A DNA stretch of 64,000 bases from an uncultured Pelagibacteraceae bacterium (lineage in GTDB: Bacteria > Pseudomonadota > Alphaproteobacteria > Pelagibacterales > Pelagibacteraceae), in assembly GCA_902604785.1 (NCBI GenBank), contig CACLAC010000001.1, positions 62,001 to 126,000 of the forward strand. The letters run 5' to 3'. Within the stretch, counting starts at the first letter, position 1. The number at the start of each line of letters is the position of its first letter. The position numbers and the translations under genes were made by a program. Below the pieces are notes generated by a model. It made no database searches. It saw nothing but the letters and a program-made list of their open reading frames with translations, and had not been told where the DNA came from. Of this stretch, positions 1 to 64,000 are shown in pieces.

Positions 1-37
1 TTATTATCTATATGGTAAGTAAATTCTATATTTCCAG

Positions 38-640
38 ATGTCTAAAAAAAAAATTAAAGAGATAATCATCGGTTCCAATAACACTGGAAAAATAAGGGAA
101 ATAAGAGATTTATTGCCAAAAAAATATAAAATATTTACACCAAATGATTTTAATCTAAGAAGTCCAAAAGAGAATGGTAAGTCATTTATTGAAAACTCAT
201 TAATTAAAGCTGAATATTACTCAAAAAAAATTGGAAAAATTTGTATTGCCGATGACTCCGGATTGGAAATAGATTATTTAGATAAAGCTCCAGGAATATT
301 TTCTGCTAGATGGGGAGGAAAAAATAATAATTTTAATATTGCCATCAAAAAAGTATTTAGAGAATTAAATAAAAAAGATAAAAAATGGAGATTTAAAAAA
401 ATACATGCAAGATTTATTTGTGCTTTAACCATATATGGTCTTAAAAAAAACCCTATACATTCTTTAGGAATAGTAAGGGGATTGATATCAAATAAAAAAA
501 TGGGAAAAAATGGATTTGGTTATGATCCAATTTTTATACCTAATGGTAGTTTGCTTACATTTGCTGAAATGCAACCTAGTAAAAAATATAAAATTGATCA
601 TAGATATATAGCATTTAAAAAAATTAAAAAATTTTTTTGA
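38..640 (+). CDS. rdgB: Non-canonical purine NTP pyrophosphatase, RdgB/HAM1 family
   Basis: SNNTGKIREI N-terminal motif, ADDSGLEIDYL and GFGYDPIF motifs typical of the HAM1 family. Confidence 0.95.
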   Translation: MSKKKIKEIIIGSNNTGKIREIRDLLPKKYKIFTPNDFNLRSPKENGKSFIENSLIKAEYYSKKIGKICIADDSGLEIDYLDKAPGIFSARWGGKNNNFNIAIKKVFRELNKKDKKWRFKKIHARFICALTIYGLKKNPIHSLGIVRGLISNKKMGKNGFGYDPIFIPNGSLLTFAEMQPSKKYKIDHRYIAFKKIKKFF

Positions 641-1775
641 ACTGATTATTTTCAATACTATAAAAATTTAACTGGTGAGTTATTATATTTTTATTTATTT
701 CAAATATACCAATCTTGCCTTTGAATTTATTTTTTTTATAAAAAATATTATCTGAAATCTTGAAATCATTTTTATAAATTAAATAATAAATTAAACCCAC
801 CAGATCATAGCTTAAGAAAGATATTTGATTTGGTCTAGATTCATAAAAACTATTATATTCATCTATAAATAAGTCGTAGTTTTCTTTATTTATAGAAGGA
901 AAATAAATAGGATGTAATGAAGTTTCTTTTAATAAAGATTCATCAAACCATTGATTTAATGTTAAATATGAAATTCTATTTGACGATACATCTGTATACA
1001 ATAATGAAGTCGCTACACTTTTTAAGCTCTCATCAAAATCTGCAATAATTACAGAGTCAAAATTAATTCCTCCTAATGTATCTTTTTTTTTTAGATTTTC
1101 TATTTTTTTTTCTTTATTCTGAACTGAAGAGTTTTCTAATCTTTTTATTTCATCCTCTAGGTTTTGTTTTCTTTGAGCATATCTGGTTAATTTTTCTATT
1201 TGTGCAGTTAATAAAGTTGGATCTGAATCATAATAAAATTTATCTTTAAGTTTTATTTTGGTTTTGTTAATTGCTAAATCAATTTCCTTTTTATAATATG
1301 TTTTTGGAATTAGAAATATACTTCTCTCTAAACTATTTATTTGTTTAAACTTTTTTATCGTGTTTATTTGTGAAATTGCATTTACACCAGCGCTAATTAC
1401 ATTTTTAGGATTTCCATAAATTTTATTTGTTAGAGATATAAACGTCATATCTTTTAAATCATCAAGATACTTTACACTTTCATTAAATACTGGCCCAATA
1501 ACAATTCTTACTCCTTGTTCATATAATTCTTTTGAAACTCTTAAAGCATTTATTGGATTTGATTTTGTATCTTTAGGAATAATTTCTATTCTATCATCAT
1601 CAATTTTGTTGATTGCCAATCTAACCGATTTAATAATTGAATTTCCTAATTCTAAATTTTTTCCACTAATTGGTACTATTAGACCAACTTTAATTTTTTC
1701 ACTTGAAAAACTGTTTTGTATAAAAATAATTAAGCTTAAAGCTGATATAAATATAAATTTAATAAAAGTTTTCAT
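624..1775 (-). CDS. Periplasmic binding-fold protein, LpoA/penicillin-binding-protein-activator-like
   Basis: Signal peptide then KIKVGLIVPISGKNLELGNSI..., IVIGPVFNESVKYL; adjacent to rsmI as in other proteobacteria. Confidence 0.7.
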   Translation of the reverse strand: MKTFIKFIFISALSLIIFIQNSFSSEKIKVGLIVPISGKNLELGNSIIKSVRLAINKIDDDRIEIIPKDTKSNPINALRVSKELYEQGVRIVIGPVFNESVKYLDDLKDMTFISLTNKIYGNPKNVISAGVNAISQINTIKKFKQINSLERSIFLIPKTYYKKEIDLAINKTKIKLKDKFYYDSDPTLLTAQIEKLTRYAQRKQNLEDEIKRLENSSVQNKEKKIENLKKKDTLGGINFDSVIIADFDESLKSVATSLLYTDVSSNRISYLTLNQWFDESLLKETSLHPIYFPSINKENYDLFIDEYNSFYESRPNQISFLSYDLVGLIYYLIYKNDFKISDNIFYKKNKFKGKIGIFEINKNIITHQLNFYSIENNQFKKIF

Positions 1776-1805
1776 TTTAGTTTTAATAATATAATTTCAA
1801 AATTA

Positions 1806-2663
1806 ATGCATGATGATCAAAACTTAAATAACTTAAAACCTGGGCTATATTGTGTTGCAACACCAATAGGAAATCTAGGAGATATAACACTTAGAGCTTT
1901 AGAAGTTATTAAAAACTCAGATTTAATTTTATGTGAAGATACAAGAGTTTCAAAAAAGTTATTAAGCAAATTTAATATACATAAAAAATTAATTTCTAAT
2001 CATAAATTTAATGAAAATAAAAATATAAATTTTATTTTAGAACATTTAGAAAATAATAAAATAATATCAATTATATCTGATGCAGGAACTCCTGCAATTT
2101 CAGATCCTGGTAGAATTTTAATTAATAAATGTATAGAGAAAAATATTAATATTTATTCTGTTCCTGGCCCTTCAGCTGTTAGTGCCGCTATATCTGTTAG
2201 TGGATTTTCAGATAAATATTTATTTTGTGGGTTTTTGCCTGAAAAGAAAAATGCAATAGACAAATTTTTCAACTCTGCTTCACAAATGAACTATTCAATT
2301 ATTTTTTTTATATCACCAAAGAAAATAAATAAAATTATTGAACTTATAAAAAAATATTTTTTTAATAGAAATATATTAATTTGTAGAGAAATTACAAAAT
2401 TTCATGAAGAATATTTAAGAAGCAGTGTAAAAAACTTATCTGAAGTGTCTATTTCTTCAAAAGGTGAAGTTACTGTTGTTATTTCTGAAGACATTAATTT
2501 AAAAAAAAAATTTATTAATTTAAAAGAATCAGATAAAAAAAAAATTAATAAATTAATAAAAAAAATGACTATCAAAAATATTGTTAATGAAATTAATAAA
2601 AATAAAATAATACCAAAAAAATTAATTTACGATTATTGTTTAAAATTAAAAAATGAAAATTAA
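1806..2663 (+). CDS. rsmI: 16S rRNA (cytidine(1402)-2'-O)-methyltransferase
   Basis: GLYCVATPIGNLGDITLRALE, CEDTRVSKKLL, SDAGTPAISDPG, PGPSAVSAA motifs. Confidence 0.95.
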   Translation: MHDDQNLNNLKPGLYCVATPIGNLGDITLRALEVIKNSDLILCEDTRVSKKLLSKFNIHKKLISNHKFNENKNINFILEHLENNKIISIISDAGTPAISDPGRILINKCIEKNINIYSVPGPSAVSAAISVSGFSDKYLFCGFLPEKKNAIDKFFNSASQMNYSIIFFISPKKINKIIELIKKYFFNRNILICREITKFHEEYLRSSVKNLSEVSISSKGEVTVVISEDINLKKKFINLKESDKKKINKLIKKMTIKNIVNEINKNKIIPKKLIYDYCLKLKNEN

Positions 2664-3246
2664 TAAAATATTACCATTATTTTTATTATTAATTCTTACT
2701 GCTTGTGTTGGAACATCTTCTACTGGAGTTTTTGGAACTGGAGTAACTATTGCACTCGATCCAAGAACATTAGGTACCCAAATAGATGATTCTCTTATGC
2801 AAAAAAATTTAAGTGCAAAATTAATTAATATGAATACCAATTATATATTATCTGTAAAAACTAAAGTATTAGATGGAAGAATTTTTATTACTGGTAAAGT
2901 TGATACGGTAGAAGAAAAATTAAAAATTACAAAATTAGGATGGGAAATAAAAGGTGCAAGATCAGTAAAAAATGATTTACAAATTAAAGAAAAATTTAAT
3001 TTTAGTAGAGCAGCAAAAGATTTATTAATCACATCACAACTTCGAACTGCCATGATTACTAGTAAAAAAATTAAAGCTGTAAATTACAACATAGATACAT
3101 ATAAAAAGAAAATATACGTATATGGTATAGCCCAAGATGAAGATGAAAGAAAAGAAGTTATAAATGAGGCAAAGCAAATTCTTGATGTTGAAGATGTTAT
3201 TTCAAGTATTTTACTAATTGAAGATTTAAGGGTTGTTAAAAAATAA
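2653..3246 (+). CDS. BON-domain outer membrane lipoprotein (DolP/YraP-like)
   Basis: Lipobox LLILTACVG; two BON-like repeats; downstream of the LpoA-like/rsmI pair. Confidence 0.8.
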   Translation: MKINKILPLFLLLILTACVGTSSTGVFGTGVTIALDPRTLGTQIDDSLMQKNLSAKLINMNTNYILSVKTKVLDGRIFITGKVDTVEEKLKITKLGWEIKGARSVKNDLQIKEKFNFSRAAKDLLITSQLRTAMITSKKIKAVNYNIDTYKKKIYVYGIAQDEDERKEVINEAKQILDVEDVISSILLIEDLRVVKK

Positions 3247-3248
3247 AT

Positions 3249-5531
3249 TTATTTTTTGTAATTTATAACCCCCGCAGAGTAAGCTGCGATAGAAGCTAAA
3301 TTTAATATATCAGAAGTAGAAGATCTCAGAGGAGCAATTTCTATTGCCTGCCCCAAACCTATCAACAAAGGTCCTATGACTTTTGCACCACCAAGTGTCT
3401 TCATTATTTTATAAGAAATTGCTGCACTATGTTGACCTGGCATAATTAATATGTTTGCATTTCCTACTATTTCTGAAAATGGATATAAGTCAGAGTATTC
3501 ACTACTTAGGGCAACATCTGGTTGCATGTCTCCATCAAATTTAAAATCAACTTTTCTTTTTTTTAATATTTCTACCGCATCTCTAATATGTTTAGTTCTA
3601 CTTGTTAATGGCTGACCAAATGTTGAATGGGATAAAAAAGCTACTTTAGGATCAAAACCAAATAACCTAACAACTCTTGCTGAAGAAATAGCAATTTCTG
3701 CCAATTGTTCTGATGAAGGATATTCGTGAACACTTGTATCTCCTATAAAAACTGTTTTACCTTTATTTATAACCATATTTAGTCCAAACATTATTTCACC
3801 TGGTCTAGGTTCGACTACTTTATTTATTTTTTCTAGTGATTGAGCATATCTTCTACTATTTCCAGTCACCATTGCATCTGCATCTCCTGAAGATACCATG
3901 CAAGATCCCCAAATAACTCTATCATTCCTTATCATTCTATCACAATCTCTTTCAAGCAATCCTTGCTGCCTATGAATTTTTTTAAAAAGAAATTTAACAT
4001 ATTTCTCTCTTTTTTTTTTATCTGTGGAATTTATAATTTGAATATCAAAATTTTCCCCATATCCAATTTCTTTTAGTCTTTGTTTAACAATTTTTTCCTT
4101 AGCTACAATTATAGGAACTCCTAGTTCAGCATTTTTAAATGCTATTGCAGCTTTTAATGTATTTTCATCTTCACCATCTGTAAAAACAACTCTTTTTTGA
4201 TTTTTTTTGATTTTAGAATTTATACCTTGCATTATAGTTACAGAGGGATCTAATCTTTGTTTTAATTGGTCGGCATAATTCTCAAAGCTATCTATTTTTT
4301 TTCTTGCAACTTTAGTTTTTAATGCAGCCCTAGCAACTGCAACAGGTATAACACTTATTAATCTTGGATCAAATGTAGATGGAATTATATAATCTTTTCC
4401 ATATTTAGGTCTTTCTCCTCCCATGGCTGCAACAACTTCATCTGGAACTCTTTTTTTAGCTAAGGATGCTATAGCATTTACTGCAGCAATTTTCATTTCC
4501 TCATTTATAGTTTTTGCTCTTACATCTAGTGCGCCTCTAAAAATATATGGAAATCCAATTAAATTATTTACCTGATTTGGATAATCCGATCTTCCAGTTG
4601 CAATTATTGCGTCTTTTCTAACTTTTTTAACTTCCTCAGGTGTTATTTCTGGATCCGGATTAGCGCAGGCAAATATAATTGGATTTTTTGCCATTTTTTT
4701 TATCATTTCTGTTTTTAAAACACCCGCAGATGATAAACCTAAAAAAACATCAGCACCATTTATTGCGTCATTCAATGTTCTTTTTTTAGTTTCTATAGCA
4801 TAAGTTGATTTCCATTTATTTAGACCTTTTCTTCCTTTGTAAATAACACCTTTCCGGTCAATCATAATTATATTTTTATCAAGAACTCCAGTTTTTTTAA
4901 AAAGATTAGCACATGCCATAGCTGATGCTCCCGCTCCATTAACTACAACCTTAACTTTTTTTAAATCTTTCTTAGCTATATCAACAGCATTAATTAGTGC
5001 TGCAGAAGTAATTATCGCAGTACCATGTTGGTCATCATGAAATACAGGAATATCTAAGAGTTTTTTTAGTTTTTCTTCAATTATAAAACAATTTGGAGCA
5101 GCGATATCCTCTAAATTTATTCCTCCAAAACTACCAGAAAAATTTTTTATATTATTAATTATTTCATCTGGGTTGTTCGAGTCTATTTCTAAATCAATAG
5201 CGTCGATATCTGCAAATCTTTTGAATAAAACTGCCTTACCTTCCATAACAGGTTTTGATGCTAATGCCCCAAGATTTCCAAGGCCTAATATTGCAGAGCC
5301 ATTACTAATAACGGCAACCAAATTACCTTTTGTAGTATAATCGTATGCTAGTTCAGGATTTTTTGAAATTGCTTTTACTGGAGCAGCAACTCCTGGAGAG
5401 TACGCCAATGCCAAATCTCTTTTTGTAGTCATTGGCTTAGAGGAAATAATCTCAATCTTGCCAGATTTATTACTATTGTGAAAATCTAAAGCTTCTTTAT
5501 CCGAATAATGTTCAATTTTATTTTTCTTCAT
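3249..5531 (-). CDS. maeB: NADP-dependent malic enzyme (malic enzyme-phosphotransacetylase fusion)
   Basis: LALAYSPGVAAPVKAI, VFHDDQHGTAI, C-terminal PTA-like domain; start probably at internal MKKNK (5531) rather than ORF start 5561. Confidence 0.92.
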   Translation of the reverse strand: MKKNKIEHYSDKEALDFHNSNKSGKIEIISSKPMTTKRDLALAYSPGVAAPVKAISKNPELAYDYTTKGNLVAVISNGSAILGLGNLGALASKPVMEGKAVLFKRFADIDAIDLEIDSNNPDEIINNIKNFSGSFGGINLEDIAAPNCFIIEEKLKKLLDIPVFHDDQHGTAIITSAALINAVDIAKKDLKKVKVVVNGAGASAMACANLFKKTGVLDKNIIMIDRKGVIYKGRKGLNKWKSTYAIETKKRTLNDAINGADVFLGLSSAGVLKTEMIKKMAKNPIIFACANPDPEITPEEVKKVRKDAIIATGRSDYPNQVNNLIGFPYIFRGALDVRAKTINEEMKIAAVNAIASLAKKRVPDEVVAAMGGERPKYGKDYIIPSTFDPRLISVIPVAVARAALKTKVARKKIDSFENYADQLKQRLDPSVTIMQGINSKIKKNQKRVVFTDGEDENTLKAAIAFKNAELGVPIIVAKEKIVKQRLKEIGYGENFDIQIINSTDKKKREKYVKFLFKKIHRQQGLLERDCDRMIRNDRVIWGSCMVSSGDADAMVTGNSRRYAQSLEKINKVVEPRPGEIMFGLNMVINKGKTVFIGDTSVHEYPSSEQLAEIAISSARVVRLFGFDPKVAFLSHSTFGQPLTSRTKHIRDAVEILKKRKVDFKFDGDMQPDVALSSEYSDLYPFSEIVGNANILIMPGQHSAAISYKIMKTLGGAKVIGPLLIGLGQAIEIAPLRSSTSDILNLASIAAYSAGVINYKK

Positions 5532-5581
5532 TTTGTGTAAATAGGTATACAAATAGAGCAAATTTAAGACTAATATGATTT

Positions 5582-7111
5582 ATGAATCTGATTAAGTCAA
5601 CAAGCACGTTTGGTTTCTTTACTTTAATAAGTAGAATTCTTGGATATTTAAGAGATCTATTGATAGCAATTTATCTTGGTTCTGGACCAATAGCAGATGC
5701 TTTCTTTGTAGCATTTAGAATACCAAATACATTTAGAAGATTATTTTCTGAAGGAACATTTAATGCTGCTTTTGTTCCAAGTTACTCATCTGAATTAGCT
5801 TCAGGTAAACAAATAGCTCAAAAGTTTGCAAACAAAATTTTTAACTTACTGTTAATCGGGTTGTTATTAATTGTGTTGGTTATTGAGATATTTATGCCAT
5901 CATTTGTTTTTATAATTGCACCAGGTTTTTCTGATAATTCTGATAAATTTGATCTAACCATTTCCCTTACAAGAATCACATTTCCTTTTCTGTTGTTTGT
6001 TAGTTTATCTTCTTTTTTTTCAGCAATATTAAATTCACACAATAAATTTGCAGTTGCTTCAGCAGCACCAATTATTTTAAATATATTTTTAATTTTAGTA
6101 TTAATTTTTCAAATTTATTTAAATGATGATCTTGTATTTTATCTTTCTTATGCAGTAACATTTGCTGGTATTGTACAGCTAATTTTTTTACTTTTTTTTA
6201 TAAAAAGATATTATTTTCCTAAAATTACTTTTAGTTTTAAAATTGATTATAAGGTCAAATTATTTTTTAAAAAACTTTTACCGAGTATATTTTCATCAGG
6301 CGTTACTCAAATAAATATTTTAGTAGGAACAATTATAGCATCTTTTCAGGTAAGCGCTGTTTCTTATCTTTATTATGCAGATAGAATATATCAAATTAAT
6401 TTAGCAATAGCTGGAATTGCAATCGGAACTGTACTTTTACCAAACTTAACTAAACACATTCAATCAAAGAATAAAAAAAAAATAGATTTTATTCAAAATA
6501 AAGCATTAGAGTTGAGCTTGTTTTTAAGTTTACCTGCAACTATAGCCCTATTAATTGCTTCCGAAGAAATTACATCCTCTTTATTTGGTTATGGTTCATT
6601 TGATTTATTAAGTGTAAAAAACTCTTCAAATGCATTATTTTATTTTGCTTTAGGTCTACCAGCTTTTTCAATAATTAAAATATTTTCTAGTTTTTTGTTT
6701 GCGAGACATAATACCAAGATACCCTTTTACTATTCTTTTTTTTCTGTAATAATAAATATTATAATTAGTCTTTATTTTTTTGATACAATGGGTTTTATAA
6801 TTATACCTATAGCAACAACTATATCATCATGGTTAAATGCCTTACTTCTTTTAATTTATTTAATTAATAAAGAATATTTTTTAATAAAATTTGATTTTAT
6901 TAAATCTTTTTTTAAAATAGTTTTATCTACAATTTTAACTTCTATAATTTTTTATAATTTAATTAATTATTTTAGAGATAATTTAAGTTATAGTAGCGAA
7001 TATAAACTCATAACCATTGTTTTATTGATTATAGTAACATTTGTTATTTACATTTTTATTTCTATACTTACAAAAGCCTTTAAAACGACAGATATTAAAT
7101 TAAAGTATTAA
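5582..7111 (+). CDS. murJ: Lipid II flippase MurJ
   Basis: STFGFFTLISRILGYLRDLLIA, FRIPNTFRRLFSEGTFNAAFVP; many TM segments. Confidence 0.95.
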   Translation: MNLIKSTSTFGFFTLISRILGYLRDLLIAIYLGSGPIADAFFVAFRIPNTFRRLFSEGTFNAAFVPSYSSELASGKQIAQKFANKIFNLLLIGLLLIVLVIEIFMPSFVFIIAPGFSDNSDKFDLTISLTRITFPFLLFVSLSSFFSAILNSHNKFAVASAAPIILNIFLILVLIFQIYLNDDLVFYLSYAVTFAGIVQLIFLLFFIKRYYFPKITFSFKIDYKVKLFFKKLLPSIFSSGVTQINILVGTIIASFQVSAVSYLYYADRIYQINLAIAGIAIGTVLLPNLTKHIQSKNKKKIDFIQNKALELSLFLSLPATIALLIASEEITSSLFGYGSFDLLSVKNSSNALFYFALGLPAFSIIKIFSSFLFARHNTKIPFYYSFFSVIINIIISLYFFDTMGFIIIPIATTISSWLNALLLLIYLINKEYFLIKFDFIKSFFKIVLSTILTSIIFYNLINYFRDNLSYSSEYKLITIVLLIIVTFVIYIFISILTKAFKTTDIKLKY

Positions 7112-7115
7112 TTAA

Positions 7116-8117
7116 ATGGGAAAAAAAATTTTTTCAGGAGTTCAGCCTACAGGAAACCTTCACTTAGGTAATTATATTGGAGCAATAAAAAATTTTGTTG
7201 ATCTACAAAATCAAGCAGATAATGAATGTGTCTATTGTGTTGTTGATTTACATGCAATAACAACAAAGCAAGATCCTAAAATTCTTAAAAGCAATATAAG
7301 AGAGACCACAGCTGCTTTTTTGGCAAGCGGAATAGACCCAAATAAAAGCATTATATTTAATCAATCTTTAGTACCATCTCATTCGGAAGGTTCTTGGATC
7401 TTAGGATGTATAGCTCGTATGGGTTGGTTAAATAGAATGACTCAGTTTAAAGAAAAGGCTGGAAAAGATAAAGAAAAAGCAAGTGTCGGTTTATATATAT
7501 ATCCGATTTTAATGACTGCTGACATATTGTTATATGATGCAACACACGTTCCAGTGGGAGAAGATCAAAAACAGCATTTAGAGTTATCAAGAGACATTGC
7601 GCAAAAATTTAATTTAGATTTTAATGCACCAAATTTTCTTAGAGCTCCAGAACCATTAATACAAAAAAATTTTTCAAGAATAATGAGTTTAAAAAACGGA
7701 AAAAATAAAATGAGCAAATCAGATCCATCAGATTTAAGTAGAATAAATTTAACAGACAATAAGGATCTAATAGTTAATAAAATAAAAAAAGCTAAAACTG
7801 ATAATGACCCATTACCAAGTGATAAAAAAAATCTAAGTAAAAGGCCTGAGGTTGAAAATTTATTAGGAATATATTCAAGTTTAAGTGGCCAAAATTTAGA
7901 AAATTCTATAAATGAATTTAGTGGCAAAAACTTTTCTGTGTTTAAAGAAAAATTAGCAGAACTAGTTGTTGAAAAAATTTCACCAATATCTATTGAAATT
8001 AATAAATTGCAAAAAGATACCAGTTTTATTGATAAAATTCTTAAAGAAGGTGCAGATAAAGCTGATTTAATAGCTTCAAAAAAAGTTGAAGAAATTAAGA
8101 AAATAATTGGTTTTTAA
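7116..8117 (+). CDS. trpS: Tryptophan--tRNA ligase
   Basis: [28 protein letters not shown] (KMSKS). Confidence 0.97.
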
Positions 8118-8156
8118 ACATATTTTAATTTATAAAAACATAATTATAATTTAATT

Positions 8157-8699
8157 ATGTTTGTACAAACTCAAAAAACACCAAACCCAAATTCTTTAAA
8201 ATTTTTACCAGGAAAAAAAGTTTCAGAAGATGGTCCATATGAAATTTTAAATAAGGATGAGACAAATAATAATTTAATTAGAAATATTCTTTCAATTAAT
8301 GGTGTTACAGGAATATTTTTGGGTGAAGATTTTTTATCTATTAACAAAGAAGAAGAAGCTGATTGGGAAAATATTAAGCATATAGTTATTTCGCATATAA
8401 ATGAATATTACTCGGAAGGTAATAAGTTTGTAATTTCTAAAGAAAATAATGATTCTAATAACGACAATTATAATGAAATAGAAAAAAAAATTATTAATAT
8501 TTTAGATACAAAAGTGCGACCTGCAGTTGCAAGAGATGGTGGAGATATTAAATTTAAAGAATTTAAAGATGGAAAGGTAAAGGTAGAACTACAAGGTAGT
8601 TGTTCTGGCTGTCCATCTTCAACTTTGACGTTAAAGCAAGGAGTGCAAAATTTACTATGCCATTATGTTCCTGAAGTTAAGGAAGTTTTAGCAGTATAA
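8157..8699 (+). CDS. NifU-like Fe-S scaffold (Nfu family)
   Basis: MFVQTQKTPNPNSLKFLPG (Nfu N-terminal), RPAVARDGGDIKF...CSGCPSS (CxxC). Confidence 0.93.
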   Translation: MFVQTQKTPNPNSLKFLPGKKVSEDGPYEILNKDETNNNLIRNILSINGVTGIFLGEDFLSINKEEEADWENIKHIVISHINEYYSEGNKFVISKENNDSNNDNYNEIEKKIINILDTKVRPAVARDGGDIKFKEFKDGKVKVELQGSCSGCPSSTLTLKQGVQNLLCHYVPEVKEVLAV

Positions 8700-8737
8700 A
8701 AATATAAAAAAATAATTATAATCTCATTTATTACACA

Positions 8738-9871
8738 ATGATTAAAAAAATTAGAAATGATTCAATTTTTAAAAAACCATCACCTGTAAAAACTGTAAAA
8801 TCAAAAAAGGTTTTAAAAAGTTTTAATGAACAAAATAAAAATTATAAAAATTTTTATATATTTTCTTTTGTAAGCCTTACTTTGATTTTTTCTTTTTTTT
8901 CTTTACCAAATATAACTAAGTATTTTAAAGATAATTTTGTTAATAATAAAACAGTTGTTAATGTTTCCAAAAAGAATTTTGAACTAACTCTTAATAATCA
9001 AAATGATAAAATAGTAGAAAAAAGCACTAATTTGGAAGATGTTTTTAATGATATTGATGTTTTTTCATCAGATGAAAAAAATACTAATACTTCACGTTTA
9101 AGTGCCTCAACTATTGAACAGTTATTTAAAGATACTAATTATAATTTAAAATCAGTAAAAAAAACAAAATTAGTTAATATTGGTAATAACTTGGATCATC
9201 TTCCATCAGAAATGAAGAGTATTGAAAATGTAAAAAAACGGAAAAATTTATTTATTCAAATTGTTTTACCTTTAATAATTGAAGAAAATACCAAAATTAA
9301 ATTAGATAGAAAAAAACTTTTTGTAATACTAAATAAAAATAGCAATTCTAATTCTGAAATTGAATGGTTAAAAAAGAAGTTTAAACAATATGGTGTTGCA
9401 AAAAATGATTTATCTACATTAAAGATTAGAATGGATGAAATTCCAGTTTCTTTAGCTATAGCACAAGCTGCAAAAGAAACTGGATGGGGAACCTCAAGGT
9501 TTGCTCAAAAAGGAAATGCATTATTTGGCCAATGGACTTGGACAGGAAATGGAATTAAACCAGCTGGAGCCGATCATGATTCAACTCATAAAGTTGCAAG
9601 TTTTAAAGTTTTAAAAGCCTCGGTAAAAGCTTATCAAAGAAATATAAATACTCATTCAAGCTATAAAAAATTTAGAAAAGAAAGAGCAATTCAAAGAGAT
9701 AATTATGGAAAACTAAATAGTTTAGAATTAGTAAAATATTTAGATAAATATGCAGAAACAGGAATAGAATATACTAAAATTTTGTCAAAAATAATTAAAC
9801 AAAATTCTCTAACAGATTTTGATGATGTTAAAATTCTTCCTACGAGTAAGAAGCTTAAAAATTTAATTTAA
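8738..9871 (+). CDS. Bax-like glucosaminidase domain protein
   Basis: VSLAIAQAAKETGWGTSRFAQKGNALFGQWTW motif; N-terminal TM. Confidence 0.85.
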   Translation: MIKKIRNDSIFKKPSPVKTVKSKKVLKSFNEQNKNYKNFYIFSFVSLTLIFSFFSLPNITKYFKDNFVNNKTVVNVSKKNFELTLNNQNDKIVEKSTNLEDVFNDIDVFSSDEKNTNTSRLSASTIEQLFKDTNYNLKSVKKTKLVNIGNNLDHLPSEMKSIENVKKRKNLFIQIVLPLIIEENTKIKLDRKKLFVILNKNSNSNSEIEWLKKKFKQYGVAKNDLSTLKIRMDEIPVSLAIAQAAKETGWGTSRFAQKGNALFGQWTWTGNGIKPAGADHDSTHKVASFKVLKASVKAYQRNINTHSSYKKFRKERAIQRDNYGKLNSLELVKYLDKYAETGIEYTKILSKIIKQNSLTDFDDVKILPTSKKLKNLI

Positions 9872-10929
9872 TTAATAGAAAACTGAATTCCAAGCCATCT
9901 CCAACCTTCAGTATCTCTTAGAGAACAATTAATTCTGCCTCTTCTATCGTTAAACTTTTCTCTAAAAAAAACAATTAATTTGTTATTTTCTAATTTAATA
10001 TTTGATTTATTCCAACTTCCACCTTCGTTTGAGTAACAAGATATTTTATCTAAATTTTTTTGTTTAGAAAAAAAATTAATTATCATATTTGGTGGATTAT
10101 CTTTAGTTTTCACCAGCTTATCCTCGGGTAAAATATAATTATATTGCAAAGGTAAATATTTGACTAAATTATTAAATCTACTTATTTCTCCATATTTTTC
10201 ATTTATAGGAAATCTTGGCAATTCATATTTATCTTTGTTTAAATCAATTACACCTGAATGCTGACCGAAAGCAAATTTAAAGTTTTTTGAAATATATTGT
10301 TTTTGTTCAAGTGAATATTCTCCAAAAGGATAAGAAAAGAATATTGGATTATAACCAATATTATCTGTAAAAATTTTTATTGATTTGTCTATATCTTTTT
10401 TAAAATCATTAAAATCATAATTAACTAGATATTCATGAGAATGTGAATGATTCCCTAAAAATGCAAATTCTTCTTTTTCGATTTCTTTTATTTCATTCCA
10501 TGTCATATAACCATATTTACCCACAGCCTCTGTAGAAACAAATAATATAAAAGGAATTTTATTTTCCTTTAAGTATGGCCATGCATTTCTATAAAAGGAT
10601 GTAAATCCATCATCAATTGTTATTAATACTTTTTTATTTGATTTTGGAGTACTAAATTCTTCTTCAAATTTAATTGGATTATAAAATTTATAATTATTGG
10701 TTTTTATTATTTCAATATGTTTTTTAAAAATATCCATTTGTATATTTGTTGATGGATATTTATTTTCATTAAATCTATGATACATTAATGACAGAATTCC
10801 TTGTTCATTATGATTATATTTTTTATTTACACCATCAGCATAAACATTTAAAAAAAATAAAAAAAATATGAAAAATATGAAAAATTTAATAATAGACGCT
10901 GCAAATGATAAAATTATTTTTTCATTCAT
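9868..10929 (-). CDS. Polysaccharide deacetylase family protein
   Basis: LMYHRF, VLITIDDGFTSFYRNAWP, GNHSHSHEYL, FSYPFGEYS motifs; 5' end overlaps tsaB on the other strand. Confidence 0.88.
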   Translation of the reverse strand: MNEKIILSFAASIIKFFIFFIFFLFFLNVYADGVNKKYNHNEQGILSLMYHRFNENKYPSTNIQMDIFKKHIEIIKTNNYKFYNPIKFEEEFSTPKSNKKVLITIDDGFTSFYRNAWPYLKENKIPFILFVSTEAVGKYGYMTWNEIKEIEKEEFAFLGNHSHSHEYLVNYDFNDFKKDIDKSIKIFTDNIGYNPIFFSYPFGEYSLEQKQYISKNFKFAFGQHSGVIDLNKDKYELPRFPINEKYGEISRFNNLVKYLPLQYNYILPEDKLVKTKDNPPNMIINFFSKQKNLDKISCYSNEGGSWNKSNIKLENNKLIVFFREKFNDRRGRINCSLRDTEGWRWLGIQFSIN

Positions 10930-11257
10930 TTCTGAAAAACAATCATATACCAGGAGTCATACAAACAGTAGAGAAAATTTTGACAATTTTATAAATCTTC
11001 TTTTGATTTTTTTAAAAGAATATAAAATAAAAATGGATGATGTTGAAAGAATTTTTGTTAATCAAGGACCAGGCAAATTTTCAAGTTTAAGAATTTCTAT
11101 ATCAATCGCAAAAGCTATATCATTGGCAAAAAATATCACTTTGACAGGTTTTAATTCAAAATTTGTTGAAAATGGAGATTACGAAAAGTTATTGGAGTCA
11201 AATAAAAAAAAAGACTTAGTAATTAATGATTTGATAAAACCCCTTTATTCGAGTTAA
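10877..11257 (+). CDS. tsaB: Short TsaB-like tRNA t6A biosynthesis protein
   Basis: NLIIDAANDKI, DDVERIFVNQGPGKFSSLRISISIAKAISLA; only about 127 aa; upstream of fur as in related operons. Confidence 0.8.
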   Translation: MKNLIIDAANDKIIFSFISEKQSYTRSHTNSRENFDNFINLLLIFLKEYKIKMDDVERIFVNQGPGKFSSLRISISIAKAISLAKNITLTGFNSKFVENGDYEKLLESNKKKDLVINDLIKPLYSS

Positions 11258-11265
11258 ATATAATT

Positions 11266-11673
11266 ATGTCTGAAACTATAGAAGAAAAATGTATTGCAAA
11301 GGGAGTTAAGCTTACTGATCAAAGAAAGATTATTGCTAAAATTATGAGTGAATCTCAAGATCACCCAGACGTTGATGAATTATATAAAAGAGCATCTGCA
11401 GTAGATAAAAAAATTAGTATTGCAACAGTATATAGAACTGTAAAACTATTTGAAGAGTCTGGGATCGTAACCAAGCATGATTTTAAAGGTGGCAAAGCAA
11501 GATATGAAGAATTAAGTGAGAGCCATCATGATCATTTAATTGATATAAAGACAGGAGAAATAATAGAGTTTGTTGATGAAGAAATTGAAAATTTACAAAA
11601 AAAAGTTGCAGATAAATATGGATATAAACTGGTTGACCATAAACTAGAATTGTATGGAATAAAAAAGAAATAA
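11266..11673 (+). CDS. fur: Fur-family transcriptional regulator
   Basis: KLTDQRKIIAKIM, SIATVYRTVKLFEESGIV, HHDHLID. Confidence 0.9.
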   Translation: MSETIEEKCIAKGVKLTDQRKIIAKIMSESQDHPDVDELYKRASAVDKKISIATVYRTVKLFEESGIVTKHDFKGGKARYEELSESHHDHLIDIKTGEIIEFVDEEIENLQKKVADKYGYKLVDHKLELYGIKKK

Positions 11674-11676
11674 AAA

Positions 11677-13008
11677 ATGAAAAAAAAAGTTTTTATTAAA
11701 ACATTTGGATGCCAGATGAATGAGTATGATTCAAATCGTATTTATGATTCTATCAGTAAAATTGGTTATCATAAAAGTGAAGATCAAAATAATGTCGATT
11801 GTTATATATTAAATACCTGTCACATTAGAGACAAAGCAAAAGAAAAAGTGTTTCATGAAATTGGCAGGGTAAAAGAAATTTATAGAGGAAAAAATAAACC
11901 AATAATGGTAGTTGCAGGTTGCGTAGCTCAAGCTGAAAATCAAGAAGTGCTTAATAGAGATCCATATATTGATATTGTAATTGGCCCTCAGTCATACCAT
12001 AAAATGAATGATCTTTTAGAGAGTAATATTTTTAAAAAAAAAATTGAAGAAACAGAATTCGACTCTGTTTCCAAATTTAAATATTATGATGAAATAGAAA
12101 ACAAAAATAATAATATATCGGCTTATTTAACTATACAAGAGGGTTGTGATAAGTTTTGTCATTTTTGTGTTGTGCCTTATACAAGGGGGCCTGAGTATTC
12201 AAGACCATTTTATCAAGTTATAAATGAAGCTGAGCAATTAGTTAAAAATGGAGTAAAAGAAATTACTTTATTAGGTCAGAATGTTAATGCATATTATTTC
12301 AAAGATAATACCAAAGAATATAGAATCTCAGATTTAATTAAATATCTTGATAAAATCAAAGAAATAAAAAGAATAAGATATACCACTTCTCATCCAAAAG
12401 ACATGACTGATGATTTAATTGAATGTTATGAAAGTAGTAGAAAACTTATGCCTTTTGTTCATTTACCAATACAAAGTGGTTCAGATCGTATTTTACATTT
12501 AATGAATCGCAAACATAAAGTTGAAGATTATTTAAATGTTTATTTTAAAATAAAAAAATTAAACCCAGAAGTAGAATTTTCAAGTGATTTTATAATTGGC
12601 TATCCTGGAGAAACAGAAAAAGACTTTTCTGATACATTAAAATTATTAGAAAAAATTCGATTTGTTAATTCTTTTTCATTTGTATTTAGTCCGAGACCAG
12701 GAACGAAGGCGGCCAATTTAAAAATGGTCGATAGTGAAGTTGCAAAAAAAAGACTAATCACGATTCAAAAAAAATTATTTAATAATCAAATTGAATTAAA
12801 CAAATCCATGGAAAATCAAAAAATTGAAGTATTGATAGAAAATAAACTTTCTGGTCAAAATAAATTATTTGGTAGAAATAAATATTTGTCCTCAGTAATA
12901 TTGGAAGGTAGTGAAAGTTTGATAGGAAATTTGGTAGATGTTAAGATTACTAGTAGTAATCAAAAAACATTATTTGGAATAATCGAAAAAAATATGAAAG
13001 CAGCATAA
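11677..13008 (+). CDS. miaB: tRNA-2-methylthio-N6-dimethylallyladenosine synthase
   Basis: IKTFGCQMNEYDS, radical SAM EGCDKFCHFCVVPYTRG. Confidence 0.97.
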   Translation: MKKKVFIKTFGCQMNEYDSNRIYDSISKIGYHKSEDQNNVDCYILNTCHIRDKAKEKVFHEIGRVKEIYRGKNKPIMVVAGCVAQAENQEVLNRDPYIDIVIGPQSYHKMNDLLESNIFKKKIEETEFDSVSKFKYYDEIENKNNNISAYLTIQEGCDKFCHFCVVPYTRGPEYSRPFYQVINEAEQLVKNGVKEITLLGQNVNAYYFKDNTKEYRISDLIKYLDKIKEIKRIRYTTSHPKDMTDDLIECYESSRKLMPFVHLPIQSGSDRILHLMNRKHKVEDYLNVYFKIKKLNPEVEFSSDFIIGYPGETEKDFSDTLKLLEKIRFVNSFSFVFSPRPGTKAANLKMVDSEVAKKRLITIQKKLFNNQIELNKSMENQKIEVLIENKLSGQNKLFGRNKYLSSVILEGSESLIGNLVDVKITSSNQKTLFGIIEKNMKAA

Positions 13009-13009
13009 T

Positions 13010-14017
13010 TTGGGTAATATAGCTTACAAAAATTCAAAGTCAGATCTAAAATTTGTATATTCTGAAAATAATGCTCTTAGTATTATTTTTCAAAATAACG
13101 ATATTTTAATAGGCATTCTTGGAGAATTTAATAATAATTTAAAAGAATTAGAGAGGATTACTCAAACTAAGATATATTCAAGAGGAAACTCTATACTTGT
13201 TAAGAGCGATCCTGAAAAAAATGATTTAATTAAGAATGCTATTCAATTTTTAACTAATCAATTTTTAAATAATGGAAGTATTGAAAAAAAAGATATAATT
13301 TCATCAGTTAATAAATTTATGATAGATGAAAAATTAAAAAAAACAGGAACAAATATAGAGTATATTATTAAAACACCAAAAAAATCAGTCATTCCAAGAT
13401 CTGAAAAACAAAAAAATTATGTGAGAGCACTTAAAGAAAGTGAAATAATAATTTCAGCCGGACCTGCTGGTACAGGCAAAACATTCTTAGCTGTTGCTGT
13501 GGCTCTTACGATGCTTTTAGATAAAAAAATAGAAAGAATTATTCTATCAAGACCAGCAGTTGAAGCAGGTGAGAGATTAGGATTTTTACCAGGAGATATG
13601 AGGGAAAAAGTAGATCCTTATTTGAGACCTTTATATGACTCACTTTATGATTTGTTAGATTTTGAAAAAATTCAAAAGAAAATTGAAGCAGGCGACATAG
13701 AAATTGCACCATTAGCTTTTATGAGAGGAAGAACACTAAAAAACTCATTTGCAATTTTAGATGAAGCTCAAAATGCTACAGATACTCAAATAAAAATGTT
13801 TTTAACAAGAATTGGTGAAAATTCTAAGATAGTAATAAATGGAGATCCTTCACAAATTGATTTACCAAATAAATCATTATCAGGACTTAGTAGATCAAAA
13901 AATCTACTTGGACATTTAAAAGAAATTTCTGTTGTTGATTTTGATCATACTGATGTTGTTAGACATCCTTTAATTTCAAAAATTGTTAAAGCATATTCAG
14001 ATCAAAAAACTGATTAA
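13010..14017 (+). CDS. PhoH-like ATPase
   Basis: ISAGPAGTGKTFLAVA, RPAVEAGERLGFLPGDM, ILDEAQNAT; TTG start. Confidence 0.93.
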   Translation: MGNIAYKNSKSDLKFVYSENNALSIIFQNNDILIGILGEFNNNLKELERITQTKIYSRGNSILVKSDPEKNDLIKNAIQFLTNQFLNNGSIEKKDIISSVNKFMIDEKLKKTGTNIEYIIKTPKKSVIPRSEKQKNYVRALKESEIIISAGPAGTGKTFLAVAVALTMLLDKKIERIILSRPAVEAGERLGFLPGDMREKVDPYLRPLYDSLYDLLDFEKIQKKIEAGDIEIAPLAFMRGRTLKNSFAILDEAQNATDTQIKMFLTRIGENSKIVINGDPSQIDLPNKSLSGLSRSKNLLGHLKEISVVDFDHTDVVRHPLISKIVKAYSDQKTD

Positions 14018-14460
14018 TGATTAAAGCCAATGTAATTTTGGATAATTATAAATGGAAGAAAAAAATTAATAATCCAAATAATTACTTTAAAAAAAGACTT
14101 AATAAATTGAATAAAATGAGCTCTTTTAAAAGAAAAAATTTTGAATTCACAGTTTTTTTAACAAATAATAAAAAAATGAAAAGTTTGAATTTCAAATTCA
14201 GAAAAGAAAATAAACCTACAGATGTATTATCTTTTCCATTTAGCCAATTAAAAAAAAGTGAATATATTGGTGATATAGCTATCTCATTTGAAATAGTTAA
14301 TCAAAGATCAAAATTTTCAAATTTTTTTTTAGAACTAGATAAAATGTGGATACATGGATATTTCCATTTAATTGGATATGATCATAAAAAAATAATAGAT
14401 TTTAAAAAGATGTCTAAAAAAGAAAACTCAGTATTAAATTATTTCCACAAAACGATTTGA
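14017..14460 (+). CDS. ybeY: Endoribonuclease YbeY
   Basis: PTDVLSFPF, HGYFHLIGYDH (HxxxHxxGxDH). Confidence 0.93.
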   Translation: MIKANVILDNYKWKKKINNPNNYFKKRLNKLNKMSSFKRKNFEFTVFLTNNKKMKSLNFKFRKENKPTDVLSFPFSQLKKSEYIGDIAISFEIVNQRSKFSNFFLELDKMWIHGYFHLIGYDHKKIIDFKKMSKKENSVLNYFHKTI

Positions 14461-15986
14461 CTTCATTAATACAAAATAAATTATTAATTTATATTATACC
14501 ATTTATAATCGGTTTATTAACTTCTTATAGTCTTCCACCATATAGTTTATTTTTTATAAATTTAATTACGTTTCCAATATTATTTTTTTTTCTTATACTT
14601 AACTATCAAAAAGGAAAGTGGACATCTTTTAAGATTGGATGGATGTTTGGTTTTGGATATTTTATTTCAAATTTATATTGGATATCAAATTCACTTACCT
14701 TTGAAGAAATTTTTAAACCATTAATACCTTTTTCATTAATTATTATTCCACTGTTTTTGGGATTATTTTATGGGCTTAGCACATTTTTTTGTTCTTTTTT
14801 CAATCTAAAAAAAAAATTTTCATCAATTTTTATATTTTCATTTTTTTTTTCAGTTGTTGAGTATTTAAGAAGCTTTATTTTTGGAGGATTTCCATGGAAC
14901 CTGATTGCTTATAGCTTTACAGATTATTTGCAATTAATTCAAATTCTTTCATTAGTTGGGACTTATGCTTTTAATCTTTTATGTATTACTTTATTTTTAA
15001 CACCTTCTATAATTTTTTTTAAGTATACGAAGAAGAAAAAAATATTTTTTTTAATCTCTTCTATTTTTCTTCTTTCCATAAATTTTTTTTATGGAGATTC
15101 AGTAATTAAAAAATACGAAGAAATTAATAAAACAAATTTAAATTTTATAATAAAAATTATGTCACCAAAAGTAGATATTAAAAGATTTTTTGAAAATGAA
15201 GCACCAGAAAAAACAATTTTAGAATTAATAAAATTAAGTAAACCTAATTATTCAGAAAATACGTTATTTATTTTTCCTGAAGGTGTACTTTCTAATATTT
15301 ATTTGCAAGATTTAAAAAATTTTAGTTTTATAATCTCAGAAAATTTTTCTGACAAACATAAGATAATTTTGGGAATAAGTAGTTTTGAAAATTCAAAAAT
15401 ATTTAATTCGCTGGTAGTTTTGGATAATGACGCAAATATATTAGCAAAATATGATAAAAATAAGCTAGTTCCTTTTGGAGAGTATTTACCTTTTGAAAAC
15501 TTATTAAGAAATTTTGGATTAAAAAAAATTACTCAAGGATATCAATCTTTTTCTTCAAGTAATGAGAGAGATATAATTAAAATTGACAATATAAGTTTTC
15601 TTCCTTTAATTTGTTATGAAGTAATTTATTCAGGAATTATTAATAAAAATAGTGAAGATTTTGATTTTATAATTAATATATCAGAAGATGGATGGTTTGG
15701 AGATTCTGTTGGTCCATATCAGCATTTTTCTCATTCTATATTTAGATCAATAGAAGAGGGAAAAAATTTAATACGTTCGGCAAACAATGGTATTTCGGCA
15801 CATATTGACGCAATAGGAAAAGTAAAAAAAAAAATAAAATCAACTGACAGTGGATTTATAGAGATTAGAAATATTCTAAAAAAAAAAAATACTTTTTTTA
15901 ATACTCATGGCAACAAGATCTTCTTTTATTTTTTAATTTTTTATATTAGTTTGATTTTTTTTTTAAAAAAAAAGGAGAATAAATGA
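14457..15986 (+). CDS. lnt: Apolipoprotein N-acyltransferase
   Basis: TM N-terminus, [13 protein letters not shown], nitrilase core PEGVLS...[13 protein letters not shown]...[11 protein letters not shown] start. Confidence 0.93.
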
Positions 15987-17146
15987 AGAAAGATTTTTTA
16001 TTTACAAGTGAGTCAGTTTCAGAAGGACATCCAGATAAAGTATGTGATAGAATTTCAGATATGGTTGTTGATACATACCTAGGTATGGAGCCACAAGCTA
16101 GAGTGGCTTGCGAAACTTTAACAACTACAAACAAAGTTGTATTAGCTGGAGAAACAAGAGGACCTGATATTAATAAAGATGAACTAATTTCTAAAGTTAG
16201 AGATTGTATTAAAGATATTGGATACGACCAAGATGGTTTTACTTGGAGAGATGCAACTAAAATTGAAAGTCATTTACATTCACAATCAGCTGACATTGCA
16301 ATGGGAGTAGACTCATCAGGAAATAAAGATGAAGGTGCAGGAGATCAAGGAATAATGTTTGGTTATGCATGTAATGAAACAGATGTTTTAATGCCAGCGC
16401 CAATTCATTACTCTCATAAAATTTTAAGATTAATGGCGGAAGATAGAAAATCTGGAAATCTTAATGGAATAGAACCAGATTCAAAAAGTCAAATTACTAT
16501 TGAATATAAAAATGGTAAACCATCAGCAGTAAAATCAGTAGTAATTTCTACACAACATTCTAAAGATGTTAACTTAGCTAAAGTAAAAGAGCTTTGTCTG
16601 CCATACATTGAGAAATCTATTCCAAAAAATTTATTAGGAAATCTTGATGAAAATGAAATTTATATAAATCCAACAGGCAATTTTGTTATCGGAGGACCAG
16701 ATGGAGATAGTGGATTAACAGGAAGAAAAATTATTGTTGATACTTATGGAGGTGCAGCACCTCATGGTGGAGGAGCATTTTCAGGAAAAGATCCAACAAA
16801 GGTAGATAGATCAGCAGCATATGCTTCAAGATATCTTGCAAAAAATGTTGTAGCTTCAGGAATTGCTGAAAAGTGTCTAATTCAATTAGCATACGCCATA
16901 GGTGTTTCAAAACCTTTATCAATTTATGTAGATTTATTTGATAATGATGAGCAAAAAAATATGCATGTTGAAAAATTGATAAATGAAAATTTTGATTTAA
17001 GCCCTAGAGGAATTAGAGAAATGCTAGGTTTAAACAAGGCAATATATCAAAAAACGGCTGCATACGGTCATTTTGGTAGAGAACCAGAATCTGATGGTTC
17101 ATTTTCATGGGAAAAAACTGACAAATCAGAGGTTTTCGAGAAGTAA
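15983..17146 (+). CDS. metK: S-adenosylmethionine synthase
   Basis: [51 protein letters not shown]. Confidence 0.98.
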
Positions 17147-17202
17147 ATAAAGTTGAATAATTAAAAAAAATATCTATATTTCAGGTACATTGTTGAAATT
17201 TC

Positions 17203-17229
17203 AAAATGGGCCTCGGCCCATTTTTTTTT
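17203..17229 (+). terminator. Intrinsic terminator/attenuator between metK and nusA
   Basis: AAAATGGGCC-TC-GGCCCATTTT hairpin running into 9 T; nusA SD GGAG follows directly. Confidence 0.85.
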
Positions 17230-17241
17230 GGAGAAAGCTAA

Positions 17242-18795
17242 ATGTTAAATAGAAGAGCAGATAAATTAGAATTAATTAGAATTGCTGAGGCGGTAGCATT
17301 AGAAAAATCTATTGATAAAGAATTAATCATAAATTCTATGGAAAATGGTATAGCAAAAGCTGCTAAATCCAAGTTTGGTTCTGAAAATGAGATTGAAGTA
17401 CAAATTAATAGAGATAACGGAGATATTGGAATTTTTAGAAAATTATTAATAGTAGAAAATCCTGAAAATATAAATTTAGAAATAAGTCTAGAAGATGCTG
17501 TAAAGTTAAATGAAAATAATAAAGATAAAAAAATTGGTGATGAAATATTACAACCTTTACCATCCTTTGACTTTGGTAGAATTGCGGCACAGACAGCAAA
17601 ACAAGTAATAACTTTTAATGTAAGAGAAGCTGAAAGAGAGAGACAATATAATGATTTTAAAGATAAAAAAGATACTATTTTAAGTGGAATTGTTAAAAGA
17701 TTAGAATTTGGAAATGTTATTGTTGACTTAGGTCGAACTGAGTCAATTATACAAAAAAATGAATTAATACCTAGAGAAAACATAAAAGCTGGTGACAGAG
17801 TTAAAGCTTATTGTTTAGATGTTAGAAGAGAACCTAGGGGTCAACAAATATTTTTATCTAGAGCACACCCAAAATTTATGGAAAAATTGTTTATACAAGA
17901 AGTACCAGAAATTTATGATGGTCTTATTGAAATTAAGTCTTCCTCAAGAGATCCAGGAAGTAGAGCAAAAATTTGTGTTAAAGCTATTGATACATCTTTA
18001 GATCCAGTGGGTGCTTGTGTTGGAATGAGAGGCAGTAGAGTTCAAGCAGTTGTCAATGAACTTCAAGGAGAAAAAATTGATATAGTTAATTGGTCTGAAG
18101 ATCCTGCAGTTGTTGTATCAAATGCTCTGTCACCAGCAGAAGTTTTAAGGGTTAATGTTAATAGTGAGGAAAGAAAATTAGATGTAATTTTATCTGAGGA
18201 AAATCTAAGTAAAGCAATTGGTAGAAGGGGCCAAAATGTAAGATTAGCAACAAAACTACTAAATTACGAAATTAATATTATGACAGATCAAGAGGACTCT
18301 GAAAGAAGACAACTGGAGTTTAAAGAAAAAACAGATAATTTTGTAAAAAATTTAGAATTAGACGAAACTTTAGGACAGTTGCTTGTTGCTGAAGGATTTT
18401 CTACAATTGACGATATTAAAGATAGTACTCCTGAAATTTTGTCAAAAATAGAAGGAATCGAAACTGATACTGCCAAAGAATTAATTGATAGAGCAAAAGA
18501 ATTTCATCAAAAAGACCAAGAAGAAATTTCCAATAAAATTAAGGACCTTGGTTTAGATAATGAACTAATTAATCATAAAGGATTAACTCCTGGAATGCTA
18601 GTGACTCTTGGTGAACAAAAAATTTTAAAACTAAATGATTTTGCAGATTTAGCTTCAGATGAATTGACAGGTACTTACGATATGATTAAAGGAGAGAGAA
18701 TCAGAATTAAAGGGTATCTCGAGGATTTTGCTTTATCAAATAAAGAGGCAGATGATCTAATTATGTCTGCTAGAGCAAAAGTTTATCAAGATTGA
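17242..18795 (+). CDS. nusA: Transcription termination/antitermination protein NusA
   Basis: S1/KH domains: KICVKAIDTSLDPVGACVGMRGSRVQAVVNELQGEKIDIV; AIGRRGQNVRLA. Confidence 0.97.
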   Translation: MLNRRADKLELIRIAEAVALEKSIDKELIINSMENGIAKAAKSKFGSENEIEVQINRDNGDIGIFRKLLIVENPENINLEISLEDAVKLNENNKDKKIGDEILQPLPSFDFGRIAAQTAKQVITFNVREAERERQYNDFKDKKDTILSGIVKRLEFGNVIVDLGRTESIIQKNELIPRENIKAGDRVKAYCLDVRREPRGQQIFLSRAHPKFMEKLFIQEVPEIYDGLIEIKSSSRDPGSRAKICVKAIDTSLDPVGACVGMRGSRVQAVVNELQGEKIDIVNWSEDPAVVVSNALSPAEVLRVNVNSEERKLDVILSEENLSKAIGRRGQNVRLATKLLNYEINIMTDQEDSERRQLEFKEKTDNFVKNLELDETLGQLLVAEGFSTIDDIKDSTPEILSKIEGIETDTAKELIDRAKEFHQKDQEEISNKIKDLGLDNELINHKGLTPGMLVTLGEQKILKLNDFADLASDELTGTYDMIKGERIRIKGYLEDFALSNKEADDLIMSARAKVYQD

Positions 18796-18805
18796 GAAAT
18801 GAAAA

Positions 18806-21028
18806 ATGGAAAAGAAAAAATTAAAATTATCAATTTCGGGAAGTACGAATAAAACTATTAACAGTATAGAAAAAGCTAAAAATAAATCAAAAAACACTGT
18901 TGTAATTGAAAAAAAGTCTAAAAGATTTTTTGGAAAGCCACACACTTCAAAGCCAATCTTAACTAATGATAAACCTAAAAACAATTCATCTTTTGTATTA
19001 AAAAAAAATAATTATTCTAGACCAAAAACAGATATTAGTTCAGATTTTGAAAAAAGAAAATTAGCTGAACAAAGAGCGACAAGAAGAATTAAAGGAGAAG
19101 TTTCTGCAAAGGATAGCAAAGCTAATAAACTTGGAGGCAAAAGGAGAGAATTAAAATTAACTATATCAAGAGCTTTGAGTGATGATGAAATAGGAACTAA
19201 GTCTAGAAGTTTAGCATCATTAAAACGAGCGAAACAAAAAGAAAATAGAAACTTAAATAAAGATGAAAGCAAAGAAATTTTAAAGCCAATAAAGAGAAAT
19301 ATTAATATTCCTGAATTAATAACTATTAGAGAATTGGCAAATAGAATGGCCGAACAATCAAGCAATATTATTAAGCACTTATTAGGTATGGGAGTTACCG
19401 TTACAATTAATCATACAATAGATTCAGATACTGCAGAATATTTAGTAAAAGAGTTTGGACACAACCCAATTAAAGAGAAAAAAGCAGAAGAAATAATTGA
19501 AAAAATAAAAGAAGTTAAAACTCAAAATTTAAAAAGTAGAGCTCCGATTGTAACAGTAATGGGACATGTTGATCACGGAAAAACTTCTGTGTTAGATGTT
19601 ATCAGAAAAGCAAATGTAGTTTCAGGAGAATTTGGAGGAATAACGCAGCACATAGGAGCATATCAAATTACACATAATTCAAATAAAATTACTTTTATTG
19701 ATACCCCAGGTCATGCTGCATTTACAGAAATGAGAGCTAGAGGATCTAAATTAACTGATATTGTAATTTTAGTAGTAGCAGCTGATGACGGAGTTAAACC
19801 TCAAACTATAGAGTCAATAAAACATGCTAAAGCTGCAGGCGTTCCCATAGTAGTTGCTATAAATAAATGTGATTTACCAGATGCAGATCCTCAAAAAATT
19901 AAAAATCAATTATTAGAATATGAATTAATTGCTGAAGATCTTTCAGGAGATACATTAATGGTTGAAGTATCAACTAAAACTAAACAGAATCTTGAAAAAC
20001 TTATTGATTCAGTTGTGCTTCAAGCAGAAATATTAGATTTAAAAACAGATTTTAAAACTAATGCTAAAGGCATAGTTTTAGAATCGAAAATTGATATAGG
20101 AAGAGGACCTATTGCAAATATTATAATTACAGCGGGTACATTAAAAAGAGGTGATTTTTTTGTTAGTGGATTAAAATGGGGAAAAGTTAGAGCAATAATA
20201 AATGATCAAGGAAAAAGTATTGATATTGCTGAACCAGCAACTCCAGTTGAAATTATAGGAATAAATGGAGCTTCAAAGGCAGGAGATGATTTTTTAGTTT
20301 TAACAAATGAAAAAGAAGCAAAAAATTTATGTGACGCTAGAGTTCAACAAACAAAAGAAGGTAAAAGTCCTTTAACATTTGTAACACAAGATTCAGCATT
20401 TAAAGACACAAAATCAGAGGAAATAAATATAATTATTAAATCAGATGTTCATGGATCTTCTGAGGCAATTAAAAGTGCAATTAATCAAATTAAACATGAT
20501 GAAGTTAGGCCAAAAATACTTCTATCTGATATAGGCATGATAACAGAAACTGATGTAACACTTGCTAAAGCTTCGAAAGCATTACTCATCGCATTTAATG
20601 TAAAACCTAGCAAAGAGGCAAAAAAAAGAGCGGAAAAAGAAAAGATTTCAATATCTTCATTTAATATAATTTATGAAGTTTTAGATTTCATAAAAAATAA
20701 AATGTCAGGATTGTTAACTCCTGATATTGATGAAAAAATTATCGGTACAGCTGAAATTCTTGAAATATTTAAAGTATCTAAAGTTGGAAAAGTTGCAGGT
20801 TCAAAAGTTGTTGATGGAGAAATTACCCAAGACTCAAATGCAAGAGTAATAAGAGATGGAGCAATAATTTTTAATGGTAAAATTGGATCTATATTTAGAG
20901 AAAAAAACCAGACAAAACAGGTTTCAGCAGGACTTGAATGTGGAATAACTTTAAAAGACTATGGGGACTTCCAAAAAAAAGATATTATTGAGGTTTATAA
21001 TTCGACAGTAACAGAAAGAACTATTTAG
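18806..21028 (+). CDS. infB: Translation initiation factor IF-2
   Basis: VTVMGHVDHGKTSVLD, FIDTPGHAAFTEMRARG, AINKCDLP. Confidence 0.98.
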   Translation: MEKKKLKLSISGSTNKTINSIEKAKNKSKNTVVIEKKSKRFFGKPHTSKPILTNDKPKNNSSFVLKKNNYSRPKTDISSDFEKRKLAEQRATRRIKGEVSAKDSKANKLGGKRRELKLTISRALSDDEIGTKSRSLASLKRAKQKENRNLNKDESKEILKPIKRNINIPELITIRELANRMAEQSSNIIKHLLGMGVTVTINHTIDSDTAEYLVKEFGHNPIKEKKAEEIIEKIKEVKTQNLKSRAPIVTVMGHVDHGKTSVLDVIRKANVVSGEFGGITQHIGAYQITHNSNKITFIDTPGHAAFTEMRARGSKLTDIVILVVAADDGVKPQTIESIKHAKAAGVPIVVAINKCDLPDADPQKIKNQLLEYELIAEDLSGDTLMVEVSTKTKQNLEKLIDSVVLQAEILDLKTDFKTNAKGIVLESKIDIGRGPIANIIITAGTLKRGDFFVSGLKWGKVRAIINDQGKSIDIAEPATPVEIIGINGASKAGDDFLVLTNEKEAKNLCDARVQQTKEGKSPLTFVTQDSAFKDTKSEEINIIIKSDVHGSSEAIKSAINQIKHDEVRPKILLSDIGMITETDVTLAKASKALLIAFNVKPSKEAKKRAEKEKISISSFNIIYEVLDFIKNKMSGLLTPDIDEKIIGTAEILEIFKVSKVGKVAGSKVVDGEITQDSNARVIRDGAIIFNGKIGSIFREKNQTKQVSAGLECGITLKDYGDFQKKDIIEVYNSTVTERTI

Positions 21029-21394
21029 ATGACTAATTTAGGAAAGCCGATTACACAAAGGCAATTAAGAGTTGGAGAAATGATCAAACAAGCTTTAGGT
21101 ATGCTTTTTATAAGAGATGAAGCTAAATTACCAAATCTTTCAACTAAAGAAATTACAGTTACAGAAGTAAGAATGTCACCAGATTTAAAAACAGCAAAAA
21201 TATTTGTTATGCCTCTAGGGGGAAAAAATGCTAAAGAAATTATTGAAAAATTAAAAGAATTTTCATTTGTGATCAGAAAAGTATTATCTAAGAAAATAGT
21301 AATGAAGTTTTTGCCAAAACTTTATTTCGTTAAGGATGATTCTTTCGATTATGCTGAAAAGATTGAAAACTTAATAAAACAAACTAATAAATAA
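21029..21394 (+). CDS. rbfA: Ribosome-binding factor A
   Basis: TQRQLRVGEMIKQAL, TVTEVRMSPDLKTAKIFVMPLG; downstream of infB. Confidence 0.93.
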   Translation: MTNLGKPITQRQLRVGEMIKQALGMLFIRDEAKLPNLSTKEITVTEVRMSPDLKTAKIFVMPLGGKNAKEIIEKLKEFSFVIRKVLSKKIVMKFLPKLYFVKDDSFDYAEKIENLIKQTNK

Positions 21395-21403
21395 GGATAA
21401 TAA

Positions 21404-21652
21404 ATGATAAAAAGAGCAAAAGAACTTGCAATCCACGATAAAGATACTGGATCATCAGAATTTCAGATAGCTCAATTAACAGATAAAATTGAGAATCTGT
21501 CAAAACACATTAAACAGTTTAAAAAAGATAAACATTCATCAGTAGGTTTATTAAGAGCTGTTAATAGAAGAAAGAAGTTGTTGGACTATTTAAAGAAAAA
21601 TAAATTAGATTCATACAAAAATGTACTGTCTAAATTGAACTTAAGAAAATAA
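21404..21652 (+). CDS. rpsO: 30S ribosomal protein S15
   Basis: DTGSSEFQIAQLTDKIENLSKHIKQFKKDKHSSVGLLRAVNRRKKLLDYL. Confidence 0.97.
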   Translation: MIKRAKELAIHDKDTGSSEFQIAQLTDKIENLSKHIKQFKKDKHSSVGLLRAVNRRKKLLDYLKKNKLDSYKNVLSKLNLRK

Positions 21653-21721
21653 GAGATCAAAATAGATAGAACAAAATTAAACAAAATGAAACAAAATGAA
21701 ACGAAACGAAATGGAAATGAA

Positions 21722-23794
21722 ATGTTTAAAGTATGTAAGAAAGAAATAGAAGTAGCAGGAAAGAAAATAAGTTTAGAAACAGGCAAAGTAGCAAGACAGG
21801 CAGATGGAGCAATTATCGCTTCATGCGGTGAAACAGTTATTTTAGCAACAGTTGTAGGAGCAAAGAAAATAAATCCAGATATAGATTATTTTCCATTATC
21901 AGTTAACTACCAGGAAAAATATTATGCTGGTGGAAAAATACCAGGCGGTTATTTTAAAAGAGAAGCAAGACCAACTGAGAGTGAAACTTTAATCTCAAGA
22001 TTAATTGATAGACCAATCAGACCTTTGTTTCCTGATGAATTTAAAAATGAAGTTCAGTTATTACCAACAGTAATTTCTTATGATAAAGAAAACCAACCAG
22101 ACATTTTATCAATTACTGCTTCTTCAGCAGCGCTAGCTATCTCAGGAATGCCTTTTATGGGCCCTGTAGGTGCGTCTAGGGTAGGTTTTATTGATGGTAA
22201 GTATATTCTTAATCCATCAAAAGCTGAATTAGAAAATTCAAGTTTAGATTTAGTTGTAGCAGGTACTAAGGATGCTGTTCTTATGGTTGAGTCTGAAGCG
22301 AATGGTTTATCAGAAGAGGAAATGTTGAATGCAGTTAAATTTGGACATGAAGGATTCGTTCCAGTGATAGAAATGATAGAGGAACTTGCAAAAGAATGCA
22401 GAAAGCCTGAATGGATTGTTGAGAAAAAAGATTTATCTGAAGTGAAACAAAAACTTGAGGAAAATTTTACAGAAGAATTAAAGAAAGCTTTTGCTACAAG
22501 AGACAAGCAAGATAGATCAAATCAAATTTCAGAGATTACTGAAAAAGCTAAAAAACTTTATGAAGAAAATGAAAATTATTCTGATCTAGATGTTAATACA
22601 GAGCTTAAAAATCTTGAAAAATCTATAGTTAGAACAGACATTCTTAAAAATAAGAATAGAATTGATGGTAGAGGTTTATCAGATGTAAGACCCATCTCAT
22701 GTGAAGTTGGTATTTTACCAAGAACTCATGGCTCTGCTTTGTTTACAAGAGGAGAGACGCAAGCAATTGTTGTTACTACATTAGGTACATCTGATGATGA
22801 ACAAAGATTAGAAAGTTTAGACGGACAACAAAGAGAAAGATTTATGCTTCATTATAATTTTCCTCCATTCTCAGTTGGTGAAACTGGAAGAATTGGAACT
22901 GGAAGACGTGAAATTGGACATGGGAAACTTGCTTGGAGAGCAATTAATTCTTCATTACCATCAAAGGAAAGTTTTCCTTACACTTTTAGAATAGTATCTG
23001 AAATTACCGAGTCCAATGGTTCGTCTTCAATGGCAACTGTTTGTGGAACTTCATTAGCATTAATGGATGCTGGCGTACCAATTAAAGAGCCAGTAGCTGG
23101 TATTGCAATGGGTTTAATAAAAGAGGGAAATGATTTTAGTGTATTGTCTGATATTCTAGGAGATGAAGATCATTTGGGTGATATGGATTTCAAAGTCGCT
23201 GGAACTAAAGATGGAATTACATCTCTTCAAATGGATATCAAAATAACTGGTATTACATTTGAGATTATGGAACAGGCTTTAAATCAAGCAAAGGATGGAA
23301 GAATTCACATCTTAGGAGAAATGAATAAAGCTTTAGATAAATCTAGAGCAGAAGTCGGTAAACACACTCCAAAAATGGAAAAAATTACAGTTGATAAAAA
23401 AGATATCGCAGCTGTTATTGGTAAAGGTGGAGCAACAATTAGAGAAATTGTTGAACTTTCAGGCGCGAAAGTTGATGTTAATGATGAAGGAGTTGTAACA
23501 GTCGCGGCACCAGATGAAGAATCTAGAAATAAAGCAATGCAAATGATTAAAGACATAACCGCAAAAGCTGAGTTGAATAAGATTTATAACGGAAAAGTTA
23601 TGAAAATTATGGAATTTGGTGCATTTGTTAACTTTTTAGGTAAACAAGACGGTCTTGTCCACATTTCAGAACTAGCCAACAAAAGAGTTGCTAAAGTAAC
23701 TGATGTTGTAAAAGAAGGTGACGAGGTAAAAGTTAAAGTAATTGGCTTCGATAGAGGAAAAGTTAAACTTTCCATCAAACAGGCAGCTATTTAA
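21722..23794 (+). CDS. pnp: Polyribonucleotide nucleotidyltransferase (PNPase)
   Basis: PNPase core, KH ([11 protein letters not shown]) and S1 domains; start placed at [11 protein letters not shown] rather than the low-complexity ORF extension from 21686. Confidence 0.96.
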
Positions 23795-23795
23795 T

Positions 23796-24032
23796 ATGCA
23801 AAATCAAGAAATAATTAAAATAATTGAAAATCTAAAAGGTCGAAAAAACTATGAGGAAAAAAGAGCATCAAAATTAGGCTTCCCATCACTTTATGCTTAC
23901 TTTGAAAATAAAATTCAAAGAAAAAAAAAAGTACTTGAAGATAAGAAGAAAGAATTGGAGGAATTAAATGATCATAGCAAATTAAAAGATAAAGATAAAA
24001 GTAAACAGAAAAAAAATTGTAGTTGTTGCTAA
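23796..24032 (+). CDS. Hypothetical 78-aa charged protein with C-terminal CSCC
   Basis: MQNQEIIKIIENLKGRKNYEEKRASKLGFPSLYAYFENKIQRKKK...KKNCSCC; starts 1 nt after the pnp stop. Confidence 0.75.
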   Translation: MQNQEIIKIIENLKGRKNYEEKRASKLGFPSLYAYFENKIQRKKKVLEDKKKELEELNDHSKLKDKDKSKQKKNCSCC

Positions 24033-24036
24033 ATTG

Positions 24037-24822
24037 TTAGGTAATATTTTTTGGGTCTGGCATTCCTACTTTATTATATCCAGCATCTACATAATGAATT
24101 TCGCCAGTAACACCGCCTGCCATATCGCTTAAAAGGTATAATGCAGAGTTTCCAACATCTAAATTATCAACATTTCTTTTTAAAAATGAATGATCTGCGT
24201 TCCATTTATATAAAAATTTAGCGTCTCCAATAGCAGAAGCCGCTAAAGTTTTAATAGGACCAGCGCTTATAGCATTTACTCTAATTCCTTTAGCACCTAG
24301 ATCTCTAGCTAGATATTTAACACTAGACTCTAATGCTGCCTTACAAACACCCATTACATTATAATTTGGAATAGCTTTATTTGCCTCATAACTTAGAGTA
24401 ATCATACTTCCACCTACCCTCATTACTTTGGAAGATTCTTTTGCAATTTCTGTAAATGAAAAGCACGAAATTAACATACTTCTTAAAAAATTTTCTCTAG
24501 TTGTATTTAAATATTCTCCAGATAACTCAGACTTATCTGAAAATGCAATTGCATGCACAACAAAATCAATTTCACCCCAATTAGATTTTACGTCTTCAAA
24601 TAATTTTATGACATCCTCTTTTTTTTCAACATCACAGCTGAAAGTAACATTAGAATTCAACTTTTCTGCTAGTGGAACTACTCTTTTCTTTAATGCATCA
24701 CCAAGATATGTAAATGCTAATTCAGCTCCAGCTTCAGATAGTTTTTGTGCAATTCCCCATGCAATAGATCTTTCATTAGCAACACCCATGATCAATCCTT
24801 TTTTACCTTTCATTAAACTCAT
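24037..24822 (-). CDS. fabI: Enoyl-[acyl-carrier-protein] reductase
   Basis: GKKGLIMGVANERSIAWGIA; YNVMGVCKAALESSVKYLA active site. Confidence 0.96.
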   Translation of the reverse strand: MSLMKGKKGLIMGVANERSIAWGIAQKLSEAGAELAFTYLGDALKKRVVPLAEKLNSNVTFSCDVEKKEDVIKLFEDVKSNWGEIDFVVHAIAFSDKSELSGEYLNTTRENFLRSMLISCFSFTEIAKESSKVMRVGGSMITLSYEANKAIPNYNVMGVCKAALESSVKYLARDLGAKGIRVNAISAGPIKTLAASAIGDAKFLYKWNADHSFLKRNVDNLDVGNSALYLLSDMAGGVTGEIHYVDAGYNKVGMPDPKNIT

Positions 24823-24825
24823 TGA

Positions 24826-26037
24826 TTAAACTTTCTCAAATACTAATGTTGCATTTGTTCCACCAAATCCAAAACTATTAGACATGATAGTATTAAGTTG
24901 CACATCTTTTTCAACTTGGGTTACAATAGGAAAATTTTTAGCCTCATCATCCATATCATTGATATTTACTGATGCAGATATAAAATTATTTTTCATCATT
25001 ATTAAACTATAGATAGCTTCGTGAACTGAAGTAGCGCCAAGAGAATGTCCAGATAAAGATTTTGTTGAACTAATTTTAGGTTTATATTCTGGGAAAGCCT
25101 CACCTACTGCTTTTAGTTCTGTAATATCACCTACTGGAGTTGAAGTTCCATGTGTATTTATGTAATCAATTTTATTTTTTGCTGTGCTTAAAGCCATATT
25201 CATACATCTTACTGCGCCTTCTCCCGAAGGAGCTACCATGTCATATCCATCAGATGTTGCTCCATAACCAGTTATTTCTGCGTATATTTTAGCACCTCTA
25301 GCCTTAGCATGTTCATACTCTTCCATAACTAAAACTCCTCCACCTCCTGAAATTACAAATCCATCTCTTGTTTTGTCATAAGGTCTAGAAGCTGTTTCAG
25401 GTTTATCATTATATTTTGATGATAGAGCTGTCATAGCATCAAACATTGCAGTTAAAGCAAAATGAACTTCATCACTTCCTCCTGCAAAAATTATATTTTG
25501 TTTTCCAAGTTGAATTAATTCCATAGCATTTCCAATGCAATGACCGCTAGTTGCACAAGCTGAGCTAATTGTATAGTTAACTCCTTTAATTTTAAAAGGA
25601 ACAGCCAAAGTTGCTGATGCTGTGCTTGCCATTGTTCTTGGAACAACAAAAGGTCCCATTTTTTTAGGATTTTTTTCTCGTGTTTTATCTGCTGCAAGGA
25701 TTACATTTGCAATTGATGGTCCTCCAGAACCCATAACCATTCCAGTTGAAACATTACTTACATCTTTTTCTTCTAAACCAGAATCTTTTACAGCCTCACT
25801 CATCGCAACATAGTTATAAGCAGATCCTGCTCCCATAAATCGTATTACTTTTCTATCAACATGATCTTCCAATTTAATTTTTGGCAACCCATGCACATGG
25901 CTTTTCAGATTATATTCCTTATATTCTTCTGAAAAAGTTATTCCTGATTTGGAATTTAATAAAGATCGATAAACTTCCTCTTGGTTATTTCCTAAACAAG
26001 ATACAACCCCTACACCTGTTATAACTACTCTTTTCAT
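24826..26037 (-). CDS. fabB: Beta-ketoacyl-ACP synthase I
   Basis: [59 protein letters not shown]. Confidence 0.96.
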
Positions 26038-26537
26038 TATTTAAATAAACCAACTTTTAAATTTTCTGCTGAATATATTTTTTTTCCATCAGCTAGTAAA
26101 ACTCCATTAGCAAGACCAACTGTAGTTCCTTCTTTAATAAGTATTCTTTTCATATCAATAACGTATGTTGCCATTTTGACATTTTTTAGAACTTCTCCCG
26201 TGAATTTTACACTATTTACTCCTAATGCACGACCTCTTCCTGGATTTCCTAACCAACCTAAATAAAAACCAACTAGTTGCCACATAGCATCTAATCCAAG
26301 ACATCCAGGCATTACTGGATCTTCTTTAAAATGACAATCAAAAAACCAAAGATCATTATTTATATCAAGTTCTGCTTTAATTAAGCCCTTATTAAAAAAA
26401 CCTCTATTTTCCTTGATTTCTGATATTCTGTCAAACATTAGCATTGGCGGAGAGGGTAATTTTGCATTACCAGGGCCGAAAAGCTCTCCATTTGCGCAGC
26501 TTATTAATTCATTATAATTAAAAGACCCTTTTTTCAT
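26037..26537 (-). CDS. fabA: 3-hydroxydecanoyl-ACP dehydratase
   Basis: [32 protein letters not shown]. Confidence 0.96.
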
Positions 26538-26587
26538 AATTTTCTATCCTTATTACTTGATATAATATCATTATAATATAGAAATCG

Positions 26588-26604
26588 TTTAGAATAATAA
26601 TAAA
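26588..26604 (+). promoter_or_regulatory. Candidate Irr/ICE-like operator upstream of irr (fabA-irr intergenic)
   Basis: TTTAGAA-TAA-TAATAAA against TTTAGAA-N3-TTCTAAA: left half perfect, right half 5/7. Confidence 0.45.
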
Positions 26605-26609
26605 ATGCA

Positions 26610-27026
26610 ATGGGTTCTAGCAAAGAATATATAGAAAAACTAAGAAAATCAGGCTTAAGACCAACAAAACAAAGGATAAATATTTGTGAGGCCTTATTTG
26701 ATGCTGAAAAAACTTTTCATTTCACAATTACTGATTTAGTAAAAATTATAGAAACTAAAGCCAATCAAAAAATTTCCTTAGCAACAGTTTACAACACTAT
26801 CCATGCGTTCCAAAAAAAAGGATATCTTAAAGAAATAGCAATTAATTCAAGCCAAGCTTATTTTGATACGAACACAACTGACCATCATCACTTTTTTGAC
26901 GAAAAAAGCAAAGAATTAATTGATTTAAAAGATGAAGATGTTCATCCAATTAAAATAAAAAAAAATATACCAGGAAAAAAAATTAAATCTGTAGAAGTTC
27001 TAGTTAGACTTGATTCTGAAAATTAG
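26610..27026 (+). CDS. irr: Irr-type Fur-family iron/heme response regulator
   Basis: KSGLRPTKQRINICEALF, SLATVYNTIHAFQKKGYLKEI, YFDTNTTDHHHFF; no C-terminal CxxC Zn motif; Irr-like HHH. Confidence 0.85.
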   Translation: MGSSKEYIEKLRKSGLRPTKQRINICEALFDAEKTFHFTITDLVKIIETKANQKISLATVYNTIHAFQKKGYLKEIAINSSQAYFDTNTTDHHHFFDEKSKELIDLKDEDVHPIKIKKNIPGKKIKSVEVLVRLDSEN

Positions 27027-27062
27027 TATCAGATTTTTAATCAATATAATTAATAAATATAT

Positions 27063-27109
27063 ATTAAAACAATTCTAAACTATTGACTACAGTTTAGAAT
27101 CGTTATAAA
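27063..27109 (+). promoter_or_regulatory. katG promoter with two tandem Irr/ICE-like boxes
   Basis: ATTAAAA-CAA-TTCTAAA (27063-27079) and TTTAGAA-TCG-TTATAAA (27093-27109); also a perfect 10-bp inverted repeat ATTCTAAACT(N9)AGTTTAGAAT; TTGACT (27083) and TATAAA (27104) promoter-like hexamers. Confidence 0.6.
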
Positions 27110-27115
27110 TTATAA

Positions 27116-29761
<2,646 letters not shown>

Positions 29762-29783
<22 letters not shown>

Positions 29784-30520
29784 TTTTTTCTTTTTTTAAA
29801 TAAAACTTTTCTAAAATTTAAATTCAAAAAATCTAAAATAAAAATATTTGATTTTAAATTTTTTCCTATACCTAGTATTATTTTTAATACTTCGTTAGCT
29901 TGTATACTTCCTACAATATTTGATGTTGATCCCAATATTCCTTCACTTTCGCAATTCAAAAATTCATCAGAAGGTTCTGTTTGATAAAAACACTTTAAAC
30001 ATGGAATTTTTTTTTTATTAAAATCAAAGGAAAAAATATGCCCATCAAATTTACTAATTGCTCCCACAACTAATTTTTTTTTAAATTTTATTGAAAATTT
30101 ATTTAATAAAAATTTTGTTTTAAAATTATCACTCCCATCTACCACAACATCATATTTATGAATTATATTTTTCAAATTTTTATCATTTGCTTTATAGTTA
30201 TAAATTTTAACCTTTGTCTCTCTATTAATTAAATATAATTTTTTTTTTATTACATTAACTTTATATCTTCCAATATCTTTAGTTGTGTATAGTGTCTGTC
30301 TATGAATATTTGACAAACTTACCTTATCAAAATCTATGACACCTAATAGCCCTATACCCGATCTAGTTAATAAATCTGCTATTGGACAGCCAAGTCCACC
30401 TGCTCCTACAATTAATACTTTAGAACTAATTATTTTTTTTTGACCAATTATTCCAATATTTTTTAAAATGATTTGTCTTGAATATCTTATTAAAGATTCT
30501 TTTTTTAGGTTTTTTCTCAT
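29762..30520 (-). CDS. ThiF/MoeB/HesA-family adenylyltransferase
   Basis: RYSRQIILKNIGIIGQKKI, VGAGGLGCPIADLLTRSGIG, CLKCF...CICKKV zinc cysteines. Confidence 0.92.
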
Positions 30521-30954
30521 TTGCCAGTAGACCCAAAACCTCCAGAACCTCTAACACTTTTTGGTAATTCTTCTACTTCTTCAAACTCAACCTTTAATAC
30601 TGGCATCAATATCATTTGTGCAATCCTATCCATATTATTTACAGTAAATTCTTCTTTTCCATGATTAAATAAAATTATTTTTATTTCACCTCTATAGTCA
30701 CTATCAATTGTTCCTGGAGTATTTAATACGCTTATACTTGATTTTGCGGCAAGCCCAGATCTTGGTCTTATTTGGACTTCTGTATCTTCTGGTATTGCAA
30801 TAGATAAACCAGTTGAAATTAAAACTGAACTTTGAGGTTTAATTTTTATAGGTTTTTCAATTAATGCCATTAAATCCATTCCAGAGGATCCTTCAGTTTT
30901 GTATTTAGGAAGTTCAACTTTTGGATTAAGCTTCTTGATTAAAACTTTAATCAT
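30517..30954 (-). CDS. dut: dUTPase
   Basis: GSSGMDLMA, RPRSGLAAK, LNTPGTIDSDYRGEIKI, RGSGGFGSTGK. Confidence 0.97.
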   Translation of the reverse strand: MIKVLIKKLNPKVELPKYKTEGSSGMDLMALIEKPIKIKPQSSVLISTGLSIAIPEDTEVQIRPRSGLAAKSSISVLNTPGTIDSDYRGEIKIILFNHGKEEFTVNNMDRIAQMILMPVLKVEFEEVEELPKSVRGSGGFGSTGK

Positions 30955-30958
30955 TGAA

Positions 30959-32158
30959 CTAGTTTAACTTATTTATTACTCTATTTACTAATTCCTTTGC
31001 AATTAATGACTTGCTCATTTTTTTTAGAGTTTCTCTTGTATTGTTTTTATAAAAAATTGAAACCTCATTATCTTCAGAATAAAATCCTATTGAACTATCA
31101 GATACATCGTTTGCTACAATCCAATCGCAATTTTTTTCTTCTAATTTTTTTAAAGAATTTTCTACTAAATCATTAGTTTCAGCTGCAAATCCAATAGTTA
31201 GTTTAGGCCTTAATGAATTGTGCTTAGAAATATTGGAAAGAATATCTATATTTTTTGTTAAATTTAAGTTTAAGTTTCCTTTTTTTTTTATTTTTTCATT
31301 TTCATAATTTTTAACTTTATAATCAGAAACTGCTGCTGAGAATATTGCAACATCAGCAGGTAAATTATTTATAGTTTCATTGTACATTTCTTCAGCTGTA
31401 CTAACTTTAATAAAATTTACACCAGTTACAGGTTCCAAATTGGTTTGGCCAGAAATTAGAGTTGTCTCAAAACCATTATCCCTAAATGATTTAGCAATTT
31501 CGTATCCTTGTTTTCCACTTGACTTGTTAGTAATAAATCTTACAGGATCTATATATTCGTGCGTTGGACCAGCAGTTACCAATGCTTTATATTTTTTATT
31601 TTTTTCTTTGTTTCTGAAATATGATACAATTTCTTTTATAATTTCATTTGGTTCTGTCATTTTTCCTTTTCCAAATTCACCACAAGCCATATCTCCTATT
31701 TCAGGACCAATTATTTTGTAACCGTAATTTTTTAATATATTAATATTTTCTTTAGTTGATGGGTGTTCCCACATTCTTACATTCATTGCAGGCACTAGAT
31801 AAACTTCCTTATTTGATGCTAATACTACAGTAGAAGCAAGATCATCAGCTGACCCAGAGCTTAATTTAGAAATAGTATTTGCAGTTGCTGGCGCAACTAA
31901 AATTAAATCAGCCCATCTTGATAGAGAAATATGATCCATTTCTGATTGATTTTCAGCACCAAACATATCTTCATAAACTTTTTCTTGAGAAAGAGACGAT
32001 ATTGATAGTGGAGTTACAAATTCCTTAGCATTCTTTGTTAATATCGTTTTTACCTGCGAGTTATTTTTTTTTAGACCTCTAATTATTTCTAAGCACTTGT
32101 AAGCCGATATACCCCCACATATAATCAATAGAATTTTCTTATTTAATAAATTTTTCAT
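30959..32158 (-). CDS. coaBC: Bifunctional phosphopantothenoylcysteine decarboxylase/phosphopantothenate--cysteine ligase
   Basis: ILLIICGGISAYKCLE, VPAMNVRMWEHPS, AGPTHEYIDPVRFITNKSSGKQGYEIA. Confidence 0.97.
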   Translation of the reverse strand: MKNLLNKKILLIICGGISAYKCLEIIRGLKKNNSQVKTILTKNAKEFVTPLSISSLSQEKVYEDMFGAENQSEMDHISLSRWADLILVAPATANTISKLSSGSADDLASTVVLASNKEVYLVPAMNVRMWEHPSTKENINILKNYGYKIIGPEIGDMACGEFGKGKMTEPNEIIKEIVSYFRNKEKNKKYKALVTAGPTHEYIDPVRFITNKSSGKQGYEIAKSFRDNGFETTLISGQTNLEPVTGVNFIKVSTAEEMYNETINNLPADVAIFSAAVSDYKVKNYENEKIKKKGNLNLNLTKNIDILSNISKHNSLRPKLTIGFAAETNDLVENSLKKLEEKNCDWIVANDVSDSSIGFYSEDNEVSIFYKNNTRETLKKMSKSLIAKELVNRVINKLN

Positions 32159-32166
32159 CGTGAGAA

Positions 32167-33735
32167 TTAAAATACTAATAAACCTGCAATTACAAGCAAT
32201 AATAAACCAATTATTGTTTGATTTCTAAATGTAATCATTTCTGATTTTTTAATATTTAGTTCATTATAGGAATTTGAATTTTGAGGTATTTGACCACTAG
32301 CTAAAAAAGTTAAAGCTTGATTAGCTTTATCCATTACTTCAGGTAAATTTGGAAGTTTTTTTAATGCTTCAACAGATTCTCTTAAAGTTTCATTAATTGT
32401 ATTAATAGGATCTTTGCTTTCATTTAACCATTTTTCTAATACAGGTTTTGAAGTTTCCCAAATATTAGTTTCAGGATTTAATTTTCTAGAAACGCCTTCA
32501 ACAACAACCATAGTTTTTTGTAACATAAGTAATTGAGGTTGAGTTTGCATGTTAAATTTTTCTGTAACATTGAAAAGTTGTTTAAGTAGTTTTCCTCCCG
32601 AAATATCTTTAACTGATTGACCAAAAATTGGCTCTCCTATAGATCTTAATGCTTGAGCTAAATCATTAACTGGAACTTCTTTTGGAACTAAGCCCGCAGA
32701 TAGATGAACTTCTGCCACTTTCTTATAATCTCTTTTAATAAATCCATATAAGATTTCAGCTAAAAATCTTTGGCTTAATTTATCCAATCTACCCATAATT
32801 CCAAAATCTATAGGTATAATTTTACCATCATTATCTATGAAGATATTACCTTGATGCATATCTGCATGGAAAAATCCATCTCTAACAGCATGTCTTAAAA
32901 AATGTTGAATAATATCCGAAGCTATTTTTTTTGTATCAATATTTTTTTTTAACAATTCTTCGCTTTCTCTTATAGAAATTCCATCAATCCAATCAAGTGT
33001 CATGACATTTTCACTAGTAAAATTCCAATAAATTTTTGGAACACTAAATCCAATATCATTTTTTGTATTTTCTGCATATTCATTTGCAGCCGCTGCTTCA
33101 AATCTTAGATCCATTTCATGATTAGTAATTTCCTTTAGTAAAAATACTACTTCAACTAATTTTAATCTTTTAGTCTTTTTAATAGCCGACTCAATAATAA
33201 AAGCTAGAAGCATAAGAGCATCAATCTCATCATTAAAAATTTTTTTAATATTTGGTCTTAAAATTTTTACGGCTACATTTTTTATAATTCCATTATCATT
33301 TATTTGAGCTTTGTGTACTTGAGCTATTGAAGCTGCAGCTATCGGTTCACTCAAATTAATAATTGAGTTATATGTTTCATTTCCTAAATCTTTTTTAATC
33401 ATTTCTTTTGCTTCAGATAATGAAAAAGGAGGAAGTTTATCTTGAAGAGTTTCTAGTTCCTTGGATAATTTTTCTCCAATTATATCGGGTCTAGTGGCTA
33501 AAAATTGTCCAAGTTTAATAAAGGTAGTACCCATTGATTGCATAGAATCAGAAAGTTTTTTTTCTTCATTTTCAATTTGATTTTTTCCATAATTTTTTGA
33601 AAAAGAAAATCCAACTATTTTAAATAAAATTTTAATTAAGAATGGAAGTTCATTAAATTTTTTTACTATTTTCAAAGCATCAGATTTTGCAACTTTTCTA
33701 CATAATTTAAATAATATAAATAATCTTTTAATCAT
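32167..33735 (-). CDS. ubiB: UbiB-family ubiquinone biosynthesis kinase-like protein
   Basis: GTTFIKLGQFLATRPDIIG, AAASIAQVHKA, FFHADMHQGNIFIDNDGKIIPIDFGIMG. Confidence 0.95.
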   Translation of the reverse strand: MIKRLFILFKLCRKVAKSDALKIVKKFNELPFLIKILFKIVGFSFSKNYGKNQIENEEKKLSDSMQSMGTTFIKLGQFLATRPDIIGEKLSKELETLQDKLPPFSLSEAKEMIKKDLGNETYNSIINLSEPIAAASIAQVHKAQINDNGIIKNVAVKILRPNIKKIFNDEIDALMLLAFIIESAIKKTKRLKLVEVVFLLKEITNHEMDLRFEAAAANEYAENTKNDIGFSVPKIYWNFTSENVMTLDWIDGISIRESEELLKKNIDTKKIASDIIQHFLRHAVRDGFFHADMHQGNIFIDNDGKIIPIDFGIMGRLDKLSQRFLAEILYGFIKRDYKKVAEVHLSAGLVPKEVPVNDLAQALRSIGEPIFGQSVKDISGGKLLKQLFNVTEKFNMQTQPQLLMLQKTMVVVEGVSRKLNPETNIWETSKPVLEKWLNESKDPINTINETLRESVEALKKLPNLPEVMDKANQALTFLASGQIPQNSNSYNELNIKKSEMITFRNQTIIGLLLLVIAGLLVF

Positions 33736-34439
33736 TATATTTTCCAGCCTGAATGAATAGCAACTATTCCTCCAGACAAATTTCTATAATTGCAATTTTG
33801 AAAATTATTTTTTTTCATTAATTCAATTAGTTCATCTTGATTTACAAACTCACTAATACTTTTAGTAAGATATTCATATGGTTCTTTTTTTCCAACAATA
33901 GCTTTCCCGACATAGGGTATCACTTTCGAATATTGTTTATAAATAAATTCTAAATTTGAGTTTTGTATTTTAGAAAATTCCAAACATAGATATCTACCAC
34001 CTGGCTTCAAAACTCTATACGCTTCAGATAAAGATTTATTTAAACTTTTGGTATTTCTTAATCCAAAACTAATTGTGTAATAATCACATGAATTTTCTTC
34101 TAATGACAATTTTTCAGCTGGATTAATAATCCATTTAATATTTTTATAATTTTTAAGCTTAATTTTAGCTTTTTTAATCATACTTTTATTTGGATCTATG
34201 CAAAATATTTTATTGTCTTTATTTGTAAATTCTAAAAATAATTTAGCTATATCTCCTGTACCACATGCCACATCAGCAAGTATCTTATTAGAAGAAGGAT
34301 TCATCCAGGTTAAAAGATTTCTTTTCCAAATTCTATGAACTCCAAAAGACATAAAATCATTCATAAGATCATATTTATCGTTGACCTTATTGAATACATT
34401 TTCTACTAGCCCTTCTTTATTTTGAAGATATTGTTGCAT
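33735..34439 (-). CDS. ubiE: Demethylmenaquinone/2-polyprenyl-benzoquinol methyltransferase
   Basis: YDLMNDFMSFGVHRIWKR, ADVACGTGDIAK, FGLRNTKSLNKSLSEAYRVLKPGGR. Confidence 0.96.
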   Translation of the reverse strand: MQQYLQNKEGLVENVFNKVNDKYDLMNDFMSFGVHRIWKRNLLTWMNPSSNKILADVACGTGDIAKLFLEFTNKDNKIFCIDPNKSMIKKAKIKLKNYKNIKWIINPAEKLSLEENSCDYYTISFGLRNTKSLNKSLSEAYRVLKPGGRYLCLEFSKIQNSNLEFIYKQYSKVIPYVGKAIVGKKEPYEYLTKSISEFVNQDELIELMKKNNFQNCNYRNLSGGIVAIHSGWKI

Positions 34440-34472
34440 AAAAATAATTATTTAAGATTAATATAGTATTAA

Positions 34473-35336
34473 ATGCCAGAATTGCCAGAAGTAGAAATAG
34501 TTAGACAATCTTTAAAAAAAAAAGTTAAAGATATGATTATTCAAAAAGTACTAGTAAAAAATAGAAATTTAAGGTTTAAGCTTGATTCTAAATTTGAGAG
34601 ACATTTATATAAAAAAAAAATTAAAAAAATTGATAGATTTTCAAAATATTTAATCATTATATTTGATAATAATTCCGGTTTTATAATACATCTAGGTATG
34701 TCGGGTACAATTCATCTTTGTGATATTAATAAAAAAAATTTTTTTACAAATACAAGTTTTTATCATTCACCAGTTTTGCCAAAGAAACATAATCATATTG
34801 AAATTCATTTTAAAAAAATTAAATTTATTTATAATGATCCAAGAAGATTTGGATATTTTTCAATTTTTAATAATAAAATTGATTTAAAAAAAAAATTTAA
34901 TAATTTTGGACCTGAACCTTTTTCTAAATCATTTAACCTTAATTATGTAATTAATTATTTTAAAAAAAAAGAAAAAAACATTAAAAATTTTTTATTAGAT
35001 CAAAAGTTTATTTCAGGGATAGGAAATATATACGCAAGTGAAATTTTATTTATTTCAAAAATTAATCCCTTTAGAAAGGCAAAAAACATAACAAAAGATG
35101 AGTGCAAAAAAATAATCTTAAATTCAAAAATTGTTTTAAAAAAAGCTATACTAAAAGGAGGATCAAGTATACGGAACTTTCAAAATATAAATGGGGAAAT
35201 AGGAAATTTTCAAAAAAATTTTAAAGTTTATCAAAGAGAAAACTTAAAGTGTGTTAAGGTTAAATGTAAGGGATTTATTCAAAAAAAATTTATATCAAAT
35301 AGATCTAGTTTCTTTTGCAATTATTGCCAAAAATAA
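34473..35336 (+). CDS. mutM: Formamidopyrimidine-DNA glycosylase
   Basis: MPELPEVEIVRQSL, HLGMSGT, NDPRRFGYF, GIGNIYASEILF, C-terminal zinc finger. Confidence 0.97.
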   Translation: MPELPEVEIVRQSLKKKVKDMIIQKVLVKNRNLRFKLDSKFERHLYKKKIKKIDRFSKYLIIIFDNNSGFIIHLGMSGTIHLCDINKKNFFTNTSFYHSPVLPKKHNHIEIHFKKIKFIYNDPRRFGYFSIFNNKIDLKKKFNNFGPEPFSKSFNLNYVINYFKKKEKNIKNFLLDQKFISGIGNIYASEILFISKINPFRKAKNITKDECKKIILNSKIVLKKAILKGGSSIRNFQNINGEIGNFQKNFKVYQRENLKCVKVKCKGFIQKKFISNRSSFFCNYCQK

Positions 35337-35386
35337 AAAATTATTCTATTGACCAGTATAAATTCTCAATATATACAATCGCGTTT

Positions 35387-35647
35387 ATGGCAAACACAAA
35401 ATCAGCAATCAAACGAGTTAGAAGAATTTCAAGACAAACTAAAGTGAATAAATCTAGGAAAAGTAAATTTAGATTATCACTAAAAAAAATGAATGGACTT
35501 ATAGACAAGAAAGATAAAAAGGGAGCTCTAGACTACTTGCCAAGTTTAAATTCTGATTTGATGAAAATAGCCAAAACTGGAGTAATTAAAAAACAAAATG
35601 CTTCTAAAAAAGTTTCACGAATAACTAGAAAAATTAATTCTCTTTAA
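35387..35647 (+). CDS. rpsT: 30S ribosomal protein S20
   Basis: MANTKSAIKRVRRISRQTKVNKSRKS; start moved from ORF start 35315 to MANTKS. Confidence 0.95.
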   Translation: MANTKSAIKRVRRISRQTKVNKSRKSKFRLSLKKMNGLIDKKDKKGALDYLPSLNSDLMKIAKTGVIKKQNASKKVSRITRKINSL

Positions 35648-35942
35648 ACAACTCTAAGTAGTTAATAATAAAAAATATTTTAATAAAAATTCAACCAAAG
35701 AAATTACAACTTTAAAGACTAATAAAAATTTTTTAAAAACAACATCTAATTTATTTTTTTTTAAAAACACTACATGTAGAAAATTATTTTATATAGTAAA
35801 TATTTTTTTACCAATTTTTTCTACTTAGAATTTAAATTAGGATTCAATTAAAAATTTATACAATTATAAATTTAATTTATTTTAATTTTTATACATAAAC
35901 TTATTGCAATAAATAACTATAAGTTTTAATTGGAATTTCCTC

Positions 35943-37364
35943 ATGAAAAATAATTTACAAAACTCTAATGTATCAATTGAAAAAAAAATTGATTGGAAAT
36001 TAGTGCAATCCACCATGAAAGAAAAACTTGGACAAGATATTTTTGAAAGTTGGTTAAAAAAAATTGAATTAATCGAAGAGTTTAGTAATTATGTTTTAAT
36101 ATCTGTTCCAACAAGATTTATAAGAGACTGGATAACATCCAGGTATTTAGATCAAATATTAAAAATCATTAAAGAGTATAAAAAAAATATTATAAGAATA
36201 GAATTTGTAATAGAAGATAACAATAGCAAACAAAGTAAAAATTATGAAAATGAAATGGATCAAAGTAATGAAAATTCTACTATAAAAAATGTATCTTTTA
36301 TTAAAGACTCTTTTCTTCAATACAACAGAATTGATCCAAACAAAAATTTTGATAATTTTATAACTGGTAATAGTAACAAATTAGCTTATGAAGCTTCAAA
36401 GAAAGTTTCACAAGACATTTCACATTACAATCCTCTTTATTTATATGGAGGAGTAGGTATGGGAAAAACACATTTATTGAATTCTATAGGTTTAAGCTTA
36501 AAGGAAAAAAGTAAAGTAATGTTTATTTCAGCTGAAAGATTCATGTATCAATTTGTTAAATCAATTAAATCAAATGAAATGGTTAAATTTAAGGAATATT
36601 TTAGAAATACTGATATTTTAATAATCGATGATATTCAATTTATGAATGGCAAAGAAGCTATGCAGGAAGAATTTTTTCATACATTTAATGCCTTGATTGA
36701 AAAAGGTTCTCAGATAATAGTATCTGCTGATAGACCTCCAAATAAATTAACTAGGATACAGGAAAGAATTAAATCTAGATTTTCTGGTGGTTTAGTTGTT
36801 GATATTCAAAGTCCTGATTATGAATTAAGATATAAAATTATTAAATCCAAAACAGATCAACTTAAATTATTTTATTCAAATCAAGTAAATATAAATGAAG
36901 AAATACAAGAGTTCATTAGCAACGAAATAAGAACAAGTATTAGGGAATTAGTTGGAGCACTGAATAGAATTGTATCATTTTCAAGAATTTATAATAAAGT
37001 TCCAAGCATATCTGAAGTCAGAGTTATATTAAAAGATTTGCTAAATTTATCAGAAAACAAGGTTACGATTGACGCTATACAAACAATTGTATGTAAATTT
37101 TTTAAAATTAGTAAGAACGAAATGCTTTCACCAAGACGCTCAAGATATCTTGTTAGACCTAGGCAAACAGCGATTTATCTATCAAAGATGCTAACATCCA
37201 AATCATTACCAGAAATAGGTAGGGCTTTTTCAAATAGAGATCACACTACCGTTATACACTCAGTTAAGACAATCGATAAGATAAGAAAAGAAGATAATGA
37301 GTTAAATATTAATATTGGAATATTAAAAAACAAGATTTTATATAATCAAGAAAATGAAATTTAG
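35943..37364 (+). CDS. dnaA: Chromosomal replication initiator DnaA
   Basis: GGVGMGKTHLLNSIG, LIIDDIQFM, IGRAFSNRDHTTVIHSVKTI. Confidence 0.98.
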   Translation: MKNNLQNSNVSIEKKIDWKLVQSTMKEKLGQDIFESWLKKIELIEEFSNYVLISVPTRFIRDWITSRYLDQILKIIKEYKKNIIRIEFVIEDNNSKQSKNYENEMDQSNENSTIKNVSFIKDSFLQYNRIDPNKNFDNFITGNSNKLAYEASKKVSQDISHYNPLYLYGGVGMGKTHLLNSIGLSLKEKSKVMFISAERFMYQFVKSIKSNEMVKFKEYFRNTDILIIDDIQFMNGKEAMQEEFFHTFNALIEKGSQIIVSADRPPNKLTRIQERIKSRFSGGLVVDIQSPDYELRYKIIKSKTDQLKLFYSNQVNINEEIQEFISNEIRTSIRELVGALNRIVSFSRIYNKVPSISEVRVILKDLLNLSENKVTIDAIQTIVCKFFKISKNEMLSPRRSRYLVRPRQTAIYLSKMLTSKSLPEIGRAFSNRDHTTVIHSVKTIDKIRKEDNELNINIGILKNKILYNQENEI

Positions 37365-38466
37365 CATAAACCAGCAGGATCTTCAAAAATCTTTGAGTTA
37401 CTGTCAGGGAGTTATTGAGAAAAGAAGTACACTTCCAATTCTTTCAAATGTTTTATTAGATGTTGGAAATGGAAAGTTAACAATTACTGCGACAGATTTA
37501 GATATTATTTTTATTCACCAAATATCAAATATTGAAATATTTGAAGAAGGAAAGACGACAACCTCTTCATCAATAATGTATGATATTGTAAGAAAGTTTT
37601 CTTCAGGAAAAAAAATTAATTTTTCTAATACAAGTGAAAATAAATTACAGTTAGAGTCTGAAAAGTCTATTTTTAACTTGAACTGCATAAATGCATCAGA
37701 ATTCCCTTTGACAGATGAGAATTTTAACCAAAATGAATTTGTAATTAAATCTAAAGAATTATTAAAATTACTAAATAAATGTAAATTTTCAATATCAAAT
37801 GATGAAACAAGACATTATTTAAGTGGAATATTTTTTCATCAAACGGAAATAGAAGATAAAATTTTTTTAACAGCTGCAGCTACAGATAGTCACAGAATGT
37901 CAATTTCAAAAATTAGATTAAAAAATAAAATTGAATTTGATCCAGTTATTCTTCCTAAAAAAACAATATTTCAACTATGTACTATTCTAGAAGATTATGA
38001 TGGTGATATAAAAATTTCAAATATTAAATCAAAAATAAAATTTGAGATAAATGAAAGTATATTAATATCAAAATTAATTGATGGAAAATTTCCTAATTAT
38101 CTTCAAGTTATACCAAAAGAGAATCAAAAAAAATTAGAAATAGATTTAAAATCATTTTTAAATTCAGTTGATAGAGTTGCATCTGTTTCTCTTGATAAAA
38201 AAGATGGAGTAAAGTTTAATCTTTCACAAGACACACTTAACTTATCTGTAAACAATACAAATAGTGGAGATGGAAAAGAGAGTTTAAATGTAAAATTTGA
38301 TCATGAATTAGACATTAGTTTTAATTCTAGATATTTAATTGACGTAGCCTCACAAATGGATGGAGAAAAAATTGAAATTTATTTAAAAGATTCTGGATTG
38401 CCCGCTTTAATAAAAGATCCCTCAGATTTTGATAGTATTTATGTAGTTATGCCAATGAAAGGCTAG
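37354..38466 (+). CDS. dnaN: DNA polymerase III beta sliding clamp
   Basis: EKRSTLPILSNVLLDV, ATDSHRMSISK, VVMPMKG C-terminus; follows dnaA. Confidence 0.97.
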   Translation: MKFSINQQDLQKSLSYCQGVIEKRSTLPILSNVLLDVGNGKLTITATDLDIIFIHQISNIEIFEEGKTTTSSSIMYDIVRKFSSGKKINFSNTSENKLQLESEKSIFNLNCINASEFPLTDENFNQNEFVIKSKELLKLLNKCKFSISNDETRHYLSGIFFHQTEIEDKIFLTAAATDSHRMSISKIRLKNKIEFDPVILPKKTIFQLCTILEDYDGDIKISNIKSKIKFEINESILISKLIDGKFPNYLQVIPKENQKKLEIDLKSFLNSVDRVASVSLDKKDGVKFNLSQDTLNLSVNNTNSGDGKESLNVKFDHELDISFNSRYLIDVASQMDGEKIEIYLKDSGLPALIKDPSDFDSIYVVMPMKG

Positions 38467-39173
38467 TCGATTAAATCTAACTCATCATATATTTTTTTTT
38501 CAATTGTAGAAATAAAAACATTGGAATCTAATCCTGGATTAATAGGATTTAAAATTGAAATAGTAATAGATTTTTTTGGTATTAAAATATTTTTTTTTTG
38601 CCACACACGACCTGAATTAATTGCTATAGGCTGACATTTTATACCTAATTCTTTATAAATTCTACCAACCCCCTTTTTAAATGATGTTCTATCATCTGGA
38701 AGAACTCTTGTTGCTTGAGGAAAAATTAAAATTGGTCTTTTTGAATTTTGAATTGAGTATTTTATTTTTTCAATAAATCCTAAATTATCTTTAGTAATTT
38801 TGTTTCTATTTATTGATATAGATCCAATTTTTTTTAAATACCAACCAAAAATAGGTATTTTTAGAAGTTCATTCTTTAGGATAAATATTGGAGAACTAAA
38901 AATCGTTTGCAAATAAAAAGTCTCAAACATTGATTGATGGGACGATGCAATAAAAAACTTTTCATTTTTTATAATATTTTCTTTTCCTTTAATAATAATT
39001 TTTGTTGAAAGAAATATTCTTAAACAAATTCCTGACCAAAAACCCATTATTTTACCACCAAATAGTACAATTTTAGATGGCATTAAAAGTGCTGGTAAAA
39101 ATAGCAATGAGATAGAAATAATTCCTAGAAAGAAAAAAAATAAAAATAAAAATTTTCTTATCATTTTAATCAA
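38463..39173 (-). CDS. plsC: 1-acyl-sn-glycerol-3-phosphate acyltransferase
   Basis: SSHQSMFET (HX4-type motif), PILIFPQATRVLPDD. Confidence 0.9.
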   Translation of the reverse strand: MIKMIRKFLFLFFFFLGIISISLLFLPALLMPSKIVLFGGKIMGFWSGICLRIFLSTKIIIKGKENIIKNEKFFIASSHQSMFETFYLQTIFSSPIFILKNELLKIPIFGWYLKKIGSISINRNKITKDNLGFIEKIKYSIQNSKRPILIFPQATRVLPDDRTSFKKGVGRIYKELGIKCQPIAINSGRVWQKKNILIPKKSITISILNPINPGLDSNVFISTIEKKIYDELDLID

Positions 39174-39176
39174 AAG

Positions 39177-40391
39177 TTAAATAATATCTGATAACTTTTG
39201 TCTCTTTTTAGCAACAATAATTCTTGATCCTTTTATCAATATTTCAGCTGGTTTTGATCTAAGATTATAGTTTGAACTTAAAGAAAAACCGTAAGCCCCA
39301 ACATCACAAATAATTAATAAATCTTTTTCTTTTAATTTTTGAAATTTTTTAATTGATGAAAATTTATCAGTACTTTCACATATGGGTCCAACAAATTCAT
39401 AGGTTGTATTTGAAAATTTATTTGTTTTATTTATGGGAATAATTCTATGTTTTGCTCCATATAACGCAGGACGCATTAAATCATTCATTCCTGCATCTAA
39501 AATTATAAAATTTTTTGATTGATTTTTTTTTATATAAATTATTTTTGAAATTAAAATTCCAGTATTTGCTACAATTGATCTACCAGGTTCAAAAATTATT
39601 TTACTATTATATTTTCCTAAATGTTTAATTATGGATTTTTGATAGTTAGCATAATTAAATTTCTTATTATCATTTTTGTATGAAATTCCTATTCCACCGC
39701 CTAAATCAATAAAATCAAATTTAAAATCAACTTTTGAGATTATTCTATCTATAACTTTAAGCATTCTTTCATAAGGTTTATTTTTAAAAATTTGACTTCC
39801 AATATGAACACTTAAACACCTTAAATTAATATATTTTGATTTTTTTGTATAACTTACCAATTCAATAAAAGCTTTTTCATCTACTCCAAATTTATCTCCT
39901 TTTTTTCCAGTTGAAATTTTACTTAAAGTTTTTGCATCGGTATTTGGATTAAGTCTTATTCCAATATCTACAATTTTTTTTTTAGATTTTGCAATTTTTT
40001 CAATCTGTTTTACTTCACTCTTTGATTCAGAATTTATTAGTAGTATTTTTTTATCTATTGCATACTTTAGTTCTGTATAAGTTTTACCCACTCCAGAAAA
40101 TACAATTTTGTTTGGACTTATTCCAGCTTTGATTGCTTGCATTAATTCTCCTTTGGAAACAACATCGGCACCTAATCCAAATTTTTTTATTTCTCTGATT
40201 ATGTTTAGATTAGAGTTTGATTTAATAGCAAAACATATTAATGGACTTAATTTACTAAAATTTAATATAAAATTATTAATATTTTTTTTTAATTTTTCAT
40301 AAGAATAACAATAAAGAGGTGTATCAAATTTTTTTGCCAATTTTTTTGAATTTACTTTTTCTACAAAAAAATTATTATTAATATACTTCAT
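39177..40391 (-). CDS. lysA: Diaminopimelate decarboxylase
   Basis: FAIKSNSN, GADVVSKGELMQAI, VHIGSQIF, DLGGGIGISY, CESTDKF, GAYGFSLSSNYN. Confidence 0.97.
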   Translation of the reverse strand: MKYINNNFFVEKVNSKKLAKKFDTPLYCYSYEKLKKNINNFILNFSKLSPLICFAIKSNSNLNIIREIKKFGLGADVVSKGELMQAIKAGISPNKIVFSGVGKTYTELKYAIDKKILLINSESKSEVKQIEKIAKSKKKIVDIGIRLNPNTDAKTLSKISTGKKGDKFGVDEKAFIELVSYTKKSKYINLRCLSVHIGSQIFKNKPYERMLKVIDRIISKVDFKFDFIDLGGGIGISYKNDNKKFNYANYQKSIIKHLGKYNSKIIFEPGRSIVANTGILISKIIYIKKNQSKNFIILDAGMNDLMRPALYGAKHRIIPINKTNKFSNTTYEFVGPICESTDKFSSIKKFQKLKEKDLLIICDVGAYGFSLSSNYNLRSKPAEILIKGSRIIVAKKRQKLSDII

Positions 40392-40507
40392 TACACTTTG
40401 TGTATAATGACTTTAATTTGATTGCTCTGATATTCTGGATCTCCTTTTCTTCCACAAGAGAATAAAATAATAAAACAAATCATTATTAAAACTATTTTTT
40501 TTATCAT
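40391..40507 (-). CDS. lptM: Small LptM/YifL-like lipoprotein (38 aa), not in the supplied ORF track
   Basis: Reverse-strand translation MIKKIVLIMICFIILFSCGRKGDPEYQSNQIKVIIHKV*; lipobox plus CGRKGDPEY signature; TAATG junctions with argH and lysA on both sides. Confidence 0.88.
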   Translation of the reverse strand: MIKKIVLIMICFIILFSCGRKGDPEYQSNQIKVIIHKV

Positions 40508-41898
40508 TATATATCTTTTTTATAACTTCTTATCATTTTCTTGATATTCGCAAAAGAAGTTCCTCCAAATGAATTTTTTGAGTTTATTGAATATTTTAGG
40601 TCAAAAACTTTAAAAACATCATTATTTAATTTTGGTTCAATTCTTTTTATTTCTTCTATTTTAAGCTCGTTAAGTTTTTTTTTATTTTTTTCTGCAAAAT
40701 TAATTATTTTTGCAGTTTGTAAATAGGCTTTTCTAAAAGGATAATTTAGTTCTCTAACCATATAGTCTGCAAGATCAGTAGCAGTAATATATCCGACGTT
40801 AGCGAGTTCCAACATTCTTTTTTTATTTACAGAAAAATTCTTTAAAATATCATTCAAAATAATTAAAGAATTTTTTAATTGATCAAAAGATTTAAATACT
40901 AAGTCTTTATCATCTTGAAGATCTTTAAAATAGGATAAAGGAAGACCTTTTAATATAGTTAACATTGAAAATAGATTACCAATCGCTCCACCTGTTTTAC
41001 CTCGTAAAAATTCTAATGGATCTGGGTTTTTTTTTTGAGGCATTATAGATGACCCGGTAACGACTTTATCATTTAAAGAAATTAAATTAAATGCATCTGA
41101 ATTCCATATTATAAATTCTTCTGCAATTCTTGAAATATGAATTGAACATGCTGAACAGGAATATAAAAAATCAATAACAAAATCCCTATCTGAAACTGTA
41201 TCAATAGAATTTTTTGTTGGCATATTAAACTTCAATTTTTTCGTTGTGTAAAATCTATCAATTTTAAATGAAGTACCAGTTAAAGCTGCCACACCAAGAG
41301 GATTTTCATTCAGATTATCAATATTGTTGATAAATTTTTTCTTGTCTCTATTAAACATTTCGACATAAGCTAATAGATAATGAGCAAATGAAACTGGTTG
41401 AGCATTTTTCAAATGTGTAAAGCCAGGCATTATTGTTTCAACATTTTTGTCTGCACTTTTTAAAATGTTTTTAATTGTAAGATTTAAGTTCCCAATTATT
41501 TCTTTAGTTGCTTTTTTTAACCAAATTTTAAAATCTGTAATAACCTGATCATTTCTAGATCTTGCTGTATGAATAAATCCAGCATCTTCACCAATTAATT
41601 CGAAAAGTCTATTTTCTATATTCATATGAATATCTTCTAGACTTTCATCATACATAAATTTTTTTTTTATAATTTCATTTTTTATTCTTTTTAGTCCCCA
41701 AACAATTTTATTTTTTATTTTAAAATTAATTATTTTTTGTTTAAATAGCATTTCTACATGTACAATAGATCCTTCAATATCTTCATTAAATAATCTTTTA
41801 TCGACTGATAATGAGCTACCAACCTTTTTAAAAAGGTTTGTGGACTCTTTTTTTATTCTTGTATTCCAAATTGGTTTATTGTTTTTATTTTTACTCAT
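40507..41898 (-). CDS. argH: Argininosuccinate lyase
   Basis: SRNDQVITDFKIW, GFTHLKNAQPVSFAHYLLAY, GSSIMPQKKNPD. Confidence 0.97.
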   Translation of the reverse strand: MSKNKNNKPIWNTRIKKESTNLFKKVGSSLSVDKRLFNEDIEGSIVHVEMLFKQKIINFKIKNKIVWGLKRIKNEIIKKKFMYDESLEDIHMNIENRLFELIGEDAGFIHTARSRNDQVITDFKIWLKKATKEIIGNLNLTIKNILKSADKNVETIMPGFTHLKNAQPVSFAHYLLAYVEMFNRDKKKFINNIDNLNENPLGVAALTGTSFKIDRFYTTKKLKFNMPTKNSIDTVSDRDFVIDFLYSCSACSIHISRIAEEFIIWNSDAFNLISLNDKVVTGSSIMPQKKNPDPLEFLRGKTGGAIGNLFSMLTILKGLPLSYFKDLQDDKDLVFKSFDQLKNSLIILNDILKNFSVNKKRMLELANVGYITATDLADYMVRELNYPFRKAYLQTAKIINFAEKNKKKLNELKIEEIKRIEPKLNNDVFKVFDLKYSINSKNSFGGTSFANIKKMIRSYKKDI

Positions 41899-41921
41899 GA
41901 TAATTAATTATATAATTTAAA

Positions 41922-42452
41922 ATGAAATATAAAAAATTAAATTATTTAGCATTCTTTATTTACTTAATATCATCTAGCGGATCATATTCAATAGAACGAC
42001 CTGATATAAATAATCTATTAATTCATGCAGAGAAGAGAGCAATTGAAAAAATAGAATTTTTTAATTCAAAAAAAATGAGAGAAAGTTTAGAAAATTATAA
42101 GCAAAATTTAACAATAATTAACTTTTGGGCAACATGGTGTGAGCCTTGCAAAGAAGAAATGCCCCATCTAGATAAACTAGTATCAAAGAATAAATTTAAA
42201 GAAATAAAAGTTATTCCGATAAATATAGCAGACGAGAAATTAGAAAAATCTAAAGAATTTTTTGATAAATTAAATATAAAAAATTTAGAAATTTTTTATG
42301 GTTCAAGTCTTAATTTAGCAAAAGAATTCAAGCTTCGTGGTATCCCAACCACAATTTTTATTGATAAAGAAGGATATGAATTTGCAAGAGCTATTGGTTT
42401 TATAGATTTTGAAAATAAATCCTTTTTGGATTGGCTGTCTAATCAACTATGA
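41922..42452 (+). CDS. TlpA-like periplasmic thiol-disulfide protein
   Basis: Signal peptide; NFWATWCEPCKEEMPHLDKL; FKLRGIPTTIFIDKEG. Confidence 0.92.
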   Translation: MKYKKLNYLAFFIYLISSSGSYSIERPDINNLLIHAEKRAIEKIEFFNSKKMRESLENYKQNLTIINFWATWCEPCKEEMPHLDKLVSKNKFKEIKVIPINIADEKLEKSKEFFDKLNIKNLEIFYGSSLNLAKEFKLRGIPTTIFIDKEGYEFARAIGFIDFENKSFLDWLSNQL

Positions 42453-43105
42453 AATTTTGTCTCAATACAACAATAATAAAACCTGAAAATAATGAAAATA
42501 TAGAACACGCTATAATTTTACTTCATGGATATGGAGGGGATGGAAAAGATATAAGTATGTTAACTTTAAACTGGAAAAGATTTCTAAAAAATACAATTTT
42601 TTTATGCCCTGATGCTCACGAAATATGTAAGATTAATCCAAGTGGTTTTCAATGGTTTGATCTTAATACTGAAGATGAAAAATATGTTTTAAATGAATCT
42701 AAGAAGGCAGAATATAAATTAAATCAATATATAGAAGAAGTAAAATTAGAATATAAATTAAATAATTCTCAAATCTGTTTATCTGGTTTTAGCCAAGGAT
42801 GTATGATGTCAATAAATGTTGGCTTAACATCAAATGAAAGTTTTAATTGTATAATTGGTTTTTCAGGAAAAATAATTGATATGAATGATCTTGCCTCAAG
42901 AATAAAAACAAAAACAAATATATTAATGGTACATGGTGAAATGGATCAAATTGTTCCACCAAGCAGCTTATTAGATGCTAAAGATTTTTTTATTAGAAAT
43001 AAAATTAATGTAGAAACATTAATGATAAAAAATTGTGATCATCATATACCAATTGAAGCATCAAGTGCAGCATTAAAATTTATTAAAAAAAATTTAAATA
43101 GTTGA
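42449..43105 (+). CDS. Phospholipase/carboxylesterase, alpha/beta hydrolase
   Basis: ILLHGYGGDGKDI, LSGFSQGCMMS, VHGEMDQIVPPSS. Confidence 0.92.
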   Translation: MKFCLNTTIIKPENNENIEHAIILLHGYGGDGKDISMLTLNWKRFLKNTIFLCPDAHEICKINPSGFQWFDLNTEDEKYVLNESKKAEYKLNQYIEEVKLEYKLNNSQICLSGFSQGCMMSINVGLTSNESFNCIIGFSGKIIDMNDLASRIKTKTNILMVHGEMDQIVPPSSLLDAKDFFIRNKINVETLMIKNCDHHIPIEASSAALKFIKKNLNS

Positions 43106-43167
43106 TAAAAATTTAACATTAAACTTGTGTCCTTGATATAATTTATTAGATATTGTAGAATTAATCT

Positions 43168-43737
43168 ATGATTGAAATGTCAGACCAAAATATTTCATTA
43201 GAAAAGTGTCCCGCACTAGTTTTAAATGCTGATTATAGACCTTTAAGTTATTATCCGTTATCATTATGGAGCTGGCAAGATTCAGTTAAGTCAGTATTTT
43301 TAGATAGAGTATCTATAGTAAATTATTATGATAGAACCATAAGAAGTCCTTCTTTTAGTATGAAACTTCCTAGTGTAATTGCACTTAAGTCATTTATAAG
43401 ACCCCAGTCTAATCCAAACTTTACTAGATTTAATGTTTTTTTAAGAGATAAATTTTGCTGCCAATACTGTAGTAGTAAAAATGAATTAACTTTTGACCAT
43501 CTATTACCAAGATCTAAGGGTGGAAAAACAGATTGGAAAAATGTTGTCACAGCTTGCTCATCTTGTAATGTTAAAAAAGGAGGAAGGCTATTAAAAAACT
43601 CAGGGATGACACTTAATCAATGGCCTTATCAACCATCTACAGAAGATTTACATAAAAATGGAAAAAATTTTCCCCCTAATTTTCTACATGAAAGTTGGAT
43701 AGATTATCTGTATTGGGATGTTGAGCTTGAAGCTTAG
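43168..43737 (+). CDS. HNH endonuclease family protein
   Basis: CCQYCSSKNELTFDHLLPRSKGGKTDWKNVVTACSSCNVKKGGR. Confidence 0.92.
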   Translation: MIEMSDQNISLEKCPALVLNADYRPLSYYPLSLWSWQDSVKSVFLDRVSIVNYYDRTIRSPSFSMKLPSVIALKSFIRPQSNPNFTRFNVFLRDKFCCQYCSSKNELTFDHLLPRSKGGKTDWKNVVTACSSCNVKKGGRLLKNSGMTLNQWPYQPSTEDLHKNGKNFPPNFLHESWIDYLYWDVELEA

Positions 43738-44271
43738 TTAGATTTTTTCAGATATTTTTATTGCTAATTTAGATCCAGTCTTAATTATTTTGTCGATTAA
43801 TACATAAAAACCCTCTTTAGTTGCACCTTCTTTGTATGCAATATCTTTATGATGTATTTCATCATTCCTAAATTTTATTATATTATTTTTCAAATTTTTT
43901 TCATCTGGCCCAATTTGATCTATTTGATTTTTATAGTGTCCATCTATTACTTCTTCAACAGACGCAGTACATAACATTGCTGCTTTTTTCCCCAAAATAG
44001 TTGAGCCAAAACCAAGCCCAAGACCTAGTAAATCCCATAAGGGCAGAAATTTAGTAGGTTTTATATTTCTTTTTTTAATTTCATCTTCAAAAAAATTACA
44101 ATGTTCTTCTTCATGTTCTTTCATATTTTTAATTGTTTTTTTTAAATCTTCATCATTAACCAATGTATTCAAAGCAAGTAGTTGACCTTCATAAATTTTA
44201 ATTGCGCCTCTTTCTCCAGCGTGATCTACTCTTATGAATTCTTCAAGTTTTTTTGGATTAGTTTTTTTCAT
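43738..44271 (-). CDS. coq7: Demethoxyubiquinone hydroxylase Coq7
   Basis: RVDHAGERGAIKIYEGQ, EHEEEHCNFF, ASVEEVIDGHY, DEIHHKDIA di-iron motifs. Confidence 0.93.
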   Translation of the reverse strand: MKKTNPKKLEEFIRVDHAGERGAIKIYEGQLLALNTLVNDEDLKKTIKNMKEHEEEHCNFFEDEIKKRNIKPTKFLPLWDLLGLGLGFGSTILGKKAAMLCTASVEEVIDGHYKNQIDQIGPDEKNLKNNIIKFRNDEIHHKDIAYKEGATKEGFYVLIDKIIKTGSKLAIKISEKI

Positions 44272-44734
44272 AAACCAATATCCTTATAGAATAAACTACA
44301 ACAAATAAAGATAATAATAAATTTATACCAGCTAAAGACATACCTAAAAATTTAAAATTTACATCCTTGCAACTTGTTAAATTATTATTCAAAGATTTTA
44401 GTATTTCTGATTTATTCACAATATCTAAAGATTTAGTGGTACATCCAGAAAATTCTTTAAATATATTATTCTCAATTCCATAATGATAACCTGAAATGAA
44501 AAAACTTATTAAAAAAATTATAATAATTAAAATTAGTATTTTATCATTTTTAAAATAATTATAACCAATAAAACTAATAAAAATTGCAATTATATAAGGT
44601 ATTCTCTGGTACAAACATAACTTACATGCTTTATAACCCAAAACATATTCAACATATAATGCGAAAAATATTGCGAATAAAGAATAAAATAAAATAAATA
44701 GATAAAATTTTTTTTTATTTAGGAATATGTTCAT
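44258..44734 (-). CDS. DsbB-family disulfide bond formation protein
   Basis: KACKLCLYQRIPY (CxxC) with 4 TM segments. Confidence 0.88.
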   Translation of the reverse strand: MNIFLNKKKFYLFILFYSLFAIFFALYVEYVLGYKACKLCLYQRIPYIIAIFISFIGYNYFKNDKILILIIIIFLISFFISGYHYGIENNIFKEFSGCTTKSLDIVNKSEILKSLNNNLTSCKDVNFKFLGMSLAGINLLLSLFVVVYSIRILVYEKN

Positions 44735-44735
44735 A

Positions 44736-45344
44736 TTAACTAATAAAATTTATCAAAAATTTATAAATTAAATATGCAAATAAGATGATTATTATAGATA
44801 AAATTATCGAAAATTTTAACAATTTTTTTTCAATGATTTTTTTCATAGTTGCACCAAAATTTCCAATAAGAAAAGCAATTAAAAAAAACCTCAAGCCTCT
44901 TGTTAGTAATGAGACTATTATAAAATAAAATATATTGAAATGAACAAAGCCACTTGTGATGGTTAAGAGTTTAAAAGGGATTGGTGAAAATCCAGCAATA
45001 GCTAATAAAGTCATCCATGCAATTGTTCCACCCTCAGAAGACATCTTATCTTTTAAAAATGAAGTATTGTCGACGCCATAAAGCTCAAATATTCTAACTC
45101 CTATTTCATTAAAAAAAACATATCCAATAAAATACCCCAAGCATGCTCCAAGCAAAGAACCAATTGTAGCAATTAATGCAATTTTAACCCATTCATTTTT
45201 TTTTGCTATTGTCATAGGAATTATTAAAACGTCAGGGGGTATTGGAAAAACAAAACTTTCAATAAAAGACATAATACCCAAAAAAATTTTTGAACTTTTA
45301 TGTCCTGCAAGATTTATAGTTTTTAAGTATAATTCTTTAAACAT
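44736..45344 (-). CDS. DedA/YqaA-family membrane protein
   Basis: FIESFVFPIPPDVLIIPMTIA, IGSLLGACLGYFIGY, GFSPIPFKLLTITSG. Confidence 0.9.
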   Translation of the reverse strand: MFKELYLKTINLAGHKSSKIFLGIMSFIESFVFPIPPDVLIIPMTIAKKNEWVKIALIATIGSLLGACLGYFIGYVFFNEIGVRIFELYGVDNTSFLKDKMSSEGGTIAWMTLLAIAGFSPIPFKLLTITSGFVHFNIFYFIIVSLLTRGLRFFLIAFLIGNFGATMKKIIEKKLLKFSIILSIIIILFAYLIYKFLINFIS

Positions 45345-45406
45345 ATTTTCTTTTATTATATTAAATGTTTTAATACTATAATTTTTATATGAAACTTAAA
45401 ATATTT

Positions 45407-45493
45407 GGGCGAATGGCGGAACTGGTAGACGCGTTGGACTCAAAATCCAATAGTAGCAATACTGTGAGAGTTCGACTCTCTCTTTGCCCACCA
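45407..45493 (+). tRNA. tRNA-Leu (anticodon CAA), CCA encoded
   Basis: GGGCGAA/TTTGCCC acceptor; GGCGGAACTGGTAGACGC D-arm; anticodon stem TTGGA-CTCAAAA-TCCAA; variable arm; GTTCGACTC T-loop; ACCA end. Confidence 0.97.
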
Positions 45494-45501
45494 AATAAAT
45501 T

Positions 45502-47232
45502 ATGAATTTAGATAAATTAAATAGTCTAATTGAATTATTTTTTTATCAAGCAGATAAACAAGATAAAAAAAGTATTTTTTTGCAATGGTTAAATCCAAAT
45601 AATAAAAAAACTTATACATGGGGAGAAACACAACAAAATATATTTAAGTTGTCAAAAATTATAAAAGAAAACATAAAAGAAGGAGACAGATGTCTTTTGG
45701 TGTCTGAAAATAGACCAGAATGGTTTATTGCTGATTTAGCTATTATGTTATCAGGTGGAATTACTGTACCAGCATACACAACTTATACAGAAGAAGATTA
45801 TAAATATTTAATAGAAGACTGTGAACCTGCCTTAGTTATTGTCTCAAATAATGAAATGTTAAAGAAATTAAATAATACTATTAATGAAAAAAATTTTATT
45901 AAAAAAATTATTACATTAGATGAAGTAGATAAGGTAGTTGATAATTTAAATTTAAATAGTAAAGAAATATATTTAGACTTTGAAACAATTTTAAAAAATG
46001 ATTTATTAGAGAAAGATAAAATTCAAAATAACAATTTAAAAAGAACTTCACCCGCTTGTATAATATATACTTCGGGAACTGGTGGAAATCCAAAAGGGGT
46101 AATTTTAAGTCATGGCGGTATTTTAAATAATCTTGTAGGAGCATGTGAAATTATGAAACCATTATTTAATTCAAGACCAGTATTTTTAACTTGGCTTCCA
46201 CTTTCTCATTCATATGAACACTGTGTTCAATTTGCTCAGATAGCTGTGGGAGCAAAAGTTTTTTATGCTGAAAAAATAGAAAAACTTTTAGAAAATATAT
46301 CTGAAGCAAGACCGACAATTATGACAGCTGTTCCAAGATTTTATCAAAATCTTTATAACAAAATTAACATTAATTTAAAAAAACAAACAGGTTTTAAAGC
46401 TAAATTAATTGATGCAACTCTTCGATTGGGTAAGAAAAAATTACTAAATCAAAAAATGACATTTTCTGAAAAATTACTAAATTTAATAGTTGAGTTATTA
46501 GTTAGAAAAAAAATAAAAAAGCAGTTTGGTGGAAATTTAAAAGCTTTTGTTTCTGGTGGGGGTGCCCTAGACAAAGAAATAGGTGAATTTTTAAATTCTG
46601 TAGGACTGCCTACACTTCAAGGTTATGGTTTAACAGAAACATCACCAGTTGTTAGTTGCAACCCTATACATAAGATAAAGGTAGAAACTGTTGGTCCTCC
46701 TTTTAAGGGAAACCAAGTCAAAATTGCTGATGATGGAGAAATTTTGGTTAAGGGAGAAAATGTTATGCTTGGATATTGGAATAAAAAAGAGGAAACAGAA
46801 AATGTTATTAGAGATGGTTGGCTCCATACTGGAGATATAGGCAAAATAGACTCCGAAGATGGTTATTTAAAAATTACTGACAGAAAAAAAGATATTATTG
46901 TAAGTGCGGGAGGAGATAATATTTCACCAGCTAAAATTGAAAATATGATTACAAATGAGGCAGAAATTGATCAATGCATGGTTTATGGAGATAAGAAAAA
47001 TTATTTAGTTGCTTTAATAGTACCTAATAAAGATTTTTTAAAAGAAAAAGAAAAAATAAATAATGTAATTGAGAAAATAAATAAAAAATTAACTTTAGTA
47101 GAAAAAATAAAAAGAATTCAATTAATAGACGAAAATTTTTCTATAGAAAATGGTTTAATGACACCAACAATGAAAGTGAAAAGAAAAAAAGTTACAGAAA
47201 AATATAAAAATCAATTAGAAAAACTTTATTAA
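45502..47232 (+). CDS. Long-chain acyl-CoA synthetase (AMP-forming)
   Basis: IIYTSGTGGNPKGVILSHGG, LQGYGLTETSPVVSCNP, DGWLHTGDIGKID, TDRKKDIIVSAGGDNISP. Confidence 0.93.
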   Translation: MNLDKLNSLIELFFYQADKQDKKSIFLQWLNPNNKKTYTWGETQQNIFKLSKIIKENIKEGDRCLLVSENRPEWFIADLAIMLSGGITVPAYTTYTEEDYKYLIEDCEPALVIVSNNEMLKKLNNTINEKNFIKKIITLDEVDKVVDNLNLNSKEIYLDFETILKNDLLEKDKIQNNNLKRTSPACIIYTSGTGGNPKGVILSHGGILNNLVGACEIMKPLFNSRPVFLTWLPLSHSYEHCVQFAQIAVGAKVFYAEKIEKLLENISEARPTIMTAVPRFYQNLYNKININLKKQTGFKAKLIDATLRLGKKKLLNQKMTFSEKLLNLIVELLVRKKIKKQFGGNLKAFVSGGGALDKEIGEFLNSVGLPTLQGYGLTETSPVVSCNPIHKIKVETVGPPFKGNQVKIADDGEILVKGENVMLGYWNKKEETENVIRDGWLHTGDIGKIDSEDGYLKITDRKKDIIVSAGGDNISPAKIENMITNEAEIDQCMVYGDKKNYLVALIVPNKDFLKEKEKINNVIEKINKKLTLVEKIKRIQLIDENFSIENGLMTPTMKVKRKKVTEKYKNQLEKLY

Positions 47233-47342
47233 TTTAATTTTTTAAAACAGTTTATTAATCGCAATTTACTTAACTTTTTTTTATTATTATTAAAATAAAA
47301 ATAAAAAAATTATTTTTAGATAAATCAAGAATAATTAAAGAT

Positions 47343-47371
47343 TTGACATAACTATTTAAAAAAAATAAAAA
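47343..47371 (+). promoter_or_regulatory. Candidate sigma70 promoter for the 26-aa peptide gene
   Basis: TTGACA (47343-47348), 17-nt spacer, TAAAAA (47366-47371). Confidence 0.55.
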
Positions 47372-47381
47372 AAGATAACTA

Positions 47382-47402
47382 AACGAATCAAAAAGATTCG
47401 TT
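47382..47402 (+). promoter_or_regulatory. Perfect inverted repeat in the predicted 5' UTR of the 26-aa peptide gene
   Basis: AACGAATC-AAAAA-GATTCGTT, just upstream of SD AGGGAGC. Confidence 0.6.
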
Positions 47403-47422
47403 AATTAAAAAGGGAGCTAAAG

Positions 47423-47503
47423 ATGGCTAAAAGAAGAAAAAAAGCTGCTAAGAAAAGCAAAAAGAAAGCTAAGAAAAAAGCTAAGAAAAGAAGAAGAAGA
47501 TAA
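47423..47503 (+). CDS. Very basic 26-aa Lys/Arg/Ala peptide, not in the supplied ORF track
   Basis: ATG at 47423 after AGGGAG SD; MAKRRKKAAKKSKKKAKKKAKKRRRR*; followed by strong terminator. Confidence 0.75.
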   Translation: MAKRRKKAAKKSKKKAKKKAKKRRRR

Positions 47504-47518
47504 GTTAATCTTTTAGAG

Positions 47519-47557
47519 AACGCTTCTCATGGCGCTTGCGTGGGAAGCGTTTTTTTA
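47519..47557 (+). terminator. Strong intrinsic terminator between the 26-aa gene and convergent carD
   Basis: AACGCTTCTCATG-GCGCTTG-CGTGGGAAGCGTT, 13-bp stem with two G-T wobbles, then T tract. Confidence 0.9.
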
Positions 47558-48406
47558 TTGTGCCGCTTCTGCCTCTGGAACGTCTAATTTTTGATTAGTA
47601 TTAGTTTCTTGTACTTTTTGTATCTGTTTTTCCAAATTTCTTTTTAATGCCTTATCAATTTTCTTTTGAGTATTTTCTAAACTAGAATTCATAACTATTT
47701 GAAATTCTGCTAGTAGCCGATCATATGCTTTTTCAAATAGCTGCCTCTCACTGTATGATTGATCTATCATTAAATCATCACCTTTATTAAGATCTCTGAC
47801 AACTTCAGCTAAATCATAAATTTTACCTGATGAAATTTTTGACTCATACTCTTGAGCCCTCCTACTCCACATAGATCTTTTTATTTTGGGTTTACTTTTT
47901 AAAATACTTATACATTTGTTAACTTGATTTATTGTAGCTAATGGTCTTAAATGTAATTGCTTATTTATTGGTACCATTCCATTAGCTTTATCTTTTTCAA
48001 ATCTTAAAACATAAGTTTCAACATTTATTCCACCAATACTAATTTTTTTTATTTCAGTAATTTGACCTACGCCGTGTTTTGGATAAACAACATAATCTTT
48101 TACTTTATATTCTTTTTTTTCAGAATCTTGTTTTTTAATTTTTTTTATTTCAGGTTTAAGTTCATTATTTTTTGATATTCTTAATAAATCATTTTTATTC
48201 TCTATTTTCTGTTTTTTAGGAGATTTCTTTATAGGTATTTTTTTAACTAAATCTTTTTTAATTAATTTTTTTGATTTTATTTTTTTTTCATTTTTAAAGA
48301 TCTTAACAAATTTAGAATTCTTTTTTCTTTTAGTTTTTTTTTTTGGAACTTTTGTTTTTTTTACTTCTTTTTTTTTATTCAAGATTTTCTTTAAAATATT
48401 TTTCAT
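47555..48406 (-). CDS. CarD/CdnL-family transcriptional regulator with lysine-rich N-terminal extension
   Basis: [74 protein letters not shown]. Confidence 0.92.
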
Positions 48407-48704
48407 ACTTATCTTTTACATCTTTAAATTTTTCATGATCCTCAGGTGGATCTTTTTTTTCACTTATGTTTGGCCAAATTTCAGAGTATTTTGTATTTAC
48501 CTCCAGCCATTTGTTGCTACCATCTTCTTGGTCTGAAACTATAGCATCAACCGGACATTCTGGCTCACAAACGCCACAATCTATACACTCATCCGGTTTA
48601 ATTACAAGCATATTTTTTCCTTCATAAAAACAATCAACAGGACAAACTTCCACACAATCAGTTAGCTTGCATTTTATACATTTATCATTAACTAGATATG
48701 TCAT
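48375..48704 (-). CDS. fdxA: 7Fe/8Fe-type ferredoxin
   Basis: [37 protein letters not shown]. Confidence 0.95.
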
Positions 48705-49122
48705 TATTCTTTTTAATAACTTTTTCTTTTATATCTCCTACTACTTTATTATCTAAATATAATAATCCTGACAATCTTCTCATTAGATTTGTCTCATACA
48801 TATCAGCATTTTTATCTGAATAAATAATATTCCACAGTGCCTCTATTATTAATTTTTTTTTGTCTTCACTAATATTTTTAACTTCTTTTGTAAAATCTAA
48901 AATTTGATTTGAATCTTTTACTTTTTTTTCCGATTCTTCCATAATTTCATCTATTTTTTTAGCTTCTGCTCCCATTTCTATTAAGGCTTTTTTAATTATT
49001 TGCTTTTCTTTTTCTGTAAATTTTTCGTCTATCTTTGCAGAATATATTAATAAAGATGCAACAGAAATTAAAGATAAATTATTATTTATTTCTAACTCTT
49101 CTTTTTTAAATAAATTAAACAT
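48688..49122 (-). CDS. TerB-like (tellurite resistance B fold) protein
   Basis: Acidic helical protein: [26 protein letters not shown]...[28 protein letters not shown]. Confidence 0.8.
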
Positions 49123-51605
49123 TATTTTAAATTTAATTGACTTAATATACCAAATGGATTGTTTATTTTGTCTATTTGTTTTGATTTCTTTCTAATTATT
49201 TTTTTATTTGAAACATATTTAAAGTAAACATCTTTATCTTTTTTATAAGTATTATAACCCATGCTTTGCAAAAGTTTTACAAAATTTTCTTTATTAGATC
49301 CAAGTAAATTTAACATTTCAGGTATTAATTTTATTTCATTATTTTTCTCTTTATTTGAGTTTAATAATAAAATAAATAGTCTTTCCAATATATCAATTCT
49401 AACAAAAAACCTATCAAATTTTTCAAAGCCACAAAGTAGCATGAACTCTTTATCAATTTTTTCCTTTTCTTCTAAAAAATTAAGTCCAAAAGTTGGTGGT
49501 AAAAGATTTAAATTTTTTTCATTAAAACTTTTCCATAATAAAATTCTCAGTGAAACAGAGCTTGGTTTAAATAATTTAAATAAAAAAATATGATATCTTC
49601 CAAATTTAACTCCAATTCTTCTTAGTTTACCCCTTTGATCTTGATCTAATTTATTTAGATAGTTTGATACATTTTCTCTTTTAACAACTCCATTGTTTTC
49701 ATATAAATGATAAGATAGAGCTCTAAGTTCTGGATTACTTTCTTTAATATTTTTTAAATCTATAAGACTTTTAAGTTCAATTTTTATTTTTTCATTTACC
49801 CATTTTTGTAAATATGTACTAAGTTTTAATTTTTCATCATATTCAATCATATCGTCAATAATTAAATCAATTTGAGGGTTCAAATAATCAGATCCAGGTA
49901 TTAATTTTGCTATTGGATATTTTTTCCAATAAATCTTAAAATTATCTTTTAATTCAATTAATCCTGTTTCTATAATTTGAAAAATTCTTTTAATTATTTC
50001 AGGACTTACATTTTGTCTTGCAGCTTTTTTTAATGATTTAATATCAGAATCTAAAGCATCAGTTTTAAAGTCTAATTCTAATTTAAGACCTTTCAGATGA
50101 CCTATATATTGTTGGTTAATCATAACTTTTTCTTCATCTATTATTTTTGTATCAAGTAATATATCTTGTTTTAATCCTTTAGCTAAAACGCTTGCTCTTT
50201 TATCTATAAATGTTTTTGTTAATTCTTCGTGCAGCCTATCAGATAACTTATCTTCTAAGTTTTTTGTTCTTTCTATCCAATAATCTTGGTTCTCAACCCA
50301 GTTAGATTTATTTGAAACATAAGCCCAAGTTCTTACATTTGCAATTCTATTTGACAAAGAATCTACATTTCCATCTAATTTGTCTAGTGTTGATAGTTGT
50401 TCTTTCATATATTGATTTGGTATTTTTTTTGTTTTTCCAGTTAAAAATTGAAAAACTTTGCCAACAACCTCTATATGATGTCCGTAAGTTTTTTTCACAA
50501 AATCAGGAATTTGACAACATTCCCAAATTATTTTTAAATTTTCTTCATTATCTTTAATGTCTATATTTGGCGAATCTTTTATAAAATATTTTAATACTTT
50601 TTCATCTTCGCATTCGTTTATTCTCTTTAACCAATCTTTTTTCGGCTTTTCATCTAAAGATTTTAATAAACTTAGTTTATTATTAAAATTTAGTTTAGAA
50701 TTTCTCCAAAAAATATTTTCAATTTCACTAAATGTGTTTTTTTCAATCACTTCTGCTTCATCTGAATTAATTTCACTACAATCTCCTGTAATTCCAAAAT
50801 ATCCATTATTTTTGTATCTTCCTGCTCTCCCTGCAATTTGTCCAATTTCATATAAGTTTAATCTTCTAAGTTTTTTTCCATCAAATTTTTTTAAGTTTGA
50901 AAAATAGACATTATCTAAATCCATATTTATTCCCATTCCTATTGCATCAGTGGCAACAAGGTAATCTACATCATCAGATTGATATAAGTTGACTTGAGCA
51001 TTCCTTGTTTTGGGACTTAAAGATCCCATTACAATAGCTGCACCACCTTTTTGTCTTCTAATTAATTCTGCGATTGCATAAACTTCTTCTGTAGAAAAAG
51101 CTATGATTGCACTTTTTCTTTCTATTCTAGAAATTTTCTTATGACCACTAAAAGATAATTTTGAAAATCTTTCTTTATTTAAAAATTCAATATCATCATC
51201 TAATTTTTCAATTATACTTTTTATAATATTTGAACCCATAAGCATTGTTATTTTTTCACCTCTAAGATTTAGAAGTCTATCTGTAAAAATATGTCCTCTT
51301 TCATGATCATTACACATTTGTATTTCATCTATTCCAACAAATTCTAAATCTTTATCTATTGGCATAGACTCAACAGTGCATAAAAAATATTTTGCATTTA
51401 GAGGGATAATTTTTTCCTCTCCTGTAATCAAAGCAACTTTAGATGAATCAATTTTTTTAATTACCTTATCGTAAACTTCTCTAGCGAGTAATCTCAATGG
51501 AAAACCTATCATTCCAGAATTAAATGAAAGCATTGTTTCTATTGCCAAGAAGGTTTTTCCAGTATTAGTTGGGCCAAGAACTGCAGAAACTTTATTTTTT
51601 TTCAT
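49122..51605 (-). CDS. Suv3-like/mitochondrial-type RNA helicase
   Basis: LGPTNTGKTFLAIE (Walker A), DEIQM, TDAIGMGINMDLDNVYFSNLKKFDG, GQIAGRAGRY. Confidence 0.9.
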   Translation of the reverse strand: MKKNKVSAVLGPTNTGKTFLAIETMLSFNSGMIGFPLRLLAREVYDKVIKKIDSSKVALITGEEKIIPLNAKYFLCTVESMPIDKDLEFVGIDEIQMCNDHERGHIFTDRLLNLRGEKITMLMGSNIIKSIIEKLDDDIEFLNKERFSKLSFSGHKKISRIERKSAIIAFSTEEVYAIAELIRRQKGGAAIVMGSLSPKTRNAQVNLYQSDDVDYLVATDAIGMGINMDLDNVYFSNLKKFDGKKLRRLNLYEIGQIAGRAGRYKNNGYFGITGDCSEINSDEAEVIEKNTFSEIENIFWRNSKLNFNNKLSLLKSLDEKPKKDWLKRINECEDEKVLKYFIKDSPNIDIKDNEENLKIIWECCQIPDFVKKTYGHHIEVVGKVFQFLTGKTKKIPNQYMKEQLSTLDKLDGNVDSLSNRIANVRTWAYVSNKSNWVENQDYWIERTKNLEDKLSDRLHEELTKTFIDKRASVLAKGLKQDILLDTKIIDEEKVMINQQYIGHLKGLKLELDFKTDALDSDIKSLKKAARQNVSPEIIKRIFQIIETGLIELKDNFKIYWKKYPIAKLIPGSDYLNPQIDLIIDDMIEYDEKLKLSTYLQKWVNEKIKIELKSLIDLKNIKESNPELRALSYHLYENNGVVKRENVSNYLNKLDQDQRGKLRRIGVKFGRYHIFLFKLFKPSSVSLRILLWKSFNEKNLNLLPPTFGLNFLEEKEKIDKEFMLLCGFEKFDRFFVRIDILERLFILLLNSNKEKNNEIKLIPEMLNLLGSNKENFVKLLQSMGYNTYKKDKDVYFKYVSNKKIIRKKSKQIDKINNPFGILSQLNLK

Positions 51606-51767
51606 TTCAACCTTTAGTATGATATTTTTCTTACCTACTATATTTTGTTACCCAAAAAGAACAAAAATAGTCTAAAACAGGTCCGAATCAGAAGGGAAAA
51701 AGTTCTCATCATAATTTTTTGTATATTAAAGGTTATCATAAATTTAATAAATTCAATATAATTTTTT

Positions 51768-53723
51768 ATGAATAAAAAATTATGGGAAGCGTCTTTATCC
51801 ATAAAGAAAAAATCAAATTTGTATAAATTTGAAAAATTCATTTCAAAAAAATTTAATTATAAGTCAAATAAAAATTATAAAAAATTATTTAATTGGAGTA
51901 TTAATAATCTATATTCATTTTGGAATTCAATTTGGGACTATACAAACGTTAAAGGAAACAAAGTTGAGAAATTTAAATATTCAAAAGACTTTATAAAAAA
52001 TAAATTTTTTGTAAATTCAAAGCTAAACTTTGCTGAAAATCTTTTATCTAAAAAAGATAATTCTAAAGCAATTACATTTATTAGTGAAAATGGATATAGA
52101 GAAGTAAGATCATGGAAAAGTTTAAGTCGCAATACTTCAAGACTGATTCAATTTTTTAAAGAAAATAATATCTCTAAAAAAGATAGGGTAGCAGCATATA
52201 TGTCTAATCAAATTGAGACTGTTGAATGTTTTTTAGCTACCTCAACAATTGGTGCCATATGGTCCTCATGCTCTCCAGATTTTGGAACTCAAGGATTAAT
52301 AGAAAGATTTTCTCAAATCAAGCCAAAAATATTAATTTTGACAGATAGATATTATTACAACGGTAAAGAAATAAAAATTTTAGAAAGACTTCCACTAATA
52401 CTAAATAAAATCAAATCAATAAAAACTGTTTTAATTGTAAATTATCCAGGAAAAAAATATTTAAAACAAAAAAAAATAAAAGCTATTAGTTTTCATAGTT
52501 TAAATAAAATATATAAAACCAAATATAATAAAATTATATTTAAAAGATTTGATTTTGATCACGAATTAGCAATTTTATATTCAAGTGGTACTACGGGAAA
52601 GCCAAAATGTATTTGTCATAGATCTGGTGGAGTTTTGTTGCAACATTTAAAAGAGCATCAATTACATTGCGAAGTAAAGCCAGGTGATAATGTTTTTTAT
52701 TTTACTACTTGTGGATGGATGATGTGGAATTGGCTTTTAACATTTCTTGCATCAAAAGCATCAATAGTTTTATTTGATGGTTTTCCAATGTTTAAAAGTC
52801 ATGATTTATTATTTAAAATTGCTGAAAAAGAAAAAATTACTTTGTTTGGAGTGAGTGCGAAATATATTGATCAACTAAGAAAGTTAAAAATTAAAATAAA
52901 ATCAAAATTTAAATTAATTAAATTAAAAACAATTTGCTCAACAGGATCACCACTTTCAGAAGATAATTTTCAATATGTTTACGATAATATAAAAAAAAAT
53001 GTTCATTTAGCTTCTATAGCAGGAGGAACAGATCTAGTGTCTTGTTTTGTTTTAGGTAATATTTTTTCTCCTGTTTATAAAGGACAAATTCAAAATAATG
53101 GTCTTGGAATGAATACTGATGTTTTTTCAGATAAAGGAAAATCGTTAATAAATAAAAAAGGAGAGTTAGTTTGTAAAACACCTTTTCCATCAATGCCAAA
53201 ATTATTTTGGAATGATAAAAATAATACTAAATACAAAAATGCATATTTTAATAAATTTAAAAATATTTGGCATCATGGGGATTATGCAGAAAGGAAAAAA
53301 AATGGTGGGTATATTATTTATGGAAGATCAGACGCCACTTTAAATCCCGGAGGAGTTAGACTTGGAACAGCAGAAATTTACTCAGTTGTTGAAAAATTTA
53401 AGAATGTAAAAGAATCTATTGTTGTAAGCCAATCTTGGGATAATGATGTTAGAATTATATTATTTTTAGTTTTAAACAAACCTAATTCATTGGATAATTT
53501 ATTTGTTGAAAAGCTTAAAAAAACTATAAGAACAGAAGCATCACCAAGACACGTGCCTGCAAAAATTATAGAAGTTGGTGATATTCCTAGAACAAAGAAC
53601 GGTAAAATCGTAGAATTAGCCGTTAAAAATATAATTGAAGGAAATAATATAAAAAATATTGAAGCGTTAGCTAATCCAAATGCATTGAAACATTATAAGA
53701 ATTTAAAACAGTTACAAACATAA
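51768..53723 (+). CDS. Acetoacetyl-CoA synthetase-like acyl-CoA ligase
   Basis: ILYSSGTTGKPKCICHRSGGVLLQHLKEHQLHCEVKPGD, GRSDATLNPGGVRLGTAEIY, PRTKNGKIVELAVK. Confidence 0.92.
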   Translation: MNKKLWEASLSIKKKSNLYKFEKFISKKFNYKSNKNYKKLFNWSINNLYSFWNSIWDYTNVKGNKVEKFKYSKDFIKNKFFVNSKLNFAENLLSKKDNSKAITFISENGYREVRSWKSLSRNTSRLIQFFKENNISKKDRVAAYMSNQIETVECFLATSTIGAIWSSCSPDFGTQGLIERFSQIKPKILILTDRYYYNGKEIKILERLPLILNKIKSIKTVLIVNYPGKKYLKQKKIKAISFHSLNKIYKTKYNKIIFKRFDFDHELAILYSSGTTGKPKCICHRSGGVLLQHLKEHQLHCEVKPGDNVFYFTTCGWMMWNWLLTFLASKASIVLFDGFPMFKSHDLLFKIAEKEKITLFGVSAKYIDQLRKLKIKIKSKFKLIKLKTICSTGSPLSEDNFQYVYDNIKKNVHLASIAGGTDLVSCFVLGNIFSPVYKGQIQNNGLGMNTDVFSDKGKSLINKKGELVCKTPFPSMPKLFWNDKNNTKYKNAYFNKFKNIWHHGDYAERKKNGGYIIYGRSDATLNPGGVRLGTAEIYSVVEKFKNVKESIVVSQSWDNDVRIILFLVLNKPNSLDNLFVEKLKKTIRTEASPRHVPAKIIEVGDIPRTKNGKIVELAVKNIIEGNNIKNIEALANPNALKHYKNLKQLQT

Positions 53724-54949
53724 TGATTAAAAATAAAATTAAGAATCTTAATTTATCTGCAACATTAAAGATAAATGAAATTTCAAAAAAATTAGAAAAT
53801 GAAGGAAAAAAAATTATTAAGTTTGGTTTTGGAGAATCGCCTTTTCCTGTGCCAGCTAAAGTTGTGGATGAACTTAAAAAAAACGCTCATCAAAAAAGTT
53901 ATTTACCAATCCAAGGCTTGGATGATCTTAGATCTTCTATTTCAAAATATGAGTCAAAAAAGAAAAATAAAAATTTTTCATCAGAACAAATAATTATCGG
54001 ACCTGGATCAAAAGAACTTATGTTTTTACTACATCTTTCTTTCGATGGAGATATAATAATTCCTACTCCTAGCTGGGTTTCCTATAAACCTCAATCAATC
54101 ATAGCAGACAACCAATTTCATTGGATTGAAACTGTTGCTGAAAATAATTGGTATCCATCTGCAGAAAGTCTTGAAAAATTGATATTTAAAAATAAAGAGA
54201 AAAATTATTTATTGATTTTAAATTCTCCAAATAATCCTTCGGGGCAAGTATGTAAAAATATAAAAGAGATAAGCGAAATTATAAAAAAAAATAAAATAAT
54301 CGTTTTGTCTGATGAAATTTATTCTGAATTAACATTTGATGAAAATTATGAATCTATATCAAATTTTTGTCCAGAAAAAGTTATTGTTAGTAATGGGCTT
54401 AGCAAGTGGTGTGGCGCAGGAGGTTGGAGGCTTGGTTATTTTATAATTCCAAATGAACTAAATAAATTAAAAAATTCCATGAAAGTTCTAGCTAGCGAAA
54501 CATTTTCAGCAGTCAGTGCACCAATTCAATTTGCTGCAATATCAGCTTTTAAAGATGATCATTATGAGTATATTTTAAAGTCAAAAAAAATATTAAAATC
54601 AATTGGTGAATATATTTATAATAACTTAAAGTCCAATAATGTTGTTATGAATAAACCAATGGGTGGCTTTTATTTAATGCCAGAATTTTTAAATAAAACA
54701 TTTAATACTTCTACAGAAATGTGCACAGATCTTTTAAATAAAAAAGGTGTAGCAATTTTACCTGGATCTGACTTTGGTTTTTCAACTGAAAAAATGATAA
54801 GTCGTTTAAGCTATACAGATTTTAATGGAAAAAATTTTATGTCAAACATAAGTTTAGACACAAAAGTTGATGAAGATTTAATTAAAAAATTTGCTCCTAA
54901 AATCATAGAGGGAACAAAAAGACTTAAAGATTGGGTTGAAAAAGCCTAA
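53723..54949 (+). CDS. Class I/II pyridoxal-phosphate aminotransferase
   Basis: LILNSPNNPSGQV, LSDEIYSELTF, SNGLSKWCGAGGWRLGYF. Confidence 0.92.
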   Translation: MIKNKIKNLNLSATLKINEISKKLENEGKKIIKFGFGESPFPVPAKVVDELKKNAHQKSYLPIQGLDDLRSSISKYESKKKNKNFSSEQIIIGPGSKELMFLLHLSFDGDIIIPTPSWVSYKPQSIIADNQFHWIETVAENNWYPSAESLEKLIFKNKEKNYLLILNSPNNPSGQVCKNIKEISEIIKKNKIIVLSDEIYSELTFDENYESISNFCPEKVIVSNGLSKWCGAGGWRLGYFIIPNELNKLKNSMKVLASETFSAVSAPIQFAAISAFKDDHYEYILKSKKILKSIGEYIYNNLKSNNVVMNKPMGGFYLMPEFLNKTFNTSTEMCTDLLNKKGVAILPGSDFGFSTEKMISRLSYTDFNGKNFMSNISLDTKVDEDLIKKFAPKIIEGTKRLKDWVEKA

Positions 54950-54955
54950 TATAAC

Positions 54956-54972
54956 ATTAGAATTATTCTAAT
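54956..54972 (+). promoter_or_regulatory. Irr/ICE-like palindrome upstream of the TAXI-TRAP operon
   Basis: ATTAGAA-TTA-TTCTAAT perfect 7-bp dyad with 3-nt spacer. Confidence 0.45.
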
Positions 54973-55044
54973 AAACTTCTGGACAATCTAATTAAATTTT
55001 GTTTCAATTATTTATTATAATTAACTAATAGAGAGAGAGGGAAA

Positions 55045-56049
55045 ATGAAAAAAATATTATCTATCCTATCAAGTACTCTAATTCTTTTTGCTGCATTATT
55101 TTCATTTAATACTGTTGCAAAATCTGCAGAGTTTTTTACGATAGGAACAGGTGGTCCAACTGGTGTATATTTCCAAACTGGTAATGCTATTTGCAAGATG
55201 TTGCATAAATCAGCTATAGCTAAAGAACATGGTAGAAAAAAAGGTATAGATAAAGCTTATAGATGTACAGCTCCATCAACTGGAGGTTCTAACTATAATA
55301 TTGGCCAAATTAAAGAAGGTGAATTTCAATTTGGTGTTGCTCAATCTGACTGGCAATATCATGCAGTAAATGGTTCTAGCAAATGGGAAGGAAAACAGTT
55401 TAAAGGTTTAAGAGCTGTATTTTCCGTACATAATGAGCCTTTCCAAATTTGGGCTAGTGCAAAATCGGGTATTTCAGATTTTAACGGTTTAAAAGGTAAA
55501 GTAGTTAACATTGGTAATCCTGGTTCTGGTCAAAGAGGAACTATGGAAGAACTTATGAAAGCAATGGGAGTTGATAACAGTTTCTTTAAATCAGTGACTG
55601 AATTAACTTCATCAGAACAAGTAAAAGCTCTATGTGATGGCAAAATAGATGCATATGGTTATTCTGTAGGATTTCCAAATGGTGCTATGGAGCAAGCAGC
55701 TACTTGTGCTGCAAAAGCAAAACCAATTAATTTAACAGGTGGACCTGTTCAAGGATTAATTGATGGTGCTGATTACTATGCTAAAGCAGTAATTCCCGCA
55801 GGTACTTATACTGGACAAACTTCAGATGCTACTACTTTTGGTGTTAAAGCAACTGTAGTAACTAGTAATGCAGTTGAAGCAGATCTTGTTTATTTAGTTG
55901 TAAAAGCTGTTTTTGAGAACTTTGATGACTTCAGAAAACAACATCCTGCTTTTGCTCCTCTAAAAAAGGAAGATATGATTGCTGATGGTTTATCAGCTCC
56001 TTTACATGAAGGTGCTAAGAGATATTATAAAGAAGTTGGATTAATGTAA
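55045..56049 (+). CDS. TAXI-family TRAP transporter solute-binding protein
   Basis: Signal peptide; FFTIGTGGPTGVYFQTGNAICKML, CTAPSTGGSNYNIGQIKEGEFQFGVAQSDW, NIGNPGSGQRGTMEELM. Confidence 0.95.
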   Translation: MKKILSILSSTLILFAALFSFNTVAKSAEFFTIGTGGPTGVYFQTGNAICKMLHKSAIAKEHGRKKGIDKAYRCTAPSTGGSNYNIGQIKEGEFQFGVAQSDWQYHAVNGSSKWEGKQFKGLRAVFSVHNEPFQIWASAKSGISDFNGLKGKVVNIGNPGSGQRGTMEELMKAMGVDNSFFKSVTELTSSEQVKALCDGKIDAYGYSVGFPNGAMEQAATCAAKAKPINLTGGPVQGLIDGADYYAKAVIPAGTYTGQTSDATTFGVKATVVTSNAVEADLVYLVVKAVFENFDDFRKQHPAFAPLKKEDMIADGLSAPLHEGAKRYYKEVGLM

Positions 56050-56071
56050 TACATTTAATATATAATAATTT

Positions 56072-56108
56072 AAAAAGGCCCAATATATTTGTTGGGCCTT
56101 TTTTTTTA
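56072..56108 (+). terminator. Intrinsic terminator between TRAP binding-protein and permease genes
   Basis: AAAAAGGCCCAA-TATATTTG-TTGGGCCTTTTT plus T tract. Confidence 0.93.
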
Positions 56109-56128
56109 TAGTAATATATATTTTTTAA

Positions 56129-58450
56129 ATGAGTCAAAACACTAGCGAAAAAATTAAAAGTAAAATCCAGGAAGATTTATCTCCAACTAAAAATTTGTCT
56201 GGAATACATTTAAAAATTGTTGCTGCTATTGCAATTATTTGGTCTCTATTTCAACTTTGGTATGCATCTCCTTTTCCATTTTGGTTTAATATTGGAATGT
56301 TCAAAGGTTTGCCAGCAAGAGCCATTCATTTAGGATTTGCTTTATTACTCGCATTTTTAATATTTCCTTATTCAAGAGGAAAAAAAATATCAGTTATAGA
56401 TATATTAATCAGTGCAATAGGAGCATTTTGTTGTCTATATATTTATTTTTTTTATGACCAATTGGTTGATAGAGGAGGTATTCTTTTAAAAATTACATTA
56501 ACTGAAAATTTTGTAATACCGATAGAATTAATAATTGGCATCTTTGGAATTTTAATATTACTTGAAGCCACAAGACGAGTAATAGGGATTCCGTTAGTAA
56601 TAATAGCAATTTGTTTTTTATTATTTTCATATTTTGGAAAATATGCTCCCGATATGATATCGCATGGAGGCTTATCGTTAAAAAGATTAGTTGGATTTCA
56701 GTGGTTTGATCAAGAAGCTATATTTGGAATTCCTATTGGTGTCTCTGTCGATTTTATTTTTTTATTTGTTTTATTTGGAGCTCTTTTAGAAACAGCTGGT
56801 GGTGGAAAATATTTTTTAAATTTAGCTTTTGCTATGGTTGGTAAAATGAGAGGAGGGCCAGCAAAAGCTGCAATTTTAGGTTCTGGTATGACTGGATTAA
56901 TCTCAGGATCATCAATTGCAAATACTGTAACAACTGGAACTTTTACAATTCCAATAATGAAAAAAACAGGTTTCTCAAAAGAAAAAGCAGGAGCTATAGA
57001 AGTTTCATCATCTGTAAACGGTCAAATAATGCCTCCAGTTATGGGTGCTGCGGCATTTGTAATGGCAAGCTTTATTGGAGTAACATACTTCGAAGTTGTT
57101 AAGCACGCATTTTTACCAGCAATTATTTCCTATATTGCTCTATTTTATATTTCTCACTTGGAAGCATTAAAGCTTAATCTTAAAGGTATGGATGATGAAG
57201 ATGTTCCTAATTTAAAAAAAACCTTTTTTTCAGGACTTCATTTTTTAATTCCAATTTTTGTTTTAATTTACTTATTAGTTTATATGAGATTTACAGCCTC
57301 ATATTCAATTTTTTATGCAACATTATCTTTAATCTTTGTAAATTTGATTAACAAAATAATAAAAGAAAAGGATTTTAAATATTCTTTAATAACTTGGTAC
57401 AATCAAACAATTATAGGATTTGAAAAAGGCGCCATTAACATGGTTGGTGTAGGTATTGCAATTGCTACTGCCGGGGTGATTGTTGGTGCAGTTGGTTCAA
57501 CAGGCTTAAGTACAAATTTAATAATCGTAATAGAATCAATTGCTAAAGATAATGTAATTATACTACTATTTTTAACAATAATTTTGTGTTTATTGTTGGG
57601 AATGGGTCTTCCAACAACAGCTAACTATGTTGTGGTTGCATCCCTTATGGCAACTGTTCTGGTAGATGTTGGAAATGCATCAGGATTTATTTTTCCGCTT
57701 ATAGCAGTTCATTTATTTGTTTTTTATTTTGGTTTAATGGCCGACGTTACACCTCCAGTAGGACTTGCGTCATATGCAGCCGCTGCTATTTCAGGAGGAG
57801 ACCCGCTTAGAACTGGCGCACAAGCATTTTGGTATAGTTTAAGGACTGGAATTCTTCCTATTGTATTTTTATTTAATCATGAATTACTATTAATAGGTGT
57901 CGAAAATATATGGCATGCTCTCTTAATAATTATAACTTCTTTAATTGGTATTTTAATATTTACATCTGCAACCCAAGGATGGTTTATTAATAAACTTAAA
58001 TGGTATGAAATAATAATTTTCCTTATAATTTCAATTTCATTTCTATCTCCAGAATTTGTTTTAAATAAATTTTATCCAAAATATAATTATCTAGAATTAG
58101 CTAAAATTCAAAATATAAAATTAGATCCGAAAAAAGAAGTAAGAATAAAAGTTACAAGAGTAAGTGAATATGGAGAAAGGTATAAATTATTTTTGATAGA
58201 AAAAAATACTTTTAATAATCTTTATAATCTAGAAGAATATGGAATTAATTTAATAAACGAAGAAAATAAAATTATAGTAGATACTATTAAATGGAATGGA
58301 AATGCAAAAAAAGCTGGAATCGAAATGGGAGATTATATAACTGAATTTAAAATTGAAAATTCTAATAGGCCAAATAAAAAATTAGTATATCCAATTGCAT
58401 TATTTTTATTATTAGTTTTTGGCTATCTAAATAAAAGAAGAACTAGCTAG
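56129..58450 (+). CDS. TRAP transporter fused permease (4TM/12TM, TAXI-associated) with C-terminal soluble tail
   Basis: GSGMTGLISGSSIANTVTTGTFTIPIMKK, LGMGLPTTANYVVVASLMA, ADVTPPVGLASYAAAAISGGDP. Confidence 0.95.
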   Translation: MSQNTSEKIKSKIQEDLSPTKNLSGIHLKIVAAIAIIWSLFQLWYASPFPFWFNIGMFKGLPARAIHLGFALLLAFLIFPYSRGKKISVIDILISAIGAFCCLYIYFFYDQLVDRGGILLKITLTENFVIPIELIIGIFGILILLEATRRVIGIPLVIIAICFLLFSYFGKYAPDMISHGGLSLKRLVGFQWFDQEAIFGIPIGVSVDFIFLFVLFGALLETAGGGKYFLNLAFAMVGKMRGGPAKAAILGSGMTGLISGSSIANTVTTGTFTIPIMKKTGFSKEKAGAIEVSSSVNGQIMPPVMGAAAFVMASFIGVTYFEVVKHAFLPAIISYIALFYISHLEALKLNLKGMDDEDVPNLKKTFFSGLHFLIPIFVLIYLLVYMRFTASYSIFYATLSLIFVNLINKIIKEKDFKYSLITWYNQTIIGFEKGAINMVGVGIAIATAGVIVGAVGSTGLSTNLIIVIESIAKDNVIILLFLTIILCLLLGMGLPTTANYVVVASLMATVLVDVGNASGFIFPLIAVHLFVFYFGLMADVTPPVGLASYAAAAISGGDPLRTGAQAFWYSLRTGILPIVFLFNHELLLIGVENIWHALLIIITSLIGILIFTSATQGWFINKLKWYEIIIFLIISISFLSPEFVLNKFYPKYNYLELAKIQNIKLDPKKEVRIKVTRVSEYGERYKLFLIEKNTFNNLYNLEEYGINLINEENKIIVDTIKWNGNAKKAGIEMGDYITEFKIENSNRPNKKLVYPIALFLLLVFGYLNKRRTS

Positions 58451-58872
58451 CCACCAAATCCAGCATTAGGTAAAGGTTTTTTTAATATTTTCCATATACC
58501 TGAAGCAGTGGCAATTAGTTTGCCCTTGCACTCTAAATGGCAAATTAAGAAAACCATACTGTTTGTTATTTTTTGAATTTTTGTAAATCCAATAATTTCA
58601 TCACCCAGAACGGTGGAGCCTATAAATTTTATATCTAGAGAAATTGTAACACATGGTTTTCCATCAGTTGATCTATGGGCACCTGTACCAGCTCCAGCAT
58701 CAATAATTGAAGCTATATAGCCGCCATGGGTAATTCCTGCCATATTTAAATGACTTTTTTTTACTTTTGTTTTGAATTCATATTCATTTTTAGAGATCTC
58801 TCTAAATAATAACCCACCATTATGCTTCATGTATCCAGGCTTAGAACTTAATTGTATAAATTTTTTCGGCAT
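58447..58872 (-). CDS. PaaI-family hotdog thioesterase
   Basis: NMAGITHGGYIASIIDAGAGTGAHRSTDGKPCVTISLDIKFIG; start set at MPKKFIQ because the ORF-track extension runs through tRNA-Arg. Confidence 0.9.
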   Translation of the reverse strand: MPKKFIQLSSKPGYMKHNGGLLFREISKNEYEFKTKVKKSHLNMAGITHGGYIASIIDAGAGTGAHRSTDGKPCVTISLDIKFIGSTVLGDEIIGFTKIQKITNSMVFLICHLECKGKLIATASGIWKILKKPLPNAGFGG

Positions 58873-58967
58873 TAGATTAATATTGTGATTATAACCAACA
58901 AAATCAACACTAAACAAAAAAAATAAATTACAGATTTTCGCAAAGATATTTTCATTTTTACCTCTTC

Positions 58968-59044
58968 TGGTGCGCCTGCTAGGAGTCGAACCCAGAACCT
59001 CCTGGTCCGTAGCCAAGCGCTCTATCCAATTGAGCTACAGGCGC
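58968..59044 (-). tRNA. tRNA-Arg (anticodon ACG), CCA encoded
   Basis: Reverse strand GCGCCTGTAGCTCAATTGGATAGAGCGCTTGGCTACGGACCAGGAGGTTCTGGGTTCGACTCCTAGCAGGCGCACCA; full cloverleaf. Confidence 0.97.
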
Positions 59045-59059
59045 AAAACATTAAATTTA

Positions 59060-59079
59060 TTACATTATTTTTAATGTAA
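59060..59079. promoter_or_regulatory. Inverted repeat between tRNA-Arg and the divergent PDH operon
   Basis: TTACATTA-TTTT-TAATGTAA perfect 8-bp dyad. Confidence 0.4.
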
Positions 59080-59122
59080 ATTCTCAATTTAGCAATTATT
59101 GTGTATATAGTATTCTTTTTAT

Positions 59123-62100
59123 ATGAGTTTAAAATTATTAATTCCAGATATTGGTGATTTCGATAAAGTTGAGATAATAGAAATATTGGTAAAAAAAGGT
59201 CAAAAAATCAATAAAAATGATCCGGTAGTAACTTTAGAAAGTGATAAATCAAGTGTAGAAGTTCCATCAAATTATGAAGGTGAAGTTGAGAGTATAAATG
59301 TCAAGATAGGTGATAAAGTTTCTAAAGGAGATTTAATATTAACTCTATCTTCAAGTAATGAGAAAAATATCGAAAAAATACCCCCAGTTACTGAAAAAAT
59401 TATTCAAGAAGCTGAAAGTTCGATAAGTAAAAAAAACGAAAAAATTAATAATCAATCTGAAAAAGAAAAACCAAAAAAAGTAATACAAGAAACTAAAATA
59501 TTATTTAATAAAAAAGATATTGATCCTCTTGAAACCAAAGATTGGTTAGATTCAATTTCTGCTGTTCTTGAAAAAGAAGGAACACATCGTGCACAATTTT
59601 TAATAAAAGAATTAATAGAGCATTCATATAGACAGGGTTCAGATTTAGCTTTGTCTAGAAACACTCCTTATATAAATACCATTTCTCCTGAAGAAGAAAC
59701 AAAATCTTCAGGAGATCAAAATATAGAGCGAAAGTTGAGATCTTTGATCAGATGGAATGCGGCAGCAATGGTTGTAAGAGCTAATAAAAAATTTCCAGAA
59801 TTAGGTGGCCATATAGGAACTTTTGCTTCAGCGGCTACTTTATATGATGTAGGAATGAATCATTTTTGGAGAGCTAAAAATAATAAATTTGGAGGAGATT
59901 TAATTTATTTTCAAGGACATAGTGCACCTGGAATGTATGCAAGAGCATATTTAGAAGGAAGATTATCGGAAAAACAATTAGATAGTTTTAGACAAGAGGT
60001 AAATAAAGATGGTCTTTCATCTTATCCACATCCTTGGTTAATGCCAAATTTTTGGCAATTCCCGACCGTTTCAATGGGAATAGGACCAATGTTGGCAATT
60101 TATCAAGCAAGATTTATGAAATATCTAATTAATAGAGGATTAATGAAAGATGAAGGAAGAAAAGTTTGGTGTTTCTTGGGAGACGGAGAAATGGATGAGC
60201 CAGAGTCTTTAGGTGCGATAGGTTTGGCAGCTAGAGAAAATTTAGATAATCTTATATTTGTAGTTAACTGTAATTTGCAAAGATTAGATGGACCCGTTAG
60301 AGGAAATGGAAAAATAATTCAAGAGCTAGAAGGGATTTTTAGAGGTGCAGGATGGAATGTTATAAAAGTCATTTGGGGCTCTTATTGGGATTCATTGTTA
60401 GCAAATGATAAAACAGGTCATCTAATTAAAATAATGAATGAAACAGTTGATGGTGAGTATCAAGCTTTTAAAGCTAGAAATGGTTTATATGTTAGAGAAA
60501 AATTTTTTGGTAAATATTCAGAAACATTAGAATTAGTTTCAAAAATGTCTGATAAAGATATTTGGAGATTAAATCGAGGTGGACACGATCCTCATAAAGT
60601 TTATGCAGCTTATGATAAGGCTGTTAAAAATACTGGTAGCCCAACAGTTATTGTTGCCAAAACTATTAAAGGTTATGGTATGGGAAAATCTGGAGAGAGT
60701 GTAAATACAACCCATCAACAAAAGAAATTAGATGTAGACGATTTACTATATTACAGAGATAGATTTGATGTTCCATTAAATGATGAGCAAGTTAAAAATA
60801 TAGAATATTTTAAACCAAATGAAAATTCTGAAGAAATCAAATATTTGAAAGAAAGAAGGATGGAACTCGGAGGTTTCATACCAGAAAGAACTTCTTATTC
60901 AAAACCCATTAAAACTCCAAGTAAAGATATTTTTGATTTTATGAAAGTTTCAACCGGTGACAAAAAAATGTCAACAACTATGGCCTTGGTTCGAATTTTG
61001 ACTAATTTATTAAGAGATAAAAATGTTGCACCAAAATTAGTTCCTATTATTCCAGACGAAGCAAGAACTTTTGGAATGGAAGGTTTTTTCCAAAAAATTG
61101 GAATTTATGCTCATGAAGGTCAAAAATATGAGCCAGAAGACTCTGCACAGCTTTCTTCATATAGAGAAGAAAAAAGTGGACAGGTTTTAGAAGAAGGTAT
61201 TACAGAATCTGGATCAATGTCTTCTTGGATAGCAGCAGGAACATCATATACGAACCACGATATTGAAATGATACCAATATATTTATTTTATTCTATGTTT
61301 GGATTTCAACGAATTGGAGATTTTGCATGGGCCGCAGGAGACAGTCAAGCAAGAGGTTTTCTTATTGGGGCTACAGCTGGAAGAACTACTCTAGCAGGAG
61401 AGGGATTGCAACATCAAGACGGTCATAGTCATCTAATTTCTTCAACTATACCAAATTGTATTTCTTATGACCCGACTTTTCATTATGAGTTAGCTGTCAT
61501 TTTTAGAGAAGGACTTAGAAGAATGCATGAAAAAAATGAAAATGTTTTCTATTATATTACAACAATGAATGAAAATTATCCTCATCCAGAAATACCAAAA
61601 GATAAAAATTGTGAAGAAGGAATATTAAAGGGTATGTATAAAATTAAAGAATATTCTCAATATAAAAAGACAAAAATTCAGTTATTAGGTTCTGGAGCTA
61701 TTTTGAGAGAAATGATAGCAGCAGCAGAAGTTTTGCAGAAAGAATATCAAATTGATAGCGAAATATGGAGTGTAACTAGTTTTACTGAATTAAGACGAGA
61801 TGGTTTGGAGGTTGAAAGATATAACTTATTAAACCCTGAAGGAGAAAAAAAAGTTACATATGTTGAGAAATGTTTAGGAAAAACCGAGGGTCCAATTTTG
61901 GCAGCTTCAGATTATATGAGAATCAATACAGATCAAATTAGACCATATATATCAAAGAATTTTTATTCATTAGGCACAGATGGTTATGGAAGAAGCGATA
62001 CAAGGCAAAACTTAAGAAAATTTTTTGAAGTAGACAAACAGCACATAGTTGCATACGGCTTAAGTGTTTTGGCGAAAGAACAGCTAATAGCATCAAAATA

Positions 62101-62164
62101 TGCCGAGGATGCAATAAAAAAATATAATATTGATAAAAATAAACCAATGCCAACAAAGTTGTAA
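59123..62164 (+). CDS. aceE: Pyruvate dehydrogenase E1 (homodimeric AceE type) with N-terminal lipoyl domain
   Basis: N-term LLIPDIGDFDKVEIIEILVKKGQKI...VTLESDKSSVEVPS lipoyl domain; then AceE: GHIGTFASAATLYDVGMNHFWRA, GDGEMDEPESLGAIGLAARENLDNLIFVVNCNLQRLDGPVRGNGKI. Confidence 0.96.
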   Translation: MSLKLLIPDIGDFDKVEIIEILVKKGQKINKNDPVVTLESDKSSVEVPSNYEGEVESINVKIGDKVSKGDLILTLSSSNEKNIEKIPPVTEKIIQEAESSISKKNEKINNQSEKEKPKKVIQETKILFNKKDIDPLETKDWLDSISAVLEKEGTHRAQFLIKELIEHSYRQGSDLALSRNTPYINTISPEEETKSSGDQNIERKLRSLIRWNAAAMVVRANKKFPELGGHIGTFASAATLYDVGMNHFWRAKNNKFGGDLIYFQGHSAPGMYARAYLEGRLSEKQLDSFRQEVNKDGLSSYPHPWLMPNFWQFPTVSMGIGPMLAIYQARFMKYLINRGLMKDEGRKVWCFLGDGEMDEPESLGAIGLAARENLDNLIFVVNCNLQRLDGPVRGNGKIIQELEGIFRGAGWNVIKVIWGSYWDSLLANDKTGHLIKIMNETVDGEYQAFKARNGLYVREKFFGKYSETLELVSKMSDKDIWRLNRGGHDPHKVYAAYDKAVKNTGSPTVIVAKTIKGYGMGKSGESVNTTHQQKKLDVDDLLYYRDRFDVPLNDEQVKNIEYFKPNENSEEIKYLKERRMELGGFIPERTSYSKPIKTPSKDIFDFMKVSTGDKKMSTTMALVRILTNLLRDKNVAPKLVPIIPDEARTFGMEGFFQKIGIYAHEGQKYEPEDSAQLSSYREEKSGQVLEEGITESGSMSSWIAAGTSYTNHDIEMIPIYLFYSMFGFQRIGDFAWAAGDSQARGFLIGATAGRTTLAGEGLQHQDGHSHLISSTIPNCISYDPTFHYELAVIFREGLRRMHEKNENVFYYITTMNENYPHPEIPKDKNCEEGILKGMYKIKEYSQYKKTKIQLLGSGAILREMIAAAEVLQKEYQIDSEIWSVTSFTELRRDGLEVERYNLLNPEGEKKVTYVEKCLGKTEGPILAASDYMRINTDQIRPYISKNFYSLGTDGYGRSDTRQNLRKFFEVDKQHIVAYGLSVLAKEQLIASKYAEDAIKKYNIDKNKPMPTKL

Positions 62165-62165
62165 A

Positions 62166-63083
62166 ATGAATGATTTAGTGGAAAAAAATAATCAAAATGT
62201 TTTATCTAGCCCAAAAGCTAGAAAGTTTGCAAGAGAAGTAGGTGTTGATGTTAGGGATGTTGTTGGCAGTGAGAGATTAGGAAGAGTTATCGAAAAAGAT
62301 ATTAAGGAGTTTGTTTCTTCAAAATTAAATAAAAAAGAAAATATTAATATAAATAAAGAATATGATCATTCTGAATTTGGGAAAGTTGAAATTAAAGAAA
62401 TACAAAGAATAAAAAAAATTGCAGCGCCACATTTAGTTAATTCTTGGAAAAATATTCCTCACGTTACAAATCATGATGAGGCTGATATTACTGAAATGGA
62501 AGAATTTAGAAATTCTTTAAAAGATATTTATACTGGCGAAAAAAAAAAAATTACTCCATTAGCTTTTATAATTAAAGCAGTTGTATCTTCACTTAGAAAA
62601 TTTCCAAGTTTTAATTCCTCAATTGATGATATTGAAAATGGCAAGATCACTTTAAAAAAATATTATCATATTGGTATTGCAGTTGATACTTCTCACGGTT
62701 TAATGGTACCTAAAATAAGAAATGTAGATAAAAAAAATATAAATGAAATTAGTGAAGAATTAAAAAAAATTAGCGAAGATTGTAGAAATTTAAAAATAGA
62801 TAAAAAAGAATTTTTTGGAGGCTCAATCACAATAACTAGTTTGGGTGGCATAGGTGGTTCTTTTTTTACTCCAATTATAAATTATCCAGAAGTAGCAATA
62901 CTTGGTGTTGGAAGATCTTATAAAAAACAACTATTTATAAATGAAAAATTCACAACTAGAAACGTTTTACCACTTTCTTTATCTTATGATCATAGAATTA
63001 TAGATGGTGCAGAAGCAGCTAGATTTAATAATGATTTAAAAGATAATCTTGGAAGCAATTTTGCTTATAAGTTAGCAATTTAA
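62166..63083 (+). CDS. aceF: Dihydrolipoamide acetyltransferase (E2), PSBD plus catalytic domain, no lipoyl domain
   Basis: MNDLVEKNNQNVLSSPKARKFAREVGVDVRDVVGSERLGRVIEKDI (PSBD), SYDHRIIDGAEAARF (catalytic HxxxDG). Confidence 0.93.
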   Translation: MNDLVEKNNQNVLSSPKARKFAREVGVDVRDVVGSERLGRVIEKDIKEFVSSKLNKKENININKEYDHSEFGKVEIKEIQRIKKIAAPHLVNSWKNIPHVTNHDEADITEMEEFRNSLKDIYTGEKKKITPLAFIIKAVVSSLRKFPSFNSSIDDIENGKITLKKYYHIGIAVDTSHGLMVPKIRNVDKKNINEISEELKKISEDCRNLKIDKKEFFGGSITITSLGGIGGSFFTPIINYPEVAILGVGRSYKKQLFINEKFTTRNVLPLSLSYDHRIIDGAEAARFNNDLKDNLGSNFAYKLAI

Positions 63084-63087
63084 AAAA

Positions 63088-63984
63088 ATGTCAAAACCAG
63101 CATCATTGCTTTCAGCTTTATTGTGTACATTTATATGGGGCACCACTTTTATTGCTCAAGATACGGGCATGGATACTATTGGACCACTTACTTTTAATGC
63201 TGTAAGATTTTTAATTGGTTTTATATCAATTATCCCTATCGCATTTATTTTTGAAAGTAAAAAAATCACTAATGAAATAAACAATAATAAAAAACTATTT
63301 TTAAAATTATCATTTTGGATAGGTTTGTTTTTATTTTTAGGAACTTTTTTACAACAAGCAGCTTTACTTTATACAGATGTAGCAAATGCAGCTTTTTTTA
63401 CTGTTTTTTATGTTCCTATGGTCCCAATTATTCTATTTATGTTTTATTCAAAAAATATTCATTGGAGCATATGGCCCTCTGTTTTGTTATGTGTGGCTGG
63501 CGTTTATCTATTAAGTGATTTTACAGATGCTACAGTAAGATTTGGAGATGGATTGGTAATATTGTGCGCTCTTTTTTGGGCTCTCCATATAATTTTTATT
63601 GGAAAATTTATTCAAAACTTTAATATACCTTTATTTTTTGGTGCTCTTCAAGGTTTAATCGTTTCACTATTCTCTTTTTTATTTGCAATATTTTTTGAAG
63701 ATATTTCATTTATTAATATATTAAATGAGTCTACCTCAATAATTTATGCAGGAGTTTTATCTGGAGGAATTGCATTTACTTTACAAATATATGCACAAAA
63801 AAAAATTTCTCCCGCTCCATCAGCAATTATTTTTTCTCTAGAGGGTGTATTTGCAGCAATTGCAGCGTGGATAATTTTAGATCAAGTATTAGGTTTAAAT
63901 AATTTAATTGGATGTTTTTTCATATTAGTTGGAGTAATAATTTCTCAAATTTTGCCTGAAATCAAATTTTCTAGGAATAAATAA
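63088..63984 (+). CDS. EamA/DMT-superfamily transporter
   Basis: LLCTFIWGTTFIAQDTGMDTIGPLTFNAVRFLIG; two EamA repeats, about 10 TM. Confidence 0.92.
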   Translation: MSKPASLLSALLCTFIWGTTFIAQDTGMDTIGPLTFNAVRFLIGFISIIPIAFIFESKKITNEINNNKKLFLKLSFWIGLFLFLGTFLQQAALLYTDVANAAFFTVFYVPMVPIILFMFYSKNIHWSIWPSVLLCVAGVYLLSDFTDATVRFGDGLVILCALFWALHIIFIGKFIQNFNIPLFFGALQGLIVSLFSFLFAIFFEDISFINILNESTSIIYAGVLSGGIAFTLQIYAQKKISPAPSAIIFSLEGVFAAIAAWIILDQVLGLNNLIGCFFILVGVIISQILPEIKFSRNK

Positions 63985-64000
63985 TAACAAATAAAATTAA

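Follow-up and report, generated by a model that had tools for sequence, protein, structure and literature searches.

What controls the catalase-peroxidase gene katG in this uncultured member of the Pelagibacteraceae, and are the palindromes in its promoter operators for the regulator encoded next to it? The window, a 64,000-nucleotide stretch of genomic DNA, carries fabI-fabB-fabA on the minus strand, followed by irr and katG on the plus strand. A sequence-only reading of the window had proposed that two sequences resembling the iron-control element (ICE) overlap the katG promoter and that an Irr-like regulator acts through them. The canonical ICE/Irr palindrome is TTTAGAA-N3-TTCTAAA. The features of the locus are listed below.

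26588..26604, plus strand: ICE-like site TTTAGAATAATAATAAA, two mismatches; it ends 5 bp upstream of the irr ATG
26610..27026, plus strand: irr-like gene, Fur family, 138 aa, with an HHH motif (TTDHHHFF) and no CXXC
27063..27079, plus strand: ICE1, ATTAAAACAATTCTAAA (ATTAAAA-CAA-TTCTAAA), 12/14, just upstream of the -35
27072..27081, plus strand: left arm of the inverted repeat, ATTCTAAACT, the strong inner half of ICE1
27083..27088, plus strand: candidate -35, TTGACT, 3 bp after ICE1
27091..27100, plus strand: right arm of the inverted repeat, AGTTTAGAAT, the strong inner half of ICE2
27093..27109, plus strand: ICE2, TTTAGAATCGTTATAAA (TTTAGAA-TCG-TTATAAA), 13/14, between the -35 and -10 and overlapping the -10
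27104..27111, plus strand: candidate -10 region, TATAAA (15-bp spacer) or TAAATT (17-bp spacer), inside or just past ICE2
27119..29335, plus strand: katG, catalase-peroxidase HPI, 738 aa, exceeding the NCBIfam cut-offs

Much of the earlier description of this promoter was borne out. Both ICE-like sites lie where they had been placed (27063-27079 and 27093-27109), ICE2 does run over the candidate -10, and the 10-bp inverted repeat, ATTCTAAACT-N9-AGTTTAGAAT, is exact (27072-27081, 27091-27100). The half-site score of 13/14 claimed for the pair is right for the second site, while the first reaches 12/14. The gene directly upstream of katG (26610-27026) encodes a Fur-family protein whose best NCBIfam matches are IrrA and Irr, in agreement with the regulator named there. 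No intrinsic terminator was found for irr. The katG ATG follows the candidate -10 by only about 8-10 bases (27104-27119) with no evident ribosome-binding site, and the katG mRNA is possibly near-leaderless.

To estimate the chance expectation, the 92-bp irr-katG intergenic region was dinucleotide-shuffled 20,000 times. A site with no more than one mismatch appeared in 24 of these shuffles, and a tandem pair (at most two and at most one mismatches, 29-33 bp apart) appeared in none. The 10-bp inverted repeat was rejected as stand-alone evidence since 638 of the shuffles (3.2%) contain one; it is explained by the near-perfect half-sites of the tandem ICEs, which face the -35. Across the whole window, the ICE pattern with up to three mismatches was not enriched (46 observed, 48.7 expected), and in counts across genomes, at up to three or up to one mismatches, the reversed control was usually as frequent or commoner. 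It is position and conservation, not motif frequency, that support the case for an operator.

For conservation, the regions downstream of irr were collected from relatives and duplicates were removed, leaving 185 distinct regions, 179 of which have an ICE with at most two mismatches before the next gene. The sites are kept in relatives with irr-katG synteny, where their absence would have told against the sequence-only reading. In 53 of the 54 regions with tandem pairs, the spacing is 30-32 bp, and TTGAC begins 3-5 bp past ICE1 in 53 of the 54 as well. The inner halves of the tandem ICEs are near-perfect (mean mismatches 0.24 and 0.30) and the outer halves weaker (1.56 and 1.37). An information profile was aligned at the second site and reduced to 62 rows sharing less than 80% identity; it gave a mean of 1.23 bits per ICE column compared to 0.18-0.24 in the flanks, with the core values inflated because the rows were chosen for ICE resemblance. 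The most informative column in these rows is the G of TTTAGAA (2.7 bits). The same rows show a palindromic extension, CTA...TA, around the ICE, which was not selected for.

An ICE profile was then built from the sites of 37 relatives, with the window's own sites excluded. In a scan of the genome, ICE2 ranked first (E=1.3e-4) and ICE1 took the third distinct place (E=0.014), although the training set consists of orthologous promoters, so that the rank of the katG site is helped by orthology and is not fully independent. The sites had been open to the objection that such a scan might score them no better than AT-rich background, and the katG site instead came out as the best in the genome. When 49 genomes of the genus were scanned, the top places were overwhelmingly sites downstream and upstream of irr. 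The upstream site was read at 57 loci and is present with at most two mismatches in 40 of them, near -22 from the ATG in most; in the window genome it is weak by itself (E=0.66). From this pattern, irr is probably autoregulated through its upstream ICE-like site. An ICE-like site also occurs at a 1-Cys peroxiredoxin promoter in the window genome (G000:C5:37075-37092; L307, L370), where the gene is divergent from a metallo-beta-lactamase-like gene. Several relatives share this site, and it is absent in most genomes with the gene. Since the sites are found at katG or rubrerythrin, irr and some peroxiredoxin promoters, the detectable targets concern peroxide defence.

Other matches were set aside or simply recorded. 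Two profile matches were not taken as targets: one overlaps the end of a gene for an ABC-transporter ATPase and precedes an XRE-type regulator, the other is within the 3' end of a gpsA-like gene. ICE-like palindromes at 54955-54973 and 15862-15882 were also scored by the profile; one of the two precedes a gene for a probable TRAP/TAXI-type solute-binding protein and the other is in a coding region just before metK. Five consecutive ICE-like palindromes about 31-34 bp apart, the same period as the katG pair, occupy a noncoding AT-rich stretch in one relative (L352:928-1073; G026:C1:76167-76312).

The regulator has a Fur-family domain (PF01475, 75 bits against a cut-off of 23.1), and its closest named relatives are all Pelagibacteraceae, Pelagibacterales or Pelagibacter records, which places the window in a SAR11 genome. 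It scores 134.3 bits with the NCBIfam model for IrrA and 122.1 with that for Irr, the next being PerRB at 60.2. These scores miss the curated equivalog cut-offs of 150 and 170, respectively, and we therefore call the protein Irr-like and not a certified Irr. All 11 of the diverse SAR11 members of the regulator that were compared matched the Irr models. The HXH/HHH heme-binding motif is present, and H92-H93-H94 are invariant in the aligned SAR11 regulators. In B. japonicum, Irr is destroyed oxidatively via heme and its His cluster (PMC4700492). H37, D86, H92, H94 and D105 are also invariant in the SAR11 proteins and align with H37, D85, H91, H93 and D104, the five iron ligands of PerR (PMC4700492). 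The CXXC zinc sites of PerR are absent; the single cysteine of the window regulator is C26. By sequence, the nearest solved structure is 2fe3, a peroxide operon regulator.

The gene behind irr varies among relatives. Based on full-length identities, katG or rubrerythrin lies directly downstream of irr in 130 of the 131 family genomes with a strong irr match, katG in 99 and rubrerythrin in 31. The katG genes in this slot are of two types, 34 of the window type (at least 75% identity) and 65 divergent (53-68%). In the one exception neither scavenger is in reach and the irr match stops at residue 111. No genome in the family sample carries both katG and rubrerythrin (p=4.7e-18, relatedness and incompleteness ignored). 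The genus sample of 399 gave 195 with katG, 123 with rubrerythrin and none with both (p=4e-48, with the same two factors ignored). An irr tree, made from few columns by a quick method, needs at least seven exchanges between katG and rubrerythrin, with the operator retained; its well-supported branches alone force four changes. The rubrerythrin promoters have the same tandem boxes and TTGAC, as in relative L038. What can be read from the genomes themselves is that the sites exist, are conserved and are linked to irr, and that the effector is swapped. The proposal of Irr control of katG, linking heme status to H2O2 defence, is partly supported, in that the sites are conserved operators tied to irr. 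In other relatives the slot contains rubrerythrin, which points to peroxide defence in general and not to the heme enzyme specifically.

We consider it likely that the locus specifies an Irr-family repressor that regulates its own gene and represses a single, exchangeable H2O2 scavenger, with a tandem operator at the scavenger promoter. Boxes that lie at the start site are associated with repression in R. sphaeroides and Bradyrhizobium (PMC3413700). We infer binding by Irr, repression (argued from the position of the sites at the promoter) and the releasing signal. Two Irr-family dimers, separated by about three helical turns, would flank the -35 hexamer, one of them lying over the -10 region, and would block katG transcription. 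The further box upstream would repress irr itself. Inactivation of the regulator by heme loading, oxidation or metal loss would release katG. The SAR11 local circuit would then comprise irr and one H2O2 scavenger, katG or rubrerythrin, sometimes with a peroxiredoxin.

In the textbook model, low iron leads Irr to repress iron-containing proteins. The rubrerythrin mRNA of P. ubique rose 1.57-fold under iron limitation (PMC2864753), a condition in which such an Irr would repress, so the rise runs against simple low-iron repression. The gene measured would be the irr-adjacent one, judging from a single rubrerythrin match per genome. The rise is what would be expected of an iron-loaded repressor, and a PerR-like mode is a real possibility to which we give somewhat less than an even chance. 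The iron-loaded regulator would repress, H2O2 or iron loss would inactivate it via metal-catalysed oxidation, and heme would not be the main signal. Such a mode suits the targets detected (katG or rubrerythrin, some peroxiredoxin promoters and irr), the invariance of the five PerR iron ligands, the closeness to 2fe3 and the linkage of perR to rubrerythrin with H2O2 induction in C. difficile (PMC8546684). However, the Irr models outscore the PerR models by about 74 bits, the CXXC zinc sites are missing, and Irr proteins in general may share these ligands and the HHH motif. The operator also differs, since the ICE-type G is kept in 155 of the 179 sites while the PerR box has T at this position. 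A rise of 1.57-fold is also small, and it may be an indirect effect. Our confidence in the PerR-like mode overlaps with that in the Irr-type reading, as both share the operator.

Natural losses of irr bear on whether the sites belong to this regulator at all. In nine relatives, katG adjoins fabA and no intact irr separates them. Two of these nine irr-less loci have an ICE with two mismatches or fewer, compared to 179 of the 185 with irr (p=3e-8, relatedness ignored); as the nine are spread over four genus groups, they do not count as nine independent losses. A search for irr elsewhere in these nine incomplete genomes found only weak Fur-level matches. One of the nine (L216, upstream of katG in G130) retains a remnant of decayed irr between fabA and katG, and in some irr-less relatives katG now seems to be behind the former irr promoter. 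Loss of the ICE tracks loss of irr. Two points favour the explanation that only a core promoter (-35, spacer and -10) in AT-rich DNA is present and the ICE resemblance is incidental: ICE2 overlaps the -10, and chance alone makes ICE-like sequences frequent in these genomes. The decay of the sites after irr loss, though katG still needs a promoter, makes this explanation very improbable, as does the G of TTTAGAA being the most informative column, at 2.7 bits. ICE1 is likewise at odds with it: this site precedes the -35, matches TTTAGAA-N3-TTCTAAA perfectly (14/14) in relative L056 and survives the loss of ICE2 in relatives L080 and L082. It is just as unlikely that a different regulator binds the sites, either OxyR, which was not found in 59 genomes of the genus (NF008361, E<=1e-20), or the second Fur homologue present in the window (11266-11673, plus strand; best NCBIfam match ferric uptake regulator, 108.9 bits, under the cut-off), since the ICE tracks irr while a weak Fur-type match persists in most irr-less genomes.

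On the Irr-family repressor reading, the irr locus looks like a compact H2O2-defence switch, as the scavenger adjoins irr and paired sites are kept between them. We see nearly an even chance that SAR11 Irr, once a global iron regulator, has become a narrower PerR-like switch dedicated to peroxide, the single slot beside it being refilled repeatedly with either of two divergent katG types or rubrerythrin while the regulator and tandem operator stay in place. SAR11 rank among the most abundant bacteria of the ocean, and peroxide is produced continually where they live. The data offer a regulatory explanation for which genomes carry katG and which rubrerythrin: the two genes occupy a single slot behind irr, share one operator and never occurred together in a genome. 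They also provide a testable case of an Irr protein as a peroxide-defence switch, bearing on heme, iron or H2O2 sensing in streamlined genomes.

Both Irr and the ICE are already known, as is the control of rubrerythrin-like genes by Irr; in Rhizobiales, the rubrerythrin-like blr7895 (mbfA type) is an Irr target (PMC3413700). The literature examined contained no description of Irr acting directly on katG, nor of the gene exchange in the SAR11 slot. A 2006 comparative study of alphaproteobacterial iron regulons may list P. ubique Irr boxes, and we do not claim priority for the rubrerythrin site. The presence of katG in offshore SAR11 genera has been noted without its regulator (PMC12636525). Like SAR11, Rhizobiales (Bradyrhizobium, Rhizobium, Brucella) have a Fur-family Irr-like protein with an HHH motif and an ICE palindrome at the promoter, but their Irr is described as a global iron regulator with many targets, whereas the detectable SAR11 sites concentrate at irr and one neighbouring scavenger. 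The Rhodobacter sphaeroides irr mutant resembles the SAR11 case in that katE catalase expression and H2O2 resistance are raised (PMC3413700). That effect is indirect, as katE has no ICE and showed no gel-shift binding (PMC3413700), in contrast to SAR11 katG with its conserved sites. Gram-positive PerR regulons, such as C. difficile perR-rbr (PMC8546684), also link a Fur-family regulator to rubrerythrin and share the five metal ligands. The SAR11 regulator differs from these in having no CXXC zinc sites, an ICE-type half-site and Irr models as its nearest matches.
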